From positions 1-64,000 of the forward strand of contig NZ_BSOJ01000038.1 in the NCBI RefSeq assembly GCF_030160455.1: a DNA stretch of 64,000 bases. Direction: 5' to 3'. Positions within the stretch are counted from its first letter, which is position 1; each line of letters starts with the position of its first letter. This document shows positions 1 through 64,000 of the stretch, piece by piece. The translations under genes and the position numbers were made by a program. The notes beneath the pieces are model-generated. The model ran no database searches and was not told the DNA's origin. It saw nothing but the letters and a program-made list of their open reading frames with translations. The DNA is from Limnobacter litoralis (GTDB lineage: Bacteria; Pseudomonadota; Gammaproteobacteria; Burkholderiales; Burkholderiaceae_B).

Positions 1-210
1 AAGCTCCATTTGCTCTTGCGTGACCACCTTGCCTTTGACCTGTGACAACGTACCCTCTTTGTCCTTATCAACCCAGCCCAATAAGGTTTGAGGACTGATG
101 TCCAGCGTCTGTGCCACAGCGCGAACGCTTTGGCCTGCCTTCACCAAACGAACCGCCTCCAGCTTGAACTCCAAGGTGTAGCGTGACCGTGTGAGTTTGA
201 TTGTTCCCAT
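1..210 (-). CDS. IS3-family transposase OrfA, 5' part only
   Basis: The minus strand opens at ATG 208-210 and runs off the left edge, giving 70 residues of the small OrfA protein of an IS3/IS911-type insertion sequence. It begins with the typical TLEFKLEAVRLV segment (about residues 12-23). A helix-turn-helix follows (about residues 24-45, VRAVAQTLDISPQTLLGW), which in this family binds the IS ends. A GGAGAA ribosome binding site lies at 217-222. OrfB (DDE integrase), expected further left, is outside the window, so I cannot say whether the element is intact. The IS end should lie between 211 and about 298 but I could not fix it. Confidence 0.88.
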   Translation of the reverse strand, partial: MGTIKLTRSRYTLEFKLEAVRLVKAGQSVRAVAQTLDISPQTLLGWVDKDKEGTLSQVKGKVVTQEQMEL

Positions 211-298
211 GAAAAATTCTCCTTGAACCAAAGTATAAAAACACTCCAGTTAACGAGTCCATCTTTCAGGGGCAAGGTCAGTGGGCGGTTGAAAAAAG

Positions 299-367
299 TG
301 TCCAGTTTGAGCTGGAATGACTGTCCAGTTTCAGCCAGAATCACTGTCCAATTTGGTCAGAATAGGC
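299..367. repeat. Three 23-bp direct repeats, IS21-like terminal array
   Basis: Three imperfect copies of a 23-bp unit start at 299, 322 and 345. Each begins TGTCCAGTTT or TGTCCAATTT and carries a GAAT/GAATAG core. Multiple short repeats starting with TG are typical of the termini of IS21-family elements, which bind the IstA transposase. No istA or istB lies beside them, so this looks like one abandoned terminus. The family assignment is from memory of IS21 end structure. The array abuts the fragment of another transposase at about 367. Confidence 0.55.
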
Positions 368-498
368 ACCTGTTTGGTTTTGCTGCCCCATCTAAATTCA
401 CAAAACGTGCGAAACACCTTGTTATCAGACCAGCTGAATACATCATTCAGACTGATAGTGCGTGCCTCTGGCGACAGCAGGAAATGCTACCCTTTCAA
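364..498 (-). pseudogene. IS1595-like transposase, N-terminal remnant
   Basis: Minus-strand translation from 486 down to about 364 reads HFLLSPEARTISLNDVFSW and then SDNKVFRTFCEFRWG. As I recall it, this matches the start of IS1595/ISXO2-type transposases (HFLLS..ARTLSL, then a '.SDEEAF..F..IRW' segment before the zinc-ribbon cysteines). A TAG stop (487-489) interrupts the frame just before the HFLLS motif, where a sense codon such as CAG would be expected. The zinc ribbon and catalytic domain are missing: homology ends where the 23-bp repeats begin. The fragment is therefore both nonsense-mutated and truncated. The family call rests on pattern memory only. Confidence 0.5.
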
Positions 499-720
499 TT
501 TTGTGCCTCTGCGCCCCATGACGCGTTATCCTTGAAATTGCTCTCAAGGGGTTTAGGCACTAAAAACTGACCAAACTCAGAAGTGAATCTATTGATTCTT
601 AAATGAAGAATAAACCTCATATATGAGGAATAAAGAACAAAAAAATTTGACAGACTAAAGGTCTTCCCAATGTATTGGGCCTGAGTGCTTCGTTCGAGGC
701 AGGATGAAGGCCGACCACAA
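499..720. other. Gene-free spacer with a 14-bp palindrome
   Basis: No credible gene on either strand. The stretch is AT-rich. It contains the perfect palindrome CCTCATATATGAGG at 615-628, about 95 bp upstream of the DUF6471 gene, which makes it a possible operator. The 12-mer TCATATATGAGG recurs at 1467-1478 next to another start codon. Confidence 0.5.
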
Positions 721-948
721 ATGACGAAACATGAAAGACAAGCCCGAGTGGTGCTTCGTAGCATCATGGCCAGGCAGGATGTCACATACAAAGAGCTTGC
801 GAGAAAGCTAGAGATGTACGGCTCAGAGCTTGACCACAAGGCCCTGAGCACAAAAATCAACCGAGGCAAATTCCAGTTTGCCTTCTTTATCCAGTGCCTT
901 GACGCCTTGGGCCAGACTGATAAGCTCGACAGACTCATGACCAAATAA
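721..948 (+). CDS. DUF6471 domain protein, 75 aa
   Basis: This small protein covers the whole DUF6471 domain: an N-terminal helix (RQARVVLRSIMARQDVTYK), an ELARKL segment like a helix-turn-helix, and the family hallmark of a lysine/arginine-rich turn plus 'F.FF.QCL.ALG' near the C-terminus. The domain is predicted to be a small DNA-binding-like helical unit, but no function is established as far as I know. I chose ATG 721 because residues encoded upstream of it do not look like the family. The gene stands alone between IS debris and a LexA-like palindrome (951-970), so its context suggests mobile or accessory DNA. Confidence 0.75.
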   Translation: MTKHERQARVVLRSIMARQDVTYKELARKLEMYGSELDHKALSTKINRGKFQFAFFIQCLDALGQTDKLDRLMTK

Positions 949-950
949 AA

Positions 951-970
951 TACTGTTCAAAAAGACAGTA
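951..970. promoter_or_regulatory. LexA-like palindrome (CTGT-N8-ACAG)
   Basis: TACTGT and ACAGTA form perfect 6-bp arms around an 8-nt centre, the layout of the SOS box of beta- and gammaproteobacteria. It starts three bases after the stop of the DUF6471 gene and lies 26 bp from the 3' end of the convergent rhodanese gene, so it is not in an obvious promoter. It may instead be a weak terminator stem or a relic of deleted DNA. The sequence match is clear; the function is inferred. Confidence 0.35.
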
Positions 971-996
971 TATTGGTTGCGAAGAGTCAGGGCAAA

Positions 997-1416
997 TTAC
1001 TTCTGAGTAGCTTTCCAGCCCTCAAAGCCGTCCTGAAGAATCAAAACGTCTTCATATCCCAGCAGCCGTAGCGCGAACCCACCCTGTGCTGACAGGGAGC
1101 CTGTATTGCAGTAGATAAGCACCGGTTTGTCCTTCGGAATCTCCGAACGCCTGCTGACCACTTGTCTCCATTCGATGTTGGTCGCACCGGGGATGCGTCC
1201 CTTCTCAAACTGTTCAGCATCTCTTGCGTCGATGATAAAGAACTTGGCCAGGTCTTCTCTAGGTATTTGCTTGGGCTGGATTGTGCCCCCGCTGTATTCA
1301 ACAAACTCCAGATAGCCGTTCAGGGTGTCGGCCAGCTTGTCGTCATCCTGCGCGTTTGCGCCTTGCATACCAATTACGAGGGCGACGCTTACAATGATTG
1401 CTGATAGCTTATTCAA
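997..1416 (-). CDS. Exported rhodanese-like protein
   Basis: 139 aa with a Sec signal peptide (residues 1 to about 22, ending GANA|QD) and one rhodanese domain. The catalytic loop is CNTGSLS with Cys103 in the active position. An upstream FIIDARDAEQFEKGRIPGA segment (about residues 60-78) is the usual rhodanese 'DvR....f..GhIpGA' motif. Such single-domain proteins transfer sulfane sulfur or act as thiol carriers in the periplasm; the substrate here is unknown. The start is TTG 1416 with AGGAGA just upstream. The gene is divergent from the hydroxylase at 1486, sharing a 69-bp control region that contains an 8-bp inverted repeat. Confidence 0.88.
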   Translation of the reverse strand: MNKLSAIIVSVALVIGMQGANAQDDDKLADTLNGYLEFVEYSGGTIQPKQIPREDLAKFFIIDARDAEQFEKGRIPGATNIEWRQVVSRRSEIPKDKPVLIYCNTGSLSAQGGFALRLLGYEDVLILQDGFEGWKATQK

Positions 1417-1452
1417 GATGTCTCCTGATGTGGACGGGCGATATTGTTCTCT

Positions 1453-1472
1453 ATATGATTAAGTAATCATAT
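1453..1472. promoter_or_regulatory. Inverted repeat, candidate operator for a divergent pair
   Basis: ATATGATT and AATCATAT form perfect 8-bp arms around AAGT. The palindrome lies between the divergent rhodanese and hydroxylase genes and touches the hydroxylase ribosome binding site (GAGG, 1475-1478), a good position for a repressor. No regulator gene is adjacent. The function is inferred from position and symmetry only. Confidence 0.4.
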
Positions 1473-1485
1473 ATGAGGTTTTATG

Positions 1486-2274
1486 ATGTCCGAAGCAGTA
1501 ATTCGATTGTTATCGTTTGGCGCAATATTTGTAGTAGTGGGGCTTCTTGAGTGGAAGTACCCCTTCCGAACGCTTGCGCACAGAAAGGGCTTTCGCTGGT
1601 TAAACAATTTCGGGGTCCTTGTGGTTGACTCAATCGCGGTTCGGCTACTTCTGCCAATTCTTGTCGTGGGTGTGGCACAGCACGTTTATTCCCAACAATC
1701 AGGGCTGTTTGGCTTGATTGAGCTGCCTTTGTGGCTCGCAGCTCCTTTGGGCTTCCTGCTGCTTGACTTAGCCATCTATGCCCAACACTGGGCCTCTCAC
1801 TATGTGCCCCTTTTATGGCGGTTGCATCGCATGCACCATGCAGACCTGGATTTTGATATGTCCACGGCACTGCGGTTTCATCCGATTGAAATCGTAGGCT
1901 CCATGATTTTCAAAATTGCCATTGTGTGGGCCTTGGGCATCCACCCAATGGTCGTCTTGGTGTTTGAGGTGGTTCTAAACGGTACGGCGCTGTTCAACCA
2001 CGCCAACTTCTCCATACCGACCAAGGCCGAGAGGGTACTTAGGTGGTTTGTGGTCACACCGGACATGCACCGTGTGCACCATTCGATTCGTCCCGAGGAA
2101 ACCAATTCAAACTACGGGTTTAATTTCCCATGGTGGGACCGACTATTTGGCACTTACGTGGCGAAACCGAAAGAAGACGCTCAAACGATGCCAATTGGCA
2201 TTGAACTGTTCAGGCAAGAGGGCGACTCCAGCCTTCCCAAAATGCTGATTCAGCCATTCATTTCGGGGCGCTGA
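1486..2274 (+). CDS. Sterol desaturase/fatty acid hydroxylase family membrane protein
   Basis: About 262 aa with several hydrophobic segments and the histidine clusters that hold the di-iron centre of this superfamily: HWASH (HxxxH, about residue 101), HRMHH (HxxHH, about 114), FHP and NHANF, and HRVHH (about 195). Members use O2 to hydroxylate or desaturate lipids in the inner membrane; the substrate cannot be told from sequence. Two ATGs overlap (1483 and 1486). GAGG at 1475-1478 is better spaced for 1486. The gene is divergent from the rhodanese gene and followed by a hairpin at 2322-2352. It probably belongs to the accessory block at the left of the window. Confidence 0.9.
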   Translation: MSEAVIRLLSFGAIFVVVGLLEWKYPFRTLAHRKGFRWLNNFGVLVVDSIAVRLLLPILVVGVAQHVYSQQSGLFGLIELPLWLAAPLGFLLLDLAIYAQHWASHYVPLLWRLHRMHHADLDFDMSTALRFHPIEIVGSMIFKIAIVWALGIHPMVVLVFEVVLNGTALFNHANFSIPTKAERVLRWFVVTPDMHRVHHSIRPEETNSNYGFNFPWWDRLFGTYVAKPKEDAQTMPIGIELFRQEGDSSLPKMLIQPFISGR

Positions 2275-2321
2275 TACCTGTTTTTTCTATTTCTAGAATC
2301 CTTCAAGAACCGCATAAACAA

Positions 2322-2352
2322 AGCAGGTGAGACCTACTGGTGTTCACCTGCT
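2322..2352. terminator. Hairpin between convergent genes, possible terminator
   Basis: AGCAGGTGA (2322-2330) pairs perfectly with TCACCTGCT (2344-2352) around a 13-nt loop, midway between the hydroxylase stop and the end of a short minus-strand gene. No T-tract follows, so termination is only a guess. Confidence 0.35.
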
Positions 2353-2376
2353 ACATAATGACGCGTCCTGAAAAAC

Positions 2377-2502
2377 TTAGCAAAGCCACAGGATCAAGGC
2401 ATAACTGCAAAAGGCACCCAGCAGACCCACGGTCCATTCACGGCGTGAAACCCCACGCTCATAGGTGCTCAACAATGTTTCGGCAGACACTTTGCTGTTC
2501 AT
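2377..2502 (-). CDS. Putative 41-aa single-span membrane protein
   Basis: ATG 2500-2502 is preceded by GGAG (2512-2515) at a normal distance and opens a 41-codon frame closed by TAA at 2377-2379. The N-terminal half is polar (MNSKVSAETLLSTYERGVSR). The C-terminal half (about residues 24-41, VGLLGAFCSYALILWLC) is hydrophobic enough for one transmembrane helix. I do not recognise a family. It is the only coding candidate in the 391-bp gap between the hydroxylase and the ATPase. Support is the ribosome binding site plus the clean membrane segment; it could still be chance. Confidence 0.5.
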   Translation of the reverse strand: MNSKVSAETLLSTYERGVSRREWTVGLLGAFCSYALILWLC

Positions 2503-2665
2503 GATAGGGTTCTCCGTTCAACTGGTTACTGACAATTTGTCGATGGATTCATAGTAGTATTTTCGAATCGCGACGGAACTCCGCCCGTTGGGTTCCCCTT
2601 GATGGGGTGAGGTTACCCGTTTGTAACCCCCCTCACCTTGCCGCCAACCACACTGTGAGTAGCCC

Positions 2666-4114
2666 ATGCCATCCATTCTGATCGGGGGTTCTGATCACCC
2701 CGTTGAACTGCTCGGACAATTTGCCAACCGCCACGGATTGATTGCGGGCGCCACGGGCACCGGCAAGACCGTGACTTTGCAGGTTCTGGCTGAGTCTTTC
2801 TCCCGGATGGGTGTACCCGTATTCATGGCGGACGTGAAAGGCGACCTTTCAGGAATCAGTCAACCCGGCAAGCCACATCCCAAAGTGCAGGAGCGAATCG
2901 ACAAAATCGGGATCACCGATTTCAATTTTGAAGGCGCACCCTGCATTTTTTGGGACCTGTTTGGTCAATCGGGCCATCCGGTCCGTACCACCATTTCAGA
3001 GCTGGGGCCGACATTGCTGGCCCGCCTGCTGGACTTGAACGACACACAGGAAGGACTGCTGGCCATCGCCTTCAGGTTTGCCGATGATCAGAAACTGCTC
3101 ATGATTGATCTGCATGACCTGCAGACCACCCTGCAGTACATGGCTGACAATGCCAACGAGTTCAAAAGGCAATACGGCAACGTGTCTGCCGCATCGGTCG
3201 GAACCATACAGCGCAAACTTCTCGAGTTGGAAAATGCAGGCGCTGACCTGTTTTTTGGCGAGCCTGCCATCGACTTCTGGGATTTTTTCGAAACAGACGC
3301 CAATGGCCGAGGCTTGGTCAATATTCTGTGCGCAGACAAACTGATCAACAGCCCCAAGACCTATTCCACATTTCTGCTTTGGCTGATGTCTGAGTTGTTT
3401 GAGAACCTGCCTGAAGTGGGTGACCAGGAGAAGCCCCGTTTTGTTCTGTTCTTCGATGAAGCGCACCTGCTTTTTAACGATGCGCCCAACTCACTGGTGG
3501 AAAAAATCGAGCAAGTGGTCCGGCTGATTCGCTCCAAGGGCGTGGGAATTTATTTCATCACACAAAGCCCGTCTGACGTACCAGAACGGGTGCTTGGCCA
3601 GCTCGGAAACCGGGTTCAACATGCCTTGCGCGCTTTTACTCCAAATGACCAGAAAACCGTGAAAGTGTCCGCTCAAACCTTCCGTCCCAACCCCAAGCTG
3701 GACACAGAAGGTGAAATTACCCGACTTGGCGTGGGCGAAGCACTCGTCTCCGTGCTTCAGGCCGACGGAACGCCCAGCATGGTTGAGAAGGTACTGATTT
3801 CTCCACCTCATTCCCAAATCGGCCCCATTGACACGGCACAACGGCAAGCCGTCATGAGCAAAAGTCCGTTCGCAGGCAAATACGACCAGGCTGTCGACCC
3901 CGAGTCAGCCCATGAAGTGCTGCAGGCACGAATGAATGCGCAGCAACAGCAAGCCCAAGCCGCACAGGCTGAAAAGCTGGCGCAGAAACAGCAGGGAAGC
4001 ACTCGCCAGACCCAAAGCGTGGGCGAGGCTTTTTTGAAAAGCATGACACGCGCCATGGCCAGCAAAGTGGGCCGCGAACTGGCGCGAGGTCTATTGGGTT
4101 CTTTGCTGAAATAA
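2666..4114 (+). CDS. DUF853 / HerA-like ATPase (YjgR family)
   Basis: 482 aa matching the YjgR/DUF853 family of P-loop ATPases related to HerA and FtsK. Walker A is GATGTGKT (residues 28-35). Walker B is FVLFFDEAH (about 258-266), followed by the FITQSPSDVP sensor region near 297. A Gln/Ala-rich segment (about 427-450) precedes a short basic tail. HerA relatives translocate DNA; for this subfamily the role is not settled, and I see no NurA-like nuclease beside it. Its stop (4112-4114) directly abuts the stop of the convergent acyl-CoA synthetase gene (4115-4117), with no spacer. Confidence 0.9.
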   Translation: MPSILIGGSDHPVELLGQFANRHGLIAGATGTGKTVTLQVLAESFSRMGVPVFMADVKGDLSGISQPGKPHPKVQERIDKIGITDFNFEGAPCIFWDLFGQSGHPVRTTISELGPTLLARLLDLNDTQEGLLAIAFRFADDQKLLMIDLHDLQTTLQYMADNANEFKRQYGNVSAASVGTIQRKLLELENAGADLFFGEPAIDFWDFFETDANGRGLVNILCADKLINSPKTYSTFLLWLMSELFENLPEVGDQEKPRFVLFFDEAHLLFNDAPNSLVEKIEQVVRLIRSKGVGIYFITQSPSDVPERVLGQLGNRVQHALRAFTPNDQKTVKVSAQTFRPNPKLDTEGEITRLGVGEALVSVLQADGTPSMVEKVLISPPHSQIGPIDTAQRQAVMSKSPFAGKYDQAVDPESAHEVLQARMNAQQQQAQAAQAEKLAQKQQGSTRQTQSVGEAFLKSMTRAMASKVGRELARGLLGSLLK

Positions 4115-5890
4115 TCAGTTCATGGCCACGTAAGTGGGTGGATCTGCCTTATCGTCCAGCTTAAAAAGAGGGTCACTCACTTTTTTCGCGTCGTAGCCTT
4201 CGGCTTTTAACTGAACTTTCTGGTATTTAAAGGTGCCCGTGGTTTGAGCGTCTCCAGTGATTCGAACAAACAGGGGCACGGCATAGCGAGGCAAGTTCTC
4301 GAACAGACAAGCAGCAAGGCCTTCACCGTCAAACTCGCACCCGGCCTTCAAGGTGATGGCCGCCATGCCTGCCCGGCCATCGGCACCGCGTACCTGCACA
4401 CCATACACGGCGCCATGCTCAATCCATTCCACCTGACTTAAAATACCCTCCACTTCAGAAGTGGCCACGTTTTCACCTTTCCAGCGGAAAGTGTCACCCA
4501 ATCGATCGACAAATTGGATGTGCTGCCAACCTTGGCGCCTGACCAAATCGCCCGAATTAAACCAGCAATCGCCACGACGAAAAAGACTGCGAAGCAATTT
4601 CTTCTCGTTGGCTGTGGTGTCGGTATAGCCATCAAACGGACGCCGCTCTGTGACTTTGCTGACCAGCAGGCCGACCTGCCCCCGCCCCACCTTTCTCGCA
4701 AAGCCGCGGGCGTCGCGCACTGGCAACTCGGTGTCAGGGTCGCACTCGATGATTTCATAGGGAATCGGTGAAAATCCAACCGTTTCTCGCAGCCCAAAGG
4801 CGTTCATAAATCCGAGATTCGACTCACTGGCCCCGTAAAACTCGTAAATGTCGTGAATGCCGAACCGGCTTTCAAAGGCAGCCCAGATTTCTGGCCGCAA
4901 ACCATTGCCGACGATCAGGCGCACTGCGTGATTGCAGTCGTTCATCGACCCGGGTTGATTCATCAAATAACGGAGTAGCTCACCGATGTAGCAAAACGCT
5001 GTGGCCTCAAATGACCGAATTCGATCCCAGAAACGGGAGGCACTGAACTTCACATCAAGCGCAAAGCAGGCCCCAGCGGCCAGAACCACACCCAGTGACA
5101 CGGTCAGGGCATTGTTGTGGTACAGCGGCAGGCAACAATAAAACACATCGTCTGGCTGCAGGCGGACCACAGAACTCATCCCGCACATGGCCTGTAACCA
5201 GCGGTAGTGGCTCATGATCGACGCCTTGGGAAGGCCCGTGGTGCCCGACGTGAAAATGTAGAATGCAGGGCTTGAGGCCAACAGCTGCTGGGTGACACCC
5301 AGATTGTCCTTCGACTGGCAGGTCAGCAAGCCTGAAAAATCGGACAGCCACACCTTGTCTGAGGACTTTTCCAAGGCCACCATCTGAACACCCGTCATCG
5401 CCGGTTCACCGGCCTGAACGAGACTTTCCACCGCCCCAATGCAGCTGGCACCAATCAGCATCACCTTGGGGGTAACCAAACCCACACTGTGAGCCAACAC
5501 CTTGCCTTGTTGGTTGTTGTTGATCAAAGCAGCCACTGCGCCCAACTTGACAATGCCCAGAACAGCCAGCAACAGCTCCTCGGAGTTCTCTCCCATCAGC
5601 GCCACAGCCTCACCCGCCCGAACATTCAAGGCGATCAGTGCCCGGGCAATCTGGTTTGCCCGCTCATTGGCTTGCTGGTAGGTCAGCGTTGCGTGCGCGG
5701 TGCGAATGAATAGTCTGTCAGCATACCGGGCGGCTGTCTGTTCAAAAACAAGGCCCAGCGATTTTCGTGACGACTTGGTCAAAAGGGCCATGTCAAACAA
5801 TTGCTTCACCACGTTGGGCAAATCGGGCAAAAAGCTCAAGGCGCCAAAACCGATGTCGAGTGCCGACACGGTCTTCCTCTGATGGCTCAT
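4115..5890 (-). CDS. Long-chain (FATP-type) acyl-CoA synthetase
   Basis: 591 aa of the ANL adenylating family, closest in layout to the long/very-long-chain acyl-CoA synthetase group. The ATP-binding loop is TSGTTGLPK (about residues 214-222). The second adenylation motif is YGASE (about 352). The C-terminal domain carries FRWKGENVATSEVEG, the hinge region typical of FATP-like enzymes. It activates fatty acids to acyl-CoA at the inner membrane for beta-oxidation or lipid synthesis. I chose ATG 5890 (MSHQRK) because GGAG lies 10 nt upstream; an in-frame start at 5956 has no such support. No other fatty-acid genes are adjacent. Confidence 0.92.
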   Translation of the reverse strand: MSHQRKTVSALDIGFGALSFLPDLPNVVKQLFDMALLTKSSRKSLGLVFEQTAARYADRLFIRTAHATLTYQQANERANQIARALIALNVRAGEAVALMGENSEELLLAVLGIVKLGAVAALINNNQQGKVLAHSVGLVTPKVMLIGASCIGAVESLVQAGEPAMTGVQMVALEKSSDKVWLSDFSGLLTCQSKDNLGVTQQLLASSPAFYIFTSGTTGLPKASIMSHYRWLQAMCGMSSVVRLQPDDVFYCCLPLYHNNALTVSLGVVLAAGACFALDVKFSASRFWDRIRSFEATAFCYIGELLRYLMNQPGSMNDCNHAVRLIVGNGLRPEIWAAFESRFGIHDIYEFYGASESNLGFMNAFGLRETVGFSPIPYEIIECDPDTELPVRDARGFARKVGRGQVGLLVSKVTERRPFDGYTDTTANEKKLLRSLFRRGDCWFNSGDLVRRQGWQHIQFVDRLGDTFRWKGENVATSEVEGILSQVEWIEHGAVYGVQVRGADGRAGMAAITLKAGCEFDGEGLAACLFENLPRYAVPLFVRITGDAQTTGTFKYQKVQLKAEGYDAKKVSDPLFKLDDKADPPTYVAMN

Positions 5891-5999
5891 GGTGGCAGGT
5901 CTCCTGTTTTTCGATGGTATAGTTTGGGGGTCGGCGTTAATTCGTTTCAATGTCAACTGAACGCGCCCCGCTTCGTTTTCTAATCATCGCATTCTGACC

Positions 6000-6509
6000 A
6001 TGCCAGTGCACAAACCTATGCGTAAACATTACGGTTTTATGAGTTTGCTGATGTTGACCGCAACTTTTGCTGGCCCGGTGCAGGCTGCCATTTTTGTCGG
6101 CTACACCGGCAAGCAATGGGCAAACGACTACGGTGTGGTTACAGGCACCTGCCAGGCCGATCAACTGGCCAAAGCCACTGAGGCCAACACGGCCGCTGAC
6201 CCGCTAACCGCCACGCTGAAAATTGGCCCCCCCATGAACAGGCTGCTGGGCGAAAAATCACCACAGTCGTCTGACTTGCCAATCGATTCAGCGTGTTTTG
6301 GTCATGCGCTTGAGTTAGTGCCCGCAGGCCAGCGCATCCACTGGGTCAACCCGATCAGCGGATCCATCGTGCATCTCATACTCGGCAACACTTCTGACAC
6401 CTGTCGGATGTTTTCAGGCGTAACCATCACCACCAATGAGAAAAAGACCTTCAGAGGTTTGGCCTGCTCACGCGAACATGGGGTGTGGATGGTCAAAAAA
6501 GTTCAATAA
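6000..6509 (+). CDS. Exported protein with a C-terminal region like 17-kDa surface antigens
   Basis: 169 aa with a Sec signal (the core LLMLTATFAGPVQA ends near residue 30). The mature part is not repetitive. The C-terminal 60 residues (HWVNPISGSIVHLILGN, then a CRMF motif and GLACSREHGVW) resemble the end of rickettsial-type 17-kDa surface antigens (W.NP.TG ... CR.F ... G.AC...G.W). The Gly-zipper that usually precedes it is absent. Cysteines in CRMF and LACS could form a disulfide. The start could also be ATG 6018. It lies 17 bp upstream of the DUF3501 gene, so the two may be co-transcribed. Function unknown. Confidence 0.75.
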   Translation: MPVHKPMRKHYGFMSLLMLTATFAGPVQAAIFVGYTGKQWANDYGVVTGTCQADQLAKATEANTAADPLTATLKIGPPMNRLLGEKSPQSSDLPIDSACFGHALELVPAGQRIHWVNPISGSIVHLILGNTSDTCRMFSGVTITTNEKKTFRGLACSREHGVWMVKKVQ

Positions 6510-6526
6510 CCGGTCTGTAGTGCCCT

Positions 6527-7129
6527 ATGCCTCGAATTACACGCGACAGCCTGCTTAGCCACAAAGCCTATCTGGATCAGCGCAATGAATGGCGGCAAAC
6601 AGTCATTCCATTCAAGAAGCTGCGCACGGTTCTAATCGGCAACAATGCCTCTTTGATGTTTGAAAACGAGTTGACTGTGCGCTACCAGTTGCAAGAGATG
6701 ATTCGAGTCGACAAATCAATGGCGGCCGACGATCTGGAACATGAACTGGCCATCTACAACGAACTGGTGCCAACACGGCACTGCCTGAAGGCCACGCTGA
6801 TGTTCGAGTTTGTGGATGCAGATGTTCGCGCGACCAAGCGGGATCAGATGCTAGGGGTGGAACACGCCATCTGGATGAATGTGAACCACCTGGGAAAGCG
6901 TTACGCAACCCCGAACAGAATGCTGGGTGAGCCAAGTGGCGATCGAGTGTCCTCGGTGTATTTTTTAAGCTTCCAGCTTGAAGACGCCGATGTGGCCGAC
7001 TTTATCGCAGGTGAACCTGTCGCGCTTGGCATTGATCACCCTGCCTACAACCACAGTGTGGATGAAATCTCACCACAAACACAGTCGGTGCTGATTGAGG
7101 ATCTCAAATCCTCCAGTCAGGCGTCGTGA
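6527..7129 (+). CDS. DUF3501 family protein
   Basis: 200 aa matching DUF3501 along its length: the N-terminal 'ItrdsLl....Y...R...R..VI..K..R.V.iG' pattern (residues 3-44), then 'LTVRYQLQEMIRVDK' (about 50-64), and a late 'RVSSVYFLSFQL' strand. The family is cytoplasmic, without a defined enzyme activity. In other bacteria it is often next to rubrerythrin or redox genes; here its neighbours are a secreted protein and, convergently, a helicase whose 3' end it overlaps by 13 bp. Confidence 0.85.
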   Translation: MPRITRDSLLSHKAYLDQRNEWRQTVIPFKKLRTVLIGNNASLMFENELTVRYQLQEMIRVDKSMAADDLEHELAIYNELVPTRHCLKATLMFEFVDADVRATKRDQMLGVEHAIWMNVNHLGKRYATPNRMLGEPSGDRVSSVYFLSFQLEDADVADFIAGEPVALGIDHPAYNHSVDEISPQTQSVLIEDLKSSSQAS

Positions 7130-8811
7130 AGTGCCAGGTTTGATGCGCCAGCCAGTTTGATCGCAGTACCGTGCTTACACACCAGAATGAGATACAACTT
7201 GGCCCGTGTCATGGCTACAAAGAGCTTGCGGTATTCTTTTTCAGACCACTCCTCAAAATCAAGCTCACACACCACAACCGCCTGGGCAGACTGGCCTTTG
7301 AAACGATACACAGATTCTGCAAGTACAGACCCTTTGGTGAAAGTCTGATTGCCTTGCGCGTCATACTGACCTGTGAAATGGCTTAGGGAGTGTGGGCCAA
7401 TTTCAGTCTGGTGAAGTACGCTGGACTTCTCGAACCCACGAAGGCTTAAAACCACAACCTGCTCACGCGCGAACCCTTGCTTCAGACACTGCGTAACAGC
7501 CTTGGCTGTCTGCGTCAGCAGGCTGCTCTCGTCATCGTATGCAAAACATTCAACCGGCAAACCCTCCAGTGGACATGCTGCATCCACGTCGTAGTCTGCC
7601 TTGTTGGCAAGTGCAAACAAAGCACGAAAATCATCCAGCGCCTTCACAATGCGCAATGGATTTCGGTAATTGACGTTCAAGGTCAAATCGACCCACCCCT
7701 GAAGTTGAACCTGCGGCTTTGCATACAGATTCTGCGCGAAGTCCTCCAGCCAGACCCAACGTGTGCGTGCATGAGACATGCCCTGAAGCACACGCAACCA
7801 GCCTTCATCGAAGTCCTGCCCCTCGTCAACCACAATGACATCAAACATCCAGCGCTTGCTTTCCGGTTGAGCCAGCGTTTCTTCCACCAGACGATCAAAT
7901 GCGCCAGGCTGCTTGTAATCCACCTGAATGCCTGCGTCCTTCAGGACTCGATCACACAGGGCGTGAAAATTGAACACCGAGACCCCGAGCCCCTGATCGA
8001 TACGCATCTGTCGAGCCACATGCGAGGCCAAAGGGCGGTTGTAACACACGTAAAGACTGCGCAACTTCTGCTGGCTGGCCTTCTGCAATTCACGCAGAGC
8101 CAATTGGGACTTGCCACTGCCTGCCGTGCCTTTGACCCGCAACCGAAAGGGCTCAAACTGCAGGCGGGCAACCCACTGCTCAAGCCCTTGGGACAAACGC
8201 GTCACATACTCTTCGCTGGTTGCAGACCAGGCACCCACTTCCGGTACCAAATTCAAAGCGTTGGTCAAAAAACGGTGCACCTGCTCGACATCCACGGCGT
8301 GGGTGTTGTGTGCATGCAATTGCGCCAGGGAAACGAGAAATTCAGGCAGATCGTCCCGAGCGGTCGCATCCACCACGCGGTCTTCAAGCCCGGCCAATCC
8401 CAGTTCAGATTTCAACAGGTGATCGGGGCAATAGAAGCAGAATTCCACCGGCAAATCGAGGTGGTGTTGGCGATGAAACTTGGCGGTCAGCAGATCACGC
8501 TGCTCACACAGCTCAGTAAACACATGAACGGTGTGACTACCCTGACTTTTGCTCAAACCGCTGGCGTCCTGACGAATCAACCCAGTCTTCATGCTCATCA
8601 GGATGACCAGTCCGTGGGGTGCCAAAACCAAAAACTGCAACTGACCGGTCACAGTCAAACCGTGTTCAAGTCGACTCCAGTGCAAGCCGTGATACACCCT
8701 AAACCCGTCTGGCAAGCGCCTGCTCAGCGCATCCAGCACGTCCGCCTGGCGCCTGGCAATGCCATCCTGCAACAACAAGCGGTAATCGGTTGGATAGACC
8801 TGCGCTGTCAA
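7117..8811 (-). CDS. UvrD-like helicase with a degenerate N-terminal NERD-type domain
   Basis: 564 aa. The C-terminal two thirds is a superfamily 1 helicase: Walker A GTAGSGKS (228-235), Walker B VIVVDEGQDF (325-334), NYRNP (381-385), FKGQSA (504-509) and motif VI FVAMTRAK (531-538). It lacks the big 1B/2B insertions of UvrD. Residues about 20-80 align by eye with NERD nuclease domains. But the usual GEID becomes GQLQ (56-59) and the usual E.K becomes SMK (73-75), so catalytic acids appear lost. The gene starts one base after the stop of the DEDDh exonuclease gene and is surely co-expressed with it. Likely role: DNA repair or processing with that exonuclease. Confidence 0.85.
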   Translation of the reverse strand: MTAQVYPTDYRLLLQDGIARRQADVLDALSRRLPDGFRVYHGLHWSRLEHGLTVTGQLQFLVLAPHGLVILMSMKTGLIRQDASGLSKSQGSHTVHVFTELCEQRDLLTAKFHRQHHLDLPVEFCFYCPDHLLKSELGLAGLEDRVVDATARDDLPEFLVSLAQLHAHNTHAVDVEQVHRFLTNALNLVPEVGAWSATSEEYVTRLSQGLEQWVARLQFEPFRLRVKGTAGSGKSQLALRELQKASQQKLRSLYVCYNRPLASHVARQMRIDQGLGVSVFNFHALCDRVLKDAGIQVDYKQPGAFDRLVEETLAQPESKRWMFDVIVVDEGQDFDEGWLRVLQGMSHARTRWVWLEDFAQNLYAKPQVQLQGWVDLTLNVNYRNPLRIVKALDDFRALFALANKADYDVDAACPLEGLPVECFAYDDESSLLTQTAKAVTQCLKQGFAREQVVVLSLRGFEKSSVLHQTEIGPHSLSHFTGQYDAQGNQTFTKGSVLAESVYRFKGQSAQAVVVCELDFEEWSEKEYRKLFVAMTRAKLYLILVCKHGTAIKLAGASNLALHDA

Positions 8812-8812
8812 G

Positions 8813-9739
8813 TCAAACCTCTTTGTACTGCTGGCGCACGTCGTTGCCTGCGTAACGGTCGCTGCCTGAGCGCGTGCGAAAGCCCAACATGACTTTCGAG
8901 CTGGTTTCGTAGACCTCTGCCTTCAACCAGTCAATCACTTCCTTGCCTTCTGAAAAACCGAAAGCATCAAATTCCCAGACCCGATCCTCGCTGTTCCAGC
9001 GAAAACCGCGCGCACGCAAAAGGTCCTTCTTTTCAAACGGTGCTTTCAGGGCTGCAATTTGATACATGGCGGCGTTTGCGCTCTCGAACAGCACCGACAT
9101 CGGCATGTTTTTCGATGATTTTAAGGGCTTGCTCAGCACGTGCAACAAGGCATTGCAGTCCTCGACAGCCCGATGCGCACTGTGAAAGTAGCCACAGTCT
9201 GCCAAAAGATACTCCAGCTTTTGGCCACTGTACCCCTCTTGTTTCCAGGGCAATTCCTTGAAACTGCAAGCCCACACTGTGGGTTCCAGCCATGGAAACC
9301 GACGCTGCATGAAAGGCCTGTCGAACGCAGCATTGTGCGCAACAAACAGGTCAACACCCTTGCACAGGGATTTAAACGCATCCTCGTCGAACACCTGCCC
9401 CTTCACCATCTCATCGGTAATGCCATGAATGGCAGTGCTTTCAGCAGGAATGGGTTTGCTGGGTTGCTCAAGCCCTGCAAACTGACCCAATACACGGCCC
9501 AACTGGCCGCTGTCACGGTCCACTTCCACCAGTATTGCGCCAACCTCGATCAATTCAGACTGGGTGAGCTCCAGGCCAGTTGTTTCCGTATCGACCACCA
9601 GCACTTTCACAGGGTGGTCTATTTGGCCATTGAAATCCGACACGGCGCCGATGCGCCGAAGCACCTTGTAATGCCCCGTGGTTTCAAGCCATTGCGCGAT
9701 CAGCTCGGGATCAATGTGTTCAAAATCAGATGAATTCAA
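8813..9739 (-). CDS. DEDDh 3'-5' exonuclease (DnaQ-like)
   Basis: About 308 aa. The exonuclease fold shows all catalytic residues: DTE in VVDTETTGL (Asp50/Glu52), HNAAFD (Asp140), and HRAVED (His189, Asp194). A C-terminal module with ARGFRWNSEDRVWEF (about residues 250-264) is a small domain often attached to these exonucleases. It is not the replicative epsilon subunit, as the polymerase-binding tail is absent. I prefer TTG 9739: it follows the tilS stop by two bases and has GAGAG six bases upstream. The ATG at 9802 would overlap tilS by 61 bp. It forms a two-gene unit with the helicase. Confidence 0.85.
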   Translation of the reverse strand: MNSSDFEHIDPELIAQWLETTGHYKVLRRIGAVSDFNGQIDHPVKVLVVDTETTGLELTQSELIEVGAILVEVDRDSGQLGRVLGQFAGLEQPSKPIPAESTAIHGITDEMVKGQVFDEDAFKSLCKGVDLFVAHNAAFDRPFMQRRFPWLEPTVWACSFKELPWKQEGYSGQKLEYLLADCGYFHSAHRAVEDCNALLHVLSKPLKSSKNMPMSVLFESANAAMYQIAALKAPFEKKDLLRARGFRWNSEDRVWEFDAFGFSEGKEVIDWLKAEVYETSSKVMLGFRTRSGSDRYAGNDVRQQYKEV

Positions 9740-9741
9740 AA

Positions 9742-10725
9742 TCAGCTCTCGATGATTAGACGGGCTTTGTACCTCAAGACTTGAATATACCAGCCATTGC
9801 ACACCTGCCGTCGTCCCCCCTGTGGCAAGCCCAGTTGTCGCTGAAGTTCAAGCAACTGGGCCCGGTTACACAACACCCCGCCTTGTCGCAACCATGCGCG
9901 CAGTACCTCGACCCTGCGCGTCTGGGGCAATGCATTCCAGGTTTTCAGGTCGATCACGCCAGACTGGCAGACCTCGTCCAGGCTGACTTCGTTCTGTTTA
10001 TCCAGCTCAGCAAAATAACCCTGGAAATGCGCAGACATCTTGAGAATGCCTGAGCTGGCCTGCGGAAAATGGGATTGCAGCTCGGGCAACAAACGCCCCC
10101 TGATCCAATTGCGCTTGTAAACATCGTTTGCATTGCTGGGGTCTTCCACATGGCTCAAACCATGGGCAGTGGCATAATCAGCCAATGTGCGCTTGCTTAA
10201 AGTCAGCAAGGGCCTGAACACCACAATCTCGGGAAAAAGAGGCGCATCAACGCCAGTAGGCCCTAAAGTGCGCATGCCCGCCAAACCTCGCAGTCCTGAC
10301 CCACGAAACAACTGCAGCAGGACCGTTTCAAGCTGATCATCCTGATGATGACCACAAGCCAAAAAGGTCAGGTTGTGACTTCGCATCCAGGTCTGAATTG
10401 CCTTGTAGCGTGCCTTTCGAGCTTGCCCTTCCGCACCCTGCCTGCCCGGCTTTACATCCACCCGAAGAATGTCCAGCGGCTGGCCGAGCGATTCGCAAAA
10501 ATCCGTGCAATGCGATTCCCATTGAATGGCCACAGGCTGTAACTGATGATTCACGTGAACCGGTTTTACCGGAATGTGCAGGGCATTTAAACCATGCAGC
10601 AAGACGGTGGAGTCGAGTCCACCAGAATAAGCCACCGCCATGGGCGACTCGGAAGTGGGCCGCAATCCACCCGACGCCATCGCGGCCTCGATGGCACCAA
10701 GAACAAGGTCCTGGCTGGGTGGCAT
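9742..10725 (-). CDS. tilS: tRNA(Ile)-lysidine synthase
   Basis: 327 aa N-type ATP pyrophosphatase that puts lysidine on C34 of tRNA-Ile(CAU), changing its identity from Met to Ile; essential in bacteria. The PP-loop SGGLDST is at residues 34-40. ACGHHQDDQLETVLLQLFRG (about 123-142) carries the HHxDDxxET signature. A C-terminal region of about 100 aa is shorter than in E. coli TilS. It starts 11 nt after the accA stop, as in many Burkholderiales. Confidence 0.95.
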   Translation of the reverse strand: MPPSQDLVLGAIEAAMASGGLRPTSESPMAVAYSGGLDSTVLLHGLNALHIPVKPVHVNHQLQPVAIQWESHCTDFCESLGQPLDILRVDVKPGRQGAEGQARKARYKAIQTWMRSHNLTFLACGHHQDDQLETVLLQLFRGSGLRGLAGMRTLGPTGVDAPLFPEIVVFRPLLTLSKRTLADYATAHGLSHVEDPSNANDVYKRNWIRGRLLPELQSHFPQASSGILKMSAHFQGYFAELDKQNEVSLDEVCQSGVIDLKTWNALPQTRRVEVLRAWLRQGGVLCNRAQLLELQRQLGLPQGGRRQVCNGWYIQVLRYKARLIIES

Positions 10726-10736
10726 GATCAGGCTGC

Positions 10737-11702
10737 TCAGCTCTTCAAGATTTTGTAATGACCGTAACTCATCAAACGGTCATGACGCGCATCCAGCAAG
10801 GTCTTGGGCTTGTACCCTTTCAGATGGGTCAGCGCTGTCTTGATGGCCGCTTTCAAATTCTTGGCCGTCTCTTGGTGGTTGCGGTGTGCGCCCCCAAAAC
10901 TTTCCTTGACGATTTCCTGGATTAAACCCAGATCGCGCAGGCGCTTGGCCGTGATGCCCAAAGCCTCAGCGGCATCCGGTGCTTTTTCGGCACTGCGCCA
11001 CAAAATGGACGCACAGCCCTCAGGAGAAATAACCGAGTAAGTTGAGTACTCCAGCATGATGACATGATCGGCCACGGCCAATGCCAAAGCACCGCCTGAA
11101 CCACCTTCGCCGATGATCGCACTGACAATGGGCACCTTCAACTGTGCCATTTCAATCAGATTTCGACCGATCGCTTCAGATTGACCCCGCTCTTCAGCGT
11201 CAATACCCGGATAAGCCCCTGGAGTGTCCACCAGTGTTACAACGGGTATGCCAAACTTTTCGGCTGTCTTCATCAAACGGAGGGCTTTGCGATAACCCTC
11301 AGGTCTGGACATACCAAAGTTGCGGTGCGTCCGCTCTTTGACATCACGCCCCTTTTGATGACCGATCACCATAACCGGATCTCCATCCAACCGGGCCAGG
11401 CCGCCAACAATTGACGGATCGTCTGCAAAGTGCCTGTCGCCATGCAATTCTTGAAAATGCGTGAACGCATGTTCAATGTAGTCCAGCGTGTAAGGGCGCT
11501 GTGGGTGACGTGACACCTGCGACACTTGCCAAGAGCTCAGCTTGGAATAAAGCTCTTTGGTCAGGCTGTCACTTTTGGCCTCCAGCTTGCGGATCTCTTC
11601 CGAAATATCCACGGCTGAACCGTCCTGCACCATGCGCAACTCTTCGATCTTGCTTTTCAACTCAGCGATCGGCGATTCAAAATCCAGAAATGTTTGCTTC
11701 AT
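10737..11702 (-). CDS. accA: Acetyl-CoA carboxylase carboxyltransferase subunit alpha
   Basis: 321 aa, the usual length for AccA. With AccD it transfers the carboxyl group from carboxybiotin to acetyl-CoA, making malonyl-CoA for fatty acid synthesis. Typical landmarks are [10 protein letters not shown] at the start, [20 protein letters not shown] (about 94-113), and the oxyanion-hole [11 protein letters not shown] region (about 201-211). The start at 11702 (MKQTFLDFE) fits the family; an upstream in-frame start would add 12 unrelated residues. It sits between a DNA glycosylase and tilS in a minus-strand chain. Confidence 0.97.
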
Positions 11703-11712
11703 AAGGAATCTC

Positions 11713-12360
11713 TTAGTAATCGACCACTGTGGGATCAAGGCTGCGCCACAAATACCACGCTGCCACCGTTCGCCAGGGTCTTAATTTTTCACCGAATTGT
11801 AGTGCTTCTTTCGGTCCAATGGGATCCCCATTGAAAAATTGACGTGAAATCGCTTTCTGAACACCCAGGTCGGCCACAGGCCACACATCCGGTCTCAAAA
11901 GACCAAACATCAAAAACATCTGAGCTGTCCAAGGGCCGATGCCCTTGACCTGACACAGATGCCTGGTGCAGGCCTCATCATCCAGGCCGTCCAGCAAGGC
12001 CAGCGACAAATAGCCTTGCTGGTCAAACTCACTCAATTCCCTCGCATAAGCGACCTTTTGCCAGGAAAGGCCTGTTGCGCGCAGGGCCTCATCCGCCAAA
12101 GCCAACAACTTTTGGCTGTCTGCCACGCCCGAAAGCTGTGCCATCAGTCGCGTCCACACCGCATCAGCCGCCTTCACCGAAATTTGCTGACCCACCAATG
12201 ATCGTAACAGCGTTTCGTAAGGAGCCCCTCTGGAACGAATCGCTCTTTGAGAGTGACGCTGAATCAAATCCAGCCAGACCGGATGAACATCGGACAGATG
12301 TTCACAGGCCTCGCGCCAATAAGCAGGCGCCTGTGGATCCAGAATCAGGTTCTTCTCCAC
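11713..12360 (-). CDS. DNA-3-methyladenine glycosylase family protein (HhH-GPD)
   Basis: 215 aa helix-hairpin-helix glycosylase, similar to AlkA-type proteins without the N-terminal domain. [12 protein letters not shown] (55-66) and the hairpin KGIGPWTA (139-146) are followed by the catalytic aspartate in PVADLG (Asp164). It excises alkylated purines in base excision repair. It starts with GTG 12360, which has GGAGA upstream, and overlaps the end of cysS by 16 bp, so translation is coupled. No iron-sulfur cluster loop is present. Confidence 0.92.
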
Positions 12361-13748
12361 TGGGTTTCTCCGCCACGCTTGTCCTCAAGTACGACCCCCT
12401 TGGCCAAAAGATCCTGACGTATGGCGTCTGCTTTCGCAAAATCACGATCGATCTTGGCCTGCGCGCGGGCCTTTATCAATGCTTCGATGTCGGATTCACT
12501 CAGGCCAGATTCTTCACCCACTTCGGCCTTCAAAAAAGAATCGGCCGAACGCTCGAGCAGGCCGAGCACAGAAGCCAGGGTTTTAAGGCGAGCTGCCAAT
12601 GCCAAATCGTTGCTTCGATTGACTTCTGATGCCATGTCAAACAGCACTGACACGGCCACAGGCGTATTCATGTCGTCGTTCATGGCCGCAGCAAAGCGTG
12701 TCTCAAAATCGAGCGTCCAGTCGATGGTGTCATTCATAGTTGCCTCACCAACAGCCTTGTAAAGCCGGGTTAAAGCCTGGCGCGCGTCATCCAGATGCAC
12801 GTCCGAGTAAGTCAAAGGACTGCGATATTGAGCGCGCAGAATGAAGAAACGCACAACCTCCGGGTCGTACCCTTTCAAAATGTCGCGGATGGTGAAGAAA
12901 TTGTTCAACGATTTCGACATTTTCTCGCTTTGCCCGTTGGTCTCAACGCGGACAAAACCGTTGTGCATCCAGAGTCGGGCAAACTCGGCACCCGTTGCAC
13001 CCACGCTTTGCGCAATTTCATTTTCATGATGGGGAAATTGCAGATCGGCGCCACCGCCATGAATGTCAAAAGTGTCACCCAACAGTTCGCAAGCCATGGC
13101 CGAGCATTCAATGTGCCAGCCAGGGCGACCCGTTCCAAATGGCGATTCCCATTTGGCATCGGCGGGCTCATCGGACTTGGCCGACTTCCAGAGTACAAAA
13201 TCCAGAGGGTCATTTTTGGAAGTGGACACGCCCACGCGCTCGCCAGCGCGCAGCTCATCAAGACTTTTGCCCGACAAACGGCCATACCCCGGAAACGAAC
13301 GAACCGAAAAATTCACATCGCCCTGCTCGTCCCTGTAGGCCAGGCGCTTGTCCATCAAGCGCTGGATCATGGCCTGCATTTGCCCCACGTACTCTGTGGC
13401 GCGGGGCTCGTGGTCAGGGCGCTCAATACCCAAGGCATCGGCGTCCTCGTGCATGGCCGCGATAAAGCGGTCGGTCAACGCACGAATGCTTTCCCCGTTT
13501 TCAAGTGCTCTGCGGATAATTTTGTCGTCGATGTCGGTGATGTTGCGCACGTAGGTGACGGTGTAACCCGATGCGCGCAACCAGCGACGCAGCAGATCAA
13601 ACACCACCATGACCCGGGCGTGGCCAAGGTGGCACAGGTCATAAACGGTCATTCCGCACACGTACATGCGCACCTGCCCGTCTTCAAGCGGCTTGAAAGG
13701 CTGCTTGGCGCGAGTCATCGAATTGAATAGTTGAAGCGAAGAATTCAT
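12345..13748 (-). CDS. cysS: Cysteinyl-tRNA synthetase
   Basis: 467 aa class I aminoacyl-tRNA synthetase charging tRNA-Cys. The HIGH-type motif is HLGH (40-43), and Cys31, Cys215 with the following His/Glu cluster form the zinc site that selects cysteine. KMSKS is at 276-280. The anticodon-binding C-terminal domain is complete. It is the first gene of the minus-strand chain running to the helicase, and diverges from the TPR/transpeptidase operon. Confidence 0.97.
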
Positions 13749-13824
13749 GGAAATCGGTCAGAAGGTCGCCAATGCGACACAAGTGAGTACAATGAAGGAC
13801 TTGCAAATTCGAAGCAGGTCGCTG

Positions 13825-13853
13825 TTTTCACCCCCAAAGGGGCTTGTTACAAT
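13825..13853 (+). promoter_or_regulatory. Candidate sigma-70 promoter for the TPR/L,D-transpeptidase operon
   Basis: TTTTCA (13825-13830) and TACAAT (13848-13853) are separated by 17 bp, in the 188-bp divergent region between cysS and the TPR gene. The -10 is good and the -35 is weak. Confidence 0.35.
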
Positions 13854-13936
13854 AGCGGACGAGTATATCATTTACATCCAGACTAATAATCGTTACCGGC
13901 AATCACATCGGCCAAACGAAGCATAGGCGCACTCGC

Positions 13937-15109
13937 ATGCAGTCAACTAAAACATCCATGAAAACAAAGACAGTCAAATTTCCTGCCCTTCGTGTGCTGT
14001 GGGCCTCTATCCTGATTGGCACCTCACTGACGCTCCCCCTTGCCCACGCGGACGAATCCGACGAAGTGTCAAAGCTGATTCAGGCGGAAAAGTACGACCA
14101 GGCGCTGGCCAGAGCGGACGCTTACCTCGCGAACAAACCAAACGACGCCCAGATGCGTTTCCTGAAAGGTCTAATTCTGACCGAGCGCAAACAGACCGAT
14201 CAGGCCATCACCGTGTTCAAAAAGTTGACCGAGGACTACCCAGAGCTGCCTGAACCTTACAACAACCTGGCGGTCCTTTATGCGGGTCGTGGCGAGTATG
14301 AACAAGCCGAGAAAGCGCTTGAAATGGCCATTCGAACCCACCCCAGTTACGCCACAGCCCATGAAAACCTTGGCGACGTCTACGCCAAGCTGGCCAGCCA
14401 GTCTTATGACAAGGCACTCCAACTGGATGGCAAAAACTCGACAGCCAAAATGAAGCTTGCCTTGATTCGCAAGTTGATCAGCGGCAACCCTGTACCAGGC
14501 TCTGAGCCCACGGTGGTGGCCTCTGCAGCACCCGCCAAAGCAGCCCCCCCTGCCAAAGCAGCGCCTGCACCCACACTGGCCCCTACGCCTGAGCCCACCC
14601 CGGCACCAACACCCGCACCTGCTGCAACCCAGCCCAGCAAGCCTGTCGCGTCGGCTGCTGTGACAGTGGCGCCTGCTATCACCGCAACGGCACCCAAACC
14701 CAGCGCTCCTGCAATTACCGCAGTGGCCCCCAAGCCAGCAGTTGAAAAGCCAGCGGGCAACACCATTGGCATGGACAGCCAGGTGCTGGCGGCAGTCGAG
14801 AAATGGGCGAAGGCCTGGTCTGATCAAGACATGGAAGATTACCTCGGCGCTTACAGCAAAGAATTCAACCCACCCGGCAACATGACGCGTGCCGCCTGGG
14901 AAAAAATGCGCAAGGAGCGGATCGTTGGCAAAGAGACCATTCGAGTGGTCGTGGACAACCCGTTGATTACGATCAAGGGCGACGAGGCCGTGGTCAAATT
15001 CAAGCAAAGCTACTTTTCCAACCGCTTGAACAACGTGTCAACCAAAGTGCTGGACATGAAGCGTGAAGGCAACGCCTGGAAAATCACCAATGAAAGGGTG
15101 GGCGGTTAA
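13937..15109 (+). CDS. Exported TPR protein with C-terminal NTF2/Cds6-like domain
   Basis: 390 aa with a signal peptide (core LRVLWASILIGTSLTLPLA, cut near residue 36), then tetratricopeptide repeats (about residues 45-165). A long Ala/Pro-rich linker (about 195-275) follows, then a C-terminal domain of about 115 aa starting near QVLAAVEKWAKAWSDQDMED. That last domain looks like the NTF2-fold domain of Cds6-type L,D-transpeptidase partners. The stop overlaps the next start by one base (TAATG), and the next protein ends in a similar domain. Likely a periplasmic peptidoglycan-associated factor working with the transpeptidase; the exact role is unknown. Confidence 0.85.
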   Translation: MQSTKTSMKTKTVKFPALRVLWASILIGTSLTLPLAHADESDEVSKLIQAEKYDQALARADAYLANKPNDAQMRFLKGLILTERKQTDQAITVFKKLTEDYPELPEPYNNLAVLYAGRGEYEQAEKALEMAIRTHPSYATAHENLGDVYAKLASQSYDKALQLDGKNSTAKMKLALIRKLISGNPVPGSEPTVVASAAPAKAAPPAKAAPAPTLAPTPEPTPAPTPAPAATQPSKPVASAAVTVAPAITATAPKPSAPAITAVAPKPAVEKPAGNTIGMDSQVLAAVEKWAKAWSDQDMEDYLGAYSKEFNPPGNMTRAAWEKMRKERIVGKETIRVVVDNPLITIKGDEAVVKFKQSYFSNRLNNVSTKVLDMKREGNAWKITNERVGG

Positions 15110-16407
15110 TGTTCAAGCTCAATGGCTCTTTCCGCATTGGATCGAGACTACTGAAATTGGCGGTTCCTGCGGGGTTCTGGCTATTAACGGCAGCGCCCTC
15201 ATTTGTTGACCCGCAGCTGTATGACGGCTTCAACAATGTGGCCTATGCCGCGCCACAGCCGCAAGGTGCCGGGTCAGCAGGCAGCCTGTTTGACCGGCAA
15301 GCCTACCGCCCAGTCATTGACACGGCCGTGGGCGAGATCTACACCGCGCTCAGTCAAAACCAGCCTGATCGGGCGTTGACCATCGCAAACCGGCTCATCA
15401 AGGAATTTCCCAACTTTCATTTGGCCTACCTGCTGAGGGGCGACATTCTCTCCCTGAAGGCGGGTCGTCCAATCCAGCGAATTGGCGACATGCCCAGCGT
15501 ACCGAAAGGCAAGGAAGATGAACTTCGCGACCTCCGAGAGGAAGCAATCGCAAGATTCAGGGCCGTGGAAGACCGCCCCCAGCGGAACATGCTGCCCAGC
15601 GAATTGGTTGAGATCGGTGATGAAGTCAAATACGTGGTGCTCGTGGACACCAGCCGCTCACGGCTTTACCTCTATGAAAACACCTTTCCCCAGCCCAGGC
15701 TGGTGACAGACTTTTACATCACCCAAGGCAAAATGGGTGCGGTCAAAAGCGTTGAAGGTGACAAGCGCACACCGATCGGGGTGTACACCGTTACCACCCT
15801 GCTGCCAAAAGCCAAGCTGAACGATTTTTACGGCCCCATCGCGCTGCCCATCAACTATCCCAATGCCTGGGACAAACGTCAGGGCCGCACTGGCACCGGC
15901 ATTTGGCTGCACGGCATGCCGGCCAGCTATGTCAGCCGCCCTCCCCTGGACAGCGACGGTTGCGTGGTACTGGCCAACAACGACCTGCTGGCTTTGAAAA
16001 AATTCATCGACATCGGCAACACGCCCGTGGTCATTACGAAAAAGCTGGACTTCATACCCACTGAGGTCTGGAAAGCCCAGAGGAAAGCCGCCTTGCGGAT
16101 GGTACAAACCTGGAAAGAAGACCTTGAAAGCAATCTTCAGGCAGGGTTAACACACTACGCCAGCAATGTACTGATTGACGGCAAAGACCTGATTGACTGG
16201 CAAAAAGACAAACATCTTGGCTCCCGATCATTCGGAAAAATCAAGGTTCAAGATCTTACGGTCATGAAATACCCCAGCGACAAAGACATGTTGTTCGTCA
16301 GCTTCAAACAGGAAGACAAGGTCTATGGGGCAGTCAAGAAAGAACAATACTGGATGAAAATGGGCACGCATTGGCGCATCGTTCAGGAAGACACCGCAAA
16401 ACTCTAA
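15109..16407 (+). CDS. L,D-transpeptidase (YkuD domain) with C-terminal Cds6-like domain
   Basis: 432 aa. It has an N-terminal hydrophobic export segment (about 15-32), then a helical/TPR-like part (about 65-150). The YkuD catalytic domain (about 173-306) carries HGMPAS (His268) and SDGC (Cys285), the catalytic pair. After it come about 100 residues ending in an NTF2-like domain (KVYGAVKKEQYWMKMGTHWR). Such enzymes form 3-3 crosslinks in peptidoglycan or attach proteins to it. Translation is coupled to the TPR gene upstream. The paired C-terminal domains in both proteins suggest they interact or bind the same ligand. Confidence 0.92.
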   Translation: MFKLNGSFRIGSRLLKLAVPAGFWLLTAAPSFVDPQLYDGFNNVAYAAPQPQGAGSAGSLFDRQAYRPVIDTAVGEIYTALSQNQPDRALTIANRLIKEFPNFHLAYLLRGDILSLKAGRPIQRIGDMPSVPKGKEDELRDLREEAIARFRAVEDRPQRNMLPSELVEIGDEVKYVVLVDTSRSRLYLYENTFPQPRLVTDFYITQGKMGAVKSVEGDKRTPIGVYTVTTLLPKAKLNDFYGPIALPINYPNAWDKRQGRTGTGIWLHGMPASYVSRPPLDSDGCVVLANNDLLALKKFIDIGNTPVVITKKLDFIPTEVWKAQRKAALRMVQTWKEDLESNLQAGLTHYASNVLIDGKDLIDWQKDKHLGSRSFGKIKVQDLTVMKYPSDKDMLFVSFKQEDKVYGAVKKEQYWMKMGTHWRIVQEDTAKL

Positions 16408-16422
16408 CCAACAGGATACCCC

Positions 16423-17028
16423 GTGAAAACCAGCAAACGTCAATTTCTAAAGTGGTCGATGTTCTCCGCATTTGCTGTTAGCATGACCAATCTTTCGTTA
16501 CACTCCGCGTTTGCGAAACCTTCAAAGAGCATCATGGTTAAATTAAAAACAAACTTCGGCGACATCACACTTGAACTGAATTCTGAAAAGGCACCTGTAA
16601 CCGTTGCCAATTTTCTGGAATACGTGAATTCCGGCTTTTACTCAAACACCATCTTTCATCGGGTCATCCCCGGTTTCATGATTCAAGGTGGCGGGTTCGA
16701 GCCGGGCATGAAGCAAAAGCCGACCAAAGCCGCCATCAAAAATGAGGCTGACAACGGTCTGAAAAACGAAAAGTACACCATCGCCATGGCGCGCACGAAC
16801 GATCCGCACTCGGCAACCGCGCAATTTTTTATCAACGTTGAAAACAACGAATTCCTGAACTTCAAGAGCCCAACCCCACAAGGCTGGGGTTACTGCGTAT
16901 TCGGAAAGGTGGTTGAAGGACAAGACGTGGTTGACAAAATTGCTGCCGTACGCACTGGTTCCAAAGGTTTCTACCAAGATGTACCAACCGAAGACGTCGT
17001 CATTCAAAGCGCCGAAAAACTGAAGTAA
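16423..17028 (+). CDS. Exported cyclophilin-type peptidyl-prolyl isomerase
   Basis: 201 aa: a signal peptide (residues 1 to about 31) and a PpiB-like cyclophilin domain ([15 protein letters not shown] onward). Active-site landmarks are [18 protein letters not shown] (about 68-85) and [14 protein letters not shown] (about 126-139). The N-terminus SKRQFLKW is close to a twin-arginine motif with Lys in place of the first Arg, so the route may be Tat or Sec. It starts 15 bp after the transpeptidase stop and closes the operon before a strong terminator. Likely a periplasmic folding factor. Confidence 0.93.
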
Positions 17029-17041
17029 AGCGGCCCGTTCG

Positions 17042-17070
17042 AAAAAAGCCCTTCACCAAGGGCTTTTTTT
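17042..17070 (+). terminator. Rho-independent terminator after the cyclophilin gene
   Basis: Perfect 12-bp stem: AAAAAAGCCCTT (17042-17053), loop CACC, and AAGGGCTTTTTT with a further T, 14 bp after the stop codon. Confidence 0.9.
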
Positions 17071-17093
17071 GCGTCCACAAACAGGCACACGCC

Positions 17094-17921
17094 ATGATCG
17101 AAATTTCCGAAGGCCAATACGCCTACTTCGCTTCAGATCTCCATTTGTCCGAAAAAACACCTGACACGCTGACGGCGTTTACACGTTGGCTGGCCTCGGT
17201 GGCTCAGGCGGACAACCTGATCTTTCTGTTGGGCGACTTGTTTGAAGTGTGGCTCGGAGACGATCACTCGGATGCCGTGTCAATTGAAGTGTCAAAAGCC
17301 ATCTACAACGCAAAGCTGGCCGGTGCCAGGGTCTTTTTCATGCATGGCAACCGCGACTTCCTGTTGGGCGAACAGTTTGCTGAAGCCAGTGGAATGGAAA
17401 TTCTGGAGGATCCGGACTTTATTCGGGTTGGCAACCAAATCATTCTGATCTCGCATGGCGACCAATTGTGCACTGACGACAAGGCCTATCAAAAATTCCG
17501 CCTGCAGAGTCGGGACGAGGCCTGGAAAGAAGGCTTTTTGAGCCGACCCATCGAAGAGAGAATGGCCATAGCTGGTTCAATTCGGGATGAAAGCAAACGT
17601 CACAAATCCAGCAGTGCGCTGAGCATCATGGACACCAATTCGGACGCTGTAGAAAACGCGTTTAAAGGCAAATGGCCCGACGGTTGTCTGATTGGTAGAA
17701 GCCAGGTCATCATTCATGGCCACACACACCGCTGTGCGGTGCATGGGCCCGAGGCGACACCCCTGCACGCAGCTGGCCAATCATGCAGTGGTCAGCTTGA
17801 AAATCACACCAGAATTGTACTTCCTGACTGGAATTACGACGCCACTGAAAACACATCACACAAAGGTGGGTACCTGCAACTCACTTCGGATGGTCAATAC
17901 ACCCTGACCGTGTTCAATTAG
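17094..17921 (+). CDS. lpxH: UDP-2,3-diacylglucosamine diphosphatase
   Basis: 275 aa calcineurin-type metallophosphatase making lipid X in lipid A synthesis, peripheral at the inner membrane. Metal ligands are visible: SDLHLSE (Asp15, His17), [11 protein letters not shown] (Asp48), MHGNRDFL (Asn86), [11 protein letters not shown], and HGHTHR near residue 207. It is about 30 aa longer than E. coli LpxH, through extensions in the second half. It follows a terminator, so it probably has its own promoter. Its last four bases overlap the end of convergent cysE. Confidence 0.95.
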
Positions 17922-18682
17922 TCGTCCACAAGCTTGTTCAAGGCTTTCAGCTCTTCGCAATCCTTGCCGGGCAGAGTTGCCCCCTGTTTTCCGTCGCTTA
18001 ACTGACCTTCCAGGTGCTCAATGCGTTGCTGCTGGGCAATCGCCTGTTCAATCAATCCATGAATCGCCTTAATCAATGGATCATCCCCATTCTTTGACAA
18101 ACCATAGGCCGCAAACTCTTCCCGGCTTGGCATGGGTGTGGGGGGTCGGTCAGTGGCTTGTGCCGGGCTGTCTTTCACAACGATTCGGGCGGGATTACCC
18201 ACCGCAGTGGCACCGGCAGGCACCGCCTTGGTGACCACCGCGTTGGACCCTATTTTTGCATTCGCGCCCACAGTAAACGGTCCCAGCACTTGTGCACCTG
18301 CGCCCACCACCACACCACTTTCCAGCGTGGGGTGGCGTTTGCCTTCGTTCAAGCTGGTGCCGCCCAAAGTCACGCCTTGATAAATCGTGCAATCGTCGTG
18401 AATTTCTGCCGTCTCACCGATGACCACACCCATGCCGTGGTCAATGAAAACCCGGCGTCCCACTTTGGCACCCGGATGAATTTCGACCCCGGTCAGCAAG
18501 CGCCCCAGGTGAGAAATAAATCGAGCGAGCGTGATGCAGCCATAACCCCAAAAAACATGAGCCAGACGGTGCCACCAAACGGCGTGCAAACCTGGGTAGC
18601 ACAAAAAAACTTCCAGCCTGTTTCTCGCAGCGGGGTCTTTGTGCAATATGTTGTCAATGTCTTCTCGCAATTGGCTGAACAT
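17918..18682 (-). CDS. cysE: Serine O-acetyltransferase
   Basis: 254 aa of the short CysE form, with a left-handed beta-helix of hexapeptide repeats. It acetylates serine with acetyl-CoA, the first step of cysteine synthesis. An N-terminal helical part precedes [20 protein letters not shown] and VVIGETAEI (about 66-95), where the catalytic His/Asp lie. The repeat domain ends near residue 170; a long charged tail of about 70 residues follows and lacks the usual feedback-complex C-terminal Ile. It converges on lpxH with a 4-bp overlap. Confidence 0.95.
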
Positions 18683-18750
18683 CAGAACTTACCCGGAATT
18701 GACGGATTGAGCCAAAGTGTACCAGTTGGCAGACCCATTCGGCAGCCCGA

Positions 18751-19578
18751 TCAAGCTGAACCGTCGGGCTTACTCGCGCCGCGCTCATGCGGATACAGCC
18801 TGCCCTCAGCCACGCGAACTACGTCAGACAGAAAGCCCCTCAACATGTCCACCTCCTCCTGTTCAAGCTGCGCCCGCCCCAGCAACTTGCCCAAACGATG
18901 CACCAGCTTTTTGGGCTTGTCCGGATTCAGAAAATCCACTTTTTCCATGGCTTGCAACCAATGCGCTTTCAACTGCTCAACGGCCTGAACCGTGGCTGGG
19001 TTGGATTGTCGGTTGGGATCAATCTGGACATCACGGGTCAGCGGCAACGCGCTACCGGGCTTATTCTCGAAATGACGGCGAAGTGCATAGCAAACAATCT
19101 GGGCAGCCTGCGACAGATTCAGCGAGTTGTAGACTGGATTGGACGGAATGTACACCTGCCGGTTACAAGCCAACAGCTCTTCGTTGGTCAAGCCGGTTCT
19201 TTCGGCACCAAGCACAAAGGCAACCCGTTTACCGGTCTGCTCTAGAGCCTGTTCGCTGTCTGCCGCCGCCTGCTCGGGGCTCATCAGCACTGGTCCAAGC
19301 TCTCGAATGCGGGCGGACAGCGCATACGCGCAGACAGTGTCGTGCAAAGCGTCGGACAAACTGTCATACACCTGCGCCCGCTGCAACACATCGGTTGCCC
19401 CACTGGCCAGGGCAATGGCGTCGTCTTGTTGATGCAGGTCAGGCTGCTTGGGCATCACCAGGCGCAGGTCTGACAATCCCATCGTCTTCATGGCCCGGGC
19501 CACCGAACCGACGTTGCCCGGATGACTCGTTTTTACGAGAACAATCGAAATAGACTCCAGAGAATTGGCTTTGCTCAT
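18751..19578 (-). CDS. trmJ: tRNA (Cm32/Um32) 2'-O-methyltransferase, TrmJ family
   Basis: 275 aa SPOUT methyltransferase. N-terminal HPGNVGSVARAMKTMG (about 19-34), FVLGAERTGLTNEEL (about 121-135) and VYIPSNPVYNSLNLSQA (about 142-158) are the three trefoil-knot motifs of the TrmJ/TrmH class. TrmJ modifies position 32 in the anticodon loop of several tRNAs. It is divergent from suhB with a very short shared region, and a TATAAT box for suhB falls just beside the trmJ start codon. Confidence 0.92.
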   Translation of the reverse strand: MSKANSLESISIVLVKTSHPGNVGSVARAMKTMGLSDLRLVMPKQPDLHQQDDAIALASGATDVLQRAQVYDSLSDALHDTVCAYALSARIRELGPVLMSPEQAAADSEQALEQTGKRVAFVLGAERTGLTNEELLACNRQVYIPSNPVYNSLNLSQAAQIVCYALRRHFENKPGSALPLTRDVQIDPNRQSNPATVQAVEQLKAHWLQAMEKVDFLNPDKPKKLVHRLGKLLGRAQLEQEEVDMLRGFLSDVVRVAEGRLYPHERGASKPDGSA

Positions 19579-19619
19579 TTATAATGTCAGGTTAACAATC
19601 TATGAATGAAGGACAAGTC

Positions 19620-20387
19620 ATGCATCCAATGCTCAACGTGGCTGTTAAGGCCGCACGCGCCGCGGGGAAAATCATCAACCGGGCGGAGCTGGACCTTGAC
19701 CAGTTGAAAATCGGTCTGAAAGGACCCAACGACTTTGTCACTGAAACCGATCAGGCTGCTGAAGCGGCCATCATCGAAGTGCTCAAACAGGCCTTCCCCT
19801 CTCACGCCATTCTAGCCGAGGAAAGTGGCGCGTCTGGCCAGTCCGAGTACGAGTGGGTGATTGATCCCATTGATGGCACGGCCAACTTCATTCACGGTTA
19901 CCCCCATTACGCCATTTCAATTGCCTTGCGTGTCAACGGCAATGTACAGCAAGCCGTGGTGTACAACCCGGCCACCAATGATCTGTTTACAGCGTCCAAA
20001 GGCGAAGGTGCCTTTTTAAACAACCGGCGCATTCGCGTGTCTCGCCGCGCCAAGCCGCACGAATTTCTGGTGGGTTTTGCCTTCCCCAGTGGAAAAACCG
20101 AAGGGTTTGACCACATCAAAAAGAAGATGCTGGCCCTGACAGAAAGCACTGCAGGCATCCGCAAATCTGGATCGGCTGTGCTTGATCTTGCTTACGTGGC
20201 CTGCGGTCGCCTGGATGGCTACCTGTGCTTTGGCCTGAAGCCTTGGGATCTCGCTGCCGGCGTCTTGCTGATTTCCGAGGCGGGCGGCCTGATGACCGAC
20301 CCGGACGGCAACAGCAACTTTTTTGAAACTGGCGATGCGGTTGCAGGCAACCCCAAAGCGCTTCAATACCTCATCAGCTTCAAATAA
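19620..20387 (+). CDS. suhB: Inositol-1-monophosphatase family protein SuhB
   Basis: 255 aa. The metal-binding signature is complete: LAEESG, WVIDPIDGTANFIHGYP (about 80-96), and the late SGSAVLDLAYVACGRLDGY motif. Besides hydrolysing inositol phosphates, SuhB in proteobacteria helps rRNA antitermination. I chose ATG 19620 (MHPML) because GAAGGA lies 7 nt upstream; the ATG at 19602 has no ribosome binding site. A TATAAT at 19580-19585 is the likely -10. mutS starts 6 bp after its stop. Confidence 0.94.
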   Translation: MHPMLNVAVKAARAAGKIINRAELDLDQLKIGLKGPNDFVTETDQAAEAAIIEVLKQAFPSHAILAEESGASGQSEYEWVIDPIDGTANFIHGYPHYAISIALRVNGNVQQAVVYNPATNDLFTASKGEGAFLNNRRIRVSRRAKPHEFLVGFAFPSGKTEGFDHIKKKMLALTESTAGIRKSGSAVLDLAYVACGRLDGYLCFGLKPWDLAAGVLLISEAGGLMTDPDGNSNFFETGDAVAGNPKALQYLISFK

Positions 20388-20393
20388 CCGGCC

Positions 20394-23066
20394 TTGAGTT
20401 CACTTCAGACAGACATCGTCCAGTCACAAACACCATCGGGGTTTGAACAGCACACCCCGATGATGCAGCAGTATTTGCAGCTCAAATCCACCCAGCCTGA
20501 CAAGCTTCTGTTCTACCGGATGGGCGACTTCTATGAGCTGTTTTTCGAAGACGCCGAGCTGGCCGCCCAGCTCTTGCAAATCACGCTGACCCATCGTGGC
20601 CAATCGGCCGGCAAACCGATCCCGATGGCGGGTGTGCCCTTTCACGCGGTGGATCAATACCTCGCCAAACTGGTGGCTTTGGGCCATTCTGTGGCCATCT
20701 GCGAGCAGGTCGGAACACCGGGTGCCACAAAGGGCCCCATGGAACGCAAAGTGGCGCGCGTGGTCACACCGGGCACACTGACCGAATCCACCCTGCTTCC
20801 CGATCAAGAAAACAAGACACTGGTCAGCCTGTATTCGGAAGATGGTCGGCTTTGGGGCGTCTGTTGTGTGGCACTTTCAGCGGGCAGTGTACGGCTGCTG
20901 GAATGCACCAACCCTGCCCTGCTGGCCAACCTGGCCCGCTTTAACCCGGCAGAGGTGCTGGTCAACGACAAAAAATACGCCCAGGGAATGGGTTTGCCGA
21001 AGGCCATGGAGCGCCCGGCCTGGCATTTCGATGCAGGTTTGGCCAACAACCACCTGATGCAGACCCTGCAGGCCGCCAACCTGCAAAGTCTTGAATTGGA
21101 CAAGGCACCGCTGGCCGCCAAAGCCATGGGAGCAGCCCTTCAGTACGCGCGTGAAACGCATCTGAATGTGGATCACTTTCAACACCTGTCCGACATTCGC
21201 ATAGAACAGGAAAGCAGCTTTCTGACCCTGGATGAAACCGCCCGAAGAAATCTGGAACTGTTGGAGACATTGCGAGGTGAATCTGCGCCCACCTTGTTCT
21301 CCAGAATCAACAAGACCGGCAGCGCGATGGGCGCACGAAGACTGCGCCAATGGATCATTGAGCCACTTCGCGACCTGGCGCTTATCGAGGAACGCCAGCG
21401 CCGCATCGCTGTGCTGTTGCAGAGCAAACCCATGGCCGCGCAGTGTCTGGCTCAATCCCTGATTGGCCTGATTCGAGGTCAGGCAGACATTGAGCGCATC
21501 AGCAGTCGCATAGCGATGCAGACGGTCAAGCCCAGAGACTTGCTTGCACTGCGGGAGTCACTGGCCCAGTTGCCAGAACTGATTCAACTTTTGTCTGCCG
21601 ACAACACAGCGCCAGACCCCATCGACTACCGCGTGTTCGAACCTTATCGACAAGCGATGGTGCTGCCACCTGAACTGGCCGACACCCTGAACAGAGCCCT
21701 TTCCGATTCGCCACCCGTGTTGTTGCGCGATGGAGGGGTGATTGCCGACGGTTATGACGCTGATCTCGACGAACTACGGCAAATTCAAACCGGCAGCGGC
21801 CAATTCCTGATCCAGCTCGAAGCCAAAGAACGTGAACGCACCGGCATTGCCAACCTCAAAGTGGAGTTCAATCGGGTTCACGGCTATTACATTGAAGTGT
21901 CGTCGGCCCAAAGCGAGAAGGTGCCAGCCCATTACGTTCGACGACAAACCATGAAAAACGCTGAACGCTACATCACCGATGAGCTGAAAGCATTTGAAGA
22001 AAAGGCCCTGTCTGCCAAAGACAAGGCATTGGCACTGGAAAAACAACTTTACGAGACACTTCAGGCCTGGCTGTTCCAGTTCATCGCACCACTACAGACC
22101 TTGGCCCAGGCGCTGTCTGAACTGGATGCACTTGCCGCGCTTGCGCGGGTTGCTTTCGAGTCCGACTGGGTCTGTCCGCAGATGGTCAAGAACTCACTCA
22201 TCGACATCGCAGAGGGTCGCCACCCTGTGCTTGAAACCCAGGTTGAGCAATTCACACCCAACGACTGCCAGCTTTATCCAGGCAAGCACATGGCGCTGAT
22301 CACCGGACCCAACATGGGCGGAAAAAGCACCTACATGCGCCAGACTGCCCTGATCGCGCTGTTGGCCCACATGGGGTCATTTGTGCCCGCCAAACAGGCT
22401 CAAATCGGCATTCTGGATCGAATTTTTACTCGAATCGGCGCGTCCGACGATCTTGCCGGTGGGCGCTCCACCTTCATGGTTGAAATGACGGAGGCAGCCA
22501 CCATTGTTCGACAGGCAACGCCATCAAGCTTGGTCATCATGGATGAAATTGGCAGGGGGACCTCCACCTTCGATGGCCTTTCACTGGCCTGGGAAATTGC
22601 CAAACGACTGGCTGGAGCCAATCGCTGTCTGACACTGTTTGCCACCCATTATTTCGAAATCACGCAAATGGCCAGTGAATTGGACAGCGTGTTTAACGTG
22701 CACCTGTCTGCCACTGAACAGGCGGGTAAGCTCTATTTTCTGCACAAAATACAGGCAGGACCCGCCAACCAGAGCTACGGCCTACAAGTTGCGAAACTGG
22801 CAGGGCTACCCGCGCTGGTGGTCAAAGGCGCCCAGAAAAAGCTTCAAGAACTGGAGGCTGAAAAGCGGGCACAGACGCCACAAGGTGACTTGTTTGCAAG
22901 CGCAGAGTCGGTGCCACCCGGCTCGGCCCATTCAAACTCGCCCTCGGCCGAAGACCTGTCGGCCAGATTGCTTGCTGAAAAAATAGATGAGCTTGATCCT
23001 GATGAATTAAGCCCGCGAGAGGCACTGGACTTGCTGTTCCAACTCAAAAACATTCGCAATCACTAA
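20394..23066 (+). CDS. mutS: DNA mismatch repair protein MutS
   Basis: 890 aa, full-length MutS that binds mismatches and recruits MutL. The mismatch-reading FYRMGDFYE motif (Phe-x-Glu type) is near residues 40-48. The Walker [10 protein letters not shown] is near 638-646, then [19 protein letters not shown] and the Walker [16 protein letters not shown] (about 710-724). The C-terminus ends in a helix-turn-helix dimerisation part and a tail (LDLLFQLKN). The start is TTG 20394, just after suhB, upstream of the conserved HTPMMQQYL. No ATG gives a full N-terminal domain. Confidence 0.96.
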
Positions 23067-23094
23067 ACCCATGCGCACGTTACCAAGGCCATCA

Positions 23095-24099
23095 ATGATC
23101 AAACCCATCTTGTTGACCTTGGCCTTGTTGACTTTCAAGACGAGCCTGGCCAGCGACCTTCCACACACCCACCCCACCAGCACACCCCTGACTTTCGCAC
23201 TCATTGGTGACCAGCCTTACGGCGCTTTTTTTGTGTCATCGACTGACAAGGTCATTCAAGCGGTGAATTCGCGACCTGAAGTGCAGTGGGTTTTGCATGT
23301 GGGCGACATCAAGGGAGGCGGTGAACGCTGCGACAACGACTTGCTGAAGGCACGCATTGCCCAGCTCAACCAAAGCCAAAAACCGCTTTACTACACGCCG
23401 GGCGACAATGAATGGACCGACTGCCATCGTGATTCGAATGGCAATTACAATTCGCAGGAACGACTCGCCTTTCTGAGAAAAATTGCCTTTGCCAAGCCTC
23501 AATCACTCGGGCAACACCCGGCACCCGTTCTTCAGCAAAACAAACAATTTCCAGAAAACGCGATGTGGCGAATTGGAAATACCCTGTTCGTGACCCTGAA
23601 CGTGCCAGGCAGCAACAATGACCTTGAAGCGCCAGCCAGTCGAAAGGAAAGCCCAGAAGCCATTGAGGCCAGCTATTTGAGCAGGGAACGCGCCAACGAA
23701 CAATGGCTGCAAAAGGCTGCCGGCGAATTCAACAAAGAAAGCCCACCCACAGAAACGGTGATTGCCATGCAGGCCAATCCACTGGACGGTTCGGGCGGTG
23801 GATGGCTGGGAAAATTGTTGAACGCCCCCAATGGTTACGCATCCATCATGAAGGCCATCGCAGGTTATGTAGACACCACGCAAAGGCCGGTTTTGCTTGC
23901 GCATGGTGACACACATCGCTTTGTGTTTGATCAACCCGACCTAAGTCGATTCGACCCCTCATTCAAGCATCCGGAACTGTTCCATCGGGTTGAGGGCTGG
24001 GGGCATCCGTTCTACAACGAATGGGTACGAATCACGGTGCGATCAGGTCAAGAATCGCCATTCAACGCAGAAAGCGTTTCGATTCAAACCGGGCCTTAG
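23095..24099 (+). CDS. Exported metallophosphoesterase-like protein
   Basis: About 334 aa with a clear signal peptide (MIKPILLTLALLTFKTSLA). The mature part opens with TFALIGDQPYG and later has VLHVGDIKGGGERC and YTPGDNEWTDC, resembling the first metal motifs of calcineurin-type phosphoesterases (D-x-Q, G-D, G-D-N-E). VLLAHGDTHRFVFD near residue 273 is the final histidine motif. The substrate is unknown; periplasmic location is inferred. ATG 23095 has AAGG at a normal distance; the ATG at 23071 has none. Its stop overlaps the end of slyD by 4 bp. Confidence 0.85.
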   Translation: MIKPILLTLALLTFKTSLASDLPHTHPTSTPLTFALIGDQPYGAFFVSSTDKVIQAVNSRPEVQWVLHVGDIKGGGERCDNDLLKARIAQLNQSQKPLYYTPGDNEWTDCHRDSNGNYNSQERLAFLRKIAFAKPQSLGQHPAPVLQQNKQFPENAMWRIGNTLFVTLNVPGSNNDLEAPASRKESPEAIEASYLSRERANEQWLQKAAGEFNKESPPTETVIAMQANPLDGSGGGWLGKLLNAPNGYASIMKAIAGYVDTTQRPVLLAHGDTHRFVFDQPDLSRFDPSFKHPELFHRVEGWGHPFYNEWVRITVRSGQESPFNAESVSIQTGP

Positions 24100-24644
24100 T
24101 GCAACTTTGACGCATCCGGATTGGGCGCCACACTGAACAGCGACTGGGTGGCAGCACCCACTGCCAACTCTTCAGCGCTGGCCTCACGAATATCGATGAC
24201 CCTCAAAGCGTAGCGCAATGCAATTCCCGCAAATGGGTGATTGCCGTCCAACACAACCTTGCCGTCCGCAATGTCAGTCACGGTCCACAAACGCCCAAAT
24301 CCGGTGTTGTCCTCGTCGGCCTTCAGGTCGGCTACGTCCTCGCCTTCGGTGGGCACCTCTTCCAACTGCATTCCAACTTCAAGGTCTTCGGGAAAATTGG
24401 CAAGCTCTTCAATTCGCATCAACTCAGGGTCGAAGTCGCCAAATGCGTCATCGGGCTCTAGCTGAACAAAAACTTCCTCGCCGATTTCCTTGTTGTTCAA
24501 TGCTTCCTGAATTTTTGGAAACACTTCAGCATCAGCACCATGGAGGTACACAATGGGGTCGCCACCTTTTTCTTGAATCAATTCGCCCTGGGCATCCCTC
24601 AGTTCGAAATCAACGGTGATGACCTTGCCTGCCTCTACTCTCAT
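24096..24644 (-). CDS. slyD: FKBP-type peptidyl-prolyl isomerase, SlyD-like
   Basis: 182 aa. An FKBP domain is split by an insert-in-flap: VITVDFELRDAQGELI, then YLHGADAEVFPKIQEALN (about 48-65), a VQLEPDDAFGDFDPELM stretch, and VVLDGNHPFAGIALRYAL (about 129-146). SlyD proteins combine prolyl isomerase and chaperone activity. The His/Cys-rich metal-binding tail of E. coli SlyD is absent, so a nickel role is unlikely. It diverges from roxA and converges on the phosphoesterase gene. Confidence 0.92.
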   Translation of the reverse strand: MRVEAGKVITVDFELRDAQGELIQEKGGDPIVYLHGADAEVFPKIQEALNNKEIGEEVFVQLEPDDAFGDFDPELMRIEELANFPEDLEVGMQLEEVPTEGEDVADLKADEDNTGFGRLWTVTDIADGKVVLDGNHPFAGIALRYALRVIDIREASAEELAVGAATQSLFSVAPNPDASKLH

Positions 24645-24734
24645 GCGAGATTACTCCTGAATTCGCCAATCTTTCCGGCACGAAAAGCCGGGGTGCACTA
24701 TGATACCCGCAAAAGATCCCTCCCCTCAAACGCC

Positions 24735-25886
24735 ATGACCACTCAATTACTTAAACTCGCTGACACACCCGTCGATCAGTTCATGCAAGAAGACTGGCAT
24801 ATTCGGCCACGCTTGTTCAAAAATGCGATCCCTGATTTCGAAGCCGTGTGCGACCTCGAAACCGTGTTTGAGATGGCCAGCGACGAAGACATTGAAAGTC
24901 GCCTGATTCAACGCGACGGACAGAACTGGAGCCTTGTACACGGTCCTTTTGAAGCGCTGCCAAGCCTTGAGCAACCCAACTGGACGGTGCTTGTCCAGGG
25001 AATCGACCACCACCTGCCAGAGGCCTACGACCTTTTACAATTGTTCAGGTTCATTCCCGATGCACGACTGGACGACATCATGCTGAGTCTGGCCAGCCAC
25101 GGGGGAGGTGTCGGGCCTCATTATGATTCGTACGATGTGTTCCTGTTGCAAATGCACGGCAAGCGCCGCTGGAAGATTGGACCGTTGACTGACAGCACGC
25201 TGAAGAAGGACGCTCCGCTCAAAATTCTGGAACATTTCACACCCACCGAAGAGTTTCTGCTAGAGCCAGGCGACATGCTCTACCTGCCCCCCAATTATGG
25301 CCATGATGGGGTCGCTGAAGGGGTTTGCACGACTTTAAGCATCGGCTTTCGCGCGCTCAACAAGGCAGAGGTTGTTTCAGGCATTTTGCATGACTTTGCA
25401 GACCGGATTCAAAGCGACGAAACACTTAAAAAGCAGCTTTTCAGTGACCCCGGTCGAGGCCTTCAAAGCAGACCGGCCAACCTTCCAGACGATCTGATTG
25501 AATTCGCCCTCACACTGATGCGTGAATTCAAACCTGGGGAGGACGAAATTGCAGTCAGCTTGGGGAAAATGCTGACGGAGCCCAAGCCAATTGTGTATTA
25601 CGAAAACAACACGGAAGACATGACTATTGAGGAAATACGACACACCTTAATTGAACGCGGAATTGCACTCAGCATGAAAACCCGAATGCTGGTGGGCAAA
25701 ACCAGTGTCTTTATCAACGGTGAATGCGTCAAACCTAAAAGAAAAGAGACCTATGAATTTCTGTCAAATTTAGCCAATTCAAGGCAATTGGAGCCAAAAG
25801 AGGTCAATTCAGCATTTGTCAACGAAGAGGCAGCCTTTTTCGTTATAGGATTTGCGAAGGCTGGCTGGATTGACACTTTGTTTTGA
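24735..25886 (+). CDS. roxA: Ribosomal protein uL16 3-hydroxylase, JmjC/cupin type
   Basis: 383 aa 2-oxoglutarate/Fe(II) oxygenase of the YcfD/RoxA family, which hydroxylates an arginine of ribosomal protein L16. The iron motif is HYDSYD (about 131-136) with the distal histidine in PNYGHDGVAEG (about 185-195). KRRWKIG precedes a typical acidic lid. The C-terminal dimerisation/winged-helix part is present. ATG 24735 fits the family start; upstream in-frame codons lie in the slyD promoter region and do not resemble the family. Confidence 0.92.
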   Translation: MTTQLLKLADTPVDQFMQEDWHIRPRLFKNAIPDFEAVCDLETVFEMASDEDIESRLIQRDGQNWSLVHGPFEALPSLEQPNWTVLVQGIDHHLPEAYDLLQLFRFIPDARLDDIMLSLASHGGGVGPHYDSYDVFLLQMHGKRRWKIGPLTDSTLKKDAPLKILEHFTPTEEFLLEPGDMLYLPPNYGHDGVAEGVCTTLSIGFRALNKAEVVSGILHDFADRIQSDETLKKQLFSDPGRGLQSRPANLPDDLIEFALTLMREFKPGEDEIAVSLGKMLTEPKPIVYYENNTEDMTIEEIRHTLIERGIALSMKTRMLVGKTSVFINGECVKPKRKETYEFLSNLANSRQLEPKEVNSAFVNEEAAFFVIGFAKAGWIDTLF

Positions 25887-25964
25887 TTTATCAATACTCA
25901 CAAAGTTCAATGGTTTTGCGAAGTCAATAGTAGATTGATTCGAAACCGGGAAATCAAGTTCCAC

Positions 25965-25992
25965 TTGAAATCCCTGTGCCATTCGTTAAAAT
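25965..25992 (+). promoter_or_regulatory. Candidate sigma-70 promoter for the small lipoprotein
   Basis: TTGAAA (25965-25970), 16-bp spacer, TAAAAT (25987-25992). It lies 133 bp upstream of the lipoprotein start, implying a 5' leader of roughly 125 nt. The 239-bp gap holds no gene. Confidence 0.45.
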
Positions 25993-26125
25993 TTGCTCGT
26001 TTTCCGTTGGAGTGCTTTAAAACCCTCCTCTGTTGGAAGATGGGTGAATTCTGCGAACCAGCTGTTTATTTACTCTTATTACGGCGTTTAGAGATAAGCG
26101 TTTTTTTTACCTCAAAGGATTAAAC

Positions 26126-26353
26126 ATGAAAAAGTCAATTTTGTTTGCATCATTGTTTGCACTGGCTTTGGCCGCTTGTGGCAAGAAAGAAGAAGCTCCT
26201 GCTCCTGCTCCAGCTCCTGCTGAGCAAGCTGCTCCTGCCGCTGCTCCTGCTGCCGCTCCAGCCGCTCCTGCTGCTGACGCTCCTGCTGCCGCTCCAGCCG
26301 CTCCTGCTGCTGACGCACCAGCTGCTGCTCCTGCAACAGAAGAGAAGAAGTAA
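26126..26353 (+). CDS. Small Ala/Pro-rich lipoprotein
   Basis: 75 aa. Residues 1-17 are a lipoprotein signal with the lipobox LAAC (Cys18), followed by GKKEEAP. The mature part is almost only Ala and Pro with a duplicated 14-residue block containing APAADAPAAAP, encoded by near-identical DNA repeats, and a charged end (EEKK). AAAGGA lies just before the ATG. Such low-complexity lipoproteins may act as flexible spacers from membrane to cell wall. No defined family; length may vary between strains because of the repeats. It is monocistronic, with its own promoter and terminator. Confidence 0.85.
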   Translation: MKKSILFASLFALALAACGKKEEAPAPAPAPAEQAAPAAAPAAAPAAPAADAPAAAPAAPAADAPAAAPATEEKK

Positions 26354-26378
26354 TTCTTCGCTGACTTGTTTCAGCCAA

Positions 26379-26407
26379 AAACCCTCCCCTCTGGGGAGGG
26401 TTTTTTT
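26379..26407 (+). terminator. Rho-independent terminator after the lipoprotein gene
   Basis: AAACCCTCCCC pairs with GGGGAGGGTTT around a 2-3 nt loop and ends in seven T. It reaches the stop of the convergent MBL-fold gene at 26406 and may serve both strands. Confidence 0.9.
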
Positions 26408-27239
26408 ATGCCTGCGCGGTGTTGTCCGCAGTCAGTATGTCCCTGACGTTCCACCAATCGAAACCGTTTTCCTGACAAGCCACGCCGAATCGAACACCGG
26501 CAGGCGCCAAGATGTCGTTCCACATCGTACGTACCAATTTCGCATCATTGGTGTTTTTGCTTAAGTGGGCAGCCACAGCAAACCGAAGTTTCCCACCCAC
26601 AAGTGACCGCAAAATCTCACAGGCTGTCTGGTTGCTCAAATGCCCGTAGTTTCCCCCCACACGCCTTTTCAAGCTGTCTGGATAGGGCGACTGCAGCAAC
26701 ATGTCAGGGCAGTGATTCGATTCAAGTATCAGCGCATCGGCCTTGCCCAGCATCCTCACCAAATGAGGCGTAGAGCTTCCGCAATCGGTCAGAATACCCA
26801 CATGGTACTGCCCGTCGGAAACAAGCATCTGGATGGGCTCCAGAGCATCGTGAGGCACGGGAAAGGGTTGAATGGAAAGTGAGCCGACCTCAAAAGCCTG
26901 ATGGCTTTCAATGAGATTGACCAAACCAGTCTGCAGGTATGCGGCATCGGTGCGCTTCGTACGAAGCGCTGCCCGCCAGGTACCGTGCGTCAAAAAGACT
27001 GGCGCATTGAATTTACGACTGAACTTGAACACACCACCGAGATGGTCGTCGTGCTCGTGAGTGACGATCAGCGCGTTCACCTGCTCTGGAGAGAGCCCCA
27101 TGCGATCCAGGCGTGCAACGGTGCCTTTGATGGTAAAGCCACAGTCGACCATGATCCGGGTCGGTGACGCCTGGTCGTTTGAAGACTCAAACAACCAGGC
27201 ATTGCCTTCACTGCCACTGCCCAAACTCGAGAAACGCAC
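26406..27239 (-). CDS. MBL-fold metallohydrolase (YycJ-like)
   Basis: 277 aa. The metallo-beta-lactamase motif THEHDDHLGG (about 60-69) gives the zinc ligands; later ILTDCGSSTP and ILESNHCPDML are the next ligand regions. The start MRFSSLGSGSEGNAW is typical of the YycJ/WalJ group, probable 5'-3' exonucleases or phosphodiesterases. It is the last gene of the dapA-bamC run, 9 bp after bamC. The activity is inferred from the family. Confidence 0.9.
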   Translation of the reverse strand: MRFSSLGSGSEGNAWLFESSNDQASPTRIMVDCGFTIKGTVARLDRMGLSPEQVNALIVTHEHDDHLGGVFKFSRKFNAPVFLTHGTWRAALRTKRTDAAYLQTGLVNLIESHQAFEVGSLSIQPFPVPHDALEPIQMLVSDGQYHVGILTDCGSSTPHLVRMLGKADALILESNHCPDMLLQSPYPDSLKRRVGGNYGHLSNQTACEILRSLVGGKLRFAVAAHLSKNTNDAKLVRTMWNDILAPAGVRFGVACQENGFDWWNVRDILTADNTAQA

Positions 27240-27248
27240 GGCCCCAGT

Positions 27249-28391
27249 TTATTGTAGTTGGGGTGCCAGTTTGCCCACAGCCTGATCGGCCAGCTTGACG
27301 GGTACAGCCGCCCCCTTGTCTGACACAAACCTTGCCGTGCAGGTGTTGTCTGGCTTGGACTGCACCAAGACCTGGAAGCGCTTGCCGGATGACAGGCTGT
27401 CATTGCTTTGACCAAACAGCTTGCCAAAGAAACCGGGCTCTTTGTCGGAACCAGCGGCAGAATCGGGCGCGTAACGCACATAGTAGGTGCCATTTTCACG
27501 ATCACGGTCTTCAACAATGAAACCAGATCGATCCAGACCCACGCCAATTCGGCGCCAGGCCTCAGGGAAAGCCTCGTTCAGAACGATGACAGAGCCGCTG
27601 CTTGCGTCTTTCTGAACAGAAATCAGTGGCTTGCTGGTCTCCACACCGGTTTTCTTGGCTGCATCTTCATCGCCAGTCAGCTTCACGAGCAGGCGATTGG
27701 TCATGATTGCTTCCAGTTCGGGGTCTGGCTTGCGTGGAATCCATTTCAATTCAGTCTGGCTTTTGTCCGTGTAGGCCTCTTCCATGCCGCGGTGGGTAAT
27801 AAACACCTCTGAGCCACCGGTTGAGGTGCGTTCTACACGTGTGAGATAGCGATCTTTCTGGTTGCTTGAATAGATGCCGTCGATGAATTTACCCAGCACT
27901 TTTCGAACGCCGTCCATGGGTATAGCGGCCCTGTTTTCTTTCCAGTCCGTCTGCATGACCCCAATCTTTGGATCGTTGGTGACCAGCTCAAATCCCTGCT
28001 TTTTCCAGAAACCTTCCAATGTGGGCCACAGCTTCTCGGGCGGGATGTTTTTAAGCAGCAGGGATCGCGTGTTGCCAACCTGCTCAATCTTGATGTCGTC
28101 AGTGGTCACCAGAACGGGCTGGGTAGAAACTGCCACTGCGCCGGCACGATTGTTTTGGCTGTAGTAAGACGAGGCGGTTACATCGCTTGTGGTTCCGCTG
28201 TCACCAGGGATCGAGAACTGATCGTCTGGCTGCTGTGCGGTCAGGTCAGGCGGGACATCCAGACCGGCATCGCGCTTCTCTGCCTTTTTGTAAACAACCT
28301 TTTGGCTTTCCACCGCTTTGTCATAGGATGCACAACCGGCCATCACCAGGGTGGCCGCCATCAGTAAAGCCAGATTCGTTGATTTATTCAC
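27249..28391 (-). CDS. bamC: Outer membrane assembly lipoprotein BamC
   Basis: About 380 aa. The lipobox VMAGC near residue 20 gives a lipoprotein of the BAM complex, which folds outer-membrane beta-barrels. An unstructured part (YDKAVESQKVVYKKAEKR, then PPDLTAQQPDDQFSIP) precedes two helix-grip domains; the 'LPPEKLWPTLEGFWKKQGF'-like segment here is IPPEKLWPTLEGFWKKQGF. GTG 28391 with GGAAG upstream gives a compact signal peptide; ATG 28403 is possible but has no ribosome binding site. It follows dapA by a short gap, the common order in proteobacteria. Confidence 0.92.
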   Translation of the reverse strand: MNKSTNLALLMAATLVMAGCASYDKAVESQKVVYKKAEKRDAGLDVPPDLTAQQPDDQFSIPGDSGTTSDVTASSYYSQNNRAGAVAVSTQPVLVTTDDIKIEQVGNTRSLLLKNIPPEKLWPTLEGFWKKQGFELVTNDPKIGVMQTDWKENRAAIPMDGVRKVLGKFIDGIYSSNQKDRYLTRVERTSTGGSEVFITHRGMEEAYTDKSQTELKWIPRKPDPELEAIMTNRLLVKLTGDEDAAKKTGVETSKPLISVQKDASSGSVIVLNEAFPEAWRRIGVGLDRSGFIVEDRDRENGTYYVRYAPDSAAGSDKEPGFFGKLFGQSNDSLSSGKRFQVLVQSKPDNTCTARFVSDKGAAVPVKLADQAVGKLAPQLQ

Positions 28392-28414
28392 AATCACTTC
28401 CATTCAAAATAGGA

Positions 28415-29293
28415 CTAGTCGATCAGTTGATGGGCCCGAAGGGCGGTATCAACTACGCTGTGAAATCCCGCTTCCAGGCGGGTAAGGGGCAACCGTATAC
28501 CGGGTGCCATTTTGCCCATTCTGCTCAAGGCATACTTGACAGGAATCGGGTTGGCCTGACAGAACATGGCTTGATGGAGATCCATCAAGGCCAGGTTGAT
28601 GTTGTGTGCCTTGCGTGCATCCCCAGCAATCGCAGCCATGCACAGTTCGTGCATGATTTTGGGTGCGATGTTGGCGGTCACGGAAATATTGCCCTTGCCA
28701 CCCATCAACATCAGATTGACCGCGGTGGTGTCGTCACCGCTGTACACGGCGAACGTTTCAGGCGCTTCACGAATAAGCCAGGCTGCTCGCTCCATGTTAC
28801 CCGTGGCCTCCTTGATGCCGACCACGCCGTCCACCTGCGCAAGGCGGATGACGGTGGAGTGCGCCAAATCAGCGACGGTGCGACCTGGTACGTTGTACAG
28901 AATCACAGGCAGATCCACGGACTCAGCCACTTTGCGGAAGTGCAGATACATGCCCTCTTGAGTGGGCTTGTTGTAATAAGGCACGACCTGAAGACTGGCT
29001 GCTGCGCCAACTTTTCGGGCAAACTCGGTCAATTCAACTGCCTCAGTGGTCGAATTTCCACCGGTGCCAGCTACAACAGGGATACGGCCTGCGCACTGCT
29101 CAACCGTTACGCGGATCAATTCACAGTGTTCTTCCACGTCCACAGTGGGCGATTCACCGGTGGTTCCAACGGCCACGATGCAATCTGTGCCCTGCTCGAT
29201 GTGCCAGTCAATCAGCTTGCGATAACCGTCGATGTCGAGAGAACCATCTTCAAACATGGGAGTCACAATCGCGACCATGCTGCCAGTGATCAT
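28415..29293 (-). CDS. dapA: 4-hydroxy-tetrahydrodipicolinate synthase
   Basis: 292 aa TIM-barrel aldolase joining pyruvate and aspartate semialdehyde, the first committed step to lysine and meso-diaminopimelate. Catalytic residues are in place: Thr44 (VGTTGES), Tyr133 and Arg138 (YNVPGRT), and Schiff-base Lys161 (GIKEATGN). ATGA overlaps the upstream methyltransferase stop by 4 bp, so the two are translationally coupled. Confidence 0.97.
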
Positions 29294-29859
29294 GTATTAC
29301 CTTTCTCGTTTAATGGGATTGCCTGAGATTGTATCTCAGACCAAATGCCCGAAATGGCCATGGCCCGCTGAATCATTGCAGGTGATTCAACCGAGCGAAT
29401 TCCCTGCTCAAAGCGAACCAGATTCAGGGGTTTGACCAACTCTGGCAATTCGGCTGAATTCAACAAAAAAGCCGGACTGCGCGGGGAACCAAACCGGGCA
29501 TTGCCATCCATGAATGTTTCGTAGACCAGCAAAGCGCCGCTGGGTTTCAATAATTTCAACAGATCAGGAAACCGGGGACGATGCAGGTAATTGGTTACAA
29601 CCACCACATCGTATTGCCGACCTGCAAGCGGCCATGGGCCCTCAGCTTCCAGATCCATCTCTTCAAAACGCACATCGGCTGGCAAAGCTGACAACTCGGG
29701 TGCACGAATATCCACCGCATCCACTTGAAACCCCTGGTTCGACAAGTAAAAAGCATGTCTGCCTGACCCACAAGCCAAATCAAGCGCATGAAACTGCCGC
29801 GCATGCCGGCCAGCCAGCCATTCATTGACACAACGAACAACCCAGGGTGACGGATTCAC
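29290..29859 (-). CDS. Class I SAM-dependent methyltransferase
   Basis: 189 aa Rossmann-fold methyltransferase. Motif I is [16 protein letters not shown] (about 26-41), an acidic residue ends beta-2 (VDAVDIR), and [13 protein letters not shown] is the motif IV region. The substrate cannot be assigned. It starts at GTG 29859, overlapping the trpS stop by 4 bp, and its own stop overlaps dapA, so it is wedged inside a coupled operon. Confidence 0.88.
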
Positions 29860-31058
29860 GAATAATCGAGCCCCATGCTCTCCCGCACCTCGCGCATGGT
29901 TTCTTGGGCCAGCTCGCGGGCGCGCTCACAACCATCGGCAATGATATTGCGCACCATGGAAGGATCTTCGCTGTAGTAGGCAGCACGCTCTCGCATAGGC
30001 GTTAATTCACGAACCACTGCATCGATGATGGGTTCCTTGCACTCCAGGCAACCAATGCCAGCTGACTTGCAACCCTCCTGCACCCAGTTTTTCTGACGTT
30101 CGTCTGAATAAATTTCATGCAACTGCCACACCGGGCATTTTTCAGGATCACCCGGATCTGTGCGGCGTACACGCTGCGGATCGGTGGGCATCTTGCGAAT
30201 TTTCAAGGAAATGTTTTCAGGCGTTTCCCGCAGACTGATCGTATTTTGATAACTCTTGGACATCTTCTGACCATCCAGACCGGGCATGCGCGACGCCTCG
30301 GTCAGCATGGCCTTGGGTTCAGCCAGAATCAGCTTTCGCCCACCTTCAAGATACCCAAACAGGCGCTCACGGTCCGCCAGACTGAGATTTTGAGAATCGC
30401 CCAACATGGCTTTGGCCTGCTCAAGCGCAGTGTCTTCACCCTGCTCTTGATAACGATTGCGCAAGTCGAGATACAGCTTCGCTCGCTTCGAACCCAGCTT
30501 TTTGGCAGCCTCCAGTGCTTTTTCCTCAAACCCAGGTTCTTTGCCATACAGGTTATTGAATCGTCTCGCAATTTCGCGGGTCAGTTCAATGTGGGGCACC
30601 TGGTCTTCACCCACAGGCACTTGGGTCGCCCTGTAGATCAGGATGTCGGCAGACTGCAGCAAGGGATAACCCAGAAACCCGTAGGTGGCCAGGTCTTTGT
30701 CGTGCAGCTTTTCCTGCTGATCTTTGTAAGTAGGCACGCGTTCCAGCCAACCCAGCGGCGTAGACATGGACAACAAAAGATGCAGCTCGGCGTGCTCTGG
30801 CACACGCGACTGGATGAACAAGGTCGCCTGAGAGGGGTCAATGCCTGCCGCAAGCCAGTCAATCACCATGTCCCACACATTTTCCTCAATGATCTGAGGC
30901 GTTTCGTAGTGAGTGGTCAACGCATGCCAGTCTGCCACGAAAAACAGACAGGGGTATTCGGTCTGAAGTTTCACCCAGTTCTTCAGCACACCATGGTAAT
31001 GACCCAAGTGCAACAAACCGGTGGGGCGCATGCCCGACAAAACGCGTTCTGGAAACAT
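29856..31058 (-). CDS. trpS: Tryptophanyl-tRNA synthetase
   Basis: 400 aa class I synthetase charging tRNA-Trp. The HIGH-like motif is HLGH (17-20) and KMSKS appears in GQKMSKSYQN (about 239-248). It is longer than the roughly 330-residue E. coli enzyme. The extra sequence is spread through an insertion and the C-terminal half, which carries cysteines in GCLECKEP and is common in betaproteobacteria. It lies 5 bp after the site-2 protease stop. Confidence 0.96.
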   Translation of the reverse strand: MFPERVLSGMRPTGLLHLGHYHGVLKNWVKLQTEYPCLFFVADWHALTTHYETPQIIEENVWDMVIDWLAAGIDPSQATLFIQSRVPEHAELHLLLSMSTPLGWLERVPTYKDQQEKLHDKDLATYGFLGYPLLQSADILIYRATQVPVGEDQVPHIELTREIARRFNNLYGKEPGFEEKALEAAKKLGSKRAKLYLDLRNRYQEQGEDTALEQAKAMLGDSQNLSLADRERLFGYLEGGRKLILAEPKAMLTEASRMPGLDGQKMSKSYQNTISLRETPENISLKIRKMPTDPQRVRRTDPGDPEKCPVWQLHEIYSDERQKNWVQEGCKSAGIGCLECKEPIIDAVVRELTPMRERAAYYSEDPSMVRNIIADGCERARELAQETMREVRESMGLDYS

Positions 31059-31063
31059 GATGT

Positions 31064-31723
31064 TTAGTAAAAATTAAAAATAAGGGACAAAATGTCCATG
31101 GTGAAAGACACGATCGGCTGAATGAAGACCGGCAAGATGTTCAGCATCAGCAACGCAATCAGGATAATCATGCCATACCGCTCGGTTTGCCCAAAGCGGT
31201 AGGCCGCCGAAGAGGGCAGGAAACTGAAGAGTATACGGCCACCGTCCAGCGGCAAAATCGGCAGCAAATTGAGTGCTGCAAGCACCAGATTGACCACGAT
31301 GCCCGCTTTGGCCATTTCGAAAAAGAAAGGCTCAGTGAACTGGGCCCTCAGGAGCAGCTTCAAAAAGGCCGCCCACATGAATGCCATGATGAAATTGGCT
31401 GCTGGCCCTGCAAACGCCACGTACCGAATGTCTTTCTTGGGTCGATTCAAACGGCCAAAATTGACAGGCACCGGCTTGGCCCATCCAAACAGCATGGGCC
31501 CTGCCCCGACTGCGGCCGAACTCAACAGAATCAGGAGCGGCACCACAATGGTTCCCATGGGGTCGATGTGCTTGACAGGGTTCAGCGTTACCCGGCCCAT
31601 CAGGTAGGCTGTGTCATCGCCAAATCGACGCGCCACATAACCGTGCGCCGCCTCGTGAAGGGTAATCGCGAACAGCACCGGCAGGGCGTACACGGCAATC
31701 GTTTGAATGATGGATGCGTCCAA
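31064..31723 (-). CDS. Site-2 protease family membrane protein
   Basis: About 219 aa with five or six hydrophobic segments. HEAAHG (about residues 23-28) is the zinc-binding HExxH, and NLLPILPLDGGRI (about 157-169) supplies the NxxPxxxLDG ligand region. This short subgroup (Rv/YwhC-like) has no PDZ domain; its substrates are unknown. TTG 31723 is preferred: it directly follows the previous stop and has GAGGAA at 31731-31736. The ATG at 31753 would overlap the YciO gene. Confidence 0.9.
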   Translation of the reverse strand: MDASIIQTIAVYALPVLFAITLHEAAHGYVARRFGDDTAYLMGRVTLNPVKHIDPMGTIVVPLLILLSSAAVGAGPMLFGWAKPVPVNFGRLNRPKKDIRYVAFAGPAANFIMAFMWAAFLKLLLRAQFTEPFFFEMAKAGIVVNLVLAALNLLPILPLDGGRILFSFLPSSAAYRFGQTERYGMIILIALLMLNILPVFIQPIVSFTMDILSLIFNFY

Positions 31724-31724
31724 G

Positions 31725-32381
31725 TCAAAGTTCCTCAGTTTCGTCGACTTCAACGGGCTCGAGTGGCCCGGTCAGCGGCCCGGCTCCAAGCCGCAATACC
31801 ACGGGCGACTCGCCGGTCCAGTCGATCACTGTCGTGGGTTGTGCACCGCAATCCCGGCCATCGCCTACAATCAGGTCAACCAGATGATCAACCCGGTCCA
31901 CCGCCTCTTCAGCCGTGCGGCAGGGCTCGTCCATGCCACCCAACTGAAGCGACGAGGCAATCAAAGGGCCATCGGTGTGCTCAAGCAATGCCTGAACCAC
32001 TTTGTGATCAGGAACCCTCAGACCGATCGATTTCTTGGAGGGATGGGAAACCCGTTTGGGCACTTCGCGTGTGGCTTCCAGAATGAATGTGTAAGGGCCT
32101 GGAAACACCGCTTTCAAAAGGCGATATTGAATGTTGTTGACTTTGGCATAACTGCCCAAATGGGCCAGGTCTTTGCACAGCAGGGCCAGATGTTGCTTGT
32201 CAGAAATGCCACGGATTCGCCGTAGACGCTCAACCGCCTGCTTGTCGTCCAGGTGACAGACGAGTGAGTAGCAACTGTCGGTTGGGATGGCGGCGATACC
32301 GCCTTTGTTGATGATGTCAGCCGCCTGCTTGCAAAGGCGAGCCTGGGGATTGTCGGGGTGTAGATCGAAGAACTGCGCCAA
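31725..32381 (-). CDS. Sua5/YciO/YrdC-family protein (YciO-like)
   Basis: 218 aa with the YrdC fold. GGIAAIPTDSCYSLVCHL (about 25-42) and KRIR-type RLRRIRGISDKQHLALLC (about 53-70) bind nucleotide/threonylcarbamoyl substrates. Starting at TTG 32381, the protein begins AQFFDLHPDNPQARL, which lines up with YciO rather than TsaC; AGGA lies at the right distance. YciO paralogs can have weak threonylcarbamoyl-AMP synthase activity, but the main tRNA t6A enzyme may be encoded elsewhere. It sits between the PHP phosphatase and the site-2 protease. Confidence 0.88.
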   Translation of the reverse strand: MAQFFDLHPDNPQARLCKQAADIINKGGIAAIPTDSCYSLVCHLDDKQAVERLRRIRGISDKQHLALLCKDLAHLGSYAKVNNIQYRLLKAVFPGPYTFILEATREVPKRVSHPSKKSIGLRVPDHKVVQALLEHTDGPLIASSLQLGGMDEPCRTAEEAVDRVDHLVDLIVGDGRDCGAQPTTVIDWTGESPVVLRLGAGPLTGPLEPVEVDETEEL

Positions 32382-32392
32382 TGGTGTCCTGT

Positions 32393-33271
32393 TTACAAAA
32401 CGTTTTCCCAATTATCCCAGATTGGCACACAGCCATCGGGCAAAGGGGGCAATTCACCCAAATTTACTCGGGATTCTTCGGGTCCGTGAAAATCGGAGCC
32501 GCGCGACGCTTTCAAGCCATGTTTCAGCGATCGCCTTGCGAAGGTGCGATATTGATCCACGGTGTGGCTGCCCGTCACGACCTCGATGCCCTGCCCACCC
32601 AACTCGATGAACTGACGAATCAGCTCATCCATTTGCAGCTCATTCAGGTCGTATCGGCCCGGATGTGCGATCACGGCCACGCCACCGGAATCGCGAATCC
32701 AGGTTACCGCCTGAGACAAACTGGCCCAGGAATGAGGAACATAGCCAGGTTTTCCGGGTGTCAAGAACCGCTGAAATACATCGCCAATGTCAGTGCAGAC
32801 GCCGCGCTCCACCAAATGGCGGGCAAAGTGGGTCCGGCTGATCAGATCTGGGTTGCCAACGTATTTCAAGGCACCCTCAAAAACCCCATCAATGCCAACC
32901 TTGGCCAGCTGATGAGACATTTCAAGTGCCCTTTCCCTGCGCCCGGATCGCACCTGCCCCAATCCTTCAGACAAAGGAGAGTTTTTGAATCCAACGCGCA
33001 GGCCGACGATGTGAAGCGTCTTGCCAGACCAGGTCACGGACACCTCGACACCAGGCACAAAGAGCAAGCCGTGCGCGCGAGCTGCTTCACTGGCTTTTTC
33101 AAGTCCACCAACTTCATCGTGATCGGTTAATGACCACATCTGAACGCCGTTGGCCGCTGCTCTTGCCGCCAGTTGGTCGGGGGCGAGTGTGCCGTCCGAC
33201 ACGGTGGAATGGCAATGCAGATCGGCGTTGATGGAATGAGGGTCGCCCCAGTTCGGATTGCTTGTTGTCAT
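32393..33271 (-). CDS. PHP-domain phosphoesterase (YciV/RNase AM-like)
   Basis: 292 aa. Metal motifs are ADLHCHSTVSDG (about 17-28), TDHDEVGG, a GVEVS strand, VIAHPGRYD, and GSDFHGPEE (about 261-269). Relatives hydrolyse 3',5'-nucleoside bisphosphates or trim the 5' ends of rRNAs (E. coli YciV). ATG 33271 (MTTSNP) is chosen; it overlaps the stop of the ferritin-like gene by 4 bp. The linkage with YciO is a widespread proteobacterial pair. Confidence 0.92.
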   Translation of the reverse strand: MTTSNPNWGDPHSINADLHCHSTVSDGTLAPDQLAARAAANGVQMWSLTDHDEVGGLEKASEAARAHGLLFVPGVEVSVTWSGKTLHIVGLRVGFKNSPLSEGLGQVRSGRRERALEMSHQLAKVGIDGVFEGALKYVGNPDLISRTHFARHLVERGVCTDIGDVFQRFLTPGKPGYVPHSWASLSQAVTWIRDSGGVAVIAHPGRYDLNELQMDELIRQFIELGGQGIEVVTGSHTVDQYRTFARRSLKHGLKASRGSDFHGPEESRVNLGELPPLPDGCVPIWDNWENVL

Positions 33272-34077
33272 GTCTTTACGCTCCCTGACTGACTCTGCTC
33301 CAAATGCAACAACCATTGCAGTTCGGCAGGGGAAAATCCAGCACGCTCGCGGGCCGGAAAATTAAACGGTGACCGGGGTTCAGGGGCACTGTACTTCACG
33401 AGGCACTCGGCAAACGCGTCAACCGGGTCCAGCCCACGCTGTTCACACAAAACACCAAACCACCTGTTACCAATGGCCACATGGCCGATTTCATCTCGCA
33501 AAATGACATCCAGCACTGCGGCACTTTCCGAATCTCCGGCATTGGCCAACTTCGTGCGAATGGCAGGCGATACATCCAGCCCGCGGGCCTCCAACAGGCG
33601 CGGTACCAGCGCCAGCCTTGCGAACAGACTGTCTGCGGTGCGTTGTGCCATTTGCCACAAACCATCGTGGGCAGGAAAGTCACCATAACTCACACCATAC
33701 GCCTTTAAGCGATCGCACAACAGGGCGTGGTGATAGGCCTCCTCTTGGGCAACCTTCAGCCAGTCGGTGTAAAACGCCAAGGGCAGTGAGTCAAATCGCA
33801 CTGCGATGTCAAGCGCCAGGTTGATGGCATTGAATTCGATGTGCGCGAGCGCGTGAAGCAACATGGCCTTGCCTTCAGGGCTTGAAAGACCTCTGGTAGG
33901 CACTTTCCCCGGTGAAACAAGCACAGGTTTCAGAGGCCTTCCCATGGAAGGCTCGAGTGTCAGGCTGGCATCCACTGATCCATTTAGATTCAGGCTCTGA
34001 ACCCGCTTCATCTTTTGTACCGGATCGCACTCTGCCAACGCTTTTGAGGCCTCAACCCTCAGATCTGCTTCATTCAT
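33268..34077 (-). CDS. DUF455 ferritin-like protein
   Basis: About 269 aa. A four-helix ferritin-like core carries the metal ligand pattern: HIEFNAINLALD (Glu/His, about 75-86), EEAYHHALL (about 107-115) and RDEIGHVAIGNRW (about 191-203). This looks like a di-iron carboxylate protein. Its reaction is unknown. ATG 34077 has GGAAG at normal spacing and matches the family length; a start at 34131 would add a Cys-rich leader (NRCKCIHSS) not expected in the family. It is the first gene of the long minus-strand run down to 26406. Confidence 0.85.
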   Translation of the reverse strand: MNEADLRVEASKALAECDPVQKMKRVQSLNLNGSVDASLTLEPSMGRPLKPVLVSPGKVPTRGLSSPEGKAMLLHALAHIEFNAINLALDIAVRFDSLPLAFYTDWLKVAQEEAYHHALLCDRLKAYGVSYGDFPAHDGLWQMAQRTADSLFARLALVPRLLEARGLDVSPAIRTKLANAGDSESAAVLDVILRDEIGHVAIGNRWFGVLCEQRGLDPVDAFAECLVKYSAPEPRSPFNFPARERAGFSPAELQWLLHLEQSQSGSVKT

Positions 34078-34184
34078 CCAATCTTCCGCACTGCTGTGTA
34101 TGCACTTGCATCTGTTACAAAATGCTTTCATGATAGTTTATGCCATTCTGAACAACAGCACACGATCATCAGGAGACACAAGCC

Positions 34185-34709
34185 GTGGCAGTCTATCAGC
34201 TCGACACCCTCACCCCGACCATTCACCCCAGCGTTTATGTGGCTGAAAAGGCAAGCGTCATCGGCAAAGTGCAACTCGATGAAAACGCTTCAGTCTGGGA
34301 TTGCGCCACCATTCGCGGTGACAACGAGCTGATACACATTCAGCAGGGTAGCAACATCCAGGAAGGCGCTGTACTGCACACGGACATTGGCTATCCTATG
34401 ACGGTTGGCCCGAATGTCACAGTGGGCCATCAGGCCTGCCTGCACGGCTGCACGGTGGGCGAAGGCAGTCTGATCGGCATTCGATCTGTCGTTCTCAACG
34501 GCGCAAAGATCGGAAAAAACTGTATCATCGGCGCCGGCGCTTTGGTCACAGAGGGCAAGGAAATTCCGGATCGCTCACTGGTTATTGGTTCACCCGGCAA
34601 AGTGGTGCGCACCCTGACAGACGACGAGGTTGCCAAAATGATCGGAGCCGCCTTTTACGTCATGAAGGCAAAGCACTTCAAAGAAACACTCAAAAAAATA
34701 TCGGATTAA
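34185..34709 (+). CDS. Gamma-class carbonic anhydrase family protein
   Basis: 174 aa left-handed beta-helix. The zinc histidines of the gamma-CA fold appear in [19 protein letters not shown] (about 80-95). Length and sequence fit the YrdA/PaaY-like group, which often has weak or no carbonic anhydrase activity. GGAGACA precedes the start. It lies 10 bp upstream of hslO and probably shares its promoter. Confidence 0.92.
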
Positions 34710-34718
34710 AAGATCACC

Positions 34719-35690
34719 ATGGAAGACAAGCTGAAAAGCCTGCTGTTTGAAGCCGCCGACGCCCGCGCACAAATTGTGCGGCTCGACAAAACCTGGCAAA
34801 AAGTGGTCTCCCACAATGAATACCCTGCCCCAGTGGTTGAGCTGTTGGGCCAACTGGTCGCCGCCAGTGCCCTGCTGTCTGCATCCCTCAAATTCGAAGG
34901 CTCACTGATTCTGCAAATCAAAGGGGACGGGCCCGTGGTTTTGCTGGTGGCCGAATGCAACAGCAAACTCGGCTTGCGCGCCACGGTCAAGCTGGACGAA
35001 ACGAAAGCCATTGCAGAGAATGCAAGCTACAAGGATCTGTTGAATGTCAGCGGCAAGGGGCTGTTTGTCGTCGTATTGGACCCCAAGAACAGGCAACCCG
35101 GCCAGATGCCTTACCAAGGTGTGGTCGAACTGTCCGGCAGCACCATCGCCGAATCGCTCGAGAACTACATGAGAACCTCTGAGCAGCTTGAAACCCGACT
35201 TTACCTGCACGCCAATCACGATGCAGCCGCGGGTTTGATGCTTCAACAAATGCCCGGAGAAGGCGGCAAACGCAACGGAAAAAGCCACGACGCAGACGGC
35301 TGGGAGAGACTGCTGGCGCTCGGCCATACAGTCACCGGGTCTGAGATTCTTTCAATCGCACTGGATGACATGACCCACCGTCTATTTTGGGAAGAAAATC
35401 CCGCGCAACTGGCGGAACGAACCGTGCAATTCGAATGCACTTGTTCACGGCTGAAGGTGGGCCGAATGCTTCTGCGTCTTGGAAAACACGAAGTCGAAGA
35501 GGCACTGAAGGAACAGAAGCAGCTGTGCGTTCATTGCGACTTTTGCAACTCCGCGTACATTTTTACCCAGGCTCAGTGCGAACATCTGTTTGAGGCTGAG
35601 GAGCTGGAAGAAAACCTGAACGCAGACGAAGAAGAGGACCCCATCAAAGACCTGCGAAAAGACGGCGACGATCAACCCACCATTCACTGA
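34719..35690 (+). CDS. hslO: Redox-regulated chaperone Hsp33
   Basis: 323 aa. The N-terminal chaperone domain is followed by the redox switch: zinc cysteines in ECTCSRLK (about 238-245) and CVHCDFCNS (about 268-276), i.e. CxC plus CxxC with one extra Cys. Oxidation releases zinc and activates holdase activity in the cytoplasm. An acidic tail (EELEENLNADEEED) extends about 35 residues past the usual C-terminus. Confidence 0.95.
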   Translation: MEDKLKSLLFEAADARAQIVRLDKTWQKVVSHNEYPAPVVELLGQLVAASALLSASLKFEGSLILQIKGDGPVVLLVAECNSKLGLRATVKLDETKAIAENASYKDLLNVSGKGLFVVVLDPKNRQPGQMPYQGVVELSGSTIAESLENYMRTSEQLETRLYLHANHDAAAGLMLQQMPGEGGKRNGKSHDADGWERLLALGHTVTGSEILSIALDDMTHRLFWEENPAQLAERTVQFECTCSRLKVGRMLLRLGKHEVEEALKEQKQLCVHCDFCNSAYIFTQAQCEHLFEAEELEENLNADEEEDPIKDLRKDGDDQPTIH

Positions 35691-35713
35691 ATTGGAAAAA
35701 AGGCCGTGCGATC

Positions 35714-36061
35714 TTATTGGGCCGGCTTGGTGTCAGCGGAACTGGGTTTAGAGGTAGAGGGGTTGGTGTTGGATTTTGAGGTATCAGGCTGCACCAGCTG
35801 AATGTACACCTCGCCATTTTTAACCATGCCGAAGTCGTTGCGGGCACGCTCTTCTACAGCCTCTACACCATCTGACAAGCTGCGCACATCACCTTCCATC
35901 TGTTGATTTCGCAAACGCAGGGACTCGTTGACTGATTTTTGTTCGGCCACCTGACGGTTCAACTCATGAACTCGCATCAACCCCCCTTTACCAAACCACA
36001 AAGGGTATTGAAGTATGGCCAGCAAAGCGATCAAAACAAGGGATATCAGCTTGAGTTTCAT
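35714..36061 (-). CDS. ftsB: Cell division protein FtsB
   Basis: 115 aa bitopic protein: one transmembrane helix at residues 3-20 (LKLISLVLIALLAILQYP), then a coiled coil (VHELNRQVAEQKSVNESLRL). It joins FtsL and FtsQ in the divisome. The C-terminal 25 residues are Ser/Thr/Pro-rich and extend past the usual end. The start at 36061 (MKLKLI) is standard. It follows eno with a GC-rich hairpin in the gap. Confidence 0.93.
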   Translation of the reverse strand: MKLKLISLVLIALLAILQYPLWFGKGGLMRVHELNRQVAEQKSVNESLRLRNQQMEGDVRSLSDGVEAVEERARNDFGMVKNGEVYIQLVQPDTSKSNTNPSTSKPSSADTKPAQ

Positions 36062-36082
36062 GGCATGGGCTTGGATACAAGA

Positions 36083-36103
36083 AGGCCCCGCAACGCGGGG
36101 CCT
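36083..36103 (-). terminator. GC-rich hairpin between eno and ftsB
   Basis: AGGCCCCGC and GCGGGGCCT form a perfect 9-bp stem with a 3-nt loop. There is no strong T-tract on the minus strand, so it may only partly terminate eno transcription or stabilise the mRNA end. Confidence 0.5.
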
Positions 36104-36118
36104 GCCTGAACACAACGC

Positions 36119-37417
<1,299 letters not shown>

Positions 37418-37432
37418 TCAATTAAATTCTTT

Positions 37433-38293
<861 letters not shown>

Positions 38294-38331
38294 GTTTCAT
38301 ACCCCTGTCAAAGTGCCCTTTTGTACCGACA

Positions 38332-40712
<2,381 letters not shown>

Positions 40713-40724
40713 GTCGACTCTCCT

Positions 40725-41435
40725 TTAAGCAGCAGGGTTGGAAACAGTGCGCTTTTCAATGCGCTTCTCGGGGTGGGCATTCAACACCAGCTTCTGGATG
40801 TAAATGCCCGGCGTGTGGATGAAGTTGGGATCAAGCGCGCCCACCTCTACAATATCCTCGACCTCTGCCACTGTGAATTTGGAAGCCACCGCACATTCTG
40901 GATTGAAGTTGCGGGCGGTCAGGCGATAGATCAAGTTGCCGGATGTGTCGGCTTTCCAGGCCTTGACCAGGGAAATGTCAGCGGTCAGGCTGTTTTCGAG
41001 CACATAATTTTGCCCGTTGATGACCCGTGTTTCTTTGCCCTCTGCGATGACGGTGCCGAATCCCGTTTTGGTGAAAAATGCAGGAATTCCAGCCCCGCCC
41101 GCACGGAGCTTCTCGGCCAGCGTGCCTTGGGGGGTGAACTCAAGCTCCAACTCACCAGCGAGGTATTGCCGCTCAAATTCTTTGTTCTCACCCACGTAGG
41201 AGGAAATCATCTTGCGAACCTGCCGGGTTTCCAACAACTTGCCGAGCCCAAAGCCGTCAACCCCGGCGTTGTTTGAAATGACCGTCAGGTCTTTTGCACC
41301 CGACAAGCGAACCGCCTCAATCAGCGCCTCGGGAATACCACACAAACCAAACCCGCCAACAGCCAGTGTCATGCCGTCTTTGATCCTGTCCGCAAGCGCC
41401 TCGGAGGCACTGCCCACTACCTTATTCATACCCAT
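40725..41435 (-). CDS. scoA: 3-oxoacid CoA-transferase subunit A
   Basis: 236 aa alpha subunit with VGGFGLCGIPEALIEA (about 27-42) and SNNAGVDGFGLGKLL (about 55-69), standard CoA-binding and glycine-rich motifs of this class. GAGG precedes ATG 41435 by 7 nt. It is divergent from the ETF:ubiquinone oxidoreductase gene, from which 230 bp separate it; a joint role in acyl/ketone catabolism is plausible. Confidence 0.95.
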   Translation of the reverse strand: MGMNKVVGSASEALADRIKDGMTLAVGGFGLCGIPEALIEAVRLSGAKDLTVISNNAGVDGFGLGKLLETRQVRKMISSYVGENKEFERQYLAGELELEFTPQGTLAEKLRAGGAGIPAFFTKTGFGTVIAEGKETRVINGQNYVLENSLTADISLVKAWKADTSGNLIYRLTARNFNPECAVASKFTVAEVEDIVEVGALDPNFIHTPGIYIQKLVLNAHPEKRIEKRTVSNPAA

Positions 41436-41665
41436 CTCATGTCCTCATACAGTTCATTCGAACCCAGCATTGAGCTTCTGATTTTCGTCACCCCTTTTAG
41501 AGTGAACCCTCTGGATTATACCGATATGCTGTTGCGGCGCACAAAAGCAAGCCCAAACACTAGAGAACAAAATCAACTTCCAGATCAGGTTTTACCCTAA
41601 GGTTTCAGCTTAAAATCAAGGCAAGGCTTACAAATTTCGACAAATGAAAGAAGGAGACTCATGCA

Positions 41666-43318
41666 ATGTCGAATGTCGAAAGAGACATGATGGAATATGA
41701 CGTGGTTGTTGTAGGTGCAGGCCCAGCAGGCCTGTCCACAGCCATCCGACTGAAACAACTGGCCGCCGAGAAAGGTCAGGAAATCAACGTGTGCGTGCTG
41801 GAGAAAGGCTCCGAGGTTGGCGCACACATTCTGTCTGGCGCCGTCATGGACCCACGCGCAATGGATGAACTGTTCCCCAACTGGAAAGAGTTGGGCGCGC
41901 CATTGAACACGGCTGTCACTGAAGACCAGTTTTTGTTTTTAACAGAAACTTCAGCCAAAAAAGTACCCAACATGTTGCTGCCAAAGTGTTTCCAGAACCA
42001 TGGCAATTACATCGTCAGCCTTGCAAACGTCGTCCGCTGGCTGGGCGAGCAGGCAGAGGCCCTTGGCGTTGAAGTGTTTCCGGGCTTTGCGGCCGCTGAA
42101 GTGCTGTACGACGAAAACGGTGCAGTCAAAGGCGTTCAAACCGGCGACATGGGCATCGGCAAAGATGGCGAACCCACACACGCCTATCAGCCTGGCATGG
42201 AACTGCACGCCAAATACACCATTTTCGCCGAGGGCGTTCGCGGGCACCTTGGTAAACGGGTCATTGAAAAATACAACCTGAATGAAGGTCGCGACCCCCA
42301 GGTGTATGGCATCGGCTTGAAAGAGCTGTGGGAAATCGACCCGGCCAAACACCAGGAAGGCCTCGTGATTCACAGTGGTGGATGGCCACTGGATTCAGAA
42401 ACCTACGGTGGTTCATTTTTGTATCACCTGGAAAACAATCAGGTGGCAGTGGGTTTTGTGGTGGGCCTGGCCTACCAAAACCCCTACCTGTCGCCGTTTG
42501 AAGAATTTCAGCGCTACAAAACCCACCCGGCCATTCGCAAGTACTTTGAAGGCGGCAAACGCATCGCCTACGGCGCCCGTGCAATTGCCGCTGGCGGCTT
42601 GATGAGCCTGCCCAAGCTGGTGTTCCCCGGTGGCGCGCTTGTGGGTTGTGACGCAGGCTTTTTAAATGCTTCGCGCATCAAGGGCAGCCACGCGGCAATC
42701 AAGAGCGGCATGCTATGCGCCGAAGCCGTATTCGACGCTGTCACCAACAATCGTGCTCACGACGAACTTGACGCATATCCAAAGGCATTCCATGACTCAT
42801 GGCTGTTTGATGAGCTGTATCGCGCCCGAAACTTCAAGCAGTGGATGTCCAAGGGACTGTACACCGGCACCATGATGGTAGGCTTCGAGCAGAAGCTGTT
42901 CAACGGCAAGGTGCCCTGGACGCTGCATCACAAGCATGCGGACCACGAATGCCTGCGCCCCGCGTCGGAGTATCAGCCGATCGCCTATCCGAAACCTGAT
43001 GGAAAAATCACTTTCGACAGGTTGAGTTCGGTGTTTATTTCAAACACCAACCACGAAGAAAACCAGCCCGCCCACCTGACACTGAAAGATGCCAGCGTGC
43101 CGGTCAATGTCAACTTCAATCAATACGCAGGGCCTGAACAGCGTTATTGCCCAGCGGGTGTGTACGAGTACATCAAAACAGACGAAGGGAAAGATCAGTT
43201 GCAGATCAATGCGCAAAACTGCGTGCATTGCAAAACCTGTGACATCAAAGATCCCACACAAAACATCGTGTGGGTGACGCCGGAAGGTGGTGGTGGGCCC
43301 AACTACCCCAACATGTGA
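41666..43318 (+). CDS. Electron transfer flavoprotein-ubiquinone oxidoreductase
   Basis: 550 aa membrane-bound enzyme passing electrons from ETF (fatty acid and amino acid oxidation) to ubiquinone. The FAD-binding VVVGAGPAGLSTAIRL is at about 13-28. C-terminal cysteines in RYCPAGVYEY and NCVHCKTCDIKDP bind the 4Fe-4S cluster, and the ending VWVTPEGGGGPNYPNM is diagnostic. AAGGAGA lies 8 nt before ATG 41666. A hairpin follows 15 bp after the stop, then a repeat-rich gene-free region. Confidence 0.97.
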   Translation: MSNVERDMMEYDVVVVGAGPAGLSTAIRLKQLAAEKGQEINVCVLEKGSEVGAHILSGAVMDPRAMDELFPNWKELGAPLNTAVTEDQFLFLTETSAKKVPNMLLPKCFQNHGNYIVSLANVVRWLGEQAEALGVEVFPGFAAAEVLYDENGAVKGVQTGDMGIGKDGEPTHAYQPGMELHAKYTIFAEGVRGHLGKRVIEKYNLNEGRDPQVYGIGLKELWEIDPAKHQEGLVIHSGGWPLDSETYGGSFLYHLENNQVAVGFVVGLAYQNPYLSPFEEFQRYKTHPAIRKYFEGGKRIAYGARAIAAGGLMSLPKLVFPGGALVGCDAGFLNASRIKGSHAAIKSGMLCAEAVFDAVTNNRAHDELDAYPKAFHDSWLFDELYRARNFKQWMSKGLYTGTMMVGFEQKLFNGKVPWTLHHKHADHECLRPASEYQPIAYPKPDGKITFDRLSSVFISNTNHEENQPAHLTLKDASVPVNVNFNQYAGPEQRYCPAGVYEYIKTDEGKDQLQINAQNCVHCKTCDIKDPTQNIVWVTPEGGGGPNYPNM

Positions 43319-43333
43319 TAGCCAGTGCGGCAT

Positions 43334-43358
43334 CCGCAGGTGAAGACATCGCCTGCGG
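43334..43358 (+). terminator. Hairpin after ETF-QO gene, candidate terminator
   Basis: CCGCAGGTGA pairs with TCGCCTGCGG (one G-T pair) around AGACA, starting 15 bp after the stop. Only a weak T-run (GTTTGC) follows. Confidence 0.5.
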
Positions 43359-43360
43359 TT

Positions 43361-43470
43361 TGCTGAGTCGGCTGTTTCTAAGTCGGCTGTTGCATGTGGG
43401 CATGCCACTTGCGCCTAGTAGTTGCTGAGTCGGCTATCGCAGGTGTGCATGTCACTTGCGCTTGGTTTGC
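43361..43470. repeat. Degenerate direct repeat pair
   Basis: TGCTGAGTCGGCT followed by a 'GCATGTGGGCATGCCACTTGCGC'-like block (cited in part: CACTTGCGC) occurs twice, starting near 43361 and 43425. The first copy carries an extra AGTCGGCTGT. No gene is visible. Confidence 0.5.
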
Positions 43471-43494
43471 CCGAATAGACGCTGATCAGGACCC

Positions 43495-43574
43495 TGGCTT
43501 TGGAAGCCCGAGCGACAACTCGTGGCTTTGCAAGCCACTCAAACATGTCGCAGGTCGGGCCTATTCCAAAGCTG
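43495..43574. repeat. Structured hairpin repeat, left copy
   Basis: This segment folds on itself. GCTTTGGAA (43497-43505) pairs with TTCCAAAGC (43564-43572). GCCCGA-GCGACA (43506-43517) pairs with TGTCGC (43546-43551) and TCGGGC (43555-43560), leaving 3-nt bulges AGG and CTA. An apical stem TGGCTT/AAGCCA (43523-43528 / 43532-43537) tops it. A second copy lies inverted at 43875-43956 with paired substitutions. I know of no named element of this form. Confidence 0.6.
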
Positions 43575-43673
43575 CGGATTCCGAGCAGCCGGGCAACCCC
43601 GAATCGCGCTGCGTGACACACCCACCTGCAAAGCCTGACAGCGGGGAACATCGACACAGGGATTTCAACCATT

Positions 43674-43753
43674 CTGCTGACCTGCTGACCTGCTGACCTG
43701 CTGACCTGCTGACCTGCTGACCTGCTGACCTGCTGACCTGCTGACCTGCTGAC
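43674..43753. repeat. Ten perfect tandem copies of an 8-bp unit
   Basis: CTGCTGAC is repeated exactly ten times without a mismatch. Read on the minus strand it gives a spurious 8-residue peptide repeat. Such arrays are prone to slippage and may vary in copy number between isolates. It lies near the middle between the two inverted hairpin copies. Confidence 0.95.
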
Positions 43754-43874
43754 CAACTTAGCTTGACCCTTATCGTACTGTTCACCAACTTCGACCGAAG
43801 CCTCGGTCTGCCCCAAGCGCACTGCCCAGTCTGTCGCAGCCCGATTCAAGAATTGCCCCACTTGTGTTGACTCG

Positions 43875-43956
43875 CAGCCTTGGAACATGCCCGACCTGCG
43901 ACTTGTCTGAGCCCCGGCTATTCCGGGGCGAGTTGTCGCTCGGGCTTCCAAGGCCA
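43875..43956. repeat. Structured hairpin repeat, right (inverted) copy
   Basis: Inverted copy of the 43495-43574 element, including 23 bp of exact complementarity (43929-43951 against 43500-43522). It folds as GCCTTGGAA (43877-43885) with TTCCAAGGC (43946-43954), GCCCGA (43889-43894) with TCGGGC (43940-43945), GCGAC with GTCGC, and an apical GCCCCGG/CCGGGGC stem (43911-43917 / 43923-43929). Compared with the left copy, the apical stem is wholly different in sequence yet still paired. Confidence 0.6.
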
Positions 43957-44104
43957 GAGGCAATTACAAGTTGAATGGGCAATTCAAGGGCAAGACAGAC
44001 TGGGCAGTGCGCTTGGAACAAGCACCCAGGCCAGAGGCAATTCAAAGTGATACGGGCAATTCAAGGGCAAGACAGACCGGGCTGTGCGCTTAGGCCAGCA
44101 AGAC
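43951..44104. repeat. 77-bp tandem duplication
   Basis: AGGCCAGAGGCAATT at 43951 recurs at 44028, and GGGCAATTCAAGGGCAAGAC at 43977 recurs at 44054, a period of 77 bp with few mismatches. A third, truncated start (AGGCCAGCAAGACAGAC) follows at 44092. Part of unit one (43994-44016) is also an exact 23-bp inverted repeat of 43813-43835. No gene is visible between the ETF-QO stop and the parC stop. Confidence 0.85.
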
Positions 44105-44107
44105 AGA

Positions 44108-46417
44108 CTAGGCCCTTCTCATGCCCTCAACCTTGAACTTCACATCGAGCTCTCGCCCTTTCCTGCCCCGCTTGCCAAAACGCTCAAGCAAATAGGCAGG
44201 CTTTAGCAATTCCTCGCGGTCTTTGCCGCCTCGCCCAGTGCCAAACACCACAAGGCTGTCTTCAGGCCCGAAGGCCACAAGGCCAAGCAGCTTGTCACCC
44301 TCTTCAAGAGGCAACAGTTGAACCCCGCGCCCACCGCCGGCAAGGCCTTTCACCTCATCCAGTGCGAAAACATGAAAACGACCAGATTCCGAAATCACTG
44401 CAACGCGGTCATCCGATGAATCAATCTGAATGGGAGGCAAGACTCGTTCGCCATCTGACACACTGATGAATTGCTTGCCGGCTTTGATCCGGCTGTCCAG
44501 ATTGCCTGCTTTGGTGACAAAACCATAAGCGCCACTGACTGCCAGCAACAGGGCTTGCTCTGCATTGCAAGCAAGAGCGTGGCACAGGGTGCCGCCGTTG
44601 AGCTCAATCAGGCTTTGTGCGGGGATGCCATCGCCTCGGCCACCAGGCCAGCTGCTGACTGGCACGCTGAACACTTTGCCACTGGCCGAACCGGCACCGA
44701 ACAGGTAAGTTTGATCGGTGGTTTTGCATTCAAACGCGGCATACAGAGAATCACCCGCCTTGAACGTGAACTGAGCGGCGTCGTGACCATGCCCCTGCCT
44801 GTTTCGAACCCAAAACTTTTCAGACACTATGACGGTTGTGGGCTCTTCAATCAGCTTGACTTCCACGCTGGCCTTTTGGGCTTCCTCAATGAGGGTTCTA
44901 CGGTCATCACCAAAGGCCTCGGTGTCTTTTTTGATTTCAGCCACGATGCGCTGGCGCAATTTGCCCTCGTCGGCCAGCAAGCCCTCCAGCTCCGCTTTTT
45001 CTTCCGCGAGCTTGCCCAGTTCCTGTTCAATTTTGATCTTCTCCAGCCGCGCCAATTGACGCAAGCGGATTTCAAGAATGTCTTCGGCTTGACGCTCAGA
45101 CAAATTGAAACGGCTCATCAGCGCTGACTTGGGCTCGTCCGATTCACGAATGACGGCGATGACTTCATCAATGTTCAACCAGGCAATCAACCGCCCTTCG
45201 AGCACATGGATGCGGTCATTGACCTGAGCCAGACGGTGACGGGTGCGCCGCAACACACAAAGCTGCCTGAACTCGATCCAGTCCTTCAGCATCGCCAGCA
45301 GACCACGCTGACCGGGGCGGCCGTTGTTGTCGATGCTCACGAGGTTCAGCGACACATTGGTCTCAAGGGAGGTGTGGCTCAGCAGCAGGTTGGCAAAATC
45401 GTCGACGCTGATGTTGCGCGACTTTGGTTCAAACACCAAACGCACTGCGTTCTCTTTGCCAGACTCATCGCGCACGGTGTCCAGCACCCCAAGTATCTGC
45501 TGCTTGAGGTTTTGCTGTTCGGGAGTCAAGGCCTTCTTGCCCGTTTTTACCTTGGGATTGGTCAGTTCTTCGATTTCTTCCAGCACGCGGGCAGTGGATG
45601 TGTTGGGCGGCAGTTCGGTGATCACCAATTGCCATTGTCCACGCGCAAGATCTTCCACCTTCCAGCGCGCACGCACTTTCAGCGATCCACGACCGCTTTC
45701 ATAGACGTCGCGAATGGCTGCCCGCGGTGAAATAATTTGAGCCCCACCCGGGAAATCAGGCCCCAGGATGTGCTCCATCACCTCGTCGAGTGTGATGGAA
45801 GGCTTTCGAATCATCGCAATGGTGGCACTGCTTACTTCGCGCAGATTGTGGGGTGCAATGTCAGTGGCCATGCCCACCGCAATGCCAGAGGCGCCATTGA
45901 GCAACACGAAGGGCAGGCGCGCTGGCAGCAATTTGGGCTCTTTCATGCTGCCGTCGTAATTGGCAATGAAGTCGACGGTGCCCATGTCAATTTCGTCGAG
46001 CAGCAGCCGCGATATGGGTGTCAATCGGGCTTCGGTGTATCGCATGGCCGCCGCACCATCGCCATCGCGACTTCCGAAGTTGCCCTGCCCGTCAATCAAG
46101 GGGTAGCGCAAAGTAAAGTCTTGCGCCATGCGCACAAGGGCCTCGTAGGCCGCCTGATCGCCGTGAGGATGGTACTTACCCAGCACGTCACCCACCACAC
46201 GCGCCGACTTGACAGGACGGGCGCCTGCGGACAGGCCCATCTCATTCATGGCGTAGAGAATTCGACGCTGAACAGGCTTTTGACCGTCTGCGCATTCAGG
46301 CAGTGCACGCCCCTTCACGACGGAGATGGCGTAGTCCAGATAGGCACGTTCAGCGTAGAGACCCAAGGTAATCTGCTCATCGGCATCCTTGGGTGGTTCG
46401 AGTGTCAATTGTTCCAT
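44108..46417 (-). CDS. parC: DNA topoisomerase IV subunit A
   Basis: 769 aa. The type IIA cleavage core has the catalytic tyrosine in [10 protein letters not shown] (Tyr127). The [13 protein letters not shown] region (about 80-92) corresponds to the quinolone-binding segment, with Gln at the position of E. coli Ser80. The C-terminal beta-pinwheel shows blades such as [18 protein letters not shown]. ParC with ParE decatenates sister chromosomes. parE is not adjacent here: the upstream neighbour is rlmB, and downstream lies the repeat region. Confidence 0.96.
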
Positions 46418-46441
46418 GAGACTAAAAGTTGAATTTTGATT

Positions 46442-47179
46442 TTAGAGCGCGCTGAACTGACGTTGACGCAATGATTCAAAAAGGCAGACAGAGGTGGCCA
46501 CAGACACGTTCAGGCTTTCAACACTGCCAACCATCGGAATGTGAATAAGCTCGTCGCACTTTTCTTTGGTAAGGCGACGAAGCCCGTCCCCTTCTGCACC
46601 CATGACCCAGGCCAGAGGGCCGGTCAGCTTCATTTGGAAAAGGCTTTTGTCAGCCTCACCCGCTGCCCCCACGCACCACACACCCGCCTCTTGCATTTCG
46701 CCAAGGGTACGAGCCAGGTTGGTAACGGTGATTACAGGCACGGTTTCAGCGGCACCGCATGCCACCTTGGAGACCACGGGCGTGATACCCACCGACTTGT
46801 CTTTTGGCAAAACCACGGCGTGCACGCCTGCTGCATCCGCACTGCGAAGACAGGCACCCAAATTGTGAGGGTCCGTTACGCCGTCCAACACCAAAATCAA
46901 GGTGTCGGCCCCGTTGGTTTCAATGATCTCAAAAAGATCTGTGGATTTTTGAACCGCTTTGGCAAAGGCAACCACACCTTGGTGCTGGCGATGACCGGCC
47001 GCCTTTTCAAGCCGATCAGCATCGGCCGGCGTAAGCTTGACGCCCGCCGAATGTGCTTTGTCCACAAACTGCTGCATGCGTTTGTCTTTGCGGGTTTGGT
47101 CGTAAAGTACCTCTTCAACCGAGGCCGGGTTTTGCTTCAGACGTGCCGACACCGCGTGAAAACCATACAGAATGGCCAA
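46442..47179 (-). CDS. rlmB: 23S rRNA (guanosine-2251) 2'-O-methyltransferase
   Basis: 245 aa SPOUT enzyme. An N-terminal L30e-like substrate domain (LYGFHAVSARLKQNP) is joined to the knot domain with DGVTDPHNLGACLRSADAAG (about 105-124), VMGAEGDGL (about 194-202) and IPMVGSVESLNVSVA (about 215-229). It methylates G2251 in the P-site loop. It begins directly after rnr (stop at 47180), the usual rnr-rlmB pair. Confidence 0.96.
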   Translation of the reverse strand: MAILYGFHAVSARLKQNPASVEEVLYDQTRKDKRMQQFVDKAHSAGVKLTPADADRLEKAAGHRQHQGVVAFAKAVQKSTDLFEIIETNGADTLILVLDGVTDPHNLGACLRSADAAGVHAVVLPKDKSVGITPVVSKVACGAAETVPVITVTNLARTLGEMQEAGVWCVGAAGEADKSLFQMKLTGPLAWVMGAEGDGLRRLTKEKCDELIHIPMVGSVESLNVSVATSVCLFESLRQRQFSAL

Positions 47180-49702
47180 TTAAGAGCTCCGTTTGCGTGT
47201 TGTAGAGCTACGCATTTTAGCGCCAGCAGCGGGCTTGGCTTGTGCCACACGCTTGGCTTTGGCCAATTCTTCTTTGCGTTTTTTTTCAGCCGCTATTTTT
47301 GCACGCGAGGCTGTTGCTGCCTTTTTCTTGTTAACACCGCGCTTGGCCGTCTTGCTGGCCGGGGGAGTCACTGGGGGCTCCAAGCCTGCTGCCTTGACAT
47401 CGCCTTCCATCTGGGCCTCGTTGTTGCGGCCCGTGCGCGGCTTTCGCTTGGGCGATTGTCCGCCACCAGACGCCGCTTTGCCTGCAGGTTCTTTGAACAG
47501 GGAGTCGAACTTTACCCCCTGGACCAATCTGAATTCGATGCGACGTGCATCCAGATCGACCCTGGAAATCTGCACGTTTAGAGCATCGGTCAGACGGTAG
47601 CGAATGCCGCTTCGCTCGCCGCGCAATTCGTGCAGACTTTCGTTGTACTGAAAGTACTCATTGCCCAGCTCGGACACGTGCACCAAACCTTCGACAAACA
47701 GGGCATCCAGCGTGACAAACAGACCAAACGAGGTAACGCCGGAGACATGCCCCGGGAAGGTGTCACCCACCTTTTCTTTCATGAAGAAGCACTTCAGCCA
47801 GCTCATGACATCGCGAGAAGCCTCGTCGGCCCTGCGTTCTGTGGAAGAAAACCAGGCCCCGGCCTGATCCCAACGCGCTGTTTCCTCTGCCTGGCTGATC
47901 TTCCCTGCCGGATTGATTTCTTCAAGCTCACGCTCATCCATGGGCAATGGCACATAACGCTTGCCCCCCAACAGGGCCTTGATGCTGCGGTGAACCATCA
48001 GATCAGGGTAGCGACGAATTGGCGACGTAAAGTGCGCATAAGCGTCATAAGACAAGCCAAAATGGCCTGAGTTGTGAGGGGTATAAATGGCTTGCTGCAT
48101 CGATCTCAAAATCATGCTCTGCAACAAATCTTGATCAGGGCGGCCCTGCACTTTTTTAAGCAACTCAGCGTAGTGCTTGCTTTCAGGCTCGTCACCACCA
48201 TCCAGCGTCAGACTGACTGATTTCAGGAAGGCGCGCAGGTTTTGCAATTTCTCGACCGTGGGGCCTTCATGAACCCGGTACAAGGCCGGGTGCTTGCTCC
48301 GCTCCAGAAAGTCGGCCGCGCAGGTGTTTGCCGCCAGCATGCATTCTTCGATTAGCCGGTGCGCATCATTGCGGCGGCGTGGCACGATCTTGTCAATTTT
48401 GCCATCGGCGTCGAGCAGCACTTGCGTTTCAACGGTGTCAATTTCCATCGCGCCACGCTTCTGGCGGGCCTCGAACAGAATTTTGTAGAGCGAATACAGG
48501 TTCTGCAAATCGGCCAGGGTTTGACCCATGGCGCGGGCATCCAGACATTCCGGATCAGACAAGGCGTCCCACACACGTGTGTAAGTCAGTCGTGCTGAGG
48601 AGTGAATGACCGCATTGTAAAACTGATAGGCCTTCACAGCGCCTTTGGGGCCGATCACCATGTCACACACCAGCACCAGCCGATCGACATGAGGATTCAA
48701 CGAACACAAGCCATTGGAGAGCTTCTCAGGCAACATCGGAATAACGCGCCTGGGAAAGTACACGGAGGTGCCGCGCTCAATGGCCGACAAATCCACCGCA
48801 GAGCCCGGCGCCACATAGTGACTGACATCGGCAATGGCAACCAGTAATCGAAAGCCACCACGCACTGAGCTGGCGGGCTCACAATACACAGCGTCGTCAA
48901 AATCACGTGCATCTTCGCCGTCAATCGTGACGAACGGCACATCACGCAGGTCAACCCGCCCTTTCAGGTCTTTGTAGGTCACTTCGTCTGGCAAGGCTTC
49001 GGCCTGTTCAATCACTTCTTGACTGAACTCATAAGGAACATCGAATTTGCGCACCGCGATTTCGATTTCCATGCCGGGATCATCCAACTCACCCAGAACC
49101 TCGACCACTTTGCCGATGGGCTGGGTGTGACGACTGGGCTGCTCGACGATTTCGACCGTAACAACCTGCCCGGGAATGGCTTTGCCCACATCTTTGTGGG
49201 ACACCAAAATATCGTGTTTGATGCGTTGATTTTCAGGCACAACCAGCAAAATTCCGCGCTCAGAGACCAAGCGACCCACCAGGCGGTTCGTTTTGCGTTC
49301 TGTGACCTCAACAATCGTGCCTTCCGGCTTACCGCGATGGTCATTGCCGGTAACACGCACCAACACGCGGTCACCATGCAACACCTTCTGCATTTCACGT
49401 GGCGAGAGAAAAATGTCGGGACCACGGTCATCACGAATCAGGAAGCCAAAGCCATCACGGTGACCTGCCACGCGACCGGCTACAAAATCGAGTTTGGTTG
49501 CCAACAACAACATGCCTTTGCGATTCGGCATCAATTGGCCGTCCCGTTCCATCGCGGACAGCCGCTTTTCTATGGCAGGTATTTGATTTTCAGAGAGTTT
49601 GAGTTGTTCAAAAAGTTGTTCTTGGGACAGAGGCCCCTGAGACTGCCGAAGCACGGCAAGGATATCTTCGCGACTTGGTATTTTTATTTCTTTATTATGC
49701 AT
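47180..49702 (-). CDS. rnr: Ribonuclease R
   Basis: 840 aa 3'-5' exoribonuclease for structured RNA and trans-translation quality control. Order: N-terminal winged helix (SREDILAVLRQSQGPLSQEQ), two cold-shock domains, RNB catalytic domain with DGEDARDFDDAVY (about 265-277), S1 domain (GHVSGVTSFGLFVTLD), and a long Lys/Arg/Ala-rich tail of about 90 aa. I take ATG 49702 (MHNKEI). That start codon touches the -35 box of the divergent tRNA-Leu promoter. Confidence 0.96.
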   Translation of the reverse strand: MHNKEIKIPSREDILAVLRQSQGPLSQEQLFEQLKLSENQIPAIEKRLSAMERDGQLMPNRKGMLLLATKLDFVAGRVAGHRDGFGFLIRDDRGPDIFLSPREMQKVLHGDRVLVRVTGNDHRGKPEGTIVEVTERKTNRLVGRLVSERGILLVVPENQRIKHDILVSHKDVGKAIPGQVVTVEIVEQPSRHTQPIGKVVEVLGELDDPGMEIEIAVRKFDVPYEFSQEVIEQAEALPDEVTYKDLKGRVDLRDVPFVTIDGEDARDFDDAVYCEPASSVRGGFRLLVAIADVSHYVAPGSAVDLSAIERGTSVYFPRRVIPMLPEKLSNGLCSLNPHVDRLVLVCDMVIGPKGAVKAYQFYNAVIHSSARLTYTRVWDALSDPECLDARAMGQTLADLQNLYSLYKILFEARQKRGAMEIDTVETQVLLDADGKIDKIVPRRRNDAHRLIEECMLAANTCAADFLERSKHPALYRVHEGPTVEKLQNLRAFLKSVSLTLDGGDEPESKHYAELLKKVQGRPDQDLLQSMILRSMQQAIYTPHNSGHFGLSYDAYAHFTSPIRRYPDLMVHRSIKALLGGKRYVPLPMDERELEEINPAGKISQAEETARWDQAGAWFSSTERRADEASRDVMSWLKCFFMKEKVGDTFPGHVSGVTSFGLFVTLDALFVEGLVHVSELGNEYFQYNESLHELRGERSGIRYRLTDALNVQISRVDLDARRIEFRLVQGVKFDSLFKEPAGKAASGGGQSPKRKPRTGRNNEAQMEGDVKAAGLEPPVTPPASKTAKRGVNKKKAATASRAKIAAEKKRKEELAKAKRVAQAKPAAGAKMRSSTTRKRSS

Positions 49703-49729
49703 TGACAAAATTTTTAAAATCATTAGAAT
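49702..49729 (+). promoter_or_regulatory. Sigma-70 promoter of tRNA-Leu
   Basis: Consensus TTGACA (49702-49707), 16-bp spacer, TAGAAT (49724-49729). The following discriminator (GCCCG) is GC-rich, as in stringently controlled stable-RNA promoters. The tRNA begins 18 bp after the -10. The first base of the -35 overlaps the rnr start codon on the other strand. Confidence 0.8.
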
Positions 49730-49746
49730 TGCCCGTCTCACCTGTT

Positions 49747-49833
49747 GCCCAGGTGGCGGAATTGGTAGACGCGCTAGGTTCAGGTCCTAGTGGTGGTAAC
49801 ACTGTGGAGGTTCGAGTCCTCTCCTGGGCACCA
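49747..49833 (+). tRNA. tRNA-Leu (anticodon CAG)
   Basis: 87 nt including encoded CCA. Acceptor stem GCCCAGG/CCTGGGC is perfect. The D-arm carries GGCGGAATTGGTAGACGC, and the anticodon stem CTAGG/CCTAG holds the loop TTCAGGT with CAG at 49781-49783. A long variable arm (TGGTGGTAACACTGT) and the T-loop TTCGAGT complete a class II leucine tRNA reading CUG. Nothing is integrated at its 3' end. Confidence 0.97.
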
Positions 49834-49907
49834 AAGCTTGATTTCAAGCGCTTCAACGCAAGTGTACAGTAGAAAATCCCCAAATATTGTTTAGTTTCGG
49901 ATCAGTG

Positions 49908-49937
49908 GCAAAAATGCCTCTCCCGAGGCATTTTTGC
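49908..49937. terminator. Bidirectional terminator between tRNA-Leu and DUF481 gene
   Basis: Perfect 13-bp stem GCAAAAATGCCTC / GAGGCATTTTTGC with a TCCC loop; A-tract and T-tract make it usable from both strands. It lies 26 bp after the DUF481 stop in the minus direction and 75 bp after the tRNA. Confidence 0.88.
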
Positions 49938-49962
49938 GTTCTCACAACATTCGCTTTAGCGA

Positions 49963-51012
49963 TTAAAACCCATAACCCACGCTAAAAATCAGCGCCGAAT
50001 CGGTCTTCTTGTTGCCAGGCACCGGTTCATTGTCGTAGTCCACATTCAACTGAGTGCTGACGTTGACATGATCGGCCACAGGCACGCGCAATCCAAGACG
50101 ATTCCGGAAGAGCATGTCCTTCGTGTCCTGCAGATTGGTGTCCAGCGTGGAGTGGTTGAAAAAGACCACTTTCTTGTTGAAGAATTTGTGATCGTATTTC
50201 AGACCGAGAGTCAAAGTCGGAAACGACCGGTCAGCCGCAACGATGTTGTCTTCGTTCACATAACCCAGACCAGCCTGACCTGAAAACTGGGTCAAATCAT
50301 TGTCGATGAACTGACGACCATAACCACCACCCAGCGAGGTGCGCAGATTCAGGTCTGCAATGCTGTCTTTTTCGGCCTGAAAATTCACGAAGAGATAGTC
50401 TTTTTTGGTCAGAAAAGCGTCGTATTGGGTAATCAGGCGACTGTTGGAGGTGGTTTTAACACCGTCACTTTTGGCCTCATTTAACTCAAGACCCACGGTG
50501 TAGCGATTTTGCGGTGTGCGTGCCACAAACTCACCGTTGATGTTGAGCAGATCGTCTCTGGAATTGCCCCGATTGTACGACCCACCCACATTGAAGTGAC
50601 CGGTGTACTTCACACTGTTGTCCACGACAGGTGGATTCAGCGCTTCAAGGTCATTGCGAGTCAACAAAGTGGACTGCCCCAGGCTCCCTTGGTCGACCAG
50701 CAGATGCCCCTGATCATCCAGAGTGACTTTGCCGGTCACAGTGCGCCCGTCCTTCAATTCAATGAGAGTGTTGTCGTCTGAAGTCAGCTGAACAACTTTC
50801 TTGAATGGAACTTGCACCTTGCCAAACACGGCCGATTTGAATTCAATCTGGTCGTCGGTGAGCTGGATCACCTTCCCAGTAATTTTGTCGCCATTTTTCA
50901 GCGTCAAGGTGGCAGCGTGGGCCACACCGGAGGGGAAAAACAGAAGGGAGTATACGGACAGTGAAGCGAAAAGAACGGGTTTAAAACTACGTGTACGTCT
51001 GCATTTGCGCAT
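49963..51012 (-). CDS. DUF481 outer-membrane protein
   Basis: 349 aa with a signal peptide (cut after GVAHA, near residue 33). Two short SH3-like repeats follow: LTLKNGDKITGKVIQL and IELKDGRTVTGKV (about 35-115). Then comes a DUF481 beta-barrel of about 210 aa of alternating strands ending in a C-terminal Phe (SVGYGF), the usual signal for BAM-dependent insertion. The function of the family is unknown (YdiY-like). It is monocistronic, ending at the shared terminator. Confidence 0.88.
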   Translation of the reverse strand: MRKCRRTRSFKPVLFASLSVYSLLFFPSGVAHAATLTLKNGDKITGKVIQLTDDQIEFKSAVFGKVQVPFKKVVQLTSDDNTLIELKDGRTVTGKVTLDDQGHLLVDQGSLGQSTLLTRNDLEALNPPVVDNSVKYTGHFNVGGSYNRGNSRDDLLNINGEFVARTPQNRYTVGLELNEAKSDGVKTTSNSRLITQYDAFLTKKDYLFVNFQAEKDSIADLNLRTSLGGGYGRQFIDNDLTQFSGQAGLGYVNEDNIVAADRSFPTLTLGLKYDHKFFNKKVVFFNHSTLDTNLQDTKDMLFRNRLGLRVPVADHVNVSTQLNVDYDNEPVPGNKKTDSALIFSVGYGF

Positions 51013-51080
51013 GCCTTGGGGGTCTCCTCGAAGTTAAAACGAAAACCCCAAGGGTACCACACCTGCCTTACAGGCCGCCT

Positions 51081-51554
51081 TTAACGAAAATCACGCACTT
51101 CGAATGGCTGAACAATCCAAAGATCGTGATCAAGGGTTTCAGCGAAAAAATCGGGTTGAAATGTTGCTGAATGCTTGTGCCAAATCACTGCAGAGCGCAC
51201 CTCAGTGATACCAGGGTGGGCGACTCGCAGATGCTGCAGCAGCGCGGCCAGTGTTCGACCCGAATCGACCAGGTCATCGGCCACCAGCACACGCCCCTGC
51301 AAGGGGCTGAGACTGGCGACCGAGCTGGAAATTCGGAGCTGGCCTTGTTGTGTACCTGAACCCTCACGGTAAGAAGAAGCCATCACAACGGCCATAGGGC
51401 TTGGTAAACCGCGTGAAAGCCCGTCGGCAAGCATCAGCCCGCCACGGGCCACCCCGACAACCACATCGGGATGGAAATTGGCTTGTTGCACGTTGGCAAG
51501 CACCTTGTCGACCAAGGCATGGTATTGCGCATAATCAACAAACCGCTTTTCCAT
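51081..51554 (-). CDS. Phosphoribosyltransferase family protein
   Basis: 157 aa type I PRTase. The PRPP-binding loop is VLVADDLVDSGRTL (about 90-103), and VVVGVARGGLMLADGL (about 32-47) is the PPi loop. Substrate could be xanthine, hypoxanthine or guanine; I cannot decide. ATG 51554 has AAGG seven bases upstream, which overlaps the purA stop. It follows purA directly, consistent with purine salvage linked to de novo AMP synthesis. Confidence 0.9.
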   Translation of the reverse strand: MEKRFVDYAQYHALVDKVLANVQQANFHPDVVVGVARGGLMLADGLSRGLPSPMAVVMASSYREGSGTQQGQLRISSSVASLSPLQGRVLVADDLVDSGRTLAALLQHLRVAHPGITEVRSAVIWHKHSATFQPDFFAETLDHDLWIVQPFEVRDFR

Positions 51555-51564
51555 CAAGCTGCCT

Positions 51565-54068
<2,504 letters not shown>

Positions 54069-54081
54069 GTTTATCCCAACT

Positions 54082-54276
54082 TTACAAGGGTGATTGAACT
54101 AAAAAAAGCATTCCGAGCCCGATGAGCAACGCCACCAGACCCACAAAACGAATTTGGCCTTCGGTGAGTGAAGCGATTTTCAGGAATGCCTCTTTCCAGT
54201 TTTTGGGAAAGAAAAACGGCATGAAGCCCTCGATGATGAACACGAGGGCCAACGCTGAAAGCAGAGTCTCACTCAT
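54082..54276 (-). CDS. DUF2065 small membrane protein
   Basis: 64 aa with two hydrophobic helices (about 5-24 and 44-61) joined by a loop with PKNWKEAFLKIASL. DUF2065 proteins regularly lie between hflC and hisZ or purA in proteobacteria; their role is unknown, and a link with the HflKC membrane complex is only guilt by position. Confidence 0.9.
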   Translation of the reverse strand: MSETLLSALALVFIIEGFMPFFFPKNWKEAFLKIASLTEGQIRFVGLVALLIGLGMLFLVQSPL

Positions 54277-54335
54277 GGCGATAAAAAGCCAGAGTGAGCA
54301 CTCTTTACAGGACAGTGAGCGCGCACAAGCCCGCC

Positions 54336-55208
54336 TTATTTCCCTTCCGCGCTTCGCATGAAGCGGAAGAAATCTGAGGCAGGGTCGATCACCATGACGT
54401 CAGACTTGGATGCAAAGGACTGCTTGTATGCCTCCAGGCTGCGGTAAAAAGAGAAAAACTCTGGATTCTTGCCAAAAGCAGCATTATAAATCGAAGCGGC
54501 CTTGGCATCACCCTGTCCCTTGATAGTTTGTGCATCCTTGTAGGCTTCGGCAAGAATCACCTCGCGCTGACGGTCTGCATCGGCTCGAATTTTCTCGGAC
54601 TCGGCCGCGCCGGTGGCCCGCAGGTCGTTGGCGACACGCTTGCGCTCGGCTTCCATGCGTCGATAGACGGAGTCGCTGACTTCTGGAAGAAGATCAACCC
54701 GCTTCAGACGCACATCTACGATTTCAACGCCGATGTCCTTGGCGTCATCTTCGACTTTGCGGGTGATCGAATTCATCACCTGGGTTCGTTCACCAGACAC
54801 CACTTCCGGCACGGTGCGCTTCGTGATTTCCTCATTCAGCGCGGATTTCACGATCTGGCTCAAACGAACCTGTGCCCTGCCTGTGTCCCCGTTGAAACTC
54901 ACAAAGAACAGGCGAGGATCCACTATTCTCCACTTCACGTAGGTGTCGACCAGCAGGTTCTTCTTTTCCGAGGTAATAAACCGTTCTGCATCCGGAGTGT
55001 CAATTGTTTGAATTCGCTTGTCAAAGAATCGAATATTCTCAAAAGGCGCCGGAAGCTTGGCGTACAAACCTGGCTCTTTGTGGGTCTGTTTGACTTGCCC
55101 AAGGGCGAACACCACCGCGTACTGACGCTGATCAACGACATACAGGCATGACGAGGCCACGAAAAAGCCGATCAGCGCCGCGATTACAACCACTACAACT
55201 TTAGGCAT
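54336..55208 (-). CDS. hflC: HflC, FtsH protease modulator
   Basis: 290 aa. An N-terminal membrane anchor (VVVVVIAALIGFFVASSCLY) is followed by an SPFH/band-7 domain and a coiled-coil region (MEAERKRVANDLRATGAAES). With HflK it builds a periplasm-facing cage around FtsH and restrains membrane protein degradation. It starts 2 bp after the hflK stop. Confidence 0.96.
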   Translation of the reverse strand: MPKVVVVVIAALIGFFVASSCLYVVDQRQYAVVFALGQVKQTHKEPGLYAKLPAPFENIRFFDKRIQTIDTPDAERFITSEKKNLLVDTYVKWRIVDPRLFFVSFNGDTGRAQVRLSQIVKSALNEEITKRTVPEVVSGERTQVMNSITRKVEDDAKDIGVEIVDVRLKRVDLLPEVSDSVYRRMEAERKRVANDLRATGAAESEKIRADADRQREVILAEAYKDAQTIKGQGDAKAASIYNAAFGKNPEFFSFYRSLEAYKQSFASKSDVMVIDPASDFFRFMRSAEGK

Positions 55209-55210
55209 GA

Positions 55211-56509
55211 TTAACGGCCTCCCCTGTCACGATTCAACAGCGAATTGCGGTAAGCCGCTTCGCTGTCGGTATTGCCCGCTTTTGCACCGCTGTCGGCTGA
55301 ACTGGCAGCGCCCTCTGCAGGCTTGTCAGCCTTGCCTGTGCTGCCTTTTCCTGAGGCGTTTTCCCCTGAAACCTGCTGCATCAATTTATCAAGCGGCAAG
55401 TAAAGCAACTGACTTTTGTTCTTGCTGTCCACAAGCACTTTGCTGACATTGGAGAAAATCTGCTGCATGGTCTCCAGATACATGCGCTCGCGCATGACCT
55501 TGGGGGCCTGCTGGTACTCAGCAAGAATCGAATTAAAGCGAGCGGCATCACCTTGTGCCTGCGCAACCACGCGCGCCTTGTAACCTTCAGCCTCTTCCAT
55601 CAAGCGAGAAGCAGCACCCTTGGCGCGCGGAATAACATCATTGGCATAAGCCTGACCTTCACTCTTCAGTCGCTCACGATCCTGCCCTGCTTTCACAGCG
55701 TCATCGAAAGCGGCCTGAACTTGTTCAGGTGGCTGAACGTTTTGAACCGTGACATTGGACACAGAGATACCAGCCTTGTATTTGTCGAGGATGCCCTGTA
55801 TGACCTTGGCTGCTTTCAGTGCAACCTGCTCACGCCCTTCGTAAAGCACATAGTCCATCTTGTTTTGACCAACAACCTCGCGAATACCCGTTTCAGCGGC
55901 TTCTTTCACGGCCTGATCCGCATCCACGTTGTTGAACAGATATTCGGCAGCATCCTTGATGCGGTACTGCACTGCAAACTGGATGTCGATGATGTTTTCA
56001 TCGTCGGTCAGCATCAGTGATTCACGGGGAATCTTGTTTTTGACATCGTTGCGATAACCGATCTCAACTGTGCGAACAGTGGAACTGTTGACATTGATCG
56101 ATTGCTGGATGGGATAAGGCAGACGCCACTGAAAACCGGGAGATGCCGTGTGGTGGTATTTGCCAAACTGCAGCACGACGGCTTCGTTGCCCTCTTGAAC
56201 AATAAAAAAGCCGCTGGCCAGCCAGAGGAAAAACCCGAGTACGGCAGCAATACCGACACCCCGGCCCAAACCATCAAGGCCGGGGCCAGAGGGGCCACCG
56301 GACGGTGGACGAGGTCCGTTGCCGCCATTGCGCTTGCCTCCGAACAGGCGATTCAAGCGATTGTTGAAATCGCGCCAGAGTTCATCCAAATCGGGAGGAC
56401 CATCCTGATTCCCGCCGGGACGTCGGTTTTGGTCATCCTGAGCGCGCGGATTTTTTGCGTCCTTGTCCTCAGACGAATTTCTTCCCCAACCAGGGTCATT
56501 CATAGACAT
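55211..56509 (-). CDS. hflK: HflK, FtsH protease modulator
   Basis: 432 aa. A Gly/Asn/Pro-rich cytoplasmic N-terminus (GPRPPSGGPSGPGLDGLGRG) precedes a membrane helix near residue 90 (VLGFFLWLASGFFIV), the SPFH domain and a coiled coil. The C-terminal 60 residues are Ala/Gly/Ser/Lys-rich and disordered. AGG lies 7 nt before ATG 56509. Forms a heteromer with HflC encoded next. Confidence 0.96.
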   Translation of the reverse strand: MSMNDPGWGRNSSEDKDAKNPRAQDDQNRRPGGNQDGPPDLDELWRDFNNRLNRLFGGKRNGGNGPRPPSGGPSGPGLDGLGRGVGIAAVLGFFLWLASGFFIVQEGNEAVVLQFGKYHHTASPGFQWRLPYPIQQSINVNSSTVRTVEIGYRNDVKNKIPRESLMLTDDENIIDIQFAVQYRIKDAAEYLFNNVDADQAVKEAAETGIREVVGQNKMDYVLYEGREQVALKAAKVIQGILDKYKAGISVSNVTVQNVQPPEQVQAAFDDAVKAGQDRERLKSEGQAYANDVIPRAKGAASRLMEEAEGYKARVVAQAQGDAARFNSILAEYQQAPKVMRERMYLETMQQIFSNVSKVLVDSKNKSQLLYLPLDKLMQQVSGENASGKGSTGKADKPAEGAASSADSGAKAGNTDSEAAYRNSLLNRDRGGR

Positions 56510-56536
56510 GCTCGTACCTACTGCTTAGATAATTGA

Positions 56537-57643
56537 TCAAGTGGGTAAAACGGACTTGGCTTTGTTGCGTAAATAAAATTCAGAGGCCAGCTCTGTCAGG
56601 CACTGCCTCAATTCGGGCAGCCCCAGACCATACCTTGCACTGACCGAGACCGAGGAAATCTTACCATCCTGATCCCGCTCAACGGCAACATCCCGCTCAC
56701 AGGCATCGATTTTGTTCCAGATCAAGATCTGCTGCACCTCTTGCGCATCCACTTCCTGAAGCACCATATTGACTTCTTCAATTTGAGAATGCCGGTTGGG
56801 TGCACTGGCGTCTACGACATGCAACAGCAGGTCAGCCTGCACAGTTGACTCCAGCGTTGCTTTGAAGGCCTCGATGAGAGAATGGGACAGATCGCGAATG
56901 AAACCCACTGTGTCAGACAACACCATGTCAACCCCCTCGGCCAAATAAACACGCCTTGAAGTGGTGTCCAGTGTTGCAAACAGTTGATCCGCCGCGTAGG
57001 CCTTGCTGCTTGCGACCGCATTAAAAAGTGTGCTTTTGCCGGCATTCGTATAGCCCACGATGGCCACTGTGAATTGGCCCCGTCGTTCACGCTGGCGCCG
57101 CTGGGTTTGACGCTGCTTTCGCAGCTTCTCCAGCCGGGCCTTTAACTGCTTGACCTTGACGCCAATCAAGCGACGATCCGTTTCAAGCTGGGTTTCACCA
57201 GGCCCGCGCATGCCGATACCGCCCTGCTGACCAGTCAGATCGGATCGACTGCGCACCAGACGACTGGCCAAATATTGAAGTTGTGCAAGCTCAACCTGCA
57301 GCTTGCCCTCAAAACTTTGTGCACGAATCGCAAAAATGTCGAGAATAAGGCCAGTGCGGTCGATCACGCGAACCTTCAGTGCACCTTCCAGGTTGCGCTG
57401 CTGAGCCGGGCTTAGCGCGTGATTGAAGATGACCAGCTCGACTTCAGAGGCCGCACAAAAGTCGGCGATTTCAGCCGCTTTGCCCGAACCAATGAATGTA
57501 GCGGGGTCTGGGGATCTGCGTTTTGATGAAAACGACCCCACGATCTCGGCCCCTGCCGATTTGGCCAGCAGGGCGAGTTCATCCAGACTTTCAGCGAATT
57601 CGAACTGCCCTAGATCCAGTGCTACCAATACAGATCTGGTCAT
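56537..57643 (-). CDS. hflX: Ribosome-associated GTPase HflX
   Basis: 368 aa. The N-terminal HflX domain ends with GPGETQLETDRR (about 149-160), a Lys/Arg-rich linker follows, and the G domain has G1 VGYTNAGKST (about 197-206), G3 DTVG and G4 NKID. HflX splits stalled 70S ribosomes under heat or antibiotic stress. It lies between hfq and hflK as in the conserved hfq-hflX-hflKC order. Confidence 0.96.
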   Translation of the reverse strand: MTRSVLVALDLGQFEFAESLDELALLAKSAGAEIVGSFSSKRRSPDPATFIGSGKAAEIADFCAASEVELVIFNHALSPAQQRNLEGALKVRVIDRTGLILDIFAIRAQSFEGKLQVELAQLQYLASRLVRSRSDLTGQQGGIGMRGPGETQLETDRRLIGVKVKQLKARLEKLRKQRQTQRRQRERRGQFTVAIVGYTNAGKSTLFNAVASSKAYAADQLFATLDTTSRRVYLAEGVDMVLSDTVGFIRDLSHSLIEAFKATLESTVQADLLLHVVDASAPNRHSQIEEVNMVLQEVDAQEVQQILIWNKIDACERDVAVERDQDGKISSVSVSARYGLGLPELRQCLTELASEFYLRNKAKSVLPT

Positions 57644-57679
57644 GCAGCAACCGCCGTGTATGAAAAGCTCAAAAAGTGC

Positions 57680-57913
57680 TTATTCCTTGACTTCAGGTGT
57701 GAAAGTCACCGAACGGCCTGGCACGACAGTCGAAATGGCGTGTTTGTAGACCATTTGAGTGACGGTGTTGCGAAGCAACACGACGTATTGATCAAAAGAT
57801 TCAATGTGACCCTGCAGCTTGATGCCATTGACCAGATAGATGGACACTGGCACGTGCTCTTTGCGAAGCAGGTTCAAAAATGGGTCTTGTAGTAATTGCC
57901 CTTTGTTACTCAT
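57680..57913 (-). CDS. hfq: RNA chaperone Hfq
   Basis: 77 aa. Sm1 motif [20 protein letters not shown] and Sm2 motif with YKHAIST are complete, including the proximal-face residues (Gln9, Phe43-like [11 protein letters not shown]). The C-terminal tail is short compared with enterobacterial Hfq. GGAG precedes the ATG. It matches small RNAs to mRNAs. Confidence 0.97.
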
Positions 57914-58083
57914 AACAGCTCCAGACTGTGTTGTGATTTATTGTTTAAATGTCAGAGCTTGTGGCTCGTCACGCTTAGTGTATATAAAACGAGCGGGTGT
58001 TCCAAATGGATGCCCTGATATTCGTAGTGGTAGACCTCAAATAAGACACAAAAGTTCGTGTCAGTTACAAATTTGACATTGTT

Positions 58084-59403
58084 CTACACTTCAAGCCAGT
58101 CAAGCAGCCTGGGCTTTTTCACAAATTCTTCGACAAATCCACCCAGTTTCTCGGTGCCTTTGGGTAACTTGGACTGCCAATTTTGCTGCAGCGCAACATC
58201 AAACCACAGCAATTTGGCCACCAGTTCTGCACTCTGGGTGCGTGGGTCGCAAATCATGGCAAAGCGTTCTGTGGTTTTCGAGCCAGACAGCAAACCCACA
58301 ACGTCGTGCTGGATCAACACGGTGAGTATGTCATCGAGCTGGTCAGGGGACACATTGGCATTGAGCCTCAACTCCTCCATGGTCATCCCGGGCTTGCCAG
58401 ACTGTCTTGCGCGTTCAAGCTCACTCAAAATACTGATGCCGTGCAACCAACGCTGGCCGGGCCTGTGTTCAGCTTGCCAGTGCCCTGTTCGCGCAACGGG
58501 TAAAGCCGCCACTGTGGCCGCACCGAGCAATACGATAATCCACGACACGTAAATCCACAGCAAAAAAATCGGAAACGCCGCCAGGGCCCCATACAAAGCC
58601 GTGTAGCTCGGAAAGTGGGTGATGTACGCGGCAAAGGCCCTTTTGGAAAACTCAAATAGAACGGCTGCAACAACGCCCCCTACCAACGCGTCACCCATTC
58701 GAACAGCCCTGTTGGGAATGATCTGATAAAGGAACGCGAAGGCCACCACTGTGCACAGCAAGGGCACCACGCTGAGAAGCAGATGCGTGCCGCCAACTGG
58801 CGCTACACCTTTCAACGACTCACCCAGCAATGCCGTTGACACACTCAAGCTCAGACCAATCAACATGGGTGCCAAGGTGATGACAGCCCAATACAGCAAA
58901 ATCTTGCTGACCAGTGATCGATGCCGCTTGACATGCCAAATCTGGTTGAAAACCTTGTCGACTGTCAGCATGGTGGACAGTGCCGTAATGACCAGAAAAA
59001 CAATTCCGATCGCCGTAAGGCCCTTGGCCTTTTCGGAAAACTGGTTGACATATTGCAAGATGGTGCTGGACAGCGTGTCTGGAAAAAAACTGCCGAGCAG
59101 GTAGTTTTGCAAATCCGCCTGCAAACGCTGAAACATGGGAAACGCCGTAAAAATCGCCAGGGCGACTGTGGCCATGGGCACCAGCGACAGCACCGTGGTG
59201 AAGGTCAAGCTGGACGCCACCTGTGGCAATTGTTGCTCTTTCACGCGGCGCATCAACAGCCGGGTGAACGCAACCCACCACCTGGGATTTCCCGGGGTCA
59301 GCTCAGTCCAGTTGCTGGCGATGACCTTTCGAGCCTGTGATACAAAAGTAGGCTTGGTGTGCGTGGCGTCCTCTGGGGACCTTTTTTCTGAAGCAGCGTG
59401 CAT
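58084..59403 (-). CDS. YihY/BrkB-family inner membrane protein
   Basis: About 439 aa with six predicted transmembrane segments in the first 300 residues (for example LALFLFQ-like ALAIFTAFPMF, GIVFLVITALSTML, AVITLAPMLIGLSLSV) in the YihY/UPF0761 pattern. A soluble C-terminal part of about 120 aa follows, with a winged-helix-like stretch (MTMEELRLNANVSPDQLDDIL). Its function is unsettled (the former RNase BN label is wrong for E. coli YihY). Start uncertain: ATG 59403 or GTG 59430. It diverges from wrbA. Confidence 0.9.
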   Translation of the reverse strand: MHAASEKRSPEDATHTKPTFVSQARKVIASNWTELTPGNPRWWVAFTRLLMRRVKEQQLPQVASSLTFTTVLSLVPMATVALAIFTAFPMFQRLQADLQNYLLGSFFPDTLSSTILQYVNQFSEKAKGLTAIGIVFLVITALSTMLTVDKVFNQIWHVKRHRSLVSKILLYWAVITLAPMLIGLSLSVSTALLGESLKGVAPVGGTHLLLSVVPLLCTVVAFAFLYQIIPNRAVRMGDALVGGVVAAVLFEFSKRAFAAYITHFPSYTALYGALAAFPIFLLWIYVSWIIVLLGAATVAALPVARTGHWQAEHRPGQRWLHGISILSELERARQSGKPGMTMEELRLNANVSPDQLDDILTVLIQHDVVGLLSGSKTTERFAMICDPRTQSAELVAKLLWFDVALQQNWQSKLPKGTEKLGGFVEEFVKKPRLLDWLEV

Positions 59404-59442
59404 GAGTTTGGATACAATGAGGGTTCTCACACCCTATGATAA

Positions 59443-60399
<957 letters not shown>

Positions 60400-60416
<17 letters not shown>

Positions 60417-61839
60417 ACAATTGTTGCCGGCGCTTCGCAACGTACTTCCAACACTGAAAATAGACACGGCGCACGACAGCATTGAGCAGGCTTGTACGGA
60501 CTGGCGCAAACGCTACAGAACCGATGCATTGGGCGTTGTTTTTCCTGAAAACACCGATCAAATCACGGCCATTGTGCGTCTGTGCAAGGCGCATGGCGTG
60601 GCCATCACAACCCAGGGGGGTAACACAGGCCTGGTGGGGGGTGCAGTGCCAGTCCTTCATGCAGACAGGCCACATCTACTGCTGAGCACCCGCAAATTGA
60701 GAGACACACTGAAGGTGGACAAAGCCAATTTGACCATCACTGCCAGCGCGGGATTCGCCTTGCAGGAAATTCAGCAAGCCGCCGACCAGGCGGGTTACCT
60801 GTTTCCCTTGAGCCTGGCTTCAGAGGGCAGTTGCACCCTGGGGGGCAACCTGGCCAGCAATGCCGGCGGCGTTGCCGTATTGCGCTATGGCAACGCGCGT
60901 GAATTGTGCCTCGGCCTGGAGTTTGTCAGTGCCGCAGGCGAGCGCTGTGGAGACCTGCGTGGCCTCAGAAAAAACAACACAGGATACGATCTTCGTCACT
61001 TGCTGATTGGCTCGGAGGGCACTCTGGGCATTATTACCCAGGCTTGCATGAAGATCTTCCCAAAGCCCAAGGCCAGCGCCGTGGCCTGGATGCATGTGAA
61101 AGACATTCACGCCGCAGTGCGCGTACTGGAAGTACTGCAAAGCCAGCTTTTCAGTGAGATTTCGAGTTATGAATGGATGAACACGATCGCGGTCGGTCTG
61201 GTTAAAAACCATTTCGGTTACCAAGCGCCCAAAACCCTTGAGCATCCGGATGTGGAGCACGTGTTGGTGCAATTCGATTCCCTGGACACGGCAGAGGCAC
61301 TGAATGGCCGGGTGGAAAGTGTATTGGAAAGCCTGCTTCGTAACCCGTCACTTGGGCTGGTCAATGTGTTTTTGGCGCAAAACCTGAGCGAATCCAAGTC
61401 CTGGTGGCAAATTCGTGAAAGCATTTCAGAAGCGCAAGCCCGTGAAGGATTGAACGTCAAACACGATGTGGCCTGTGCCGTGTCGCGCCTTCCTGAATTT
61501 CACGACAAGGCGCTGGCTGAATTGCGCGCCCTTGCGCTCAACATCCGGCCAGTTCTTTTTGGACACTTGGGCGACGGTAACCTGCATTACAACGTGTCAG
61601 GGCCGGTTAACACACCCAGCCAATCCTTCTTGGAGGACCATCAAGAGGTCATTAGCCAGGTGGTTTACAAGGTCATTCAGGAAGTGGGGGGAACCGTGTC
61701 GGCCGAGCACGGCATTGGTCAACTGAAGGCCGATCTGCTCAAGGAAATTACGCCGCCCGCCAACTACGGCCTGTTCAAGGCTGTCAAACAGGCCATGGAC
61801 CCGGATGGACTACTGAACCCGGGAAAAATGCTGCTTTAA
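60400..61839 (+). CDS. FAD-linked 2-hydroxyacid dehydrogenase (GlcD/D2HGDH type)
   Basis: 479 aa with a PCMH-type FAD-binding domain: VAITTQGGNTGLVGGAVP (about 67-84), GSCTLGGNLASNAGGVAVLRYG (cited in part: LGGNLASNAGG, near 147-157). The C-terminal cap shows HLGDGNLHYNV (about 389-399) and EHGIGQLK, with the metal-binding histidines of D-2-hydroxyglutarate/D-lactate dehydrogenases. The best guess is D-2-hydroxyglutarate dehydrogenase, which would feed electrons to ETF; glycolate or D-lactate are alternatives. Confidence 0.9.
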
Positions 61840-61864
61840 CGCGCAGAATCGACCTGCTTACCGT

Positions 61865-62851
61865 TCAGGCAAACTGTTTGTCAGCGGTGCAAGCGATGGC
61901 TTCTTCGACGACTGACCAACGGTTGGTTTTCAAGCGCGTAGCATCCGAGAGCACCTGCCGGAACAAACGCCCACCGGGTTGACCGTGGTAAATGCCAAGC
62001 CAGGACCGGGTCAGGTTTCTCAGGCTTTCGCCTTGGGCCAGTTCAGACTCCACGTAGGATCTCAAACTTTGAAGCACCTCTGCGCGGCTTCCCACCTCAG
62101 AGATGGCTCCACCCTCTGAGACTGAATCAAAACGGGTCAGCAGCCAAGGGTTGGTGTAGGCTTCACGACCGATCATGCAGCCATCAGCCCACTCCAGATG
62201 CTGATGAATGTCCTCAATGGTTTTGATTCCACCGTTCAAAATGATCTGCAAGTCCGGAAAGTCCGCCTTCAAGCGTTGTACCAGCGCGTAGCGCAAGGGT
62301 GGAATTTCCCTGTTTTCTTTGGGAGAAAGACCTTTCAGCACTGCATTGCGGGCGTGAACAATGAAGGTTTTGCAACCCGCTTCACTGACTTTGCCAATGA
62401 AATCAAACATCAGCTGTGGACTTTCGTCGTAATCCAGCCCAATGCGGTGTTTCACCGTGACATCGATTCCACAGGACTGACGCATCGCATCGACACACTG
62501 TGCCACCAGATCGGGCTCGGCCATCAGGCAGGCCCCAAAGGCACCCTTTTGTACCCGCTCGGACGGACATCCGCAGTTGAGATTGACCTCGTCATAACCA
62601 GCCTGCTCAACCCAAGCGGCACAGCGGGCCAGATCAGCGGGGTCGCTGCCACCCAACTGGAATGCCACAAGGTGTTCCTCTGGGTTAAAGCGCAAAAACC
62701 TCGCCCTGTCGCCGTGGATAAGCGCCCCTGTGGTGATCATCTCGGTGTACAACCAGGTGTGTTGAGTCAACGCCCGATGGAATCGACGGCAATGCCGGTC
62801 GGTCCAGTCGATCATGGGTGCAACAGAAAGGATGCGGGGTTTCAATGGCAT
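61865..62851 (-). CDS. dusA: tRNA-dihydrouridine(20/20a) synthase
   Basis: 328 aa FMN enzyme. It starts PRILSVAPMIDWTDRHCRRF, the DusA signature, with the catalytic cysteine in NLNCGCPSERVQKGAFGACL (Cys of the NCGCPS motif, about 93-98). KHRIGLDY and NGGIKT further bind FMN. It reduces U20/U20a in the D-loop. It is 25 bp from the convergent FAD dehydrogenase and followed upstream by a hairpin shared with typA. Confidence 0.95.
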   Translation of the reverse strand: MPLKPRILSVAPMIDWTDRHCRRFHRALTQHTWLYTEMITTGALIHGDRARFLRFNPEEHLVAFQLGGSDPADLARCAAWVEQAGYDEVNLNCGCPSERVQKGAFGACLMAEPDLVAQCVDAMRQSCGIDVTVKHRIGLDYDESPQLMFDFIGKVSEAGCKTFIVHARNAVLKGLSPKENREIPPLRYALVQRLKADFPDLQIILNGGIKTIEDIHQHLEWADGCMIGREAYTNPWLLTRFDSVSEGGAISEVGSRAEVLQSLRSYVESELAQGESLRNLTRSWLGIYHGQPGGRLFRQVLSDATRLKTNRWSVVEEAIACTADKQFA

Positions 62852-62872
62852 GGTCAGAATTCTACAAACAAA

Positions 62873-62899
62873 AAGGGCCAGCGCAAACGCGTGGCCCTT
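62873..62899. terminator. Hairpin downstream of typA
   Basis: AAGGGCCA (62873-62880) pairs with TGGCCCTT (62892-62899), with an inner GCG/CGC pair set. On the minus strand it follows the typA stop by 12 bp and runs into TTTGTTTG, fitting a terminator for typA. Confidence 0.75.
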
Positions 62900-62911
62900 C
62901 TGGATTCAGCC

Positions 62912-64000
62912 TTATGCTGCCTCGCGGCTGGCCTTCTTGCGCTCGTGTTCCTTGAGGTGACGCTTGCGCAGGCGAATGCTCTTCGGCGTGATTTCAACCA
63001 ACTCGTCGTCTGCAATGAATTCAACCGCGTATTCAAGATTCAGTGCGATGGGTGGAACCAGTCGAACCGCCTCGTCGGTGCCAGAGGCACGCACGTTGGT
63101 CAATTGTTTGCCTTTAATCGGGTTGACGACGAGGTCGTTGTCGCGGCTGTGAATGCCGATGATCATGCCTTCGTACAGCGCCTCACCGGGTGACACGAAC
63201 ATGCGACCACGGTCTTGCAGTTTCCACAGGGCGTAAGCCACGGCGTCGCCGTCGTCTTGGGAAATCAGCACGCCGTTGTGACGCTCGGCCACACCACCTT
63301 CACGCACGGGAGCATATTGATCAAACACATGGCTGATCAAGCCTGTACCACGCGTGAGGGTCATGAAATCGCCCTGAAAACCAATCAGTCCGCGCGCAGG
63401 AATTTTGTATTCCAGGCGAACACGGCCTTTGCCGTCAGGTTGCATGTCGACCAGGTCGCCCTTGCGGCGGCCCAATTCTTCCATCACGCCACCTTGGTGG
63501 CTTTCTTCGACGTCCACGGTCAAGTTTTCGTAGGGTTCGCAACGCACACCGTCTATTTCTTTGAACACCACGCGCGGGCGAGACACGGCCAGCTCGTAGC
63601 CTTCGCGACGCATGTTTTCCAGCAGAATCGTCAGGTGGAGTTCACCGCGGCCAGACACTTCAAACACCGTGTCATCGCCGGTGTCTTTCACGCGCAGGGC
63701 GACGTTGGACTTCAATTCACGGTCCAGACGGTCGCGCAGCTGGCGGCTGGTGACGAACTTGCCTTCACGGCCAGCCAGTGGCGATGTGTTCACCATGAAG
63801 TTCATGGTCAAGGTGGGTTCGTCCACTGTGACCATCGGCAGGGCTTCCACTGCATCTGCAGCGCACACCGTGGTGCCAATGCCCAATTCTTCGATACCGT
63901 TGATCAAACAAATGTCACCCGCTTGTGCCTCATCGACCAAAACGCGCTCCAGGCCACGGAACTTCAACACCTGGTTGATTTTGCCGGCAAAGGGCACGCC
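62912..64000 (-). CDS. typA: Translational GTPase TypA/BipA, C-terminal part
   Basis: Open to the right edge; about 362 residues visible of a family usually near 605. The first visible residues, GVPFAGKINQVLKFRGL, belong to domain II. Then follow domain III (NTSPLAGREGKFVTSRQL; ELHLTILLENMRREGYE), domain V (VVFKEIDG, VEESHQGGVMEELGRRKG) and the TypA-specific C-terminal domain (YALWKLQDRGRMFVSPGE, KSIRLRKRHLKEHERKK). The GTPase domain lies outside. It acts in ribosome assembly and stress adaptation. Confidence 0.96.
   Translation of the reverse strand, partial: GVPFAGKINQVLKFRGLERVLVDEAQAGDICLINGIEELGIGTTVCAADAVEALPMVTVDEPTLTMNFMVNTSPLAGREGKFVTSRQLRDRLDRELKSNVALRVKDTGDDTVFEVSGRGELHLTILLENMRREGYELAVSRPRVVFKEIDGVRCEPYENLTVDVEESHQGGVMEELGRRKGDLVDMQPDGKGRVRLEYKIPARGLIGFQGDFMTLTRGTGLISHVFDQYAPVREGGVAERHNGVLISQDDGDAVAYALWKLQDRGRMFVSPGEALYEGMIIGIHSRDNDLVVNPIKGKQLTNVRASGTDEAVRLVPPIALNLEYAVEFIADDELVEITPKSIRLRKRHLKEHERKKASREAA

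Follow-up and report, generated by a model that had tools for sequence, protein, structure and literature searches.

What kind of element is represented by two inverted, self-folding sequences in an intergenic gap of Limnobacter litoralis, the stems of which have diverged from each other and yet still pair? The window analysed here, the first 64,000 nucleotides of contig NZ_BSOJ01000038.1 (assembly GCF_030160455.1), contains such a pair at 43495-43956, between two ORFs that an initial reading of the sequence (the first-pass annotation) named as putative ETF-QO and parC genes. We consider it probable that this element represents a single copy of a mobile, non-autonomous repeat with an inverted hairpin of ~80 nt at either end; the hairpins would be recognised in trans by their fold and their loop.

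Structure of the hairpin pair

The features of the gap and its neighbours are as follows.

41666..43318, + strand: left neighbour, 550-aa ORF, putative ETF-QO
43374..43466: left-end repeats, two 46-nt units at a spacing of 47, 80% alike
43495..43572, + strand: hairpin L (covariance model match 43490-43576)
43517..43522, + strand: conserved loop of hairpin L, 5' half, AACTCG
43538..43545, + strand: conserved loop of hairpin L, 3' half, CTCAAACA
43552-43554 and 43561-43563: 3' bulges of hairpin L, AGG and CTA
43674..43754: central 8-bp tandem array between L and R, CTGCTGAC x 10.1
43813..43835 and 43994..44016: outer inverted arms around hairpin R, exact complements
43877..43956, - strand: hairpin R, inverted partner of L (model match 43873-43961)
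43904..43911, - strand: conserved loop of hairpin R, 3' half, CTCAGACA
43929..43934, - strand: conserved loop of hairpin R, 5' half, AACTCG
43948..44091: right-end repeats, 67 nt at a spacing of 77, 87% alike
44108..46417, - strand: right neighbour, 769-aa ORF, convergent, putative parC

L and R have the same architecture: three stems are stacked below an apical one, and 3-nt bulges occur solely on the 3' side. The stems of hairpin L are GCTTTGGAA/TTCCAAAGC, GCCCGA/TCGGGC and GCGACA/TGTCGC, with TGGCTT/AAGCCA at the apex, and hairpin R has the apical stem CCCCGG/CCGGGG and the bulges AGG and ATG. The RNA folding energies are -43.9 (L) and -53.0 (R) kcal/mol, with z of -4.98 and -4.87 and 0 of 200 dinucleotide shuffles as good; folding as DNA gave z of -5.34 (L) and -5.44 (R), again with none of 200 dinucleotide shuffles as good. 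Aligned in inverted orientation, L and R match over 29 nt at 97% and over 39 nt at 87%. The positions given for the two hairpins in the first-pass annotation were correct, and the self-folding stems with 3-nt bulges and a small apical hairpin that it described are borne out by z values near -5 for both RNA and DNA. The exact 23-nt inverted match that it reported lies inside the 29-nt match, and the exchange of the apical stem with pairing retained was found as described, as was the change of an outer-stem T-A pair to C-G. It had regarded L and R as two copies of an element; both hairpins are real, but they are the two ends of a single intergenic element.

L and R are inverted around the central array, the length of which varies among the elements of this genome, and the number of left-end repeat units also varies from copy to copy. 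Elsewhere in the window, a tRNA gene (Rfam RF00005) is located at 49747-49830 on the + strand.

Copies in the genome of L. litoralis

A DNA search of this genome (3.01 Mb in 47 contigs) identified nine pairs, a lone hairpin on contig C30 and a diverged pair on contig C17, to which the covariance model added a third pair, in direct orientation, at C2:25.3-25.6 kb. In total at least 23 model matches were obtained with 150 of 742 candidates scored. The hairpins are 78-104 nt long, and the units are 84-92% identical to the element of the window where they match it whole, the C2 copy being shortened. The ten inverted pairs of this genome share one polarity, with the motif strand + and then -. Among the hairpins of this genome the stems are variable and the internal loop, AACTCG ... 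CTCANACA, is constant: exchanges that preserve pairing affect the apical stem, a single outer-stem pair and, in C17, three pairs in the third stem, and both halves of the loop are unchanged throughout.

The diverged C17 pair (L076:2807-3571 = G000:C17:10806-11570) carries a further small hairpin in its outer bulge, and the membrane-like ORF of 97 aa that it encloses passes no family cut-off. It is located between two co-directional ORFs, which we take to be flhB and flhA. The hairpins on C2 (L351:1262-1632 = G000:C2:25261-25631) belong to a third subfamily, present as two direct copies in a longer repeated stretch, and have a AAAGGTTGCC flank in common with elements of the congener G002, presumably L. 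humi and so called below. A transposase-like ORF, presumably of the mutator type (IS256-like), is found ~1.2 kb from one element (L072:1946-3181).

Comparison with other Limnobacter genomes

The main family has no DNA match in any of 15 congeners, two of which are represented by genomes <90% complete. At one site the comparison extends to the insertion itself. The distance between the matches to smpB and to a band-7 gene is 874 bp in this genome, with an element in between, and 24-41 bp in seven of the 13 informative congeners; in the remaining six it measures 110-1381 bp, and in two further congeners the two genes are on different contigs. No hairpin was found by the order-wide model R2 (described below; E up to 1) in the smpB/band-7 loci of the 13 congeners. 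Judged by sequence comparison at this single site, the smpB/band-7 copy is an insertion relative to the congeners. The single longer gap that was read, in G015, is filled by other ORFs (two, of 293 and 116 aa, at L362:149-1398), and in view of these ORFs this may be a hot spot for insertion in general. Neither a target-site duplication nor exact ends could be read, as the tandem arrays blur the ends.

The ETF-QO/parC site of the window is not usable as an empty-site comparison because parC was not matched in the flanks fetched from 14 congeners. No hairpin was found by model R1 in the 14 corresponding ETF-QO loci, which extend past the gene by 1.5 kb at most and by a shorter distance in one or more of them.

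The hairpin family in the order

Two covariance models were used to follow the family outwards. With 19 hairpins from L. litoralis as its basis, model R1 matched six of 268 genomes of the family, that of L. litoralis included; L. humi was among them, with very different stems. Model R2, built from 18 hairpins of six genomes, matched at least 61 of 399 genomes of the order (own genome included), in 35 of 158 genera. Since 11 candidates were scored per genome, from up to several thousand, these counts are low and a genome lacking an R2 match is not thereby shown to be hairpin-free. Chance matches at E 0.01 per genome are expected in ~4 of the 399 genomes, perhaps in several times that number because the E-values of R1 and R2 are rough. 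The exact pattern of the main subfamily of this genome was not found in the genome_contigs collection, from which the genome of the window may itself be absent.

The genome of L. humi (G002) gave at least 18 R2 matches with 150 of 829 candidates scored. These elements (L124-L150) are single hairpins inside a longer dispersed repeat, some with tandem CAGCAACACCGG-type repeats upstream, and the models found no inverted second hairpin in these loci. In several other genomes of the order a palindrome of the TACTTTTCTTG...CAAGAAAAGTA type is also present outside the main hairpin at both ends of the pair (L181-L183, L185, L193, L195); these stretches also give long ORFs that appear spurious.

The first-pass annotation had proposed that structure and not sequence is kept, and had suggested a covariance-model search of this genome and its relatives as a check. 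That search returned many dispersed copies with covarying stems, in this genome and in many genera, in agreement with the proposal. In alignment A4, changes on both sides are seen in 24 of 27 pairs, with a covariation score of 0.627; shuffled alignments gave 0.166 and slid controls at most 0.106. In alignment A6, of 129 hairpins, the score is 0.647 against 0.146 shuffled, with slid controls at or below 0.112. Two of five measures in A6 were not above shuffles (pairs changing on both sides, 208/500, and pair types, 322/500), as was one of five in alignment A2. Many alignment rows are related copies, and absolute pairing in A4-A6 is inflated because the alignments were fitted to models; the low scores of the slid controls nevertheless indicate that the pairing register is real.

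The loop AACTC..TCARACA is exact in 66 of 69 distinct model-found hairpins of other genomes (alignment A5), a figure that is not independent because the model rewards the loop, and in A6 conservation of the loop arises by construction because the loci were picked by the loop pattern. In PMC8794818, template switching during replication is described as another source of compensatory changes and of perfect stems, and compensatory changes alone are therefore no proof of selection. This raises an alternative in which the hairpins are neutral palindromes, repeats spread by recombination that acquire compensatory changes by template switching and have no recogniser. While template switching can both make and repair perfect stems (PMC8794818), a neutral origin leaves a constant internal loop and a constant polarity, amid changing stems, without explanation, and we regard it as highly improbable.

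Polarity and gene context

The polarity of the pairs was found to extend beyond this genome. Among model matches in 100 of the at least 117 genome_contigs loci, 33 of 37 pairs of neighbouring A6 hairpins less than 1.5 kb apart are arranged + then -, with one - then +, two in the -- and one in the ++ arrangement; for A5, with repeats of the same place left out, the count is 23 of 26, with one in each of the other arrangements. Spacers of the + then - pairs in A6 are of 100-299 bp in 29 of 33 cases, 100-199 bp being the commonest class (25/33).

Taken together with the copies and the smpB/band-7 comparison, the element is multi-copy, inserted at the site compared and mostly of one polarity, and its loop is near-constant while its stems have diverged yet remain paired.

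Gene context was scored for single hairpins from pattern and model matches, including 11 L. humi copies, with ORFs called by script and no gene predictions; 37 of 101 hairpins were dropped for having no ORF within 800 bp on both sides. The remaining 64 lie in convergent gaps in 28 cases, in co-directional gaps in 30 and in divergent gaps in six. In this genome, seven of 11 elements lie between convergent genes by script (eight with C10 re-read), and some copies are in divergent gaps by the same script.

DNA or RNA

The strong folds and the covariation, and the frequency of convergent gaps both in the wider set and in this genome, are consistent with a structured RNA, either a 3'-end element or a bidirectional terminator or stabiliser of convergent transcripts as proposed for BIMEs. 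The inverted pair would then supply each convergent transcript with a sense-strand hairpin. Two terminator-like matches at 43438-43461, adjoining hairpin L, also point in this direction (0.9 expected), but no promoter-like match was found in the gap that holds the element. A sense-strand hairpin is hard to reconcile with the copies in divergent gaps, or with the co-directional gaps, in which the motif strand shows no preference (15 vs 15).

Mismatches within the stems give a divided picture. In cells flanked by standard pairs, G-T is outnumbered by A-C in each alignment (14 to 38 in A5, 30 to 47 in A6 and 1 to 6 in A4), and these counts speak against an RNA of the motif strand. Over all cells, the G-T and A-C counts are 66/52 in A5, 168/71 in A6 and 7/10 in A4, and those of A5 and A6 speak for RNA; part of this excess of G-T may be due to one subfamily with fixed G-T positions and to the fitting of the alignments to models.

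A search of Rfam gave no family at gathering score at the hairpins, the weak matches being to unrelated families, and this too argues against a structured RNA. A first idea, RF02278, which we take to be a toxic small RNA of Betaproteobacteria, is absent from the Rfam matches at both gathering and E-value thresholds. A role as RNA, with the element retained for its usefulness, is an alternative that we consider unlikely. A DNA hairpin is favoured because of the mobility of the element, its lack of strand preference relative to genes and its resemblance to REP sequences, and we infer that the hairpin acts as DNA.

Y1 transposases and known repeat systems

REP sequences and terminal inverted repeats moved by a Y1 HUH transposase (RAYT or TIRYT) provide the nearest precedent. 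Inverted pairs, intergenic dispersal and bulged stems are known for the repeats of RAYTs and TIRYTs, for which long self-complementary TIR families have also been described (PMC3733652, PMC2817692 and PMC6006769). An origin of this kind, perhaps with later loss of the transposase from L. litoralis, was rejected on several grounds and is in our view very unlikely. Neither this genome nor L. humi G002 yielded a match to the Y1 domain PF01797. Across 40 + 40 chosen genomes there was no association between Y1 and the hairpin (PF01797 in 22/40 with and 23/40 without a hairpin match; Fisher p 1.0), the first group being some of the genomes matched by R1 or R2 and the second having no match among scored candidates. 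None of the 53 Y1 loci in all 22 hairpin-bearing genomes with PF01797 has a hairpin (E up to 0.1) within ~1.5 kb on either side, nor has any of 17 loci in genomes without a match. The REP tag GT[AG]G was found within the 7 nt before the model foot in 0 of 129 hairpins on the motif strand and in 1 of 129 on the opposite strand, where ~4 are expected, and CGTC in 1/129 and 0/129 on the two strands. On present evidence the mobilising factor is not a Y1 (RAYT/IS200-type) transposase.

The element does resemble REP, BIME and REPIN repeats associated with RAYTs in consisting of dispersed, intergenic, imperfect palindromes in inverted pairs, some of them bulged, with stems that vary between species. 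It differs from them in length (78-104 nt against 21-65 nt for REPs in PMC6006769), in having neither a GT[AG]G guide nor any Y1 gene or association, and in having one internal loop common to several genera. The view in the first-pass annotation that it is a REP/BIME-like mobile repeat therefore stands as regards dispersal, covarying stems and insertion, but not as regards strict membership of the REP class, for want of the tag and of Y1. The element thus acts like a REP or BIME while lacking the tested marks of membership, and its near-invariant loop points to a putative recogniser.

Other systems offer partial parallels. CGTC-tagged REPs are likewise palindromes that occur in several phyla without a dedicated transposase, but theirs have stems of 8-9 bp, loops of 4-5 nt and a CGTC tag, in contrast to the four stacked stems here (PMC3733652). 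The repeats of TIRtrons, which have long, partly self-complementary inverted ends and form moderately abundant families, are defined by their position on either side of a Y1 transposase (same source), whereas 0 of 53 Y1 loci in hairpin-bearing genomes are flanked here. MITEs, according to the review PMC10969869, share with the element a short length, the lack of a transposase gene, inverted ends and empty sites in relatives, the last of these being found here at smpB/band-7, the single site compared. They differ in that neither a plain terminal inverted repeat nor a target duplication was read here, and no parental IS was found in a search for Y1 alone. No description of the motif was recognised in the open-licence PMC literature, including passages of PMC2267715 and PMC8632094, although sequence strings are poorly searchable and this absence is weak evidence.

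A different comparison is with the attC sites of integrons.

In attC the hairpin is imperfectly paired, some bases are extrahelical and the terminal stem varies, and the sites form head-to-tail arrays. The present hairpins share the imperfect pairing, the extrahelical bases, the variable terminal stem and possibly a position beside orphan genes, but are found in inverted pairs and not in head-to-tail arrays.

ORFs enclosed by pairs

The possible link to orphan genes arises from pairs that enclose ORFs. ORFs that pass no curated cut-off are enclosed at C17 (97 aa), L179 (299 aa), L181 (120 aa), L183 (157 aa) and L299 (264 and 145 aa). For the L179 ORF, NCBIfam NF053583, a family of putative phage structural proteins, gave a match below threshold (41.4 bits against a cut-off of 60, E 1.1e-10); the other Pfam and NCBIfam matches of the enclosed ORFs are weak and were read as chance. 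A cargo of defence genes was considered and discarded, as none of six ORFs had a PADLOC match. These ORFs could mean that small gene cassettes are bounded by the inverted hairpins; each pair would be able to carry an orphan gene, and the short pairs, which are the common kind, would be relics. Against this, the spacing of 100-299 bp in 29 of 33 A6 pairs leaves room for a small ORF at most, and some wide spacers hold host-like ORFs: the same one in two spacers from two genomes, presumably an enoyl-CoA hydratase, and in one further spacer a long ORF that we take to be an aconitase. There is accordingly a slim chance at best that this is the basic nature of the pairs, and a cassette function is treated as a lead.

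Occurrence beyond the order

Beyond the order, a descriptor was used that combined the loop pattern with a short G/C apical stem, the pairing of the flanks being absent from the pattern. It matched at least 117 stretches in genome_contigs and gave no match when the whole descriptor was run on reversed sequences. Eight or more consecutive paired bases beside the loop were found in 47 of 129 listed occurrences (three viral ones included in the 129), whereas 200 random reassignments of the 3' arms among the occurrences gave 1.1 on average and never more than 5. By record title the paired flank extends over 18 bases in Desulfobacterales, 17 in [Clostridium] fimetarium, 16, 15 and 11 in Lachnospiraceae, 15 in Nitrospira, 10 in both Elusimicrobiales and Cyclobacterium, 9 in Bacteroidota and 8 in Marinobacterium, and many beta-proteobacteria are also among the 47. 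The other 82 fall below eight; many come from a subfamily of beta-proteobacteria with mismatched bases close to the loop, others (for example Amoebophilaceae, Blautia and one further Desulfobacterales chromosome) have 3-5 paired bases, and some, the three viral ones included, look like chance matches in genes. In a Nitrospira record, outer sequence of a comparable kind and a second, inverted hairpin were seen by eye. Hairpins of this design thus recur in distantly related bacteria, as detected by one exact pattern and in records many of which are metagenome bins, possibly misassigned.

Carriage by phage was considered and set aside, as the three matches on viral contigs each have at most 2 bp of flanking stem and a narrower viral scan gave none. 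A plasmid search with the L185 element of another genome gave one match, to a Variovorax record, over 26% of the query at 74%.

A wider reading of this recurrence, which we put forward tentatively and hold to be open to considerable doubt, is that the hairpins constitute a pan-bacterial class of mobile DNA, extending from Burkholderiales to Clostridia, Bacteroidota, Desulfobacterota and Nitrospira. Such a class would be set by the folded single-strand hairpin and the near-invariant AACTCG/CTCARACA loop and not by sequence, its inverted pairs could enclose orphan genes, and it would imply a widespread, undescribed non-HUH recogniser.

A possible route of mobility

For the mobile repeat itself, a sequence of events can be suggested. 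When a single strand is exposed during replication, repair or transfer, each end would fold into its hairpin. A factor supplied in trans might then read the folded shape together with the AACTCG/CTCARACA internal loop, and not the sequence of the stems, and copying or movement might take the inverted pair as its unit. The search for Y1 gave no mobilising gene. Insertions would persist for the most part between genes, in many cases convergent ones, and the drift of stems that nevertheless stay paired may reflect selection for recognition, perhaps also hairpin-templated repair.

Were the loop kept across phyla while the stems change, something in those cells would probably be reading it. One caution that follows from the family is that covarying stems need not mean RNA. 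The loop provides a defined bait for pull-down, and the covariance model can serve as a defined probe of further genomes. If the loop is indeed kept across phyla, the spread of palindromic repeats without RAYT transposases becomes directly testable.
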